Shown: positions 1-43,109, numbered from the stretch's first letter. The stretch is DNA of 43,109 bases from an archaeon (GCA_018652475.1 JABICB010000018.1:1-43109); one strand, 5' to 3'. The notes: generated from the letters alone by a model not told the origin. A program made the numbers and translations.

Positions 1-356
1 GATTCATTATTTTCTATGACTATTATGTCTTCGTCATTATTTAGTTGATTTCCTATTGTTGCACCAACTGAATAAATTGAGGCATTTATATTTGAATGAT
101 TGAATACTTCTTCTACAATTAAATGATAATTATTATTACTTGATTTTATTTGTATTAAGGTATCTTTCGAATAAAGATCTGAAACTGTAAAATTCGTAAT
201 GCTTTCAAATTCATCACTATATATTTCTATATATTCAAAATTATTATCATCTCCTCCTGGATTATACATAATCTCTGTTATTTGTATTATTGCTGTAACA
301 GAAGAAATAGTTGTTATGAATATTAAAAAAAGAATTATAATCTTACTTGTTTGTAT
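1..356 (-). CDS. Secreted lamin-tail-domain (LTD) protein, partial, 3' end outside window
   Basis: An open frame enters from the left edge on the minus strand. It reads as a hydrophobic signal segment (KIIILFLIFITTISSVTA) followed by QITEIMYNPGGDDNNFEYIE, which matches the opening of the lamin tail domain (a hydrophobic-x-E-I-M-Y-N-P start followed by E-Y-I-E-I-Y). LTD proteins in prokaryotes are extracellular, often with nucleases or as surface modules. The frame has no ATG, GTG or TTG between an in-frame TAA inside hjc and residue M of EIMYNP. The coordinate given uses an ATA codon at 354-356 that would give MQTSKIIILF, with the lysine of a signal peptide; ATT at 339-341 or 366-368 are alternatives. 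The start overlaps the end of hjc, so coupled translation is likely. The domain call is fairly sure, the start is not. Confidence 0.6.
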   Translation of the reverse strand, partial: MQTSKIIILFLIFITTISSVTAIIQITEIMYNPGGDDNNFEYIEIYSDEFESITNFTVSDLYSKDTLIQIKSSNNNYHLIVEEVFNHSNINASIYSVGATIGNQLNNDEDIIVIENNE

Positions 357-739
357 TTGTCTATCAATTCTTGAAATTTTATTCCCTCTTCTTGGGCTAA
401 TTTCAAAGAGACTGAATAGTTTCCGTTTTTGTTAGGTATTAATTCTTCTGCCTTTAGAAAGTGCCAGCCCAAATTATCAAACCTTATCCCAATTATTGCT
501 GTTGCTCCGAATAGATTCGAAAATAGTTTTAATTGCTCTAACTCTTCTTTCTTAAAGTGGTGTCTTTCACTTTTTATAGATTTACATTCAATTGCGTATG
601 TTTTGTTATTTTTACTTGCTAATAAATCTGGAGAAGGTCTTGAAGTTGATCCTGATCCTGCAGCACGCATTGCTGCCCAATCATTTTCCCAAAATAGATG
701 TAATAATTCTCTTTCTGCTCTAGTTCCCTTACTTTTCAT
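335..739 (-). CDS. hjc: Holliday junction resolvase Hjc
   Basis: Archaeal Holliday junction resolvase, a PD-(D/E)xK nuclease that cleaves four-way DNA junctions during recombination as a homodimer. The 134 residues match the family length. Visible motifs are the N-terminal KGTRAERE with the catalytic Glu9, the basic RAAGSGSTSRPSPDLLA segment with Asp38, and AIECKS with Glu51 and Lys53. It starts at ATG 739 and ends at TAA 335. It overlaps the following LTD reading frame by about 20 bases. The function is well supported by the complete active site. Confidence 0.93.
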   Translation of the reverse strand: MKSKGTRAERELLHLFWENDWAAMRAAGSGSTSRPSPDLLASKNNKTYAIECKSIKSERHHFKKEELEQLKLFSNLFGATAIIGIRFDNLGWHFLKAEELIPNKNGNYSVSLKLAQEEGIKFQELIDKYKQVRL

Positions 740-824
740 AATGATAGATAAATAATTTTATTTATAAATTTCTTGTAGGGGTTTGTCAAAAAGGATGATT
801 AGAATAAAAATAAAAAAGCAGAGA

Positions 825-986
825 TTATAAATCTCTTGCTTGTAAAGTTTTTCTACCGTTTGCTTTACATCTTTCGGAAGCTTTTGCAATCATTGCTTCT
901 AATTCTTTACTTAGTGCGTCTGCAAAATCGCCAGCTACATTTAAGTCGCCAGCATATTCTTTTATTTTTGATTTAACAACTAACAT
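825..986 (-). CDS. Truncated histone-fold protein, 53 residues
   Basis: A short reading frame starts at ATG 986 and ends with TAA at 825. It starts MLVVKSKIKEYAGDLNVAGD and ends KANGRKTLQARDL. The pattern is that of the archaeal histone fold: a short first helix, a loop, a long amphipathic second helix (about residues 21-43), and then the R-K-T-x-x-x-x-D-L signature that in histones sits in loop 2 and begins the third helix. The protein stops at that point, so helix 3 is missing. Related short proteins are common in archaea of this kind. DNA binding or heterodimerisation with a full histone is inference. It stands alone between hjc and lysS, with its own A/T-rich upstream region. Confidence 0.72.
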   Translation of the reverse strand: MLVVKSKIKEYAGDLNVAGDFADALSKELEAMIAKASERCKANGRKTLQARDL

Positions 987-1065
987 TTTATTTTTTTCCT
1001 CATTTTGGTTGTGACGATTCTTTGTCTAACCATTATTTCTAGTATTATTAGATTTATAAGCTTTA

Positions 1066-2529
1066 TTATTCGTTCTCAGGCCTCATAGTAGGAAATAAGA
1101 TAACATCCCTTATTGATTTTGAGTTTGTTAATAACATTACTAATCTATCTATTCCTAATCCAAGTCCTCCTGCAGGAGGCATTCCAGTTTCAATAGCTCT
1201 TATAAAATCTTCATCTAGTGGATGATATTCTTCATCTCCACCCCTACCCAGATCTTCTTGTTCCATTAATAATTCCCTTTGTTTTATTGGATTATTAAGT
1301 TCCGAATATGCGTTTCCAATTTCCCACCCATTTATGAAAGGTTCAAATCTTTCTATTAATTCAGGATTTTTTCTATGAATTTTACATAAGGGCGTTGTTT
1401 CTTTTGGATGGTCTTTAATGAATGTTGGTTGAATTAATTTGTCTTCTACCAATTCTTCAAACAATTCATTTATTGCCAAACCTCTGTTGAATGGTTTTAG
1501 AGTTAAATTGTTCTTTTTTAATTCTGTTTGTAATTGTTTGTCTGTTAATTTGTTTGCATCTATTTTCCCATATTTTTTTAATGCATCAATCATGCTTATC
1601 TTTTTCCAGGGTGCTTTAAGATCAATTTTTGTTCCTTGATATTCTATTTTGGTTGTTCCTAATACTTTCTTTGCAACATACTCATATAATTCTTCAGTAA
1701 GTTTTTCCATATCTGTATAATCTGCATATGCCCAATAACATTCCATCATTGTAAATTCTGGATTGTGAGTTCTATCTACTCCTTCGTTTCTAAAAGACTT
1801 TGCAAGAGAATATACTTTTTCAAATCCCCCTACTAATAATCTTTTAAGGTGCAATTCTGGAGAGATACTAAGAAATAAATCCATATCGAATGCATTTATG
1901 TGCGTTTTGAATGGTTTTGCATTTGCTCCCCCATATATGGGTTGCATTGTTGGAATTTCGACTTCCATAAAGCCTCTTTCATCTAAAAACTCCCTAATTG
2001 ATTTTATTATTTTTGCTCTCTTTACGAATGTTTCTTTTATTTCTGGATTGGCAATAAGATCTAGATATCTTTGTCTATATCTTATTTCATCATCTTTTAA
2101 TCCATGCCATTTTGAGGGTAGTGGAATTATACTTTTTGATAATAATTCAAATTCTTTAATATTGATTGTGATCTCCCCTGTTCTGGTTTTGAAGATAGTT
2201 CCTTTTATGCCAATAAAATCTCCTGAATCAATTTTTTTTAATTTATTATAATCTTTTAATGTTTCTTTTGAAGCATACAATTGTATTCTTCCTGTTTGAT
2301 CTTGTATTTCAAAGAATGAAATTTTTCCTAATACTCTTGCTATCATTACTCTTCCAGCAATTGTGACAGTTTTTTTTGTTTTTTCTTCCTTTTTTAATTT
2401 TGAAAACTCTTTTTGTAATTCAGCGGCATTATGTTTTTTATCAAAACTGTATGGATAAGGATTTATACCTGCTTCTTCCAAATTTCTTAATTTTTGCTTT
2501 CTCTGATTTATAATTTGTTCTTCTGCCAT
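1066..2529 (-). CDS. lysS: Lysyl-tRNA synthetase, class II
   Basis: Charges tRNA-Lys with lysine in the cytoplasm. The 487 residues carry an N-terminal OB-fold anticodon-binding domain (about 50-140) and a class II catalytic core. Motif 2 is visible as FRNEGVDRTHNPEFTMMECY and motif 3 as GLGLGIDRLVML near the C-terminus. Many euryarchaea use the unrelated class I LysRS, so the bacterial/eukaryotic-type class II enzyme is a useful lineage marker. The start is ATG 2529, with a TTTAAATA box 29 bases upstream that fits a leaderless message. It ends with TAA. Confidence 0.95.
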   Translation of the reverse strand: MAEEQIINQRKQKLRNLEEAGINPYPYSFDKKHNAAELQKEFSKLKKEEKTKKTVTIAGRVMIARVLGKISFFEIQDQTGRIQLYASKETLKDYNKLKKIDSGDFIGIKGTIFKTRTGEITINIKEFELLSKSIIPLPSKWHGLKDDEIRYRQRYLDLIANPEIKETFVKRAKIIKSIREFLDERGFMEVEIPTMQPIYGGANAKPFKTHINAFDMDLFLSISPELHLKRLLVGGFEKVYSLAKSFRNEGVDRTHNPEFTMMECYWAYADYTDMEKLTEELYEYVAKKVLGTTKIEYQGTKIDLKAPWKKISMIDALKKYGKIDANKLTDKQLQTELKKNNLTLKPFNRGLAINELFEELVEDKLIQPTFIKDHPKETTPLCKIHRKNPELIERFEPFINGWEIGNAYSELNNPIKQRELLMEQEDLGRGGDEEYHPLDEDFIRAIETGMPPAGGLGLGIDRLVMLLTNSKSIRDVILFPTMRPENE

Positions 2530-2550
2530 GTTTTGTAATTTTTTTTATAG

Positions 2551-2558
2551 TATTTAAA
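2551..2558 (-). promoter_or_regulatory. TATA box of lysS
   Basis: On the minus strand the sequence reads gctTTTAAATAct just upstream of lysS. The box begins 29 bases before the ATG at 2529, so transcription should begin at or within a few bases of the start codon (leaderless). Confidence 0.55.
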
Positions 2559-2604
2559 GCTTTTTTTTAAGAAATAAAAAAAAGAAAAAAAGAAATAGAT
2601 TTGT

Positions 2605-2958
2605 TTAGTTTAACATTGTATATATTTTTTTAAATGCAACTACTAATCCTGCTGTGCCTAGGAATACTTTAAACAATTCGAAAAATGTTCCAACTATTGC
2701 TCCAACATAATATCCGTTGTCAATAAGTGGTGCGAATTGTAATAGTAAGATAAACAATAATGTTGTCCATAAAAATGGCATAACATCTTTAGCCTTGTAT
2801 AACCATCCTACTAATAGACCAAACACAACTAAGAGAAATACTGGGATTTTTCCAATAGGTTGAATTCCAAATGTTGCTAATACTGATAGTAAGATTGCTA
2901 AAACCCAACTAAGTGTAAATGCCCATTTGTCCCATGCAAATTTTTTTTTCTTAGCCAT
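2605..2958 (-). CDS. Small four-helix membrane protein of unknown function
   Basis: A 117-residue protein with a lysine-rich N-terminus (MAKKKKFAWDKW) followed by four hydrophobic segments at roughly 12-30, 36-50, 58-75 and 82-108. No catalytic motif is visible and I do not recognise a named family. It has its own promoter (TTATATAA on the minus strand near 3003-3010) and a strong Shine-Dalgarno sequence, unlike most genes in this window. The gene lies between lysS and the ribosomal-protein operon and ends with TAA. Confidence 0.75.
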   Translation of the reverse strand: MAKKKKFAWDKWAFTLSWVLAILLSVLATFGIQPIGKIPVFLLVVFGLLVGWLYKAKDVMPFLWTTLLFILLLQFAPLIDNGYYVGAIVGTFFELFKVFLGTAGLVVAFKKIYTMLN

Positions 2959-2965
2959 AATAAAT

Positions 2966-2973
2966 AACCTCCA
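2966..2973 (-). promoter_or_regulatory. Strong Shine-Dalgarno site
   Basis: On the minus strand TGGAGGTT lies 7 bases before the ATG at 2958. It complements the archaeal 16S 3' end (anti-SD CCUCC). With a TATA-like box about 45 bases upstream of the start this indicates a short leadered mRNA, in contrast to the leaderless pattern of most neighbours. Confidence 0.6.
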
Positions 2974-3049
2974 TAATTATATGAACTTATTTCGATTTTT
3001 AGTTATATAAGTGTTTATTACTACAAAAAAGTTGTACTTTGTTAAAGAA

Positions 3050-4057
3050 TTAATGTTTTTTTGTTAGTTCGCCCAGATATATATTGTTTTTATTTTGAAC
3101 TATTTTTATTTTTACTTCTCCGCCAATTTCTGCAGTACATTTGTTTATTGTTATGCATCTATTATTTGCAATACCTATCATTTGGTCTTTGTTCCATCCT
3201 GGTGCAATGATTTTCGCATATACTTTTTGATTTACATCCATTGTCTTTGGAAATCTTGCTTTCTTTTCGAATTTGAAAACATTTGCATCTAATTTTAAGC
3301 TAGTATTATGTTCTTTTTCCCAAATTTCTAACTGCCTGTAGAATTTCCAAAACGTTATGTTTTTTGCTTTTTTGAATTTTCTTGAATGTTTATATATTTC
3401 ATATTTTTGGATACCTAATAAACAATTCAATTCTTTTGATAATTCAATAATATCCTTTATCCCCTCATCATTAAATGAGGGTAACCATACCGGGGCCAAT
3501 AATAATTCTAAATTTTTCTTTGATGCTATATGTCTTGCAATTTCAATTATTTCTGTAGATTTGTACCAATCTACTCCCGCTAAAACTTTCCCCTCTTCAT
3601 TATTTGTAGCATGTAATGATAAGTTTATTCTTATGGGGATTCCTATCTGATCTAGTTCATCTAACATTTCTTTTTTTATTAATGTCCCATTAGATTGCAT
3701 TGAAATTTTATATATTCCTTTTATTTTTGCGATATCTTTTGCTAAGGGTATAAAATCTTTGTATGCAAATGGTTCTCCTACTGAATCTAAATTTGCTTCT
3801 ATTCCTTCGCTTCCCTTAAATTTTACAACCTCTTCTACCCATTCTAATAAATAATCTTTATCTACTGTGTAAATAGTTTTATGATTTTTTGAGAAAGGTC
3901 CTCCATCTGTTGAACAAAATGGACAATTAAGATTGCATGAAGTAGTTCCTCTAATTTGTAATAAATTAGTTCCTCTATCAATTATACCGAATTGAATTGC
4001 ACCCATTAAAGGAATTCCTGATTCTCTAGTTATGTGAATTGTTTCCATCTTTTTCAT
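3050..4057 (-). CDS. Archaeal radical SAM protein (COG2100-like) with C-terminal TRAM-like domain
   Basis: A 335-residue radical SAM enzyme. The 4Fe-4S/SAM motif is CNLNCPFC at about residues 41-48. This is followed by the usual barrel elements such as NLDSVGEPF and ISMQSNGTL. The C-terminal 70 residues (from about KVYAKIIAPGWNKDQMIG to VKIKIVQNKNNIYLG) look like a TRAM/OB-type RNA-binding domain. The substrate is unknown. It is the last gene of eS19-eL39-eL31-cbf5 and overlaps cbf5 by 32 bases, so modification of RNA or of a ribosomal component is a reasonable inference. ATG 4048 (METIHI) is an alternative start. Confidence 0.82.
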   Translation of the reverse strand: MKKMETIHITRESGIPLMGAIQFGIIDRGTNLLQIRGTTSCNLNCPFCSTDGGPFSKNHKTIYTVDKDYLLEWVEEVVKFKGSEGIEANLDSVGEPFAYKDFIPLAKDIAKIKGIYKISMQSNGTLIKKEMLDELDQIGIPIRINLSLHATNNEEGKVLAGVDWYKSTEIIEIARHIASKKNLELLLAPVWLPSFNDEGIKDIIELSKELNCLLGIQKYEIYKHSRKFKKAKNITFWKFYRQLEIWEKEHNTSLKLDANVFKFEKKARFPKTMDVNQKVYAKIIAPGWNKDQMIGIANNRCITINKCTAEIGGEVKIKIVQNKNNIYLGELTKKH

Positions 4058-5030
4058 ATTTAGGATAAGTATCTCTTTTCATGAATACTTTTTTTGTAGA
4101 TACTGCTGAACCTTGTTTTTTTGTTAATATTTCTTTTGAATTTAATTTCGAAATTCCTAATGCAATTAATTCGTTTTTTAAAGTCATAATCGCAACGGTT
4201 TCGTTTCTCTTTATATCTTCATGTAGTTTTGCTATGCCTGGTACATGTAATTCTGCACCATGACAAATTGGATCCACCGTTGAATCAGTTATCCATATCT
4301 TTGCTAAGTGTTCTGTAGCAGTTTCTATTGGTAATATTATTTTCTTAAGTTCTTCTTCATTACCTTCTTTGTAAAATTCATATGCGTCTGTTAATTCTTG
4401 CATAGTGTGCCAGTTTTTATCTTTGAAAGGGCCTGCCTTTGTTCTTATTAATTGTGCCATATGTGCATGGGTGTTTAATTTTAATCCCATATCATGACAT
4501 AATTTTCTAATATATGTTCCTGCCTGGCATCCAACTTTAAATAAAACATTCTGTCCTTCAATATCTAGAATGTCAATATAATAGATTGTTCTTTCTCTAT
4601 TTCTTCGTTTTACTGCAGATCTAATTGGAGGTAATTGAGTAATTGTGCCAACAAATTCATTTATTACTTTAACAATCTCATTCTTATTTCTTTTTTCATG
4701 TATGTGCATTAAACAAATGTATTCTTTTCCTGCAGTTAATAATGTTTGAACTATTTTTGTTGCATCTTCAAATGCAATAGGTAAGCAACCTGTAACCTTC
4801 GGATCTAATGTTCCAGAATGTCCTGCTTTTTTTATTTTTAATATTTTTTTAACGTAATCTGTTATTTGATGAGAAGTTGGTCCTTCTGGTTTGTTCAGAT
4901 TTATTACGCCATAATGGATTAATTCTTCTATTGATCTATCATGTGGAAATTTTCCATAATCAGGATTAGAAGTAGTATCTTGTTTTGTTAGAATTTTTCT
5001 GTTTAAGTTTTCAAATGGAAGAAGATTCAT
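4026..5030 (-). CDS. cbf5: tRNA/rRNA pseudouridine synthase Cbf5 (archaeal TruB family, PUA domain)
   Basis: Catalytic subunit of archaeal H/ACA RNPs, which isomerises uridine to pseudouridine in rRNA and also acts on tRNA U55. The 334 residues contain the TruB core with KAGHSGTLDPKVTG and catalytic Asp76, further core elements such as AGTYIRKLCHDMG, and a C-terminal PUA domain (about 245-315, starting ITDSTVDPICHGAELHVPGI). The start ATG 5030 overlaps the eL31 stop as ATGA, so the two are translationally coupled. It ends with TAG. The final 15 residues are outside the PUA domain and overlap the radical SAM gene. Confidence 0.94.
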   Translation of the reverse strand: MNLLPFENLNRKILTKQDTTSNPDYGKFPHDRSIEELIHYGVINLNKPEGPTSHQITDYVKKILKIKKAGHSGTLDPKVTGCLPIAFEDATKIVQTLLTAGKEYICLMHIHEKRNKNEIVKVINEFVGTITQLPPIRSAVKRRNRERTIYYIDILDIEGQNVLFKVGCQAGTYIRKLCHDMGLKLNTHAHMAQLIRTKAGPFKDKNWHTMQELTDAYEFYKEGNEEELKKIILPIETATEHLAKIWITDSTVDPICHGAELHVPGIAKLHEDIKRNETVAIMTLKNELIALGISKLNSKEILTKKQGSAVSTKKVFMKRDTYPKYEKDGNNSHN

Positions 5031-5455
5031 TCTTTCTTTTCTTTTAATTCAGCAGCAGTTGGAACTTTTTCTGTTTTAACTTCTTTCTTTTCTGTTTTAG
5101 TTTTAACTTCTTTCTTTTCTGTTTTAACTTCTTTATCTTCAACAGTTTTTTTTGCCTTGCTTTTCTTCTTAGTCTCTTCTTTTGGTGCTTCTTCAGGTGC
5201 ACCGATTATCTCTGCAGAGGCAATATCATTTTCTTTAATAACTTTGATATTTACTTTTGAAGGTGGATTTTTAGGTCCGTTTTTCCAAACAGCTTCATTC
5301 AAATATTTCCCTATTAGAATGTTTTCAGTTTTCATGTGTTTCTTTAGAAATTCTTTTATTAATCTGATTGATTTGGATGATCTTTTATGTTTAGCTGCCT
5401 TTAGGAATCCTCTTCTTAAAGGTATTACATAAAGTCTTTCTAATCTATCTGCCAT
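5027..5455 (-). CDS. rpl31e: Ribosomal protein eL31 with long Lys/Glu C-terminal tail
   Basis: Large-subunit ribosomal protein. The first ~85 residues are a normal eL31 (MADRLERLYVIPLRRGF, SIRLIKEFLKKHMK, LNEAVWKNGPKNPPSKVNIK). Archaeal eL31 usually ends near 80-95 residues, but this one continues to 142 with a low-complexity Lys/Glu/Thr tail holding repeats of KTEKKEVKT. The tail is encoded by an imperfect tandem repeat at about 5078-5131. It follows eL39 after a 1-base gap and its TGA overlaps the cbf5 ATG (ATGA). The tail is a lineage-specific extension of unknown role. Confidence 0.93.
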   Translation of the reverse strand: MADRLERLYVIPLRRGFLKAAKHKRSSKSIRLIKEFLKKHMKTENILIGKYLNEAVWKNGPKNPPSKVNIKVIKENDIASAEIIGAPEEAPKEETKKKSKAKKTVEDKEVKTEKKEVKTKTEKKEVKTEKVPTAAELKEKKE

Positions 5456-5456
5456 T

Positions 5457-5630
5457 TTAAGGTTTTATATTAGTTTTTCTCCAATTTCTTTTTATTTTTG
5501 TGAATACAGAAGGATGTATTTTTTTCCCTGTTCCAGCTATTTTAGGTACTATCCAGAATGGTGCCCATTTTCTTTGGTTGCCTTTCTTAGCTAATCTTTG
5601 TTTTTTTGCTGGATTTATGTATCTTGCCAT
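5457..5630 (-). CDS. rpl39e: Ribosomal protein eL39
   Basis: A 57-residue basic protein of the exit-tunnel region of the large subunit, read from ATG 5630 to TAA 5457. It starts MARYINPAKKQRLAKKGNQR and ends with HPSVFTKIKRNWRKTNIKP. The K-x-R-L-A-K start, the central A-P-x-W-(I/V) and the terminal R-x-W-R-x-x-x-(I/L)-K are diagnostic of eL39. About six extra residues lie between the central Trp and the terminal RNWRK. It sits between eS19 and eL31 with 1-base gaps on each side, the usual archaeal eL39-eL31 order. Confidence 0.92.
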   Translation of the reverse strand: MARYINPAKKQRLAKKGNQRKWAPFWIVPKIAGTGKKIHPSVFTKIKRNWRKTNIKP

Positions 5631-5631
5631 T

Positions 5632-6060
5632 TTATTCCTTCTTTGATAATTCTTTTGAAATACTATTTAAGAATGATTGACCTTTTGGAGATAATACTCT
5701 TCCATGGTGTGCTTCTTTCTTTGTTTGTTTAACGAACCCTGCTGTTTCTAATTGTTGCAAGATTGTCCTGATTATGTTTCCTGATCCTTTATAGAATTTT
5801 GATGGTTTATGGCCTCTTGATTTATTTCCACCAAATTTAACTCTTAATTTTGAAGTTCCAATTGGACCTAATTTGTATACTTTCCTAAGTATTGCTGCAG
5901 ATCTAGTGTACCACCAATCTCTGTCTACTGGTCGTCTTTCTTTATGAGCTCCTGTTTTTACGAATTTTGCCCATTCTGGAGCTTCAATACCTTCGATCTT
6001 TTTCAGCTCACTAGCTGTTTTTTCAATTAGTTTGTCTATTGGTGCGTTATCAATTGCCAT
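5632..6060 (-). CDS. rps19e: Ribosomal protein eS19
   Basis: Small-subunit ribosomal protein with a winged-helix fold, 142 residues. Recognisable elements are APEWAKFVKTGAHKERRP, DWWYTRSAAILRKVY, GPIGTSKLRVKFGG and the C-terminal IIRTILQQLETAGFVK. It is the first gene of a minus-strand operon eS19-eL39-eL31-Cbf5-radical SAM. It starts at ATG 6060 and its TAA lies directly before the eL39 start. Confidence 0.95.
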   Translation of the reverse strand: MAIDNAPIDKLIEKTASELKKIEGIEAPEWAKFVKTGAHKERRPVDRDWWYTRSAAILRKVYKLGPIGTSKLRVKFGGNKSRGHKPSKFYKGSGNIIRTILQQLETAGFVKQTKKEAHHGRVLSPKGQSFLNSISKELSKKE

Positions 6061-6113
6061 TTTTAATTATTTATCTTTCTGAAAGGCTTTGCTTTTGTTT
6101 AAAAAGTTTTCTA

Positions 6114-7457
6114 TTAACTTATTTTTTTAATAATTATTCCTTCTTTTGCATCCTTTATTAGAATTCCCCTTTCTTTCAGTTTATCCCGTAGTTTGTCTGC
6201 TAAATCCCAGTCTTTATTTTTTCTAGCATTTTCTCTTTTTTTGATTAATTCTTCTTCTTCTTCAGTTATGTTTATTTCTGTTTCATTTAGGATTCCTAAT
6301 ATTTTGTCAAAGTCTTTTAGTAAATCATAAGCTTCTTTTCCATTTCCTTCTTTGTTTATTTCTCTAATAAATTCAAAAATTACTGCTAGTGCATTCGGAG
6401 TATCAAAATCATTATCCATGGCAGTTATAAATTCTTTTTTAGTTTTTGTAATTAGTTTTGTTTTGATTTTATTTTTTGAATTTTTCGCAGTGTCCACAAA
6501 TGTTTGTATTCTTTCCAGTGCATTTTTTGCTTGTTCTAAATTTTTCTTTGAAAAATCTATTGGCGCCCGGTAATGTGCTGCAAGAATCATATATCGTATA
6601 ACTAACGGATCATAATCTTTGAAAATTTCTCTTAATGTGAAAAAATTTCCTGTTGATTTAGACATTTTTTCTTTATTTAATTGTATAAATCCGTTGTGCA
6701 TCCAGTAATTTGCAAAGGGTTTATCATTCACTGCTTCTGACTGTGCAATCTCATTTTCATGATGAGGGAATATTAAATCTCTTCCACCCCCATGGATGTC
6801 AAATGTTTTTCCCAAGTATTTTGAAGACATTGCAGAACATTCAATATGCCATCCGGGTCTACCCTTACCCCATGGACTTTCCCATGAAGGCTCACTCTTT
6901 TTAGATAACTTCCAAAGAACAAAATCTTGATGATTGATTTTATTTTCGTCTTTTTTTATTCTTTTTCCTGCCTGTAAGTTTTCAATTTTTTGATGGGATA
7001 ATTTTCCATATCCTTTAAATTTGGAAATGTTGTAATAAATTCCATCTTCTAATTCATAAGTAAAACCCTTTTTTTCTAATTTTTTTATTGTTTCGATAAT
7101 TTCTTTTATGTGTTCAGTTGGTTTCGGATTTTCAGTAGGTTTTAGAATATTTAGTGCTGCATAATCTTCATTGTAAATTTTAGAAAATTTCTCTGTCAAT
7201 TCTTTTTCTGTTATTTTTTCTTTTTTAGCTCTTCCAATTATCTTATCTTCAATATCTGTATAATTAAATACAAAGTTTACTTTATAATTCTTGTATAGAA
7301 AATATCTTCTAATTATGTCAAAATTTACTGCAGATCTTCCGTGGCCTAAATGACCATAGTCATAGATTGTTGGCCCACAGACATACATATTAACTTGATT
7401 TTTTTTAATTGATTTAAACGTTTCTTTCTTACCAGTTATTGTGTTAAATAATTTCAT
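6114..7457 (-). CDS. cysS: Cysteinyl-tRNA synthetase
   Basis: Class I synthetase that charges tRNA-Cys, 447 residues. Visible motifs: MYVCGPTIYDYGHLGHGR with the first zinc-ligand Cys and the HIGH-type HLGH; WHIECSAMS and HHENEIAQSE, which hold further zinc ligands; and EKMSKSTGNF (KMSKS loop). The C-terminal DALR-type helical domain is complete, ending near IIIKKIS. A TTTATATAG box lies 30 bases before the ATG (minus strand, 7479-7487), so the message is probably leaderless. Confidence 0.96.
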   Translation of the reverse strand: MKLFNTITGKKETFKSIKKNQVNMYVCGPTIYDYGHLGHGRSAVNFDIIRRYFLYKNYKVNFVFNYTDIEDKIIGRAKKEKITEKELTEKFSKIYNEDYAALNILKPTENPKPTEHIKEIIETIKKLEKKGFTYELEDGIYYNISKFKGYGKLSHQKIENLQAGKRIKKDENKINHQDFVLWKLSKKSEPSWESPWGKGRPGWHIECSAMSSKYLGKTFDIHGGGRDLIFPHHENEIAQSEAVNDKPFANYWMHNGFIQLNKEKMSKSTGNFFTLREIFKDYDPLVIRYMILAAHYRAPIDFSKKNLEQAKNALERIQTFVDTAKNSKNKIKTKLITKTKKEFITAMDNDFDTPNALAVIFEFIREINKEGNGKEAYDLLKDFDKILGILNETEINITEEEEELIKKRENARKNKDWDLADKLRDKLKERGILIKDAKEGIIIKKIS

Positions 7458-7478
7458 AAAAAGAAAAAGAAAAAGGAA

Positions 7479-7487
7479 CTATATAAA
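7479..7487 (-). promoter_or_regulatory. TATA box of cysS
   Basis: Minus-strand TTTATATAG begins 30 bases before the cysS ATG at 7457. The stretch between box and start is C/T-rich, so initiation is expected at or just before the start codon. Confidence 0.5.
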
Positions 7488-7499
7488 CTTTTTTCAAGT

Positions 7500-8018
7500 T
7501 TATACTATGTTCACAATTATCGTATCTGATCCATAAAGATTTTCATTTTCATCTTTTGCAGTTATTAAATAAAAGCAAGTTGATCCAGTTATAATAGTCT
7601 TTGGAATTTTAATTTTAATTGGTAATGCAGTTAATTCACCTTCGGTTGCAGGTATTGCTGCTTCTGGAACCAAAATCCAAGAAGAATCACAGATTTCTGC
7701 ACCCACATCCTCTACTGTTAGTTGAACTGTTGTGCCCCCTATATTGTTCCTTATCCCGATGCCTATTATATCCCCATCTCCCCCTGGCGTTGCATCAAAA
7801 GAGATACCCGAAATATGAAATGGTTTATTGCTTGCCATAGTATCTTGGAGTAATGCATCTGCTGAATCAAATGCACCTTGGCCCAATTCATCTATATTAC
7901 TGAACGTGTCTTTGATCCATGCTAAACCTAATGTTAACATGGTGATTCCAATAACAACAACAATTATAGTAGTCATGGATAATTCTATTGCACCTTTTTT
8001 GTCAGAATGAGTTTTCAT
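7500..8018 (-). CDS. Type IV pilin/archaellin-like protein
   Basis: A 172-residue protein whose N-terminus is a class III signal peptide: a short charged leader (MKTHSDKKG) then AIELSMTTIIVVVIGITML, a 20-residue hydrophobic helix. Prepilin peptidase cleavage would be after Gly9. The rest is predicted beta-rich, with two cysteines (ICDSSW and TCFYLIT) that could pair. The C-terminal part resembles a small beta-sandwich. Such proteins assemble into type IV-like pili or archaella; which one cannot be said. It has a TATA-like box (TTTATAAA on the minus strand) and an SD site AGGTGAT. Confidence 0.78.
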   Translation of the reverse strand: MKTHSDKKGAIELSMTTIIVVVIGITMLTLGLAWIKDTFSNIDELGQGAFDSADALLQDTMASNKPFHISGISFDATPGGDGDIIGIGIRNNIGGTTVQLTVEDVGAEICDSSWILVPEAAIPATEGELTALPIKIKIPKTIITGSTCFYLITAKDENENLYGSDTIIVNIV

Positions 8019-8023
8019 TAATT

Positions 8024-8030
8024 ATCACCT
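8024..8030 (-). promoter_or_regulatory. Shine-Dalgarno site of the pilin-like gene
   Basis: Minus-strand AGGTGAT, five bases before the ATG at 8018, is fully complementary to the archaeal anti-SD region. It fixes the start codon and shows that this gene has a leadered mRNA. Confidence 0.55.
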
Positions 8031-8066
8031 GTTTTTAATTTAGAATATATTGTTTATAAATTTTGC

Positions 8067-8387
8067 TTATTTTATTTCTTCTATACAAGTATTATCATGA
8101 CAATATAATAGTTTTGTCGGAATATATATTCCTAAATCATTTTTTATGTAATTATCTGCTACCTCTAATTGACGGACTGCCTTATCCCTATTTGAATCAT
8201 GGCATTTATATTCAACAATGTATAGTGTTCCCTGACTCATTATTAATCCATCAGGCTCTGCAACTAAATTTTTTCCCCTATAAAATTGTGTTTCTTTTGC
8301 AATAGTTTGAATCTGTTCTATTTCCTTGAATATCTCTCTCTTTAATATTTCGTCTAGTCCTTTGTCATGTTGTTTATATTTTCCCAT
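8067..8387 (-). CDS. PD-(D/E)xK nuclease-like protein
   Basis: A 106-residue protein. The core AEPDGLIMSQGTLYIVEYK has the spacing of the restriction-endonuclease-like fold: Asp in EPDGL and Glu-x-Lys in EYK on consecutive strands. An N-terminal Glu-rich helix (EILKREIFKEIEQ) may supply the outer acidic residue. The C-terminus contains LLYCHD. A nuclease function is inferred from the motif only; the protein could be inactive or act in DNA repair. It lies 2 bases after the lipoprotein gene and upstream of the pilin-like gene. Confidence 0.6.
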   Translation of the reverse strand: MGKYKQHDKGLDEILKREIFKEIEQIQTIAKETQFYRGKNLVAEPDGLIMSQGTLYIVEYKCHDSNRDKAVRQLEVADNYIKNDLGIYIPTKLLYCHDNTCIEEIK

Positions 8388-8389
8388 TT

Positions 8390-9550
8390 TTACTCCGTTG
8401 TGAAATATGTTTTTTGAGTTGTATTTACGTTTCCAACATCATCAATGATAAGCCCCCACATAAAATATAACTCATCTTGATTATAATATTCATTATGTTC
8501 TAAATTTAATTGGCCATTAAACTCGCCCTCTGCATTTCCAGGAGTAACATTAATACATCCTTCAACATTATAACTTAAGTCAAAACCATCTGGATATCCA
8601 GCATTAACTGTTCCTACCAGAACGGTTCCAAAATAATTATGTTGATCAAATATGCTACCTTCAATATGTCCCCATATATTTGCACAAGGTATGGTCATAT
8701 CATTAAATGAATTACCTTCATAGTATTCTTTGTCAGAAATATTTATTTGTACTATCAAGTTCCCATTTTGGTCCATAACTGGAGTTTCTAAATTCATAGA
8801 AGGTTGATTGCTGCAATGTAATAACATCATAGGAATACCATAAAAAGAGTCTAAATGATCTATATTTAAATCCCAATTCTCTGTAGTTATCATGTTTTCA
8901 AAACTTTCGTAGCCCTCCATAATTGCACCCACTTCTGTCGCACTTCTAACAACTAGCTCTATTAATCCTCCATAAGTAGGGAAAAAATATCCTAGCGCAC
9001 ACCCCATTACTTCTAATGATAAATCTATTGCGGTATAAACATCGTCCCCCTCATATGTTCCAAGATAGTCTTGACAATAATCTCTCTCTGGGTTTGATAA
9101 AAGTTTATCTTCTAAAAATTTAATACAAATTCCACTTTCTTCTTCAGATAGTTCTCTTATTGTGTGTTCTTGTTCAGATAGTTTTTGTAATCGGATAGAA
9201 GTTTCCTCAAAATCATTAAAATATCTGATTGCAGGTAAATATGTTTCAGTTGAATCAGTAATAGAGATTACTTTATACTCTCCTCCTTCATCCATGTGGT
9301 ATTGTACAATTATGTTTTCTAAGGGACAGTTAGTTCTGTTATCTACTATTGATATAGTTTCACCAGTTTCAAAATTTATTTCACCGTTTTGATTTGTTGC
9401 CCCTTCTTGTAATTCGATATAATCTGGAGGGGCAGTGATGTTGTCTGGCGTAGTTGGACCTGAACAAGCACTATAATTTAGAAGCTGTGCAGTCATAATT
9501 GAGCCTATTAAGAATTTTTTCCCATTTTTTACAATTGTTTCTAGGCTCAT
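8390..9550 (-). CDS. Secreted lipoprotein-like protein of unknown function
   Basis: A 386-residue protein with an N-terminal signal segment and a lipobox-like end (LLNYSAC at about 23-29), which suggests lipid anchoring outside the cell. It then carries a beta-rich region (40-110, with features of a carboxypeptidase-regulatory-like domain: GEINFETGETISIVDNRTNC), a helical section holding several cysteines (130-250), and a second beta region at the C-terminus. I recognise no catalytic motif. It starts at ATG 9550, 14 bases from the tRNA-Phe gene, and is probably cotranscribed with the nuclease-like gene behind it. Confidence 0.65.
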   Translation of the reverse strand: MSLETIVKNGKKFLIGSIMTAQLLNYSACSGPTTPDNITAPPDYIELQEGATNQNGEINFETGETISIVDNRTNCPLENIIVQYHMDEGGEYKVISITDSTETYLPAIRYFNDFEETSIRLQKLSEQEHTIRELSEEESGICIKFLEDKLLSNPERDYCQDYLGTYEGDDVYTAIDLSLEVMGCALGYFFPTYGGLIELVVRSATEVGAIMEGYESFENMITTENWDLNIDHLDSFYGIPMMLLHCSNQPSMNLETPVMDQNGNLIVQINISDKEYYEGNSFNDMTIPCANIWGHIEGSIFDQHNYFGTVLVGTVNAGYPDGFDLSYNVEGCINVTPGNAEGEFNGQLNLEHNEYYNQDELYFMWGLIIDDVGNVNTTQKTYFTTE

Positions 9551-9563
9551 TTTATAATTAATA

Positions 9564-9637
9564 TGGGGCGAGAGGGATTTGAACCCCCGACACCTAGATC
9601 TTCAGTCTAGTGCTCTCCCAGGCTGAGCTACCGCCCC
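9564..9637 (-). tRNA. tRNA-Phe (anticodon GAA)
   Basis: On the minus strand the sequence folds as a standard tRNA: acceptor GGGGCGG/TCGCCCC with discriminator A, D arm GCTC/GAGC, anticodon stem CTAGA/TCTAG around loop CTGAAGA (anticodon GAA, Phe), a 5-base variable region and T arm GGGGG-TTCAAAT-CCCTC (last pair G-C; one end mismatch). The CCA end is not encoded. A TTTAAATA box lies upstream near 9662-9671. Confidence 0.95.
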
Positions 9638-9715
9638 ATTAGTTATTTGTAATCTTAACTTGTTATTTAAAGGTTTCGAACTAACTATTATTAATTTAAA
9701 TTTATCTCATATATC

Positions 9716-9723
9716 TTTAAAAG
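9716..9723 (+). promoter_or_regulatory. TATA box of the MBL-fold gene
   Basis: TTTAAAAG begins 34 bases before the ATG at 9750. It supports that ATG as the true start rather than the in-frame upstream codon at 9660, which lies before this promoter. Confidence 0.5.
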
Positions 9724-9749
9724 TGTTAATTTACTTCTTTTTATTAGAC

Positions 9750-10568
9750 ATGTCTTTAAATGAAATTTTGTTTCTTGGAACAGGGGGTGGAATGTTCTCA
9801 GTAGGTAAACAATTGAGAGCCTCTGGTGGAATTGTTTTGCGAATTAGTGGTATACAATTTCATTTAGATCCTGGTCCGGGTGCATTAGTTAGGGCGAAAG
9901 AATATGGAGTAAATCCTAGGGAAACTAATGTACTGCTTGCAAGTCATTCTGCTTTAGATCATTGTAATGATGTAAATATAATGATTGAATCTATGACTCA
10001 CTCAGGACTTGATAAATCAGGTATTTTTTTAGGATCAAAATCAGTTATTTATGGTGAAGAGAACAAAAAACCCTATCTTACTAGAGATCATAAAAAACAA
10101 ATTGAAAAATATTTAGCTTTGGAACCAGGGAACAAAGTAAAATTTAATAATAATATTAGTGTCGTTGCATTAAAGACGAAACATAATGATAAAACAAATA
10201 TAGGTTTCAAATTTATAAATGATAAATTTGCAATAGGTTATACTTCTGACACAGGTTATTTTCCTGAATTAGCAGATGAACTGAAAGGGTGTGAAGTTTT
10301 AATTATTAATAATTTGAAACCTTTTGGGCACCATGATCCTCATCATCTTTCTTCTGATGATACTATTAAGTTGCTTAGACAAGTTAGACCCAAGCTAGCA
10401 ATAATAACTCATTTTGATCAAAAAATGCTTGAACAGGATCCTATTTATCAAGCTAGGCAGATACAAATGCAAACCAAGGTTCAAACAATTGCTGCTAGAG
10501 ATGGTATGTCTGTTAACCCTATAACTTATGCTGCCACTCGTGATAATAAATCAATGCAATTTTATTAA
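9750..10568 (+). CDS. Metallo-beta-lactamase-fold hydrolase, variant active site
   Basis: A 272-residue MBL-fold protein. The start MSLNEILFLGTGGGMFS is typical of RNase Z-like and related MBL proteins. Metal-site elements: LLASHSALDHCND (canonical HxHxDH, here H66-S-A68-L-D70-H71, so the second histidine is alanine), GYTSDTGYF and ITHFD. The segment HHDPHHLSSDDTI is an archaeal family hallmark. The substrate is unknown. The upstream in-frame start at 9660 would add a hydrophobic extension, but it precedes the promoter and is rejected. Confidence 0.8.
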   Translation: MSLNEILFLGTGGGMFSVGKQLRASGGIVLRISGIQFHLDPGPGALVRAKEYGVNPRETNVLLASHSALDHCNDVNIMIESMTHSGLDKSGIFLGSKSVIYGEENKKPYLTRDHKKQIEKYLALEPGNKVKFNNNISVVALKTKHNDKTNIGFKFINDKFAIGYTSDTGYFPELADELKGCEVLIINNLKPFGHHDPHHLSSDDTIKLLRQVRPKLAIITHFDQKMLEQDPIYQARQIQMQTKVQTIAARDGMSVNPITYAATRDNKSMQFY

Positions 10569-10575
10569 AGAAAGG

Positions 10576-10583
10576 TTTAAAAA
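10576..10583 (+). promoter_or_regulatory. TATA box of valS
   Basis: TTTAAAAA, preceded by AAAGG (BRE-like purines), begins 31 bases before ATG 10607 and favours that ATG over the GTG at 10595. Confidence 0.5.
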
Positions 10584-10606
10584 TAATCTTTTAGGTGATA
10601 CTAGTT

Positions 10607-13009
10607 ATGGAACTTGCTAAAAAGTATGATTTTGAATTAATTGAAAATAAATGGAAGGAAACTTGGAAAACGAAAGGGACTTATAAGTTTGATAAAAAAT
10701 CAAAGAAACCTATTTTTTCTGTTGATACTCCTCCTCCGACTGTTTCCGGCAGTATGCATATTGGTCATGCGGCATCATATTCTCAACAAGATTTTTTTGT
10801 TAGATATCAAAGAATGAAACAAAACAATGTTTTCTTTCCTTTTGGTACTGATGATAATGGATTACCTACTGAAAGATTAGTTGAAAAATTAAAAAAAGTT
10901 AGATCCAAGACTATGGGTCGTGGCGAGTTTATTGATCTTTGTCAAGAAACAATTAAAGAGATCAAACCTTCTTTTGTTAAAGATTGGAGAGATATTGGAA
11001 TGAGTTGTGATTTTGAAACTACTTATTCAACTCTTGATGATCATTCTATTAAAACTTCACAAAAATCTTTTTTAGATTTATTTGAAAAAAAATTAGCATA
11101 TCAAAAATCTGCACCAACTATGTGGTGTGTTAGTTGTCAGACTGCAATCGCTCAAGCAGAATTAGAAGATAAGGAACTTGATTCAACTTTTAATGATGTT
11201 TTATTTAAAGTTGAAGATGAAGATCTAGTTATTGCAACTACTCGTCCTGAACTTTTGGCTGCATGTGTATGTATTTATGTTCATCCTACTGATAAGAGAT
11301 ACAAAAAAATAGTTGGAAAAAAAGCAAAGGTTCCTTTATTCAATCACGAAGTTCCTATTTTTGCAGATGAATCTGCAGATCCAGAAAAGGGAAGTGGAGT
11401 TCTTATGGTTTGTAGTTATGGTGATAAATATGATGTTGAAGCAATTACAAAACGTAAAGTGGATCCGCGAATTGTATTCACCAAGTATGGTACTTTGAAT
11501 GCATTAGCAGGAAATTATGAGGGATTAAAAATAAAAGCTGCAAGAAAACAAATATTAGATGATTTAGATTCTGAAAGTTTATTATTAAATAAAAAGTCAA
11601 TTAAACATTCTGTGAATGTTCATGATAAATGTGGAACTGAAGTAGAATTTCTAGAATCAAAACAATGGTTCATTGAAGTATTAAAGAATAAGAAGAAATT
11701 GCTTAAGTCTGCAGATAAAATTAATTGGTATCCAGGATTCATGAAACAAAGATATCTAAGGTGGGTTGAAGATCTTCAGTGGGATTGGAGTATTTCTAGG
11801 CAAAGACATTTTGGAGTTTCATTTCCAGTTTGGTATTGTGAAGATTGCGGGAAACCAATCATGGCCTTGGAAAAACAGTTACCTGTTAATCCATTAAAAG
11901 ATAAACCATTAACTAAATGTTCATGCGGATCTTCAAAAGTTATTCCTGAACAAGATGTTATGGATACCTGGGCAACTTCATCAAGCAGTCCACAAATAAT
12001 TTTAGATTGGGTTAAAGATAAAGAAGGTACTTATGAAAATGTTGATTTTGAAAAAATGTATCCTATGTCCTTGCGTCCACAAGCACATGATATAATTAGG
12101 ACATGGGCATTTTATACTATAGTTAAGGGGATTTACAATAATGGTAAACTTCCTTGGAAAGATATTGCAATTTCTGGACATGTATTGAGTAAAAATGGAA
12201 GAAAGATGAGTAAGTCTGTTGGGAATGTTGTTGATCCCAAAAAAGTTTTGAAAGAAAATGGTGCAGATGTTTTAAGATTCTGGTCTGCTTCTGCAGGATT
12301 AGGTAAAGATATTTTATTTAATGAAGAAGAATTAAGATCTGCTAAAAAAACTATAACCAAATTATGGAATGCTAGTAAATTTGCATTAATGCATCTTAAG
12401 GATTTTGATTCAACTAAAAAAATCAAATTAACTGATTTAGATAAGGGAATCATTTCAAAATTTAATAAAGTAATCAAAGAATCTGGAGAGGCTTTTGATA
12501 GTTATGAATATTCAAAATCTAAATTTTTAACTGAAGGATTTTTCTGGACACAATTTTGTGATAATTATTTAGAAGTTTCTAAAGATAGATTGTATAATCC
12601 TTCTGAGAGAGGTATGGGAGCAAGATTAAGTGCACAATATACTTTGTCTTATTTATTGAATGGCATTTTAAAGATGTTCGCACCAATTATGCCATTTATC
12701 ACAGAAGAAATATATAGTGTTTATTACTCCGGAATTGAAAAAGTTGATAGTATACATCTTTCGGAGTGGCCAAAATATGATAAAAAACTTGAAGATGAAC
12801 TTTCTGAAAAAGTATGGGATAAATTCATTTCTATTTTGGAAGAAGTTAGGCAAGCAAAATCACAAAATAACAAGTCTTTAAAAGTGGAAGTAGATTTAGA
12901 GATATTAGAAGAAGATGAAATTTTGTTAAGAGATAGTTTAGATGATCTTAAGGCAGTAACTTCTGCTAATAATGTTTCTATCGGTAAAAAAACAAAAACA
13001 ATATTTTAA
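10607..13009 (+). CDS. valS: Valyl-tRNA synthetase
   Basis: Class I synthetase for tRNA-Val, about 800 residues. Motifs: PPTVSGSMHIGHAASYSQQD (HIGH), an editing domain including ATTRPELLAACVC, a zinc-binding insert with CEDCGK and CSCGSS, WATSSSSPQ, and SKNGRKMSKSVGNV (KMSKS). An anticodon-binding helical domain follows from about residue 620. Start: ATG 10607 (MELAKKYDF); a GTG four codons upstream would also be in frame but the promoter spacing fits the ATG. Its stop precedes the aRF1 ATG by one base, so the two genes form an operon. Confidence 0.95.
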   Translation: MELAKKYDFELIENKWKETWKTKGTYKFDKKSKKPIFSVDTPPPTVSGSMHIGHAASYSQQDFFVRYQRMKQNNVFFPFGTDDNGLPTERLVEKLKKVRSKTMGRGEFIDLCQETIKEIKPSFVKDWRDIGMSCDFETTYSTLDDHSIKTSQKSFLDLFEKKLAYQKSAPTMWCVSCQTAIAQAELEDKELDSTFNDVLFKVEDEDLVIATTRPELLAACVCIYVHPTDKRYKKIVGKKAKVPLFNHEVPIFADESADPEKGSGVLMVCSYGDKYDVEAITKRKVDPRIVFTKYGTLNALAGNYEGLKIKAARKQILDDLDSESLLLNKKSIKHSVNVHDKCGTEVEFLESKQWFIEVLKNKKKLLKSADKINWYPGFMKQRYLRWVEDLQWDWSISRQRHFGVSFPVWYCEDCGKPIMALEKQLPVNPLKDKPLTKCSCGSSKVIPEQDVMDTWATSSSSPQIILDWVKDKEGTYENVDFEKMYPMSLRPQAHDIIRTWAFYTIVKGIYNNGKLPWKDIAISGHVLSKNGRKMSKSVGNVVDPKKVLKENGADVLRFWSASAGLGKDILFNEEELRSAKKTITKLWNASKFALMHLKDFDSTKKIKLTDLDKGIISKFNKVIKESGEAFDSYEYSKSKFLTEGFFWTQFCDNYLEVSKDRLYNPSERGMGARLSAQYTLSYLLNGILKMFAPIMPFITEEIYSVYYSGIEKVDSIHLSEWPKYDKKLEDELSEKVWDKFISILEEVRQAKSQNNKSLKVEVDLEILEEDEILLRDSLDDLKAVTSANNVSIGKKTKTIF

Positions 13010-13010
13010 A

Positions 13011-14099
13011 ATGGATACAAAACAAAAACTTGAATTGAATAAATTTGTAAAAAAACTTGATAAAATTAGAGGAAGGCATACTGAGTTAGTTACTGTTTAT
13101 GTTCCTTCAGGTTATAATATTTTTAAAATAATTGATCATCTTGCACAAGAACAACATACTGCTACTAATATTAAGGATGCAAGAACAAAAAAAAATGTGA
13201 TAGACAGTCTTGAAAAAGTAATTAGGCAATTAAAACTCTACAAAAAAACTCCTGAAAATGGTTTGGCCATTTTTGCAGGTAATACTTCTACAAATGAAAG
13301 TAAAATAGATATAGAAGTTTTTACTATTGAACCTCCTCAACCATTAAATATGAGATTATATCGTTGTGATCAAAAATTTGTTACTGATGCCTTAAAGGAA
13401 ATGATGGAATATCGGGAAGTTTATGGCCTTATTGTGGTTGACAGAAGAGAAGGAAATCTTGGACTATTGAAAGGTACGGCAATTGTGGAAGTAGCTAAAT
13501 TTACTTCTAATGTCCCTGGTAAAACAACTAAGGGGGGACAGAGTCAGCAAAGATATGCAAGATTAAGGGATGAAGCAATGCATGAATTCTTTAAAAGAAT
13601 TGGTGACGCAGTAAATAAAGAATTTCTTGATATGAAAGATATGAAAGCTTTGTTAGTGGGAGGTCCTGGCCCAACCAAGGAATATTTTATTGAAGGGAGT
13701 TATATGGATACCAGAATAAAAAGTAGAATAAAAAGTATTCAAGATCTTAGTTATACAGGAGAATTCGGACTTAATGAGTTAGTTGAAAAAAGTGCCGATA
13801 CTTTAGCTAAAGAAGAAATTATTGAAGAAAAAAAATTACTTGAAGAATTTTTTTCTGAACTAGGAAAAAGTTCTAAAAAAGTTGTTTATGGTGAAGAAGC
13901 AGTCAAACATGCATTTGAACTTGCTGCAGTAGACAAAGTTATTGTTTCTGAAAAAACTCCTGAAAAATTGTTTGAAGAGATTGAAGAACTCTGTGTAAAA
14001 ACTGGTGCAGAAATAAAAATTGTTTCTGTTGATACTAATGAGGGAGTTCAGTTAAAAGAAATTGGTATGGTTGCGGCTTTCCTAAGATATGCAATTTAG
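13011..14099 (+). CDS. prf1: Peptide chain release factor aRF1 with NIKD motif
   Basis: Archaeal class I release factor that reads all stop codons and triggers peptide release; 362 residues from ATG 13011. The GGQ motif (KGGQSQQRYARLRDEA, Gly175-Gln177) is intact, as is YxCxxxF (YRCDQKF, 117-123). The stop-recognition motif, normally TASNIKS, reads TATNIKD (residues 50-56), so the Ser is Asp. The C-terminal domain (from about 285) is present. UAA, UAG and UGA all end genes in this window. The frame is also open upstream inside valS, but the ATG one base after the valS stop is the sensible start. Confidence 0.95.
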   Translation: MDTKQKLELNKFVKKLDKIRGRHTELVTVYVPSGYNIFKIIDHLAQEQHTATNIKDARTKKNVIDSLEKVIRQLKLYKKTPENGLAIFAGNTSTNESKIDIEVFTIEPPQPLNMRLYRCDQKFVTDALKEMMEYREVYGLIVVDRREGNLGLLKGTAIVEVAKFTSNVPGKTTKGGQSQQRYARLRDEAMHEFFKRIGDAVNKEFLDMKDMKALLVGGPGPTKEYFIEGSYMDTRIKSRIKSIQDLSYTGEFGLNELVEKSADTLAKEEIIEEKKLLEEFFSELGKSSKKVVYGEEAVKHAFELAAVDKVIVSEKTPEKLFEEIEELCVKTGAEIKIVSVDTNEGVQLKEIGMVAAFLRYAI

Positions 14100-14106
14100 T
14101 AAATTA

Positions 14107-14114
14107 TTTAAATT
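14107..14114 (+). promoter_or_regulatory. TATA box of scpB
   Basis: TTTAAATT begins 30 bases before ATG 14137 in the short gap after aRF1. It suggests an independent, leaderless scpB transcript. Confidence 0.5.
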
Positions 14115-14136
14115 CTAATTATCTTTTTAGTTTGTT

Positions 14137-14700
14137 ATGTCTGAAAAAAATAAAATTGAGGCAGTGTTATTTACTACTGGAAGATTCCTAGGTATTGAAG
14201 AAATAGCTAAATTAAGTAGTATTGGTAGTATTGGATATTTGAAAACATTACTGTCTGAACTGAAGGAAGATTATTCTGCTCGTAAATCTGCCTTAGAAGT
14301 TATTGAAGAAAAAGGAAAGTGGAAACTCAATATTCATAAAGATTATTTACATTTAACTGAGAATTTATTAGATGATGCTGAGCTTGATAGGCCAACTCAG
14401 AAAACTCTCGCAATGATAGCATACAAACAACCTGCCATCCAATGTGATGTGGTATCTGCACGTGGAAATAAAAGTTATGATCATATTCGTAAACTAAAGG
14501 AAGAAGGATTTGTAACTTCTGAAAGATTTGGTAGGACTAAACTTTTGAAATTATCTCAAAGATTCTATGATTACTTTGATGTTGTTGAAGATGAAGTTAA
14601 GGCTAGATTAAGTGGGGAAGAAATTCCGGTTAAAGAATCTGATGAAGAAAAGATAATTGCTGAAGTTAGTGAGGATTTAAAGGAAAGCAAAGATTTATAA
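14137..14700 (+). CDS. scpB: Segregation and condensation protein ScpB
   Basis: Kleisin-associated winged-helix partner of SMC-ScpA, acting in chromosome compaction and segregation. The 187 residues show the two winged-helix domains: KIEAVLFTTGRFLGIEEIAKL opens the first, and QKTLAMIAYKQPAIQCDVVSARGN with IRKLKEEGFV is the characteristic second. The acidic C-terminal tail is normal. No smc or scpA gene is in the window. Its stop codon lies inside the TATA box of the next gene. Confidence 0.9.
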   Translation: MSEKNKIEAVLFTTGRFLGIEEIAKLSSIGSIGYLKTLLSELKEDYSARKSALEVIEEKGKWKLNIHKDYLHLTENLLDDAELDRPTQKTLAMIAYKQPAIQCDVVSARGNKSYDHIRKLKEEGFVTSERFGRTKLLKLSQRFYDYFDVVEDEVKARLSGEEIPVKESDEEKIIAEVSEDLKESKDL

Positions 14701-14701
14701 T
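14694..14701 (+). promoter_or_regulatory. TATA box of the glycosyltransferase gene, overlapping the scpB stop
   Basis: TTTATAAT begins 32 bases before ATG 14726. The scpB TAA (14698-14700) is part of the box. Confidence 0.45.
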
Positions 14702-14725
14702 TAATTTTTATTCTATCCTTCTACT

Positions 14726-15982
14726 ATGTTAGGATTTCATGATATATTTTATTTATTTGTACTGTATACTTCTCTCTTTTTTCTACTTTTCTGGTTATTC
14801 GTTGCATTAGATCATGCGTTCATTAAAGATGAAAAAAAGAAATTAAAAAAATTAACTTCTTTTCCTTTAGTGAGTATTGCTATCCCTGCTTATAATGAAG
14901 AAAGAAGAATAGAAAAAACTATGCAGTCAGTAGTAGATTTAGATTATCCTTCTGAAAAAATTGAATTATTAATTATGGATGATGGTTCAAAAGACAGTAC
15001 AAAAACTATTGTTGAAAAATTTATGAAGAAAAATAAGGATTTCAATATAACTTTAGTTAGTAAACCTAATCGTGGGAAGGGTGCCGTAATTAATGACGCC
15101 TTAAAATTAGCTAAGGGAGAATATTTTGTTATTTTTGATGCTGATTCTACTATCCAAAGCAATGCTTTGCTTGAAATGTTACCTCATTTCGAAGATAAAG
15201 AGGTTGCTGCAGTGTTACCCGTTATCAAAGTTAGAAATCCCAAAACTATTATTGAAAAATTTCAGTGGATAGAATATCTGGCTACATTTTTTTATAAATA
15301 TGCTATGTTTTTTTTGGATTCTGTTCCTGTAACTCCTGGCCCATTTAGTGTGTTTAAGAAAGATGTCTTAATCAAGATTGGAGGATTCTCAGAAAATAAT
15401 TTAACTGAAGATCTGGAGATGTCATTACGGTTACAAAAACATCATTATCGCCTTGTACAAGTTATGAATGTTGTATCTTATACTACTGCGCCTGATAATG
15501 TTGTTGCATTCTATCATCAAAGAAATAGATGGTATAAAGGAGGATTGGTAAATTCATTAAAATATAGGAAATTAATGTTTAATAAAGAATATGGGGATTT
15601 TGGAATGATGGAATTTCCTAGTTTTTTGGCTACAGGTATTCTGATTGCAATATTATTTTTTATGGGTTTAATCAAATTGATTAAACAATCAGTTAATTGG
15701 ATTGAAAATTTAATTAAAATTGATTTTGATATTTTTTCTCTTTTGAAAAGTTTCGAATTTCATTGGTTTAATATATCTTATAATATTTTATTTCTTGCAT
15801 TGATGGCTATGTTTTTTGCAACTATCTTAATAGTTTGGTCTCATCAGGCACATAAAGAAAAGATACTTAAGTATGGGTGGTTTGTTTTACCAATATACTT
15901 ATTAGTATACGGGTTGTTTGTTATGACAATCTGGTTAGGAGTATTCCTGGATTTTATATTTAGAAGAAAACAAAAATGGTAG
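14726..15982 (+). CDS. Membrane-bound family 2 glycosyltransferase
   Basis: A 418-residue processive-type GT2 enzyme. An N-terminal TM helix (about 5-30) precedes the GT-A domain: SIAIPAYNEERRIEKT, the LLIMDDGSKDS nucleotide site, IFDADST (DxD), TEDLEMSLRLQ (catalytic ED) and QRNRWYKGG (the R/QxxRW motif of cellulose/hyaluronan synthase-like enzymes). Three TM helices follow at the C-terminus. It probably extends or builds a surface glycan from activated sugars. Its last codon and stop overlap the next gene's ATG (ATGGTAG at 15976-15982). Confidence 0.88.
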   Translation: MLGFHDIFYLFVLYTSLFFLLFWLFVALDHAFIKDEKKKLKKLTSFPLVSIAIPAYNEERRIEKTMQSVVDLDYPSEKIELLIMDDGSKDSTKTIVEKFMKKNKDFNITLVSKPNRGKGAVINDALKLAKGEYFVIFDADSTIQSNALLEMLPHFEDKEVAAVLPVIKVRNPKTIIEKFQWIEYLATFFYKYAMFFLDSVPVTPGPFSVFKKDVLIKIGGFSENNLTEDLEMSLRLQKHHYRLVQVMNVVSYTTAPDNVVAFYHQRNRWYKGGLVNSLKYRKLMFNKEYGDFGMMEFPSFLATGILIAILFFMGLIKLIKQSVNWIENLIKIDFDIFSLLKSFEFHWFNISYNILFLALMAMFFATILIVWSHQAHKEKILKYGWFVLPIYLLVYGLFVMTIWLGVFLDFIFRRKQKW

Positions 15983-16620
15983 TTGAGAGAAAAATAACAA
16001 AAAAGTATTATTTCATGGCTTTCATAATGACTACTTTAATTTTTAGTGTTTCTTTCCTATTGGGTTGGCAAATTAATAACATAACTTATGCAGACTCTTT
16101 TGATCAGTTATCAGATATAAAAACGGGATTGTTGAGATATGATTTACAATATAAAATGTTGGGTGAGTATCCCTGTAAATTTATTCAAACTGGTTTATTA
16201 GTTAATAATGAATTTGAAGAAACAAGATTAAAGATAAATAGGCTCGAAAAGGAACTTGGAAATCAAGATTCAAGGGTGTTACATTTAAAAGAATATTATT
16301 CTCTTCTTCAATTGAGCGATTGGATATATTATAGGGACATTAATGAACAATGTAGTAATAAGTATGATATTATTTTATATTTTTATTCTAATGATATTGA
16401 TAGTTGCCCTTCTTGCGAACAACAAGGATTTGTTTTAGATTATGTTTATGCAACTAATGAGGATATTAGAGTTTATTCTTTCGATTATGATTTGGATCTT
16501 ATAGAATTGGATATGTTAAAAGAGATGTATTCTATAAATTCTATTCCTTCAGTAGTGGTTAATGGAAATCGGATGATTGGTTCATTCAGTGAAAAGGAAG
16601 ATATACAATCTCTTCTTTAG
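15976..16620 (+). CDS. Membrane-anchored thioredoxin-like protein (CPSC)
   Basis: A 214-residue protein with a single N-terminal TM helix (about 11-33), a helical/coiled region with Glu/Lys-rich stretch (77-105), and a C-terminal thioredoxin fold. The redox motif is CPSC at 144-147 (DSCPSCEQQG), and the cis-proline loop is SIPSVVVNG (Pro191). The domain would sit outside the membrane and could make or reduce disulfides in secreted proteins such as the cysteine-rich protein at 20.7-24.3 kb. That link is inference. It is translationally coupled to the glycosyltransferase. Confidence 0.8.
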   Translation: MVVERKITKKYYFMAFIMTTLIFSVSFLLGWQINNITYADSFDQLSDIKTGLLRYDLQYKMLGEYPCKFIQTGLLVNNEFEETRLKINRLEKELGNQDSRVLHLKEYYSLLQLSDWIYYRDINEQCSNKYDIILYFYSNDIDSCPSCEQQGFVLDYVYATNEDIRVYSFDYDLDLIELDMLKEMYSINSIPSVVVNGNRMIGSFSEKEDIQSLL

Positions 16621-16660
16621 TACCGCAATCTTTTTAATTTTAATTAAACTTCTTATTTTT

Positions 16661-17134
16661 ATGGCAACTTGTGAAATGTGTGGATACAATAGAGAAGTGG
16701 TTGATGCTATTGTAGAAGGTGCTACAATGAGTGTTTGTTTGGAGTGTTCTAAGTTTGGACATGTTATACCAATTAATCAACCAGTTGTAGATAAAAAGAT
16801 TGAAAGGGCTGATGAATCAATTAAACCTCAATTAGATAGTGTTGATGTAATTGTTGATAATTATAATGATCGAATAAAGAAAGCTCGAGAAAAAAAAGGT
16901 TTGAAACAAGAAGATCTTGCTAAGGCTATTGCAGAAAGGGTTTCAGTTATCCATCAATTAGAAAGTAAAAAATTAAAGCCTAGTTTTAAGTTGTCAAAAA
17001 AACTTAGTGTTTTTTTAAATATAGATCTTATTACTTCTAGTGAACAAAAGAATCCTGCTAAACCAAAGGATGTTGATTTCAAAGATAATAGTTTAACTAT
17101 TGGAGATATGTTGAAGAGCGATGAAGAGGAATAA
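16661..17134 (+). CDS. Multiprotein bridging factor 1 (aMBF1)
   Basis: An archaeal transcription/translation-associated factor of 157 residues. An N-terminal zinc ribbon (MATCEMCG and VCLECSKFG, two CxxC pairs) is followed by a linker and a Cro/C1-type HTH from about residue 66 (RIKKAREKKGLKQEDLAKAI, then VIHQLESKKLKPS). In archaea aMBF1 binds the 30S ribosome. The start is ATG 16661; an upstream in-frame codon lies within the previous gene. A T-rich TATA-like box is about 30 bases upstream. The end overlaps the next gene by 14 bases. Confidence 0.92.
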   Translation: MATCEMCGYNREVVDAIVEGATMSVCLECSKFGHVIPINQPVVDKKIERADESIKPQLDSVDVIVDNYNDRIKKAREKKGLKQEDLAKAIAERVSVIHQLESKKLKPSFKLSKKLSVFLNIDLITSSEQKNPAKPKDVDFKDNSLTIGDMLKSDEEE

Positions 17135-17729
17135 AAGAACTCTTGCTATTTTCCTTTCTAAATTAGCAAAACAAAAAAAATTTAGTGCTTATTTAGAGCA
17201 GTATGCTACTGATCCAGATAGTGCAGCACATATTCTTTGGCAAGCATATATGCAAGGAGATATTGAAGAAAAAATTGTTGCAGACTTTGGTTGTGGTAAT
17301 GGTATTTTTGGGATTGGAGCTTTAGCATTGGGTGCTAAAAAAGTTTATTTTATCGATGTTGATAAAAAAGCTATAGAAATTACTAAACAAAATTGTGAGG
17401 ATTATACTATTGAGGGCGAATATATTCAGGGTGATATTTCTGATTTTAATTTGAAAGTTGATACAGTATTAATGAATCCTCCCTTTGGTGTTCAAAATGA
17501 ACATGCAGATAAAGTATTCTTGGAGAAAGCAATGGAATTATCTGATAAAATTTATTCTATTCATAAAATTGAAAGTAAGAATTTTGTTTCTGCTGTTAGT
17601 AAGGATCATAATTTTGAAGTTGAAGGTGTAATCGAGTTTGATTTTGTTTTGAAATCAACTATGCAATTTCATACTAAAGAAAATTATATAGTCAAAGTTG
17701 GGTGTTGGATACTAAAACGAAAGATTTAA
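17121..17729 (+). CDS. METTL5-like N6-adenine RNA methyltransferase
   Basis: A 202-residue class I SAM methyltransferase. An N-terminal LEQYATDPDSAAHILWQA is typical of the METTL5 family, followed by VADFGCGNGIFGIGAL (SAM site), FIDVDKKAIEI and VLMNPPFG (NPPF, the amino-methylating active site). The eukaryotic relative makes m6A in 18S rRNA, so rRNA is the likely target. It overlaps aMBF1 by 14 bases. Its stop codon lies inside the promoter box of rpoL. Confidence 0.88.
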   Translation: MKRNKRTLAIFLSKLAKQKKFSAYLEQYATDPDSAAHILWQAYMQGDIEEKIVADFGCGNGIFGIGALALGAKKVYFIDVDKKAIEITKQNCEDYTIEGEYIQGDISDFNLKVDTVLMNPPFGVQNEHADKVFLEKAMELSDKIYSIHKIESKNFVSAVSKDHNFEVEGVIEFDFVLKSTMQFHTKENYIVKVGCWILKRKI

Positions 17730-17732
17730 AAT
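17725..17732 (+). promoter_or_regulatory. TATA box of rpoL, overlapping the upstream stop
   Basis: TTTAAAAT begins 34 bases before ATG 17759. The TAA stop of the methyltransferase (17727-17729) is inside the box, so the two functions share bases. Confidence 0.45.
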
Positions 17733-17758
17733 AGATTTTATTCTTTAATTTTTCTAAA

Positions 17759-18037
17759 ATGGAACTAAAAATATTAGAATCAGAAAAGAATTTATTAAAA
17801 ATAGAACTTATTGGTGAAGATCATACTTTAGTTAACTTACTAAGGCATGAATTATGGAGTGATTCCCACATCAAGGTTTCTGGATATAATATTGCACATC
17901 CTCAAGTTAGTAATCCTGTAATGGTTATAGAAACTGATGGTAAAGAAGATCCAAAAAAAGCTTTAATTTCTGCAATTGAAAGAGTTCAAAAAGTAGATAA
18001 GGATCTTTTAACTCAATTAAAATCACAATTAGTTTAG
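17759..18037 (+). CDS. rpoL: RNA polymerase subunit Rpo11 (RpoL)
   Basis: A 92-residue subunit that pairs with Rpo3 as the counterpart of the alpha N-terminal dimer. The diagnostic segment is ELIGEDHTLVNLLRHELW, with AHPQVSNPVMVIETDG following and a C-terminal amphipathic helix. Full length. Ends with TAG; a signal peptidase gene follows 14 bases later. Confidence 0.94.
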   Translation: MELKILESEKNLLKIELIGEDHTLVNLLRHELWSDSHIKVSGYNIAHPQVSNPVMVIETDGKEDPKKALISAIERVQKVDKDLLTQLKSQLV

Positions 18038-18051
18038 TTTGGTGAAAATTT

Positions 18052-18636
18052 ATGGTAGGGAAAAAATCAATTCTTAAAGAGGTATGGAATTTTTTATGGC
18101 ATGATGATAGTTTAGCCTCATGGATAATTTCATTAGTTATTGCATTTATACTAGTTAAATTTGTATTTTATCCTGGACTTGGTTTAGTACTGGGAGGTAC
18201 AAGTTACCCAGTGGTGGCTGTTATTTCTGGTAGTATGGATCATAACGGTGCTGATTTTGACAGTTGGTGGGAAGAAAATAAAAATTGGTATATCAGTAAT
18301 GGAATAAATAAAGAAGATTTTTCAGATTATATTTTTAGAAATGGATTTAACAAAGGAGACATAATTGTACTATATGGTTCTAAATCGGAAGATATAAAAA
18401 TAGGAGATGTAGTCGTATTTCAATCCAATTCACATTATCCAATCATTCATCGCGTTGTTGATAAATGGTTAGATGAGGAAGAAGTTTATTTGAAAACGAA
18501 AGGAGATAATAATAGAAATAGTTATTCTGGTTTAAATGAAACTAAGATTAGCGAAGATAGAGTTATCGGAAAATCAATTTTCAGAATTCCTTTACTAGGG
18601 TGGATAAAAATTGGATTTACGGAGTTATTAAGATGA
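18052..18636 (+). CDS. Signal peptidase I, archaeal/ER (Sec11) type
   Basis: A 194-residue membrane protease that removes Sec signal peptides at the outer face. One TM helix (about 22-46) precedes the catalytic Ser61 in VAVISGSM, His133 in YPIIHRVV replaces the bacterial Lys, and KGDNN (Asp152) completes the site. About 35 residues between SGSM and the GDIIVLYG strand (HNGADFDSWWEENKNW and on) are longer than in typical Sec11. A second hydrophobic stretch is at the C-terminus. An SD-like GGTGA precedes the start. Its TGA overlaps the TFS start (ATGA). Confidence 0.9.
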   Translation: MVGKKSILKEVWNFLWHDDSLASWIISLVIAFILVKFVFYPGLGLVLGGTSYPVVAVISGSMDHNGADFDSWWEENKNWYISNGINKEDFSDYIFRNGFNKGDIIVLYGSKSEDIKIGDVVVFQSNSHYPIIHRVVDKWLDEEEVYLKTKGDNNRNSYSGLNETKISEDRVIGKSIFRIPLLGWIKIGFTELLR

Positions 18637-18962
18637 TGAATGAAATGTTTTGTCAAAAATGTGGCGGTTTAATGTTATTAGATAGAGAGAAAGATAAATT
18701 AACTTGTCCAAAATGCGGTTTTGTTCCACGAAGCAAACCTAAGTCTTTGATTATTAAAGAAAAAGTTGAACTTGGAAAAGAAGATGAGATCGAAGTTCAA
18801 GGTGGGAAAAAAGTAGATACTTTGCCGAAGATTGAAGAGAAATGTGGCGAATGTGGAAATAAATATGCTTTTTACTGGTTAGTACAAACTAGGTCTGGTG
18901 ATGAGTCTGAAACGAGATTTTTTGAATGTACAAAATGTAATCATAGATGGAGAGATTACTAA
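18633..18962 (+). CDS. tfs: Transcription factor S (TFS/TFIIS-like)
   Basis: Archaeal transcript cleavage factor that helps stalled RNA polymerase, 109 residues. N-terminal zinc ribbon (MFCQKCGGLM and LTCPKCGFV) and C-terminal TFIIS-type ribbon (EKCGECGNKYAFYWLVQTRSGDESETRFFECTKC in sequence), including the conserved RSGDESET loop with the catalytic Asp-Glu. Adjacent ATGs at 18633 and 18636 and one at 18645 are possible; the first overlaps the signal peptidase stop as ATGA. Confidence 0.94.
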   Translation: MMNEMFCQKCGGLMLLDREKDKLTCPKCGFVPRSKPKSLIIKEKVELGKEDEIEVQGGKKVDTLPKIEEKCGECGNKYAFYWLVQTRSGDESETRFFECTKCNHRWRDY

Positions 18963-19031
18963 TTTCTTTTTTTTATATTCTTTAGAATAGTAATAGTTAA
19001 AAAAGAAATCACATTACCTTATTTGTTTAAC

Positions 19032-19781
19032 ATGAAAGTTGTATTAACAGAACCAAGATTTTTGAAGGACAGTATAAATATCCTATCTGAGTTAGTTAGT
19101 GATGTAAGTATTAAGTTCGATTCTGATAAGTTAGAGATAGTTGCAATGGATCCTGCGAATGTGGCAATGGTAGTTTTCAGATTGTTAAGTAGTTCTTTTG
19201 TTGAATATAATGTTGAAGGTGTAGAAACAATTTCTATCAGTTTAGCAAGTTTAAAACAAGTACTAGGTAGGGCTAGACCTTCCGATAGTATAACTCTTGA
19301 GTTAGATAATGATAAAAATAGATTGAATGTCAAGTTAAGGGGAGAGAGTGTGAGGGATTTCAATCTAGGTTTGATTGATATCCAAGATAATGAACAAAAA
19401 GTTCCTGAATTGGAATTTCCAGTTAAAGTTACAATGAATTCTGTTTCATTCAATGAGGCTGTAGAAGATATGGATATAATATCTGATTCTATTGGATTTA
19501 TCGCGGATCAAAATAAATTACAAGTTTTTGCTAGTGGTACTACTAGTGATGCTAGAGTTGAGTTTGGTAAGACAGATGAAACTTTAATTACTGTTGGAGA
19601 AGAAGGGGAGATAAAATCTAAATACTCAACTGAGTATTTAAAAAAAATAATTAAGGGTAGTAAGTTAAGTGATGTTGTTAACCTACAATTTGGAGAGGAT
19701 TATCCTTTACAAATTGAGTACAAGGTTACTGATAGATTACAGTTGTTTACTATCCTTGCACCACGTGTGGAAAACAAGTAA
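19032..19781 (+). CDS. pcn: DNA polymerase sliding clamp PCNA
   Basis: Homotrimeric clamp for DNA polymerases, FEN1 and ligase, 249 residues (usual length). Starts MKVVLTEPRFLKDSINILSE, and includes LEIVAMDPANVAMVVFRL, the interdomain connector around LGLIDIQDNEQKVPELEFP, and the C-terminal QLFTILAPRVENK, typical of archaeal PCNA. ATG 19032 is chosen over a TTG three codons upstream. A TTAAAAAA box lies about 35 bases upstream. Confidence 0.96.
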   Translation: MKVVLTEPRFLKDSINILSELVSDVSIKFDSDKLEIVAMDPANVAMVVFRLLSSSFVEYNVEGVETISISLASLKQVLGRARPSDSITLELDNDKNRLNVKLRGESVRDFNLGLIDIQDNEQKVPELEFPVKVTMNSVSFNEAVEDMDIISDSIGFIADQNKLQVFASGTTSDARVEFGKTDETLITVGEEGEIKSKYSTEYLKKIIKGSKLSDVVNLQFGEDYPLQIEYKVTDRLQLFTILAPRVENK

Positions 19782-19835
19782 TTCTATGGTTTTATATACG
19801 AAAGCTTTATAAATTTCTTTTAACATTTGGCACTC

Positions 19836-20675
19836 ATGCAAAAGAGAGGACAAGTAACTATTTTTATTATTCTAGGAATTGTAGTTTTATCTATTGTAGG
19901 TTTTCTTTTTATGCAAAGAGGTGCAATTCTAGGAGATGAATTAGGTGAAGAAGAACTTGAACGATTTGTTGGAGTTCAGTTAGAACCAATTCGTACAGGA
20001 ATTGAAAATTGTGTCGAAGTTAGTTTATTAAAATCAATAGATGCTGTTTCTATGCAAGGAGGAAAGGCCTTTCCTGCTGAAACTATTAGTTTAAATTGGG
20101 GAGAATCTTTAGTTGCTTATGCATATGATTTAAATATTCCTCGAACTTATTTTCCAACTCTTTATGGATTTGGAAATGAAGTCAAAAAATATATGGATCT
20201 GGATGAGGAATTAGAAGGGTGCATAGAATCTGTGTTTAATACATTTGATGAGCTTGATTTAAGTATCTCTGAAATTAGCCCTCTTGAATTAAGAGTTCCT
20301 TTAATTACAGATAATCAAGTTAAACAAGAAATTATTTATCAATTAGAAATTAGTCGTGGTGATTATGTTGCTACGATTGATAATATGTTAACTGTTATTG
20401 AGCTTCCCCTTGGGAGGGCAATAAGAGGTGCTAATGCAATAATTAGTTGTCATTCTGGAGATTATAATCTTTATCCTAATTATAATTTATTTTGTAACAT
20501 TGGAGGGGTTTCATTTGATTGGTTTAGTTGGACAGTTGTTTCAGGAGAAAATAATTATGGTAATCAACTTAATTCGAATGCTAATACTATAGATGAGTGC
20601 AATAAACTTTATAATATTTATATCCCTACTGAATCAGAGGCAATACAACTTAGTGTATTGATAAAATCATGTTAA
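19836..20675 (+). CDS. Pilin-like protein with class III signal (KRGQVTIF)
   Basis: A 279-residue protein starting MQKRGQVTIFIILGIVVLSI: a short charged leader, Gly-Gln cleavage site and about 20 hydrophobic residues, the format of archaeal pilins processed by a prepilin peptidase. The large extracellular part has seven or more cysteines (for example ENCVEVS, ISCHSGDYN, FCNIGG, SC at the end). First of a run of five such proteins. A TTTATAAAT box (about 19807-19815) lies 29 bases upstream of ATG 19836; a TTG three codons earlier is less likely. It overlaps the next gene by 7 bases. Confidence 0.75.
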   Translation: MQKRGQVTIFIILGIVVLSIVGFLFMQRGAILGDELGEEELERFVGVQLEPIRTGIENCVEVSLLKSIDAVSMQGGKAFPAETISLNWGESLVAYAYDLNIPRTYFPTLYGFGNEVKKYMDLDEELEGCIESVFNTFDELDLSISEISPLELRVPLITDNQVKQEIIYQLEISRGDYVATIDNMLTVIELPLGRAIRGANAIISCHSGDYNLYPNYNLFCNIGGVSFDWFSWTVVSGENNYGNQLNSNANTIDECNKLYNIYIPTESEAIQLSVLIKSC

Positions 20676-23600
20676 ATAAAACTAAAAAAGGATTGAGCAT
20701 ATTTATGTCTTTTTTAATGGTTTTTGCCTTTCTTAATTTTGCTATTATTTTAAACGCCGAACCAGTTTCTGCAGCATCAGCATGTTGTATTCTGGATAAT
20801 TCTGGTAATTATTGTGTAGATGGAGACAGTACTGAATTGGATGATTGTGCTTCTGGTGAATTAATAGATTATACAACTTGTTCTGCACTAGGTGGGGATT
20901 GTGCGTTACAGACTTGTGTTCCTTCAGTGGGAACTTGTTTGTCAGATTATCCAAATAGGCAGTGTTCTGATGAAGGTGGTGTTTCTTATCCAGGTCCTAA
21001 GTCTGGAGTTTCTGATTGTTCACTTGGATGTTGTAATGATGGTGGAATTTGTGGAGTTAAGGAATCTAATGAGTGTAGTGGTGAGTTTACTGCCGGAGTG
21101 ACTAATAATGTTCAATGTAATTCACAATGTGCTACTAATGAAATAGGGTGTTGTGAATTAGGGGGTAGTTGTTCTTTTGATTTTAGTAGTTCTTGTTCGT
21201 TGGAAGGTAATTTCCATGCAAACGCAGTTTGTAGTTCTATTAATTCTTGCCGGGCAAGATTAGATGATCCTTCTGGGCATTCTTATAAAAATTGTGGAGA
21301 TATCGAAGAAGGCGATGCCCATAAAGTTTATTGGTATGATAGTGATGGAAATCGGGATGATTTAGTGGAAGATTGTAACTACCCTGATAATACCTGTTTC
21401 GATTCTGATGGAGATGGAGGTGCTGAAGATGCAAGTTGCATAAGTACTGCTTGTGTTGAGGATTGTCCAGAATGTGATCCTTCTTCATTGAAACAAGGAG
21501 AGAGTATTTGTTTAACTTTGTATAAAGGTTCTTATTCTAATGATCAGAGAAGTAAATATTTGAAAGAATATATTTTACAATGTCAGAATGGTAAAATTGA
21601 AGCTATTGAAGATATATATCATGGTGAAAAAGTTTGTATTGATAATGAAGATAAAGATTTAGGTGAGTTTACTCGTAGGAGTGCAAAATTTGTTCAAAAC
21701 CTTGCTAGTGATTGTTCAAGTTCTGGCGGGCCAGGTAAGTGGTTGGATGTTTTTGGTTATGTTCCAGTATTGGGTGCCCCACTTGTTTCACTAGGTGATT
21801 ATTCTCATGCTGATGATGGTTGGACTAATGCTTGGTGGGGCGGAGAAAATTGTAATGATATTGTTTTAGAAGGTTCCACAGATATTAATATGTGCGAATA
21901 TGATCATGATTTTTGGGCACCGCTTGGTTCTTGTAATCCTCTTTATCCATTACCTACTGAAGAAAAATGTGGTGAGTGTGGTAAGGGTGGAGATCCTTAT
22001 ACTAATGCTTGTACTGAACAAGAATGTAATGCTTTAGGCGATTGTCAATTCGAACATCAAAATTTAGATTTGGAAGCTTTGGCCATAGTAGGAGGATTAG
22101 CAATAGGTAGCGCAAGTGCTACTATTTTAACTAATACTCTCCTTTGCGCAATAGGATTTGGAATTTCTTGCACCCCTACTACTTGGGGTTCAATTGGTGC
22201 AGGTATTTGGGGATTGTTAGGTAATAGTTTATTTTGGGGCGTTTTTGGAATTGTCGTAGGTGCAGGTGCAGGTATGGCTGCAGAAGTACCTCAATATGTA
22301 TTTTCAAATGTTCAAGAGAATGGTAGAGTTGATTTAGCTAAGACTTATGCAATTGCTAGATCTTTAGAAAGTCAAGCTCTTGCTGAACAAAGTGAGGGGG
22401 ATTTTGATCATGGTTGGTTCCTTGCAGGTGAAGGAATAGTTGATTTAGCTAGATTAAGTTTAGAAACTGGAGGAATTTTAGCTGCTGAAACTATTGGAAG
22501 GTGGTTGATTAAACGGGCCGTTGAAAATGCTCTTAAGGATGCAATCAAAGATCTAACTGGACAGGCAGCTATTGAAGCATATAATGCTGCAGCTATAGAA
22601 TTGACTGCTAGTTACGGAGTGACTATAGCTAGTGCTACTACTACTGTTCCAGCTACTGCAGCTATAGAAACTACAGCAAATACAGTTTCTTCTCAAGCTA
22701 CTCCTGAGATTGCAAGTAATGCAGGAAATACTTTGTCTGGAATTATTCAAGTATTAGGTATTGCTTATACTATTTATCAAACATCAGAAGCTTTCCAAGT
22801 TGGAGAGTGTACTCCTGAAGCAGCATATACAAATAATGATCATTGTTGGCAATGTGGTGGACCTGAAGGCCAGTGGGTTTGTAGCGAAGAAAGGTGTCAA
22901 GTGTTAGGTGGGGAATTCGATCATTGTGAATATTTACCTTATGATAATGTTCCGGGCGATGGTGCTTGTGTTGAAGTAGATGTAACTGATTTTGATGCAC
23001 CTATTATAGATTATATTAACACTGAAGTTTATGATATGAATGAAAATTATGTTGAAGAGTTTGAACAGTCCGAAGCATCAGGAAGAAATGAATTAGTAAT
23101 TCCTATGTCAGGTAATTATGGTTGGGAAGAGGTTGGTTCTGTGAAAATTAATGTTAATACTACTACTCCTTTAGATGTTGCTGAAAGAGCAAATTGTAAA
23201 TGGTCTAGAGAAAGTGGTTCTGAGTTTGCAAATATGAATCCCTTTGAACTTGGAAATTATCCTTTTAGTAATCATGTAAATATTACTTTGAATGAAGGAG
23301 ATAGAGATAATGGCGGAGTTACTTTTTATATTAAATGTTCTGATTTGAGTGAAAATGTCCAAGGTGTAACTGATGATTATTATAGTGTCGAAGTTAAATT
23401 CGGAGATAGGCCAGATTATTTACCACCTACTTTATGGGGTTTAAGTCCAATAACTTCTGCATTTTTACCAGAAGGAACAAATTTATTGGCAGTAAATATC
23501 AAAGTAGGAGATAATAACCAAGTTGTCGGGTGTAAATATTCTAATGAGGCAAGTGAATATTCTTTGATGGAAAATAGTTTCACATTCGAACAATCAGTTA

Positions 23601-24325
23601 ATTGCCCAGGAGAAAGTGCAAGTAGTTGTTCACTTTACGGTGCTAATGTTGTTTTAGAAGAGGGTGTTAGTGTAGAAGGTTCTGAAGATGTATCTTATCT
23701 CTATAATATTGCCTGTATAGATGGAAGTGGTAATGGGGGAATTGTTTTTAATAATGTACAGTTAGATTCTTTCAATTATTCATTTACAGTTGTTCCAACT
23801 TTCAATATTACGATAGAATCTCCTTTGACTGGAAGTAACACTTTTGATTCTACGCCTTTAATTCAAGTCTTAACTTCTAGATTAACAGTGGGTTGTGATT
23901 ATACTATGGATGGAATTGAATATGAATTTAATGAGATGGGAAGTTCAAGTTATGTATTAGAACATCCTGAGGAATTGAGTGGTAGTAGTTATGGTATTGC
24001 TCATACTATGAGTGTAACTTGTACAGATCATGCCTTTAATGAAGTAACTACTAGTTCAACATTTTATGTAGTTGGTGATGAGATTGCACCTAGTCCAGTT
24101 AGGATTTTTACTGCTGGAAATAATTTACATATTATTTTGGATGAAGAAAATACTGCATGCGAGTATTCAAATGAAGTTTCAAATTTTGTTTATGGGGAAG
24201 GTTTAGAAATGTTTGGAGTTCCTCCTGAACTTAGTGAACATTATGCTGCCTTAGGTTTTAATGTTTATTATATACAATGTAAGGATCAATTTGATAATAT
24301 TGGAAGCTTTACAGTTTACCCATGA
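20669..24325 (+). CDS. Giant cysteine-rich secreted protein with four Ig-like repeats
   Basis: A 1218-residue protein. Signal peptide at about 1-35 (MLNKTKKGLSIFMSFLMVFA, cleavage near SAASA). Residues 36-270 are packed with cysteines in short knots (GCCNDGGICG, GCCELGGSCS, ECPECDP-like patterns). Residues 468-545 hold strongly hydrophobic Gly/Ala segments, and 615-680 an Ala-rich helix. The C-terminal third carries four related modules that begin C-x-Y/W-S/T (ANCKWSRESGSEF about 840, VVGCKYSNEASEY 951, TVGCDYTMDGIEY 1073, NTACEYSNEVSNF 1160), as in extracellular Ig-like repeats. No enzyme motif seen. It overlaps pilin-like genes on both sides (7 bases and ATGA), so it is part of their operon. 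Confidence 0.72.
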   Translation: MLNKTKKGLSIFMSFLMVFAFLNFAIILNAEPVSAASACCILDNSGNYCVDGDSTELDDCASGELIDYTTCSALGGDCALQTCVPSVGTCLSDYPNRQCSDEGGVSYPGPKSGVSDCSLGCCNDGGICGVKESNECSGEFTAGVTNNVQCNSQCATNEIGCCELGGSCSFDFSSSCSLEGNFHANAVCSSINSCRARLDDPSGHSYKNCGDIEEGDAHKVYWYDSDGNRDDLVEDCNYPDNTCFDSDGDGGAEDASCISTACVEDCPECDPSSLKQGESICLTLYKGSYSNDQRSKYLKEYILQCQNGKIEAIEDIYHGEKVCIDNEDKDLGEFTRRSAKFVQNLASDCSSSGGPGKWLDVFGYVPVLGAPLVSLGDYSHADDGWTNAWWGGENCNDIVLEGSTDINMCEYDHDFWAPLGSCNPLYPLPTEEKCGECGKGGDPYTNACTEQECNALGDCQFEHQNLDLEALAIVGGLAIGSASATILTNTLLCAIGFGISCTPTTWGSIGAGIWGLLGNSLFWGVFGIVVGAGAGMAAEVPQYVFSNVQENGRVDLAKTYAIARSLESQALAEQSEGDFDHGWFLAGEGIVDLARLSLETGGILAAETIGRWLIKRAVENALKDAIKDLTGQAAIEAYNAAAIELTASYGVTIASATTTVPATAAIETTANTVSSQATPEIASNAGNTLSGIIQVLGIAYTIYQTSEAFQVGECTPEAAYTNNDHCWQCGGPEGQWVCSEERCQVLGGEFDHCEYLPYDNVPGDGACVEVDVTDFDAPIIDYINTEVYDMNENYVEEFEQSEASGRNELVIPMSGNYGWEEVGSVKINVNTTTPLDVAERANCKWSRESGSEFANMNPFELGNYPFSNHVNITLNEGDRDNGGVTFYIKCSDLSENVQGVTDDYYSVEVKFGDRPDYLPPTLWGLSPITSAFLPEGTNLLAVNIKVGDNNQVVGCKYSNEASEYSLMENSFTFEQSVNCPGESASSCSLYGANVVLEEGVSVEGSEDVSYLYNIACIDGSGNGGIVFNNVQLDSFNYSFTVVPTFNITIESPLTGSNTFDSTPLIQVLTSRLTVGCDYTMDGIEYEFNEMGSSSYVLEHPEELSGSSYGIAHTMSVTCTDHAFNEVTTSSTFYVVGDEIAPSPVRIFTAGNNLHIILDEENTACEYSNEVSNFVYGEGLEMFGVPPELSEHYAALGFNVYYIQCKDQFDNIGSFTVYP

Positions 24326-24801
24326 AACGTGGACAAGTAATGGGTCAACCTATTATTTTTGTATTCTATGCTATAGTGGCTATTCTTGTTTTATTTCTTG
24401 GATTCAAGTGGGTAGTTAATGTATCTGATCAAGGTAATGAGGCTGAGTATGTCATTTTTATGAATAATTTAGAGAGTGAAATTGAAAGAATTGCTTCTTA
24501 TAATTCTGGTAGTACTATTTTATTAGATGAGTTAAGAATTCCAAAAGGTGTTGAAGAAATTTGTTTTGCTGATTGGGATCTTACCCAGACCGGAGTGGTT
24601 AATGATGAAATTCTTTCTGGATATATCTTTGCAGTAGATGGTGGTGAAAAAAATATTTTCTTTGCTGGTGAAAAAATTAAAGCACTTAGTTCTGATTTTT
24701 CTTTAAGTGTTAGTCCGCTGTGTGATTCTACTCTAGATGGCAAGCTTAATTTCAAACTTAGCAAGGAAGGTTCGTCTGTTTTTGTTAGGTCACTATCGTA
24801 G
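24322..24801 (+). CDS. Pilin-like protein with class III signal (KRGQVMGQ)
   Basis: A 159-residue protein starting MKRGQVMGQPIIFVFYAIVA, with the same Lys/Arg-Gly-Gln leader as the others followed by a hydrophobic helix to about residue 34. The extracellular domain has two cysteines (EICFADWD and PLCDST). The ATG overlaps the giant protein's stop as ATGA, so translation is coupled. Minor pilin or pseudopilin is the best guess. Confidence 0.72.
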   Translation: MKRGQVMGQPIIFVFYAIVAILVLFLGFKWVVNVSDQGNEAEYVIFMNNLESEIERIASYNSGSTILLDELRIPKGVEEICFADWDLTQTGVVNDEILSGYIFAVDGGEKNIFFAGEKIKALSSDFSLSVSPLCDSTLDGKLNFKLSKEGSSVFVRSLS

Positions 24802-24808
24802 TAAGTTA

Positions 24809-24816
24809 TTTAAATT
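24809..24816 (+). promoter_or_regulatory. TATA box inside the pilin-like cluster
   Basis: TTTAAATT begins 28 bases before ATG 24837. It suggests a second transcript covering the last three pilin-like genes. Confidence 0.45.
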
Positions 24817-24836
24817 ATAAATTCTAAAATTAGGTT

Positions 24837-25661
24837 ATGAATAGAAGAGGTCAAGGTATGCAGTTCAGTTTAACTTTTGCTATGTTTGCTGGGGTGATCT
24901 TATTATTATTGTTTGCAATGTTTGCTTTCAAGTATATTGGGTTGCAAGAAAAGAAAGAAAGTGTAGATATTGGTAGAAATTTAAATAATTTAATTACTAG
25001 TGCTAGAGGTAATAATCAATATTTAGTTTATAATCCAGATATTCCCGATTTTGATTTACAATTCAGTTTAAGTAATTGTGGGGAGTTCTGGATTAATAAT
25101 TATATGCAGGTAAATACTTATGATACTTTATTCGGTAGTTCTTCCTTAGGTAATGATTATGTTATATGGAGTACTACTTGGGATGAACCTTATGAGATTG
25201 CTTCTTTAATTTATATTTCTCCTTCCGATCGTAGTTATTATTTTTCTGATGGTCTTGGTTATTTGGAAACTAAATTTAGTGGACATTTTAATGTCGTTGA
25301 TAATGCTAATGGTGCTGATGTTGTAGTTGTTAGTTCTTCTGGTACTCATTCTGGAAGAGAGATAGTTGTCGGAACTAATCAAGTTAACTTGGATGGTCGA
25401 TGGTACAATGCTCCTTCTGTTGAGTTTGTTTATGGTGCTATTTTTGCAGAGAGTGCAACACAGTATAATTGTAATTATGAAATGTTATTAAGTAGATTTG
25501 AAATTTTGAAAAATATTTATAGGGCTAAGGTACAATCTTTAGCTGGTTGTAATTATAATGAAATGATTATGCTATTAGATTCTATGGCTGTTGATAATTA
25601 TGAGGCTGTTGTTGATGAAAATTATAGATTAAGTAATTTTGATTGCGAGGTGGTATTCTAA
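24837..25661 (+). CDS. Pilin-like protein with class III signal (RRGQGMQF)
   Basis: A 274-residue protein starting MNRRGQGMQFSLTFAMFAGV. Charged leader, Gly-Gln and a hydrophobic helix to about residue 32, then a large extracellular domain rich in Tyr, Asn and Ser with cysteines at SNCGEF, YNCNYEM, AGCNYNE and DCEVVF. No recognised domain. Its TAA overlaps the next ATG (TAATG), another coupled junction. Confidence 0.72.
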   Translation: MNRRGQGMQFSLTFAMFAGVILLLLFAMFAFKYIGLQEKKESVDIGRNLNNLITSARGNNQYLVYNPDIPDFDLQFSLSNCGEFWINNYMQVNTYDTLFGSSSLGNDYVIWSTTWDEPYEIASLIYISPSDRSYYFSDGLGYLETKFSGHFNVVDNANGADVVVVSSSGTHSGREIVVGTNQVNLDGRWYNAPSVEFVYGAIFAESATQYNCNYEMLLSRFEILKNIYRAKVQSLAGCNYNEMIMLLDSMAVDNYEAVVDENYRLSNFDCEVVF

Positions 25662-26080
25662 TGAAGAAAGGTCAAATGCAAATGCAGGAGTCTATCTTTG
25701 TAATCTTTTTAGTTATGTTACTGATAATAATCGGAATGATATTTTTTTTTAAGTACACTGCTGCAGGAATTGAAGATTCTAAATTAGAATATGAAGAGTA
25801 TAGATTTATGCAGTTGATTGGAGTTATTCCAAATCTACCTGAATTAAGATGTTCCCATCTTGGTGTCGCTAATGAGTGTGTTGATCTTTTGAAAGTCAAT
25901 GCCTTTAATGGAGAGTATAGTTTATTTTCGGGAAAGGAAATAAAGATAGGTAACAGATTAATTTACAATGATTTAAGTTGTACCGATGTTCGTATTGTGA
26001 GTAGTCCAATTAGTTTATATGATCCATTAAGTGGTCGATACTCTGTTAGTGAATTAGAAATAAGGTGGTGTCCAGAATGA
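25661..26080 (+). CDS. Pilin-like protein with class III signal (KKGQMQMQ)
   Basis: A 139-residue protein starting MKKGQMQMQESIFVIFLVML. A long hydrophobic helix ends near residue 31 and is followed by an extracellular part with cysteines at LRCSHLG, NECVDLL, LSCTDVR and RWCPE. It is preceded by an SD-like GAGGTGG inside the previous gene. The TTG further upstream in frame is rejected. Its TGA overlaps the next ATG. Confidence 0.72.
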   Translation: MKKGQMQMQESIFVIFLVMLLIIIGMIFFFKYTAAGIEDSKLEYEEYRFMQLIGVIPNLPELRCSHLGVANECVDLLKVNAFNGEYSLFSGKEIKIGNRLIYNDLSCTDVRIVSSPISLYDPLSGRYSVSELEIRWCPE

Positions 26081-26496
26081 AGAAAGGTCAGATAGAAATG
26101 ATTGGTTTAGTTGTGATTGTTTTTTTAGTTATTTTAATTGGTATGTTTGCTTTACGTCTATCTTCTTTTGATAGTGATAATGATGTTGATATTTATTACA
26201 GCGTCAAGGTTGATAATTTAGTTAATGCTATTTATCAGTCCGATATAGGTTCTGAGAGTTTTCAAAGCTTGGCAATTGGATGTTGCGATGGTAATTCTGG
26301 TTCTTGTAATAAGGTAGAATTATTTGTAAGAGGGGTGCTAGATAGTGTTATTGAGGAAAAGGTTAATTTTATGTTAAAAGATTCTACTGGCATTAATTGT
26401 GCATTTGTCGACGGTGAATGTAGTGAGGGGATAGGTTCAAGCAGTATATTCTTGCCCGGCGGTCATGAAATTCGAGCTATTTTGTGTAGAAAGTAG
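26077..26496 (+). CDS. Pilin-like protein with class III signal (KKGQIEMI)
   Basis: A 139-residue protein starting MKKGQIEMIGLVVIVFLVIL. The leader and Glu at position +3 of the mature helix (Q-I-E) are the closest of the five to a classical pilin. The extracellular part holds GCCDGNSGSC, NCAFVDGEC and a final LCRK, so disulfides are likely. Similar in size to the preceding gene and possibly a paralogue. AGGTGGTG serves as SD. Last gene of the cluster. Confidence 0.73.
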   Translation: MKKGQIEMIGLVVIVFLVILIGMFALRLSSFDSDNDVDIYYSVKVDNLVNAIYQSDIGSESFQSLAIGCCDGNSGSCNKVELFVRGVLDSVIEEKVNFMLKDSTGINCAFVDGECSEGIGSSSIFLPGGHEIRAILCRK

Positions 26497-26513
26497 GGTA
26501 TTGGGGTCGTATT

Positions 26514-26536
26514 GCCTGAATTTGTTTGTTTCGGGC
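26514..26536 (+). terminator. Hairpin after the pilin-like cluster
   Basis: GCCTGAA (26514-26520) and TTCGGGC (26530-26536) form a 7-base-pair stem with one G-T pair and a 9-base loop, 18 bases after the last stop. It has no T-run behind it, so it could be a weak terminator or a 3' mRNA stabiliser. The rest of 26497-26699 holds the S-layer promoter and leader; I see no gene there. Confidence 0.3.
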
Positions 26537-26563
26537 TTAAATGCATGCTAAAATAGACAAAAC

Positions 26564-26572
26564 TTTATAAAT
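26564..26572 (+). promoter_or_regulatory. Promoter of the S-layer gene
   Basis: TTTATAAAT, a strong archaeal TATA box, with purine-rich ACAAAAC before it. Transcription should begin near 26594-26598, leaving a leader of about 105 bases before ATG 26700. That is much longer than at the other genes in the window. Confidence 0.6.
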
Positions 26573-26672
26573 GGCTGAATTAGTTTTCAGGGTAGTAATT
26601 TACATACGACGACAGTAACTTAGAAAGTGTTTATGACTATAATCTTGGCACAAAAAAAGAGGAAAAAAACAA

Positions 26673-26691
26673 TTACACTTTGGAGGTGTAA
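26673..26691 (+). promoter_or_regulatory. Hairpin holding the S-layer Shine-Dalgarno site
   Basis: TTACAC (26673-26678) and GTGTAA (26686-26691) are perfect complements around the loop TTTGGAG. The SD element GGAGGTG (26682-26688) lies in the loop and the 3' arm. The GTG of the SD is therefore paired in the folded state, which could tune translation of this abundant protein. The SD ends 11 bases before ATG 26700. Confidence 0.5.
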
Positions 26692-26699
26692 ATATTAAA

Positions 26700-28718
26700 A
26701 TGAAAATGATAAAAAAAATATTGGCTGTAAGCGCAGGTATTGCTATGCTTGGAGCTACAATGACAGGAGCTCTTGCTACTGATCTTGGTGACTTACCAGG
26801 ACCTTTCGTGGCAGATGGAGCATATGTTAATGCTGCAATGGTTATTGGTAATGATGCTGATGCTCTTGCACAAAACGAAATAAAGACTTATATGGATGGA
26901 TTATTAACTGCTACAAGTACAGATTTGAGTTATGCAGATAGTTATTCTAAAGATTTCACATTAGATGATGATATTAATGCATTTGGTGATTTAGATGATA
27001 GTCAATTTGAAAATTTATTGATTGACGAAGATATCACAGTTAATGGCGATTCAATAAGTGTACATGAAGAAATAACTATTGGTGCTGCTGAATTTACTTT
27101 AAGTGGTGAAAGTGGAGATGAAGATCTTTCTGGAGATATTTATTTAGCTATGGGTGCAGATCAAATTGTTTATAAATATATATTTGATAATGTTATCAAT
27201 TTAACTGATGCAGAAGTTGATTCTGATGATCCATTAGAAATTAATTTTTTGGGTAAAACTTTAAAAATAACTGAAATTACTGCAGATAATAAATTAGCAC
27301 TTACTCCTGGTGAAACTTTTTTAAAGAAGATTGGTGAAAGTGTTTCTTTTAGTGGAACTACAGTGATTGTTTCAGAAATATTTTCTGATGATGCTATTTT
27401 TACTGTTAATGGTGTAGAGTATCCCCTTTCAGATAATGATTCTGATGAATTAGAGGGTGAAGATCTTGATATTCAAGTTACTTCTGTTCTTTATGATGAG
27501 AATGATGTTTCTAGATCAAGGGTTGAATTTACTTTAACTGAAACAGGAACAGATACAGCTGCAGAAGATGATCAAGTATTTGAATTATATGAAGATTTCG
27601 AAGATGATGAAGAAGATACTGTATGGAATTGGGAAATTTCTGCTGATGATAGTGATAATACTATAACTCATATTGGTGTTACATTTAATCAAGCTATATC
27701 CAGTATTGATACTTCTGAAGAATCTGATGAAGATTTAGTTATGGAACCAATAACACTTGGTGGGGAATATGTATTGCCAAATAATTTTGCGTCTGTATCT
27801 TTTGATTCAATTAATTTAATGGATTCACCTGTTGAATTGACTATAGAAGCTTTAGAAAGTTACACTATTAATGGTTCTTCTTTAGATGAATTATTTAAAG
27901 TAACTGCTGATGATGATGTATTTTCATATAGCAATTATAACTTTGAAAAGTTTTACATTGATGTAAATGTAACTGCAAATAGTTCTGACGTATGGTATAA
28001 AGATTCAGATAATGATTGGCAAGAAATAAATGTTGCTGATGTATCTATTGATTATAGTGATGCTACTGCAGATTATGCATTTGCAATAAATGCAACTACT
28101 GATGTATTAACTCTTGCTAATGTAGGTACTGGTGGAAATCTAACCTGGGATTATACTAATATTGTTGAGGATCTTAGTGAAGAATGGGAAGATACAACAC
28201 TTACTTATGATACAAGAACATACGAAAGTGCAGATTATAATGTTTTAACTGATTATGGTGTAATAATCTATGATGTTGAAAATAATCTTGAATCAGATAA
28301 AATTGTTATAGCTTTGATTGATGGTGTTCCAGAAGCTACACTTTCAGTAAACTATATTGGTTCTATTTCAGAAGATACAACATCTGCAGCTTTGATGACT
28401 CCAGAACAAGTTACTGACGCAACAGCATACAACCTAATCTTAGTTGGTGGTCCATGTGTTAACAGTTTAACTGCACAATTTGAAGGTGTAGCAGCTGGTT
28501 CATGTGACGCAGCATCCGGTTACTCAGCAAACACTGGTTACGTAAAGTTATTCGATAATGGTGAAAAAGTAGCATTAGTTGTAGCTGGTTGGGAAGCAGA
28601 CGATACTAAGAGAGCAGCAAAAGTTGTAGTTAACCCTGCAAGTTTCGCATTAGCTGGTAAATCTGCTGTAACTGTAACAGGTACAGGTCTAGAAGTTAGT
28701 GGAATAACAGTAGCGTAA
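26700..28718 (+). CDS. S-layer protein
   Basis: Main surface-lattice protein candidate, 672 residues. Signal peptide about 1-26 (MKMIKKILAVSAGIAMLGAT, cleavage near GALA). The mature protein is strongly acidic (many Asp/Glu runs) and has several N-x-S/T sites. The C-terminus has archaeal S-layer family hallmarks: NLILVGGPCVNSLTAQFEG, two cysteines and ALVVAGWEADDTKRAAKVVV. Own promoter, long leader and strong SD indicate high expression. Codon use changes in the final ~105 codons towards C-ending Asn, Asp, Tyr and Phe codons, unlike the preceding ~500 codons. Confidence 0.85.
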   Translation: MKMIKKILAVSAGIAMLGATMTGALATDLGDLPGPFVADGAYVNAAMVIGNDADALAQNEIKTYMDGLLTATSTDLSYADSYSKDFTLDDDINAFGDLDDSQFENLLIDEDITVNGDSISVHEEITIGAAEFTLSGESGDEDLSGDIYLAMGADQIVYKYIFDNVINLTDAEVDSDDPLEINFLGKTLKITEITADNKLALTPGETFLKKIGESVSFSGTTVIVSEIFSDDAIFTVNGVEYPLSDNDSDELEGEDLDIQVTSVLYDENDVSRSRVEFTLTETGTDTAAEDDQVFELYEDFEDDEEDTVWNWEISADDSDNTITHIGVTFNQAISSIDTSEESDEDLVMEPITLGGEYVLPNNFASVSFDSINLMDSPVELTIEALESYTINGSSLDELFKVTADDDVFSYSNYNFEKFYIDVNVTANSSDVWYKDSDNDWQEINVADVSIDYSDATADYAFAINATTDVLTLANVGTGGNLTWDYTNIVEDLSEEWEDTTLTYDTRTYESADYNVLTDYGVIIYDVENNLESDKIVIALIDGVPEATLSVNYIGSISEDTTSAALMTPEQVTDATAYNLILVGGPCVNSLTAQFEGVAAGSCDAASGYSANTGYVKLFDNGEKVALVVAGWEADDTKRAAKVVVNPASFALAGKSAVTVTGTGLEVSGITVA

Positions 28719-28749
28719 AGCTACTTTTATTCTTTTTTTTCTTTTTTTA
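28709..28749 (+). terminator. Terminator of the S-layer gene
   Basis: AGTAGC (28709-28714) and GCTACT (28720-28725) form a 6-base-pair stem with loop GTAAA that includes the stop codon. It is followed by two long T-runs up to about 28748. T-rich tracts terminate archaeal polymerase. Confidence 0.6.
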
Positions 28750-28788
28750 ATAGAAAGTTTTTTAATTGAATTCTACATATAGTAATTT

Positions 28789-29292
28789 ATGAAATCTAAT
28801 AAGAGAAATTTATGGATGCCTTTAATGATAGTATTCTTAATGGTTAGTAGTACTATTGGTTTTATGTATGGGGGATCAGAAGATACTAGAGAAAAATATA
28901 ATGGATTTACATTCACTAAAACAACTCAAGGTTGGTTAACTTATATAGGTGGACAAAAATTCATTTTCCAATATTTACCAAACGAATTAGAGAGTATAGA
29001 ATTTAATGAATTAAATTATGAAAATTTATATTTGGCTTATTCGCCAGGAGAAATTACTAATGAATTAAGTTATTCTTTTAATTTATTATATGGGACTTTC
29101 ATACTTAAGGATATTATTCCCCAACCTGCATGTTTCGAAGAATTAGATTGTCCTGATTTGCCCATTGTTTCTTGTAATGAAGGTAAAAACATAATTGGTT
29201 TTGGAAATGAAACTGAAGGGTGTTTTATGATTTCAGAAAACTATATTAAGAATACAGAAAGAATTGTTTATGATATTTTAGGAGTTATATAG
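28789..29292 (+). CDS. Membrane-anchored protein, paralogue of the next gene
   Basis: A 167-residue protein with one N-terminal TM helix (about 8-27) and an extracellular domain. The opening GFTFTKTTQGWLTYIGGQKF and PNELESIEF align with GDFEFNVDSTQG and PKELEYISY in the following gene, and the ends (RIVYDILGVI and FVYRALGVL) match. Four cysteines lie at 124-155 (PACFEELDCPDLP, SCNEG, GCFMIS). I do not recognise a named family. A T-rich TATA-like box is about 33 bases upstream. The stop precedes the next gene by one base. Confidence 0.68.
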   Translation: MKSNKRNLWMPLMIVFLMVSSTIGFMYGGSEDTREKYNGFTFTKTTQGWLTYIGGQKFIFQYLPNELESIEFNELNYENLYLAYSPGEITNELSYSFNLLYGTFILKDIIPQPACFEELDCPDLPIVSCNEGKNIIGFGNETEGCFMISENYIKNTERIVYDILGVI

Positions 29293-29293
29293 A

Positions 29294-29926
29294 ATGGATA
29301 AAAAAACTGAAAAAACTATTAATGTTATAATTATATCTTTAGTTGTTTTATTATTTTTATTAATATTTAATGTTTATTTTGATAAAACTAAAGATCACTA
29401 TATGTGGGAAGGTCCTGCAGGAGATTTCGAATTTAATGTAGACAGTACACAAGGAATCACTTTTCACTTATTGAAATTAGAAGATGTTTCTGGACATAAA
29501 GATAATGTTCCTTTTGAATATGGTCCAAAGGAGTTAGAGTATATATCTTATGATGGAGATATTACTGATAAATTGGTTGGAAAAGAATTAATTTATATTA
29601 CTCAAAATCCAGAAGATAGTACTATCTCTAGTGGTAGGACTGTTATTGCATCCTTAACGGTATATCGAATATTAAATAGGCCAGTTGTACCTTTTGTAAA
29701 TACTGCTGCAAATGTTGCGATCACTCAAATGTATGAAGGTTATGATAATCAATTAGCTATTGTTAACTGTGATGATGTATCTGAAACACAAGGTGTTGTT
29801 TTATTAAAACAAGGTTTTAGCAATTCAATGTATCTTGAAGGGGATTGTGTCGTTTTAGAATTTGTTGAAGGAGATAGTGTTAAAGTTGCAACAGCATTTG
29901 TTTATAGAGCATTGGGTGTTTTGTAG
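29294..29926 (+). CDS. Membrane-anchored protein, paralogue of the previous gene
   Basis: A 210-residue protein with a TM helix at about 10-28 and an extracellular domain distantly related to that of the preceding gene, but with an insertion around residues 100-140. Two cysteines, in VNCDD and GDCVVLEF, could pair. It ends VYRALGVL. Function unknown. Its position directly behind the S-layer gene suggests a surface role, but this is only context. Confidence 0.66.
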   Translation: MDKKTEKTINVIIISLVVLLFLLIFNVYFDKTKDHYMWEGPAGDFEFNVDSTQGITFHLLKLEDVSGHKDNVPFEYGPKELEYISYDGDITDKLVGKELIYITQNPEDSTISSGRTVIASLTVYRILNRPVVPFVNTAANVAITQMYEGYDNQLAIVNCDDVSETQGVVLLKQGFSNSMYLEGDCVVLEFVEGDSVKVATAFVYRALGVL

Positions 29927-29945
29927 AAACAAAAGGTTTTAATAG

Positions 29946-29957
29946 GAGAAATTTCTC
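29946..29957 (+). promoter_or_regulatory. 12-bp palindrome in the tRNA-Ser upstream region
   Basis: GAGAAATTTCTC is a perfect palindrome between the TATA-like GTTTTAATA (about 29935-29943) and the tRNA. It could be a start-site element or chance in A/T-rich sequence. Confidence 0.25.
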
Positions 29958-29970
29958 TTATTTTTATTAT

Positions 29971-30053
29971 GCCGCGATCGCATAACCTGGTATTGCACCG
30001 GCCTTGAAAGCCGGGCCCGCAAGGGCATCTGGGTTCAAATCCCAGTTGCGGCG
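29971..30053 (+). tRNA. tRNA-Ser (anticodon UGA)
   Basis: Class II tRNA: acceptor GCCGCGA/TTGCGGC with discriminator G, anticodon stem CCGGC/GCCGG around CTTGAAA (anticodon TGA), long variable arm GCCC-GCAA-GGGC, and T arm CTGGG-TTCAAAT-CCCAG. CCA is not encoded. A TTTTT run follows at 30054-30058 and should terminate transcription. Confidence 0.95.
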
Positions 30054-30124
30054 TTTTTATTATCTTTAAAGAAAAATATTTCTATTGAGGAAATAAATTT
30101 TTTTGAAAATTAGATTATTAGTAA

Positions 30125-31597
30125 TTATTTAATCACAATAGCATTTTTAGAAGCTAGTTTAGCATACTCTAATTTATCCCTTGAACTTGAATATATTGTG
30201 TAAAGTTTTTCTCCTCTTTTTACCTTATCTTTTACATGTTTATACAAATAAATTCCGGCCTTTTTATCTTCTGGAGATCCTGCAATTCTTGCAACTTTAG
30301 TTAATTTGATATTGTTCATTTCTGAAACTTTTCCAGACTTGGTTGATTTAACATCAAAGGTATACTTTCCTAATTCAAGGTTATCTGGATTTATAGAAAC
30401 TTTTCCACCTTGGAGTTTTATTATTTCTCTCATTTTCAAGTAGGCAACTTTTGAATTTAAAATTTCTTTTGCAGAAGCTTTTGTTTTTGTTAATCTAAAT
30501 AATTTATTGGCCATCATTATTGATTTTTTCTCTAAATCTTTTGGGGCCCTTTCATCTCTTTTTAAGATGTATAAAATATCTCTTGCCTCTAAGTTTGGTC
30601 CAATTCCATTCCCTATTGGTTGGGAACCATCTGTGATCATTACTTGTACTTTCATACCCAGGGTTTTTCCTAATTCTATGAATTTTTTCTTTAGATTTTT
30701 AGCTACTTTTTTAGAATGTATTTTTGCTGTTTTTCCAATTGGAATATCGATCAAGACATGGGTTGAACCAACACTTGCTTTCTTTGCCAAGATTGAAGCT
30801 AACATTAATCCTTCTGGATCTAACCTTAAGGGGTGCCTAACTTTAATTAATTTATTATCTGCTCCTGCTAATTCCATAGCGCCGCCCCATATAATGCAAC
30901 CATTTGCTCTCTTTACTATCTCTTTTATTTTTTTTAGTGGGAATGCAATCTTTGCTAAGGCCTCCATAGTGTCCGCTGTACCTGCTGCAGAAGTTATCGA
31001 CCTAGAGCTACTTTTTGCTATTTTCAGTCCTGCAGAAGCTATTATGGGAGTTATAAGCATGGTTGTCCTGTTATTTGGAACTCCTCCTAAACAATGTTTG
31101 TCAGCCATGATTCCTCTGCCAAAATTTATTTGTTTACCATTTTTCAAAACTGCCTTTGTGAATGCAACAATTTCTTCATGATTTAATTTTTCATTATAAC
31201 AAGCAGAAACAAAATATGCTAATTCCATTTCAGTTAGGTCATTTTCTACCATATCTTTTACTAAAATGTTTATTTCTTTTTCTGATAGAATCTTTCCATC
31301 CAATTTATTCTTTATTATTTCAATTGAAGCAGGGGTGTGTGTTGGATTTACTGAAATTATTTCTCCTTTTTTTACTTTTAATGTATCCAAAACTTCTTCA
31401 AATAATCCTACCTGTCCATTTTTTATATTTTTATTGGAATGCGTTATATCTACAGAAGTGATAATTTCTTTTTTACCTTTTTTCAGAATTACTCTATCTC
31501 CTCCATGAAGATCTAATTTTTTAGCATCTTCAGAATTCAATATTACTATCAGAGTCCCACCAGTAGATAAATCTACATCTTTAACTTTAAATTTCAT
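30125..31597 (-). CDS. deoA: AMP phosphorylase (thymidine phosphorylase family)
   Basis: First enzyme of the archaeal AMP route: AMP (or CMP/UMP) plus phosphate gives ribose-1,5-bisphosphate plus the base. The 490 residues include the N-terminal extension of about 85 residues (MKFKVKDVDLSTGGTLIVIL) that sets AMP phosphorylases apart from thymidine phosphorylase. Core motifs: ADKHCLGGVPNNRTTML, SSRSITSAAGTADTMEALA, and the phosphate-binding Lys/Ser region. Full length. It overlaps the AI-2E-type transporter gene by 11 bases. Isomerase and RuBisCO for the following steps are at 35.3-38.0 kb. Confidence 0.93.
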   Translation of the reverse strand: MKFKVKDVDLSTGGTLIVILNSEDAKKLDLHGGDRVILKKGKKEIITSVDITHSNKNIKNGQVGLFEEVLDTLKVKKGEIISVNPTHTPASIEIIKNKLDGKILSEKEINILVKDMVENDLTEMELAYFVSACYNEKLNHEEIVAFTKAVLKNGKQINFGRGIMADKHCLGGVPNNRTTMLITPIIASAGLKIAKSSSRSITSAAGTADTMEALAKIAFPLKKIKEIVKRANGCIIWGGAMELAGADNKLIKVRHPLRLDPEGLMLASILAKKASVGSTHVLIDIPIGKTAKIHSKKVAKNLKKKFIELGKTLGMKVQVMITDGSQPIGNGIGPNLEARDILYILKRDERAPKDLEKKSIMMANKLFRLTKTKASAKEILNSKVAYLKMREIIKLQGGKVSINPDNLELGKYTFDVKSTKSGKVSEMNNIKLTKVARIAGSPEDKKAGIYLYKHVKDKVKRGEKLYTIYSSSRDKLEYAKLASKNAIVIK

Positions 31598-32594
31598 GTT
31601 TCTCGTCTAACACCCTATATGTTACTACAACTAATGAAAGTACTAATGGTCCTATTAAAATTCCTGCAAAACCAAACATACTCAAACCTCCAAGTAATCC
31701 TAGTAAGATTACAATTGGATGAATCTTTGCTTTTTTCCCTATCCACCTAGGTTTCATTATATTCTCTATTGAACTTATGAAGAAAAATCCATATAAAAAT
31801 AATAATACTGCGGGGATGATCCTATTAACTGATAAAAGATATACTGAAGCGGGTATCCAAATTGCTGAAGCTCCTATTGCTGGCAATATTGCAAGAATAG
31901 TTATTATCATTCCCCAAAAGATTGCATTTGGTACTCCTGCTAACCATAATCCTATTGAACCTGCAACTCCTTGTGCAATTCCTGATAATACTAATCCAAA
32001 AATAATTCCATTTGTCGTATCTTGAACATCTTTGAATAATTTATTTTTACTCTCTCTTGCAAGAGGAAGTATTTTTTTAAGATGTTTCAATACTTTTGGT
32101 CCCTGCATAAATAAGTAGAACATAGTGAATGCTATAACAAAAATTTGTAAAAATCCTCTCATAATAGATAAGAATATATTTGCTGTTGCGTTAATCAAAA
32201 ATCCTGATAATTTAGATGTGTAGTCTTTTACATAAAGTCCTAAATTTACTTCTATATTAGTAAATTCTTGTATAGTATTTGATACTCCATCAAAATCGAA
32301 TGAAGCAATTGATTGTTGTAATGCCGAAGTTTCTCGAATAATTGGACCTGTCATAAATAATAATGGAATTGATACTAGCATGAAAATTAAAAACATTGTA
32401 ATTGCTGCAGAGATTCCCCTACGTTTCACTTTTGAATTTATTCTATTGAATATGGGATAGAAAATTATTGCTAAGATTGCTGCTATAAATAGTGCTGGAA
32501 TAAATTGTGCTACTATCCTGTATGCCATGAAAAGCATAGCTATTAACCCACCTAAAATTAGGATATGCTTATAATTAGTTATTTTCACTTCCAT
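31587..32594 (-). CDS. AI-2E family transporter (PF01594-like)
   Basis: A 335-residue multi-pass membrane protein of the AI-2E/PerM family. Two N-terminal helices (12-30, 33-50), one at about 60-85, a soluble stretch (95-150), and 4-5 more helices. The C-terminal GLLGGLSMFGFAGILIGPL and the preceding IENIMKPRWIGKKAKIHPIV are family hallmarks. Substrates are mostly unproven. It shares an operon with AMP phosphorylase, but the link is probably not functional. A TATA box is 31 bases upstream on the minus strand. Confidence 0.9.
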   Translation of the reverse strand: MEVKITNYKHILILGGLIAMLFMAYRIVAQFIPALFIAAILAIIFYPIFNRINSKVKRRGISAAITMFLIFMLVSIPLLFMTGPIIRETSALQQSIASFDFDGVSNTIQEFTNIEVNLGLYVKDYTSKLSGFLINATANIFLSIMRGFLQIFVIAFTMFYLFMQGPKVLKHLKKILPLARESKNKLFKDVQDTTNGIIFGLVLSGIAQGVAGSIGLWLAGVPNAIFWGMIITILAILPAIGASAIWIPASVYLLSVNRIIPAVLLFLYGFFFISSIENIMKPRWIGKKAKIHPIVILLGLLGGLSMFGFAGILIGPLVLSLVVVTYRVLDEKHEI

Positions 32595-32616
32595 TAGTTA
32601 GATTTCGGGTATTTTA

Positions 32617-32625
32617 ATTTATAAA
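32617..32625 (-). promoter_or_regulatory. TATA box of the transporter-deoA operon
   Basis: Minus-strand TTTATAAAT begins 31 bases before the ATG at 32594. It is one half of a divergent promoter region with the RimK operon. Confidence 0.5.
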
Positions 32626-32651
32626 TATTTGTATTTATTTAATTAGAAAGC

Positions 32652-32672
32652 TTTAAAAGAAATATTTCTTTT
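32652..32672 (+). promoter_or_regulatory. TATA box with overlapping 18-bp palindrome, RimK operon
   Basis: TTTAAAAG (32652-32659) begins 31 bases before ATG 32683. AAAAGAAATATTTCTTTT (32655-32672) is a perfect palindrome that covers the 3' part of the box and the space to the start site, a position where a dimeric repressor would block initiation. It could also be chance in A/T-rich DNA. Confidence 0.4.
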
Positions 32673-32682
32673 CAAAAAATAG

Positions 32683-33027
32683 ATGGAAAATCGAACTATA
32701 TTGGGCTTGATTGAAAAGATTAAGATTGGCGAGAAAGAAATTCTTGCAAAGATTGATAGTGGCGCATCTAGAAGTTCAATTCATATAAGTTTAGCTTCTG
32801 AATTAAAGTTGGGCCCGGTAATAAAATCAGTTAGAATAAAAAGTTCTCATGGTGTGCAACTTAGGCCTGTTGTCAAAGTTAAAGTTTTGTTGGCTGGAAG
32901 AGAAGTAGAGGGTACCTTTACTATAACGAACAGGGAAGGATTAAAATATCCCGTATTAATTGGTCAAGAGATATTAAAACAGAATTTTTTGATTGATCCT
33001 ATGAAAAATGAAAATAGCGATAATTAG
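32683..33027 (+). CDS. Retropepsin-like zinc protease family protein (RimK-associated)
   Basis: A 114-residue single-domain member of the RimB/DUF785 retropepsin-like family. The aspartic site is AKIDSGASRSSIH (DSGA), and the second conserved segment is YPVLIGQEILK. In bacteria such proteins sit beside RimK-type glutamate ligases; some remove the added glutamates. Here the stop lies inside the following RimK-like gene (20-base overlap), which supports a functional pair. Confidence 0.87.
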   Translation: MENRTILGLIEKIKIGEKEILAKIDSGASRSSIHISLASELKLGPVIKSVRIKSSHGVQLRPVVKVKVLLAGREVEGTFTITNREGLKYPVLIGQEILKQNFLIDPMKNENSDN

Positions 33028-34093
33028 TTTGAAAAGTTTGAGTAGTAGAATGATTGCTAAAGAGTGTGAGGCACATTTTGATCAAGTTGATATGATTGAT
33101 TTAAAGTTCATTGAAACTTGTGTAGACTCTGATGGTGTGCAGATCCTTTATGGTGGGAGGCCACTTGACGATTATGACTGTGTTTATTGCAGGGGCAGTT
33201 CAAAATATAATTTAATTTTACAGAGTATTTCTGAAGCGTTAGAGGGAAAATCATATTTGCCTTTAACTGCTAGTTCATTTACAACTGGACATAATAAATA
33301 TTTAACAACTTTGGAATTGCAAAAGTCTAAAATTGCACAACCTAAATCTTATCTTGCATCCACTGGCGGTGCTGCTAAAAAAATATTAAAAAAAATTCAT
33401 TATCCTGTCATAATTAAAATACCTTCGGGCACGCATGGAAAGGGAGTGATGGTTGCTGAGAGTTTTGCATCGGCTTCTAGTGTGTTAGATGCCTTGGAAG
33501 TGTTTAAACAGCCATATATTATTCAAGAGTTCATTGATACTGGTGCAGAAGATATAAGGGCAATAGTGGTTGGTAATAGGGTTGTTGCAGCTATGAAAAG
33601 GCGTGCTCAATCTGGTGAATTAAGAGCTAATATTCATGCAGGGGGGGACGGAATTCCTTATATGTTGAGTTCTTCAGCTGAGAATTTAGCTATTCGATCT
33701 GCAAAAGCAATAGGTGCGGAAATTTCCGGAGTTGATTTATTGGAGGGTGCAAAGATGAATGTGCTTGAAGTTAATCTAAGTCCTGGATTACAAGGTATTA
33801 CAAAAGCTACTGGGAAGAACATTGCTGGAAAGATTGCTCAATATTTACATGAAAGAACTTTGGAATATAAAAAAACTGATACTAATACTAAATACACTGA
33901 TATTTTGAAAGGAATAGAAAAGAAACCTGTGACTAAACACAGCGAAGTTATTGTCAATCTCGATGTTAAGGCAGGAAGATTAAAATTACCCATGGGAATT
34001 ACTAAATTAAGTGGCCTTAAGGATGAGGATGAAGTTTTGATTAAAGTAGGAAATCGTAAGATTTTAATCAAAGATAATAATGAAGTGAAATAA
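33008..34093 (+). CDS. RimK-family ATP-grasp ligase with C-terminal AbrB-like extension
   Basis: A 361-residue ATP-grasp enzyme that joins an amino acid (commonly glutamate) to a carboxyl group of a protein or cofactor. N-terminal domain at 1-95, ATP-grasp domain at about 96-285 with KIPSGTHGKGVMVAES (glycine loop), YIIQEFIDTGAEDIRAIVVG and NVLEVNLSPGLQGITK (metal site). The last ~60 residues, with VNLDVKAGRLKLPMGITKLS and GNRKILI, look like an AbrB/SpoVT swapped-hairpin domain and are not part of normal RimK. The target is unknown: ribosomal protein, F420 or another cofactor are all possible. Confidence 0.85.
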   Translation: MKIAIISLKSLSSRMIAKECEAHFDQVDMIDLKFIETCVDSDGVQILYGGRPLDDYDCVYCRGSSKYNLILQSISEALEGKSYLPLTASSFTTGHNKYLTTLELQKSKIAQPKSYLASTGGAAKKILKKIHYPVIIKIPSGTHGKGVMVAESFASASSVLDALEVFKQPYIIQEFIDTGAEDIRAIVVGNRVVAAMKRRAQSGELRANIHAGGDGIPYMLSSSAENLAIRSAKAIGAEISGVDLLEGAKMNVLEVNLSPGLQGITKATGKNIAGKIAQYLHERTLEYKKTDTNTKYTDILKGIEKKPVTKHSEVIVNLDVKAGRLKLPMGITKLSGLKDEDEVLIKVGNRKILIKDNNEVK

Positions 34094-34127
34094 AAAGGTT
34101 TTTGAATAGTAATTTTTCTAGTATGTT

Positions 34128-34802
34128 ATGAAATTAGGCGTATTGTTCTCAGGAGGAAAGGATTCTTGCTATGCGGCACAGTTAGCTAGTAAAGATCATG
34201 AAATTAGTTGTTTACTGAGTGTTTTTTCTAAAAATAAAGAGAGTTACATGTTTCATACTCCCAATATTGAATTAACAAAGGTTCAGGCTTATTCTATGGA
34301 TATTCCTTTAGTTATTGTTGAAACGGAAGGTAAGAAAGAGAAAGAGTTGAAAGAACTAAAGAAGTTAATAAAATTTGCAAAGAAAGAGTATGGGGTAGAG
34401 GGTATAGTTACAGGTGCAATAGAATCTGTCTACCAAGCTACTAGGGTTCAGAAAATTTGTTCTGAGTTGGGTCTTTGGTGTTTTAATCCCTTGTGGCAGA
34501 AAGATCAAATTGAATTATTAAATGAATTGATAGAAAATAAGTATGAAGTTATTGTTAGTGGTATTGCTGGATATCCTTTAGATGAGAAATGGCTTGGTAA
34601 GAAATTGACTAAGTCTAGTATAAAGGACTTGATAAAATTTAAGGAAAAATATTCCTTTAATCCTTCTGGTGAAGGTGGAGAATGGGAAAGTTTTGTTTTA
34701 AATTCACCTATGTTTAAAGAGAAATTAATTGTAAGTGATTCTGAAGTTGATTATAAAAATCATGCTGGAATTTTTTATATAAAAGGGGTAGATTTGAAAT
34801 GA
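34128..34802 (+). CDS. dph6: Diphthine-ammonia ligase (Dph6-like)
   Basis: ATP-dependent amidation of diphthine to diphthamide on elongation factor 2. The 224 residues start MKLGVLFSGGKDSCYAAQLA, the PP-loop SGGKDS, and contain IVTGAIESVYQ, TRVQKICSELGL and FNPSGEGGEWESFVL, typical of the archaeal Dph6/TIGR00289 family. Near-normal length. The stop overlaps the next ATG as ATGA. Confidence 0.92.
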   Translation: MKLGVLFSGGKDSCYAAQLASKDHEISCLLSVFSKNKESYMFHTPNIELTKVQAYSMDIPLVIVETEGKKEKELKELKKLIKFAKKEYGVEGIVTGAIESVYQATRVQKICSELGLWCFNPLWQKDQIELLNELIENKYEVIVSGIAGYPLDEKWLGKKLTKSSIKDLIKFKEKYSFNPSGEGGEWESFVLNSPMFKEKLIVSDSEVDYKNHAGIFYIKGVDLK

Positions 34803-35326
34803 TTTTAATTATAAGTACCTGTTCAGAGCGATTGAATGAATTTGAATTTGTTCAACCGGTAGCTAAAATTGTTGGAAAAGGAAGTAAAATTATACATTAT
34901 TCTAAATTAAAAAAGAAAGATATTCTCGCCGCTGAAAAGGTGATTATTTGTGGGACCGCACTGAATGATAATGAGTATCTGAATGGGTTGGATAAATTTG
35001 AATGGATAACTGAGTTTAGTAAACCTTTGTTAGGAATTTGTTCTGGAATGCAGATACTTGGATTGAAGTTTGGAGCTAAATTAGTTTCTAAAGAAGAAAT
35101 TGGTACGATATCTGTTGAAGTTAAGGTGATTAATAAGTTATTTTCTAAGGATTTTGAAGCGTATGGGTTGCATGGAAATTCTCTTTCTAAATTAGGTGAA
35201 TTTGATGTGCTTGCTAAATCTAAAAAGTCTGTTCAGGCCATAAAGAGAGAAAATATGTATGGGATTATGTTCCACCCCGAAGTTAGAAATGAAGATATAG
35301 TTAGGAAATTTATTTCCACTTGCTAA
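34799..35326 (+). CDS. Class I glutamine amidotransferase domain protein
   Basis: A 175-residue GATase1 protein of GuaA-subunit type. Catalytic Cys81 in LLGICSGMQILG, and His159 and Glu161 in GIMFHPEV form the triad. No synthetase domain is attached. Translational coupling to dph6 suggests it might deliver ammonia from glutamine for diphthamide amidation, but this is inference; a GMP-synthase subunit is an alternative if a matching subunit lies elsewhere. Its 3' end overlaps rbcL on the opposite strand by 17 bases. Confidence 0.82.
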   Translation: MILIISTCSERLNEFEFVQPVAKIVGKGSKIIHYSKLKKKDILAAEKVIICGTALNDNEYLNGLDKFEWITEFSKPLLGICSGMQILGLKFGAKLVSKEEIGTISVEVKVINKLFSKDFEAYGLHGNSLSKLGEFDVLAKSKKSVQAIKRENMYGIMFHPEVRNEDIVRKFISTC

Positions 35327-36599
35327 ATGCTTGTTCTAATTCTTTGTGTGTTTTTGCATATTGTTTTAATGGAATCTTTTTCATAGTTGATTCTATTGCT
35401 TGCAGCATTGCTGTTGCTCCTGCTCTTGTTCCATTTGGATGTCCATGAACTCCCCCTCCTGCTTGGATTATGATATCATTCCCCATAGTTTTTACTATCT
35501 TTGAAATTTGTAAGGGTGAGACTCCTCCTGATGCAACTGCTAAAATAGGTTTCATCCCATACCAATCTTGTTCTAATCTATTTAGTTTAGGATTTGCTTT
35601 GATTTTTTGTTGTTCTATTTCATACTCTATTGAGAGTTCTTCACTTGCAGAGCCATGCATTTTTCCAATTCCTGCAGTTCCAATATGTAGTTGATCTGTA
35701 CCTAATAATCTTGATATCTTAGCTAATACTAGCATTGAAATTCCATGTTTCGGATCTCTTGTTAATGCGCCATGCATTGCCCTATGTCCATGAATTGCTA
35801 ATTTTAATTTTTTTGTGACATTTCTTATTGCAGCTAAAGAACTCCAACCCACTGTTAATATGTCAACCATTACAACTTCTCCACCTTTTTTCTTTACATG
35901 TTCTGCACGTTTCTTCATTTCTTCATATTCTGCAGTTATGTTAGGTAAGTATATTTTTTTCTCACCAGTTTCTTTTTCTGCTTTATCTCTAGCTTTCAAA
36001 GTCAAAGTTATTCTTTTGTAAAAATTGTTGAACTCCATAGAAGTAAGATTCTCATCATCTTTTACTATGTCTAATCCTCCTACCCAAGATTCATATGCAA
36101 CTTTTGCGTGTTGTTTTGCAGTTAGACCAACTTTTGGTTTTACAATAGTTCCAATCAATGGCCTTTTTTTTATTTTAATGAGTTTTCTAATTCCCTTAAT
36201 TCCAAATTGAGGACCTGGAAATGCTTTAACTATATTTTTTGGAAAAGTTATGTCTTCTAATCTTAGTTTTTTTGCTTCTTTCATTCCATATATGTTTCCA
36301 GCAATAGAAGATAAAATTCCAGACATATTGTTTTTTTCAAATAGTTTTTCTGGATAAGCTATTTTTACTAAATTCTTTTTTTTATTGATATAGAATGCAT
36401 GTGGTTTTAATTTTTTAGCAATTGTTGGATTCATTGTAGAAATTTTTGTCCAAGTTCCTATTGAAGATTCTCCAGCTAAAAGTTCACAAATTCTTTCTAG
36501 TGAAATTCCCTTTATTGGTTCTACCCTATACATTACAACTAAGTCGGTTGATTTAGGTTTGTATTTTTTATCTACAAATTCACAGTTTCCGTATATCAT
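35310..36599 (-). CDS. rbcL: Form III ribulose-1,5-bisphosphate carboxylase (RuBisCO)
   Basis: Last step of the AMP route: ribulose-1,5-bisphosphate plus CO2 gives two 3-phosphoglycerates. The 429 residues contain GTWT (48-51) with Glu44, KPK (Lys154), GGLDIVKDDEN with the carbamylated Lys180 and metal ligands Asp182/Glu183, HGHRAMHG (His270), and loop 6 with Lys313 in IGKMHGS. SGGVSPLQI and IQAGGGVHGHPNG bind phosphate. Complete active site. In loop 6 the residue after Lys-Met is His, where Glu is common in RuBisCO. The ATG overlaps the stop of the HAD gene (ATGA). Confidence 0.94.
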   Translation of the reverse strand: MIYGNCEFVDKKYKPKSTDLVVMYRVEPIKGISLERICELLAGESSIGTWTKISTMNPTIAKKLKPHAFYINKKKNLVKIAYPEKLFEKNNMSGILSSIAGNIYGMKEAKKLRLEDITFPKNIVKAFPGPQFGIKGIRKLIKIKKRPLIGTIVKPKVGLTAKQHAKVAYESWVGGLDIVKDDENLTSMEFNNFYKRITLTLKARDKAEKETGEKKIYLPNITAEYEEMKKRAEHVKKKGGEVVMVDILTVGWSSLAAIRNVTKKLKLAIHGHRAMHGALTRDPKHGISMLVLAKISRLLGTDQLHIGTAGIGKMHGSASEELSIEYEIEQQKIKANPKLNRLEQDWYGMKPILAVASGGVSPLQISKIVKTMGNDIIIQAGGGVHGHPNGTRAGATAMLQAIESTMKKIPLKQYAKTHKELEQAFSKWK

Positions 36600-37231
36600 T
36601 GTGCCTCTTTTATAAGTTCTGGAAGTTCACTTATATTTCTAATTATGAAATTGGCTTTATTTAAATTTTTCCAAGTTTCTTTCGGTCCTTGTTTGATTAT
36701 TATTGATTTTACATTTGCAGCTTTTGCAGTTTTTATGTCTTGAACGGTATCTCCTATCATGAAATTCACTTTTTTCTTAAATTTGTTTTCTGCTTTGTAG
36801 ATTTCATCAGGAAAAGGTTTTGCTCTCTTCACCTCATCATCTCCAACTACAATTGAGAATAATTTTTTATCTATTTTTGTTATATTTAATATTTCTAAAA
36901 TTATTTTATGTGAATTGTTTGATAAAATTGCTAACTTGTAATTTTTGCTTAATTTTCTTAAGGTTTGTTTAGTGTTAGGAAATGGAGTTATCATTGATTT
37001 TGTTTGTTTTCTTACCTCATAGAAATCTTTTCTAATACTTTCTATCTCTTCTTTTTTTAAAGCTGGATCAATGGCTTTTATCAAAACTCTAGCACTCTTT
37101 CCCCATTCTTTGAATATTTGTTTTTTTGTAGGAACCTTTTTTTTATTTAATTTGAATGATTCCTTTAATGCACTAACTATCCACTTTTCAGTATCTACTA
37201 ATGTCCCATCTAAATCAAAACATATTATCAT
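36596..37231 (-). CDS. HAD-family phosphatase (phosphoglycolate phosphatase-like)
   Basis: A 211-residue HAD hydrolase from ATG 37231. Motif I FDLDGTLVDTEKW, a four-helix cap domain (20-85), motif II ILSNNSHK, the Lys in KRAKPFPDEI, and motif III/IV MIGDTVQDIKTAK. Placed between the isomerase and RuBisCO with ATGA overlaps on both sides. A role in removing phosphoglycolate (from RuBisCO oxygenation) or in dephosphorylating a pathway intermediate is inference. A GTG at 37240 is rejected as start because the ATG forms the overlap. Confidence 0.86.
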   Translation of the reverse strand: MIICFDLDGTLVDTEKWIVSALKESFKLNKKKVPTKKQIFKEWGKSARVLIKAIDPALKKEEIESIRKDFYEVRKQTKSMITPFPNTKQTLRKLSKNYKLAILSNNSHKIILEILNITKIDKKLFSIVVGDDEVKRAKPFPDEIYKAENKFKKKVNFMIGDTVQDIKTAKAANVKSIIIKQGPKETWKNLNKANFIIRNISELPELIKEAQ

Positions 37232-38037
37232 TTTATCCACGGATAAGTTTTATGAACTTTTTTTAAGAATTTTTTAACTGGGAGTACTCCTAGTTCTGAA
37301 ATTATTCCAGTTATATTTCCTGCAGGTATTTCTTCAAATGCAGGGTTATGTACTTTGATGTATTTTGAAGTAGTTCCCCATATTTCTTTCGGATCTCTTT
37401 GTTCTATCTTTAATTTTTTATTGGAATATTTCCAGGAGTTCGTTATTATATATACAGGTATTTTATGTTTTTTTGCTAATTCTGAAATAGCATAACTTCC
37501 TATTTTATTGTAAACGCTTCCATTGGGCGTTATCATATCACAACCAAGTAAAACTATATCACTTTCTCTAATTGCTTTATCTGCCGCGGAATCAACATGA
37601 TAGTTAACTTTGATTTTTTCTTTAGCTAGCTCTATTGCTGTTTTCTGACCTTGATATAATGGTCTTGTTTCTGTGTTTGATACTGAAAATCTTTTTCCAT
37701 GTTTCTTTGCATTAATTAATGATTTAGTAACAGTAGAAGAATGACAATGTGTAAAAACATTTTTTATATATTTTTTATTTTTTATATGAATTGCACTAAT
37801 TAATAAAACTCTTTTTTGCATATTGTGTAAATAGTGGTATGCGGTATCAACATCATTTTCTTTTGCAAATTTTATTGCATTGATTAAGCACGGTTCTGTT
37901 GGTCTAGCATCTTTCAGTTGTTTTATTGCTTTGGCGTTAAATTCTAACTTAAGTGCTTTTAATCCCCATTTTGCTACATTAGTTGCACCCTGTATTTTTA
38001 GTGATTTTATGTCCTTGACTATCTGATTAAATTTCAT
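37228..38037 (-). CDS. e2b2: Ribose-1,5-bisphosphate isomerase (eIF2B-like family)
   Basis: Converts ribose-1,5-bisphosphate to ribulose-1,5-bisphosphate for RuBisCO. The 269 residues match the eIF2B alpha-like fold: KIQGATNVAKWGL, FTHCHSSTV (catalytic Cys), ETRPLYQGQKTAIELAK, and LLGCDMITPNGSVYNKIGSY (catalytic Asp). It is about 50 residues shorter than the Thermococcus enzyme, mainly at the ends. A TTTAAATA box (minus strand, 38060-38067) is 30 bases upstream. First gene of isomerase-HAD-rbcL. Confidence 0.9.
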   Translation of the reverse strand: MKFNQIVKDIKSLKIQGATNVAKWGLKALKLEFNAKAIKQLKDARPTEPCLINAIKFAKENDVDTAYHYLHNMQKRVLLISAIHIKNKKYIKNVFTHCHSSTVTKSLINAKKHGKRFSVSNTETRPLYQGQKTAIELAKEKIKVNYHVDSAADKAIRESDIVLLGCDMITPNGSVYNKIGSYAISELAKKHKIPVYIITNSWKYSNKKLKIEQRDPKEIWGTTSKYIKVHNPAFEEIPAGNITGIISELGVLPVKKFLKKVHKTYPWIK

Positions 38038-38059
38038 ATAGCTAAATTTGATTTATCCT

Positions 38060-38067
38060 TATTTAAA
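38060..38067 (-). promoter_or_regulatory. TATA box of the isomerase-HAD-RuBisCO operon
   Basis: Minus-strand TTTAAATA begins 30 bases before ATG 38037. It drives the three coupled genes and faces away from the SpoIIM-family gene's box TTATATAA at 38083-38090. Confidence 0.5.
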
Positions 38068-38082
38068 GTTTTCTTCCAAAAA

Positions 38083-38090
38083 TTATATAA
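38083..38090 (+). promoter_or_regulatory. TATA box of the SpoIIM-family gene
   Basis: TTATATAA begins 31 bases before ATG 38114. It is the rightward half of a divergent promoter pair in a 76-base gap. Confidence 0.45.
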
Positions 38091-38113
38091 ACTTAGTTTG
38101 AAGTTTTAATAGT

Positions 38114-38953
38114 ATGACTTTAGAATCTTTTATCAATCCGTTTAAGGCAGTTAAACATCCATGGGTAATGTTCTTTGTAGGTGCAGTTTATGCAACTATT
38201 GCAATGTTTCTTGCTGCTATAATTTTTAAAGATCATTCTAGTTTGATAATGGTATTCTTAACAGTGTTAGCTGCAGTTCCGTTAATGTATAAAACTATGA
38301 AAATGGAAGAGGGTGCAGATATGAGGATTAATGATGAAGTTAAGTTATTGAAAAGACATTCTAAAGTAATCAAATTTTTATTATTCTTTTTTCTTGGATT
38401 AGTTGTAGCTTATACTTTTTGGTTTATTGCTTTGCCAGAAAGTGTCGTACAATCTTTATTTAGTGTTCAGATGGATACTATCAAAACAATAAATTCTGAT
38501 GTAGTTGGAAATGTAGTAAGTCCATTTACTGTTTTTTTACAAATATTTTTGAATAATTTCAAAGTATTATTATTCTGTTTACTATTTGCATTTTTTTATG
38601 GTGCGGGAGCTATATTTATCTTGACTTGGAATGCTTCTGTAATCTCTGCTGCAATGGGAGAATTTATTAAAAATAAATTGGCCGATGTTGCGTCTGTTAA
38701 TGCAGTACATTATGTGCAGGCATTCTCCTTAGGTTTGGCTAGATATGCAATTCATGGAATCCCTGAGATTGGTGCTTATTTTATTGGAGGTTTGGCTGGG
38801 GGTATAATTTCTGTGGCTATGATTAATAGGGATCTTGAGACTACTCATTTTAATCGTATCATGCTAGATTCTATTAATTTAAGTTTGATTGCTATTCTGA
38901 TATTAGTTATTGCTGCACTGCTTGAAGTATTTGTAACTCCTATCTTGTTTTAG
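38114..38953 (+). CDS. SpoIIM (DUF95) family membrane protein
   Basis: A 279-residue protein with six likely TM segments. The family signature is in the second half: FLNNFKVLLFCLLFAFFYGA, ILTWNASVISAAMG and HGIPEIGAYFIGGLAGGI. The function of archaeal members is unknown. It is followed 35 bases later by the flippase, which has its own TATA box. Confidence 0.88.
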   Translation: MTLESFINPFKAVKHPWVMFFVGAVYATIAMFLAAIIFKDHSSLIMVFLTVLAAVPLMYKTMKMEEGADMRINDEVKLLKRHSKVIKFLLFFFLGLVVAYTFWFIALPESVVQSLFSVQMDTIKTINSDVVGNVVSPFTVFLQIFLNNFKVLLFCLLFAFFYGAGAIFILTWNASVISAAMGEFIKNKLADVASVNAVHYVQAFSLGLARYAIHGIPEIGAYFIGGLAGGIISVAMINRDLETTHFNRIMLDSINLSLIAILILVIAALLEVFVTPILF

Positions 38954-38960
38954 TTAGATT

Positions 38961-38968
38961 TTTAAATT
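38961..38968 (+). promoter_or_regulatory. TATA box of the polysaccharide cluster
   Basis: TTTAAATT begins 28 bases before ATG 38989 and probably drives flippase, dehydrogenase, epimerase and the partial pyruvyl transferase gene. Confidence 0.5.
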
Positions 38969-38988
38969 AAGGATTTAGTTGTTATGTT

Positions 38989-40425
38989 ATGTCTGCGGGA
39001 AGAAAATTATTGAAAGATGCTTCATTGATATTTTTTATGGGGCTTTTGGCTTCAGGATTTGGTTATTTAATTCGTATGGTCCTTTCTAGACAGTTAACTT
39101 TAGAAGAATATGGTTTGTTTTGGGCAGTTTTTACATTTGTAATGTTTTTCAGTATTTTTCGTGATTTTGGATTAAGTCAATCTCTTGCTAAATTTATTCC
39201 TCAATTCTTAGTTAAGAAAGAGTATGATAAAATTAAAACTTCAATTGTATTTGTTTTGTTTGTTAATTTAGTCGTTTCTTTGTTTATTGCCATTGTATTG
39301 TTTTTACTATCTAATTTTTTAATCTTAAATTATTTTAGGAGCGAATTAGCTAGGCCAATTTTATATATATTGTTAGGATACTTTGTTTTTCATAATTTGT
39401 ATGTTGTATTGATTCAAACATTCATGGGATTTCAAAAAAGTAAAGTTTATTCTGTTCATTTATTGTTAACTAATTTTTTCGTATTATTTGGACTAATTAT
39501 TTTTTCTAGTTTCGGAATTATTTCTCCAGCCATATCCTATTTACTTGCAACAGGACTAGGATTGTGTATTTTTTCCATTATTTTGTTTAAACATTTTAAT
39601 TTTTCAAAATATTCTTATAAATTTAAAGGGGAGTTGGGATCCAACCTGTTTTCCCATGGTTTGCCAATTTTATTAGCTTCATTAGGATATGTAGTTATTG
39701 GACAAATTGATGTATTAATGTTGACTTATTTTAGGACACTTTCAGAAGTTGGAATTTATAATGTAGTTTTACCTACTGCTATGATATTAGTAACTCTTGG
39801 AAGCTCTATGGCCCTTGCTTTATTGCCTTTGGTTTCTAAATACTGGATTCAAAAGAAATTTAATGAACTTAGGGAGTTAGTTTACGAAATTCACAAAAAA
39901 GCCTTTTTAATTATTGTTCCGGTTTCATTAGTGGTGTTTGTATTTTCAGATTTATTTCTTAAAATTTTATTTGGTGTTGAATTTATCGGTGGCTCATTAC
40001 CTCTGAAAATTTTAATAATTGGTGCAATCTTATTTTCTTTGGCATCAATAAATAGTAGTATTCTTGCTGCAATTGGTAAACCTAATATTATTACTAAAAT
40101 AATAACCTTTGTTATGTGTTTGAATATAGTATTAAATCTTACTTTGATTCCTATGTATGGTATGGTGGGTGCTGCATTATCGACTAGTATTAGTTATTTA
40201 TTTGTATTATTATTTACTTCTTTTTCTATAAGAAAATATCTTGGTTCTAAGATCCCTATTTATGATTGGTTAAAGATATTCTTTTCTGGCATTGTAATGA
40301 TTTCTGTTATGAATTTTATTAAAGGGATATTGATTTTGAATATCTTCTTAGAAACATTTTTCGTTTTATTGATTGGGGGATTGGTTTATTTAGGTTTGAT
40401 AAAGATTTCAGTTAATTTTAAATAA
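38989..40425 (+). CDS. Wzx-type flippase (MATE/MOP superfamily)
   Basis: A 478-residue protein with 12-14 TM helices that flips lipid-linked glycans across the membrane. Family features: GYLIRMVLSRQLTLEEYGLF at the N-terminus, FRDFGLSQSLAKFIPQF, LTYFRTLSEVGIYNV, and MYGMVGAALSTSISYLF in the second half. Together with the following sugar-nucleotide genes it forms a surface-polysaccharide or N-glycan cluster. Confidence 0.92.
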   Translation: MSAGRKLLKDASLIFFMGLLASGFGYLIRMVLSRQLTLEEYGLFWAVFTFVMFFSIFRDFGLSQSLAKFIPQFLVKKEYDKIKTSIVFVLFVNLVVSLFIAIVLFLLSNFLILNYFRSELARPILYILLGYFVFHNLYVVLIQTFMGFQKSKVYSVHLLLTNFFVLFGLIIFSSFGIISPAISYLLATGLGLCIFSIILFKHFNFSKYSYKFKGELGSNLFSHGLPILLASLGYVVIGQIDVLMLTYFRTLSEVGIYNVVLPTAMILVTLGSSMALALLPLVSKYWIQKKFNELRELVYEIHKKAFLIIVPVSLVVFVFSDLFLKILFGVEFIGGSLPLKILIIGAILFSLASINSSILAAIGKPNIITKIITFVMCLNIVLNLTLIPMYGMVGAALSTSISYLFVLLFTSFSIRKYLGSKIPIYDWLKIFFSGIVMISVMNFIKGILILNIFLETFFVLLIGGLVYLGLIKISVNFK

Positions 40426-40445
40426 TTGTTTAGTGTGTTTATTTT

Positions 40446-41711
40446 ATGAAAAAAGTAGTGGTTGTAGGGATGGGTTATGTCGGTTTACCTGTGCTGTGTG
40501 CGCTTGCAAAATCAAATAGATATAATGTTTTTGGTTATGATATAGATATAAATAAAATTAGCAAATTAAATAATAAAGAATCTCCCATTGATGATAAATT
40601 AGTTGAAGAAGAATTAAAACAAATTTCATATTCTGTGTCTTCTGATCCTGAGTCTTTGAAAGATTTTGATATTGCTATTGTTGCAGTACCAACTCCAGTT
40701 TTAAATGATTATACTCCTAATCTTGATCCAATTATTAATTCAGTAAAAACACTTGCAAAATTCATAAAAAAGGGATCTATGATTATTATAGAATCTACTA
40801 TTAATCCTGGTGTTTGTGAAGAAGTTGTTATTCCAGAAATTGAAAATAATAGTAAATTTAGGGAAGGGATTGACTTTTTTGTTGCTCATTGCCCAGAAAG
40901 AATTAATCCAGGAGATACTAAATGGAATGTATATAATATCCCTAGAAATATTGGTTCTAACCATTCAGAAATAACTGCTGAGTTAGTCAAGTTTTATGAA
41001 TCTTTTTTGAATGCTAAAATTAATCCTGTTTCTTCTTTGAAAGTTGCAGAATCAACAAAAATAATAGAAAATACTTTCAGAGATATTAATATTGCATATG
41101 TAAATGAACTTGCTAAATCTTTTGATATTTTGGATATTAATTTAATTGAATCAATCAAGGGAGCTTCAAATAAACCTTTTGGATTTATGGCTCATTATCC
41201 AGGGTGCGGGGTTGGAGGTCATTGTATTCCTGTTGATCCTTATTATCTCATTGAAAAGGCTAAATCTGTTGGGTTTAATCATGAATTTTTAATAAAAGCT
41301 AGAGATGTTAATAATTCAATGCCTCAATATACAGTAAAATTATTGCAAGGAGAATTAAATAATCTTGGTTTTCCAGTAAAGGGAGTTAAAGTTTGTATAC
41401 TTGGCGCTGCATATAAGAAAAATATTTCTGATCTGCAGGAAAGTCCATTTTTTGAAATAAAAAAAGAACTTAAAAAATTGGGTGCGAAAATTATTAGTTA
41501 TGATCCTTATGTTGAAAAATATAATAATTTTGATTCAGTTAGTGATGCGATAAAAAATTGTGAGGCTATTATTTTAGTTACTGATCATGATGAGTTTAAA
41601 GAGATAAATGTTATTGATTCTTCATTGAAAGTTGTTATTGATGGAAGAAATTTATGGAATGCTGAATATTTCAAAGATAAGAAAATCAAGTATAGGGGGA
41701 TGGGGAGATGA
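40446..41711 (+). CDS. UDP-sugar dehydrogenase (UDP-Glc/ManNAc type)
   Basis: A 421-residue NAD-dependent dehydrogenase that oxidises a UDP-hexose to the uronate. The Rossmann start is KKVVVVGMGYVGLPVLCAL. The catalytic Cys is in GCGVGGHCIPVDPYYL (around residue 260), and VAESTKIIENTFRDINIAYVNE is the dimer-helix signature. C-terminal domain ILGAAYKKNISDLQESP. Since the next gene looks like UDP-glucuronate 4-epimerase, UDP-glucose could be the substrate, but the overall sequence is closer to WecC-type enzymes. Its TGA overlaps the epimerase ATG. Confidence 0.9.
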   Translation: MKKVVVVGMGYVGLPVLCALAKSNRYNVFGYDIDINKISKLNNKESPIDDKLVEEELKQISYSVSSDPESLKDFDIAIVAVPTPVLNDYTPNLDPIINSVKTLAKFIKKGSMIIIESTINPGVCEEVVIPEIENNSKFREGIDFFVAHCPERINPGDTKWNVYNIPRNIGSNHSEITAELVKFYESFLNAKINPVSSLKVAESTKIIENTFRDINIAYVNELAKSFDILDINLIESIKGASNKPFGFMAHYPGCGVGGHCIPVDPYYLIEKAKSVGFNHEFLIKARDVNNSMPQYTVKLLQGELNNLGFPVKGVKVCILGAAYKKNISDLQESPFFEIKKELKKLGAKIISYDPYVEKYNNFDSVSDAIKNCEAIILVTDHDEFKEINVIDSSLKVVIDGRNLWNAEYFKDKKIKYRGMGR

Positions 41712-42652
41712 AAACTGTACCCGTTACTGGAGGGGCAGGATTTATTGGAAGTCATGTTTGTGAATCTTTGATAAAGAGGGGCGATAAAGTAATAGTGGTG
41801 GATAATTTTAATGATTATTATGATGTTCAATTAAAAAGAAATAGGATTAAAAAATTCAATGATAATTGTAAAATATACGAAGTTGATATTACTGATTATG
41901 TTGAAATGGAGAAAGTTTTTTCTGAAAATAAAATTGATCAAGTTTGTCATCTTGCTGCACAGGCAGGAGTTAGATATTCGATAGAAAATCCTTTTGTTTA
42001 TGAACAGAATAATATTTTGGGTACATTAAATTTGCTTGAACTTTGTAGGCATAAAAAAGTAAATTCATTCATTTTTGCATCTTCTTCATCAGTATATGGT
42101 GGAAATAAAAAAATTCCTTTTTCAGAATCAGCTTCTGTTGATAAACCAATTTCGATATATGCTGCAACAAAAAAATCTACTGAACTAATGGCATATACGT
42201 ATCATGATATGTTCGGAATAAATTGTACAGGATTAAGATTTTTTACAGTTTATGGGCCATGGGGAAGGCCAGATATGGCACTATTCAAGTTTACAGATTC
42301 TATTCTTAAAGAAGAAAAAATTGATGTTTATAATTTTGGTAAAATGAAAAGGGATTTTACTTATGTTGATGATATAGTTACAGGAGTAATTTCTGCATTA
42401 GATCATAATTATCCTTATGAAATTTTCAATTTAGGTAATTCTGATACTGTAGAATTGAATTATTTTATAGAACTTATTGAAAAAGAATTAGGAAAAAAAT
42501 CCCTAAAGAATTTAATGCCTATGCAAGCAGGAGATGTTCCTGAAACTTATGCAGATATTTCAAAAGCTAGGAAAATGTTAGGATTTGATCCCAAAATAGG
42601 GATTGGGGAAGGAATAAAAAGATTTATTAAATGGCATAAGGAGTATTATTAA
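41708..42652 (+). CDS. NAD-dependent sugar epimerase (UDP-glucuronate 4-epimerase-like)
   Basis: A 314-residue SDR-type enzyme. GGAGFIGSHVCESL is the NAD site, YAATKKSTE carries the catalytic Tyr and Lys, and SSSSVYG the Ser. LAAQAGVRYSIENPFVYEQN is characteristic of UDP-glucuronate 4-epimerases, as are GRPDMALFKFT and RDFTYVDDIV. With the preceding dehydrogenase it would give UDP-galacturonate or a relative. The residue after KT in the start region (MKTVPVTGGAG) has Pro where Leu/Ile is usual. Confidence 0.9.
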   Translation: MKTVPVTGGAGFIGSHVCESLIKRGDKVIVVDNFNDYYDVQLKRNRIKKFNDNCKIYEVDITDYVEMEKVFSENKIDQVCHLAAQAGVRYSIENPFVYEQNNILGTLNLLELCRHKKVNSFIFASSSSVYGGNKKIPFSESASVDKPISIYAATKKSTELMAYTYHDMFGINCTGLRFFTVYGPWGRPDMALFKFTDSILKEEKIDVYNFGKMKRDFTYVDDIVTGVISALDHNYPYEIFNLGNSDTVELNYFIELIEKELGKKSLKNLMPMQAGDVPETYADISKARKMLGFDPKIGIGEGIKRFIKWHKEYY

Positions 42653-42666
42653 TATATTCGCATAAA

Positions 42667-43109
42667 ATGAGATTAATAAATATTCATAAAGTAAATACTT
42701 TAAATGTTGGTGATTTAGTTTCATCTCCCTCATTATATTATTCTTTTGATTTACCAGTTATCCAGCTGGACATTACTAAACTTATTAATTTCAAATTTGA
42801 AAAAAATGATGTAGTATTAGTCGGGGGAGGAGGGCTATTAGAACACACTAATTTCCATAATTATTTAAAAAAATTGATTTTAATAAAAGAAAAATATAGT
42901 AAATTAATATTCTGGGGCGTTGGAAAAAATTCACATTTTGGTAGGAAGAAATGTTTGAGGCTTAATAAACTTGATAGAAGTAATAAATTATTGTTATCTG
43001 CAAATTTAGTAGGAGTTAGAGATAAATCTATTTTTTTCGAATATGTTCCTTGTGCAAGCTGTCTTAATCCTACTTTTCAAAAAGTTATTTTTAATGAGCC
43101 TCTTCATGA
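42667..43109 (+). CDS. Polysaccharide pyruvyl transferase family protein, partial
   Basis: Open frame from ATG 42667 to the right edge, 147 residues visible. Motifs of the family: NVGDLVSSPSLYY at the start, VVLVGGGGLLEHTNF, KLIFWGVGKNSHFG and LVGVRDKS. These proteins place pyruvyl groups or act as glycosyl-transfer-type enzymes on surface glycans. The C-terminal half lies outside the window. Confidence 0.85.
   Translation, partial: MRLINIHKVNTLNVGDLVSSPSLYYSFDLPVIQLDITKLINFKFEKNDVVLVGGGGLLEHTNFHNYLKKLILIKEKYSKLIFWGVGKNSHFGRKKCLRLNKLDRSNKLLLSANLVGVRDKSIFFEYVPCASCLNPTFQKVIFNEPLH

Follow-up and report, generated by a model that had tools for sequence, protein, structure and literature searches.

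In Pseudomonas, several minor pilins and one secreted protein of about 1200 aa are encoded together in the type IVa FimU-PilV-PilW-PilX-PilY1-PilE operon. A role of PilY1 at the tip of type IV pili has been described (PMC4858521), and Makarova et al. (2016; PMC4858521) proposed two PilY-like proteins with DUF2341 as tip proteins of euryarchaeal pili, together with five or more minor pilins of class III; for one clade of nanoarchaeal ATPases the matching pilins could not be found in that work. Two pilus systems were reported in Nanoarchaeota in a 2018 study (PMC6142677), and the KilLMN Tad pili of Myxococcus have been described as carrying interchangeable tips (PMC12075869). A DPANN-only secreted family, cls.004306 (NEQ255), has also been located near S-layer-like genes (Makarova et al. 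2019, PMC6393860).

The locus analysed here encodes five pilin-like proteins (P1 to P5) and, between the first and the second, a giant secreted protein of 1218 aa; we refer to these six genes as the P block. As in the PilY1 operon, several minor pilins and one large secreted protein are encoded together, but the giant is Ig-like and Cys-rich with a hydrophobic centre, shows no propeller signal and no DUF2341, and the leaders of its partners are of the archaeal class III. With the pili of Makarova et al. (2016) the system has in common a large putative tip protein accompanied by at least five class III proteins, a candidate platform of TadC type, a peptidase and an association with the S-layer, the difference being that no protein of the window (the whole stretch of 43,109 bases analysed) matches Pfam DUF2341 or any pilin family. 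The KilLMN pili are similar in that their minor pilins bear variable domains that are large and rich in disulphides, and in their paralogous tip sets, but there the large domain belongs to the pilin, whereas the giant has a gene of its own and is secreted by a Sec-type route. Secreted, confined to DPANN and encoded near S-layer-like proteins, the family cls.004306 may correspond to one of the components encoded here. No description of the gene set was found in the literature searched, most subscription journals lying outside that search.

Gene order and the pilin-like proteins

The window is contig C2 of an archaeal genome of 525,744 bases in 20 contigs. Among its close relatives are metagenome-assembled genomes (MAGs) that bear the labels Candidatus Woesearchaeota (JAGWAE010000005.1) and Nanoarchaeum sp. 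(PNOQ01000009.1), and the organism is therefore a DPANN archaeon. Preceded by housekeeping genes (RNA polymerase L, signal peptidase I (SPI), TFS and PCNA), the block runs on the plus strand from P1 (19836..20675, ATG start, leader MQKRGQ in MQKRGQVTIF), the regular upstream partner of the giant, through the giant (20669..24325, 60 Cys), P2 (24322..24801, MKRGQ), P3 (24837..25661, MNRRGQ) and P4 (25661..26080, ATG start, MKKGQ, with an invariant Glu six residues past the predicted cleavage site) to P5 (26077..26496, ATG start, MKKGQ). These ORFs confirm what a sequence-only reading had proposed, namely five KRGQ/RRGQ/KKGQ leader-plus-helix proteins around a 1218-aa secreted protein, and their coordinates reproduce the overlaps that it listed: 7 bases between P1 and the giant, ATGA between the giant and P2, TAATG between P3 and P4, and ATGA between P4 and P5. 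P2 and P3 are separated by 35 bases. The number of Cys residues is even in all six proteins (6, 60, 2, 4, 4 and 6, in gene order); the many cysteines ascribed to the pilin-like heads were an overstatement for P2, with only 2, the others having 4-6.

The conserved unit is larger than these six genes, in such a way that nearer relatives also include positions 26700-29926, comprising on the same strand the S-layer gene (26700..28718, Pfam S_layer_C), D1 (28789..29292), a single-helix membrane protein that follows the S-layer gene in relatives, and its paralogue D2 (29294..29926), whose position is identical in relatives. A putative archaeal promoter of P1 (AAAGCTTTATAAA, 19801..19813, plus strand) has a TATA box flanked by a purine-rich, BRE-like stretch and lies about 25 bases ahead of the start, and a sequence match (AAAACTTTATAAA, 26559..26571, plus strand) marks a putative promoter that the S-layer gene has for itself. 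Exact AAANCTTTATAAA sites are found in the window only at these two places; with up to one mismatch there are seven, which is not unusual compared with shuffled sequence, so that the promoter evidence is treated as supportive.

A class III leader followed by an N-terminal hydrophobic helix is present in all five pilin-like proteins. The strict leader [KR][KR][GA]Q plus a hydrophobic stretch was detected in 93/116 homologues of P1, 39/58 of P2, 15/60 of P3, which often have no Gln after the leader, 32/60 of P4 and 43/58 of P5, against a background of 26/1131 other ORFs. The AlphaFold model of P1 (pLDDT 89.5) has a 70-residue N-terminal helix (4-73) and then an alpha/beta head, and a fold search with it gave no solved structure at E <= 1e-3 (best E 7e-3). 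For this reason its likeness to pilins is limited to leader and helix, and the head as modelled is of unrecognised fold. No significant Pfam match was found for any of the six proteins or for the P1, P4 and P5 families, NCBIfam produced chance-level matches only for the six, and a PDB sequence search with the P1 and giant profiles gave nothing significant.

The synteny comparison that the sequence-only reading had called for was carried out, and the genes are kept together, in the same order, across very distant families. A locus search with P3 alone returned no related loci, and an alignment of the giant used as the query succeeded. In a search of 61 relatives, the giant was matched in 49. 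The neighbourhoods of 20 giant-positive relatives and of 76 named loci from MAGs of Woesearchaeota, Pacearchaeota and unclassified Nanoarchaeota share the order PCNA-[P1-giant]n-P2-P3-P4-P5-S-layer-D1-D2, with n from one to three. As these loci were picked via the giant, adjacency to it is biased in them, and an unbiased check was made on 20 distant loci selected by P3 only: P2 was upstream in all 20, P4 and P5 were each downstream in 19/20, a large Cys-rich gene was upstream in 19/20, and P1 was upstream in all 11 loci in which its presence could be assessed. P3 is the most widespread marker of the module, its profile matching 219 of the 279 genomes of the phylum. P1-P5, the giant and the S-layer protein change faster than the neighbouring PCNA, TFS and SPI.

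Filament motors and the P block

Two type IV filament motors are present in the genome, both outside the window; whole-genome searches hit only contigs C1 and C18, in agreement with the earlier claim that the window holds no assembly ATPase or TadC. A canonical pilus operon on C1 encodes a T2SSE-type ATPase, two TadC and class III proteins. Contig C18 carries an A24 prepilin peptidase (C18:18660-19532; match at C18:18684, E 1.3e-17, E-values from local scripts referring to small databases) and a second, divergent T2SSE-type ATPase (ATPase 2, C18:30847-33129), which resembles archaellum/TadA motors best and overlaps the gene of its partner, a 709-aa double-TadC-like protein (C18:28721-30850). 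Downstream of these two, a second pilin-like cassette, made up of the gene for a 271-aa pilin-like protein and the genes q7-q1, is encoded in the same direction.

The helix layout of the 709-aa protein corresponds to two TadC domains. Its C half gave z = 7.0 against TadC-b, and 8.4 was obtained for the copy of a relative fetched whole (G095; 98% complete, 6 contigs), the best of 25 multi-helix controls reaching 3.6. For the N half against TadC-a, z was 4.9 for the G095 copy, at most 1.5 for the controls and only 1.3 for the copy of this genome. A two-sequence profile comparison was weak, and there was no match in Pfam (T2SSF not recognised), NCBIfam or PDB sequence searches. Helix topology, place in the operon and pairwise z-scores are what the homology claim is based on, and the protein is called TadC-like, not TadC.

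The P block and the second motor lie on different contigs here (C2 and C18), and in G095 the genes of ATPase 2 and the 709-aa protein lie apart, both from the P block and from one another. Downstream of P5, homologues of the 271-aa protein and q-type genes are found in 11 of the 14 distant loci that lack an S-layer gene at that place, and also in G095. When profiles of the q cassette were iterated, the similarity of leader and helix made them drift onto P1-P5, and for this reason only single-sequence matches were used for it. The resulting synteny chain, from the P block to the second cassette and from this to ATPase 2 and the 709-aa protein, supports that one system is split over two contigs here. 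In G095 the P module and the peptidase are accompanied by orthologues of ATPase 2 (805 bits between the two copies) and of the 709-aa protein (47% identity), and neither a canonical ATPase nor a TadC match was found in its whole genome. An ATPase/TadC pair beside giants at another locus (L057) was considered as a direct motor link and rejected, as Walker A is lost in the ATPase and Pfam recognises neither protein.

Since the P block is kept without the canonical motor, and homologues of the second cassette follow P5 in distant loci, P1-giant-P2-P3-P4-P5 probably supplies the minor pilins and the adhesin of a second, divergent and DPANN-specific type IV filament system, found in archaea of the Nanobdellota type. 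Computed support comes from the gene order, the leader motif, the homology of P2, the presence of motors and peptidase, the Ig-like fold and the link between the P block and the pilin-like genes beside the second motor. The distant machinery that had been supposed to serve the block is supported, its probable candidate being the ATPase/709-aa operon on C18, with the A24 peptidase present. The candidate new surface system is borne out in part, as it is read as a divergent type IV filament system and not as a new class.

In such a system, the A24 peptidase of C18 would remove the leader peptides of P1-P5, whose helices would sit in the membrane and be assembled by ATPase 2 and the 709-aa platform. 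The secreted, disulphide-rich giant may bind the P1-P5 complex, P1 first, and be displayed at the distal end, the presumed tip, as an Ig-armed adhesin reaching through the S-layer, with P1-P5 as putative members of one physical filament. The tandem duplication of [P1-giant] beside a single P2-P5 set suggests interchangeable tips, by analogy with the Tad tips of Myxococcus (PMC12075869). The linkage to the S-layer gene suggests, in turn, coordination with passage through the lattice.

The block could alternatively be the tip of the canonical type IV pilus (the C1 ATPase with two TadC), in the manner of FimU-PilVWXE with PilY1 in Pseudomonas, which we consider rather unlikely. P2 shows full-length homology to the pilin whose gene, in relatives, directly precedes that of the canonical ATPase, aligning over 146 columns with that family (pairwise E 6.6e-10), and canonical TadC is kept in 58/61 close, order-level relatives, in which use of the first motor may be possible; P1, P3, P4 and P5 gave at best leader/helix or low-probability matches to the same pilin family. 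However, among 40 good genomes with P3, 12 have no TadC and 3 more have a marginal match, most genomes being MAGs in which absences may be gaps, with a taxonomy deduced for all but the named loci. The peptidase, found in 56 of the 58 genomes surveyed, is kept in 14 of those 15, and 16/18 genomes without P3 still have TadC. These TadC-less P3 genomes, together with G095 and its lack of a canonical ATPase, demote a reading of the block as a tip of the canonical pilus alone.

It is unlikely that the block is an envelope scaffold or anchor, in which membrane-anchored, non-polymerising pseudopilins would tie the giant to the lattice of the S-layer, much as FlaF/FlaG bind that layer around the archaellum. 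The S-layer gene adjoins the block downstream of P5 in 30/33 nearer loci, the locus is shared despite the separate putative promoters, and the architecture is long and disulphide-rich, but that adjacency is found in only 6/20 distant loci, interchangeable tips account better for the tandem duplication of [P1-giant], and the second pilin-like cassette is accompanied by motor genes.

The giant protein

The architecture of the giant is common to 75 homologues: a Cys-rich N-terminal part, a hydrophobic centre near free of Cys, and a C-terminal part with a Cys motif and Ig-like domains. In the protein of the window, a signal peptide and the Cys-rich part are followed by a hydrophobic, Gly/Ala-rich and nearly Cys-free centre (22046..22807, plus strand; residues 424-677, aligned form) and by a C-terminal part (22808..24322, plus strand) with the motif C-x2-C...C-x4-C-x3-LG and tandem Ig-like/cadherin-like domains. 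The sequence-only reading had anticipated the Cys-rich character, the Gly/Ala hydrophobic centre and the Ig-like C part, all of which stood; no evidence was obtained for the cysteine knots that it added. A 19-residue hydropathy of at least 1.6 was reached in the centre of 75% of the 75 giants, in the N part of 7% and in the C part of 0%, with up to four helix-length hydrophobic stretches in the centre of homologues, and this centre is the least conserved and fastest-changing part of the protein.

The AlphaFold model has a mean pLDDT of 72.7, good in the N and C parts and poor in the centre. Model and fold search agree on a C-terminal third made of tandem Ig-like or cadherin-like domains, and Foldseek matched such tandem Ig/cadherin domains and fragments of the grappling hook protein of Aureispira (GhpA); these matches signify an Ig-like stalk, not kinship. 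There was no Pfam match at E up to 1, neither to PilY1/DUF2341 nor to a toxin/pore family, and no beta-propeller signal. The gene is split in several Pacearchaeota-labelled loci and in one family of small genomes; at one such locus (L134) the products have 553 and 806 aa, fission having occurred at the hydrophobic centre, which is part of the second chain. The giant is therefore regarded as composed of two modules.

A more elaborate version of the second-filament reading, in which a dedicated filament conserved across a phylum of largely episymbiotic archaea would be a DPANN contact device, its disulphide-armoured tip giant recognising the other cell via its Ig-like domains, inserting its hydrophobic centre into the membrane of that cell and docking at a gap in the S-layer, seems quite unlikely. 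Very improbable is a membrane-acting giant whose centre, once delivered by the pilins, would enter the partner membrane to form a pore or bring about fusion, since the composition of this centre in most of the 75 homologues and its place in the C chain of split genes are equally explained by helices that anchor the giant in the membrane of its producer, the centre is modelled with low confidence and is poorly conserved, and no toxin/pore family was matched.

Cell contact in DPANN archaea

Attachment organelles and unidentified appendages have been seen in DPANN archaea by cryo-ET (PMC11104419), and how these archaea attach to other cells and feed on them has long been asked. P3 is missing from one order of single-contig genomes of 0.6-0.7 Mb (0/9), so the P block need not explain every DPANN attachment; with P3 absent from this order of small genomes, the block is not claimed to be the attachment organelle of the cultivated nanoarchaea. 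For episymbiotic archaea we infer that adhesion to a host or a neighbouring cell is its natural reading, and the P block provides a concrete candidate for cell contact. The gene set is defined, including P1-P5, the giant, the S-layer partner, ATPase 2, the 709-aa platform and a further pilin-like cassette, and it is directly testable, because it is found in most of the phylum and retained in genomes that seem to have lost the canonical pilus motor. Another outcome is a set of candidate pilins for a nanoarchaeal type of ATPase, a gap that was noted in 2016 (PMC4858521).

Pilus-related genes on another contig and in relatives

On contig C18 of the same genome (G000), a T2SSE-type ATPase (760 aa) and a TadC-like fused protein (709 aa, nine helices) are encoded by overlapping genes (28721-33129, L259). 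The 709-aa protein gave no match in any family library searched, and its copy in the relative G095 is 47% identical. The same contig carries, at 22916-27617 (L007/L259), a cassette of about eight pilin-like proteins, mostly single-helix, followed by an OB-fold (RPA-like) gene, the cassette being similar to the genes downstream of the pilin-like gene P5 in distant relatives. In G095, where the canonical pilus motor is absent, a prepilin peptidase gene is directly followed by that of a P4-like class III protein (C6:31300-32745, L218).

The order of G140 comprises compact, single-contig genomes of 0.6-0.7 Mb. P3 was not found in its 9 genomes; the three checked showed seven TadC matches each, and for prepilin peptidase only sub-threshold matches were detected in this order.

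Neighbours of the S-layer gene and of the giant cluster

The small membrane proteins D1 and D2 (28789-29926 of the window, + strand), both single-helix and paralogous to each other, accompany the S-layer gene across loci. At locus L057 (16104-18448), a degenerate pilus ATPase, having lost its Walker A motif, and a degenerate TadC adjoin a giant cluster.

Splitting of the giant protein

In L134 (10982-15078) and several Pacearchaeota-labelled loci, two genes replace the single giant one, and the split falls on the edge of its hydrophobic central part, which suggests that the giant consists of two interacting modules.
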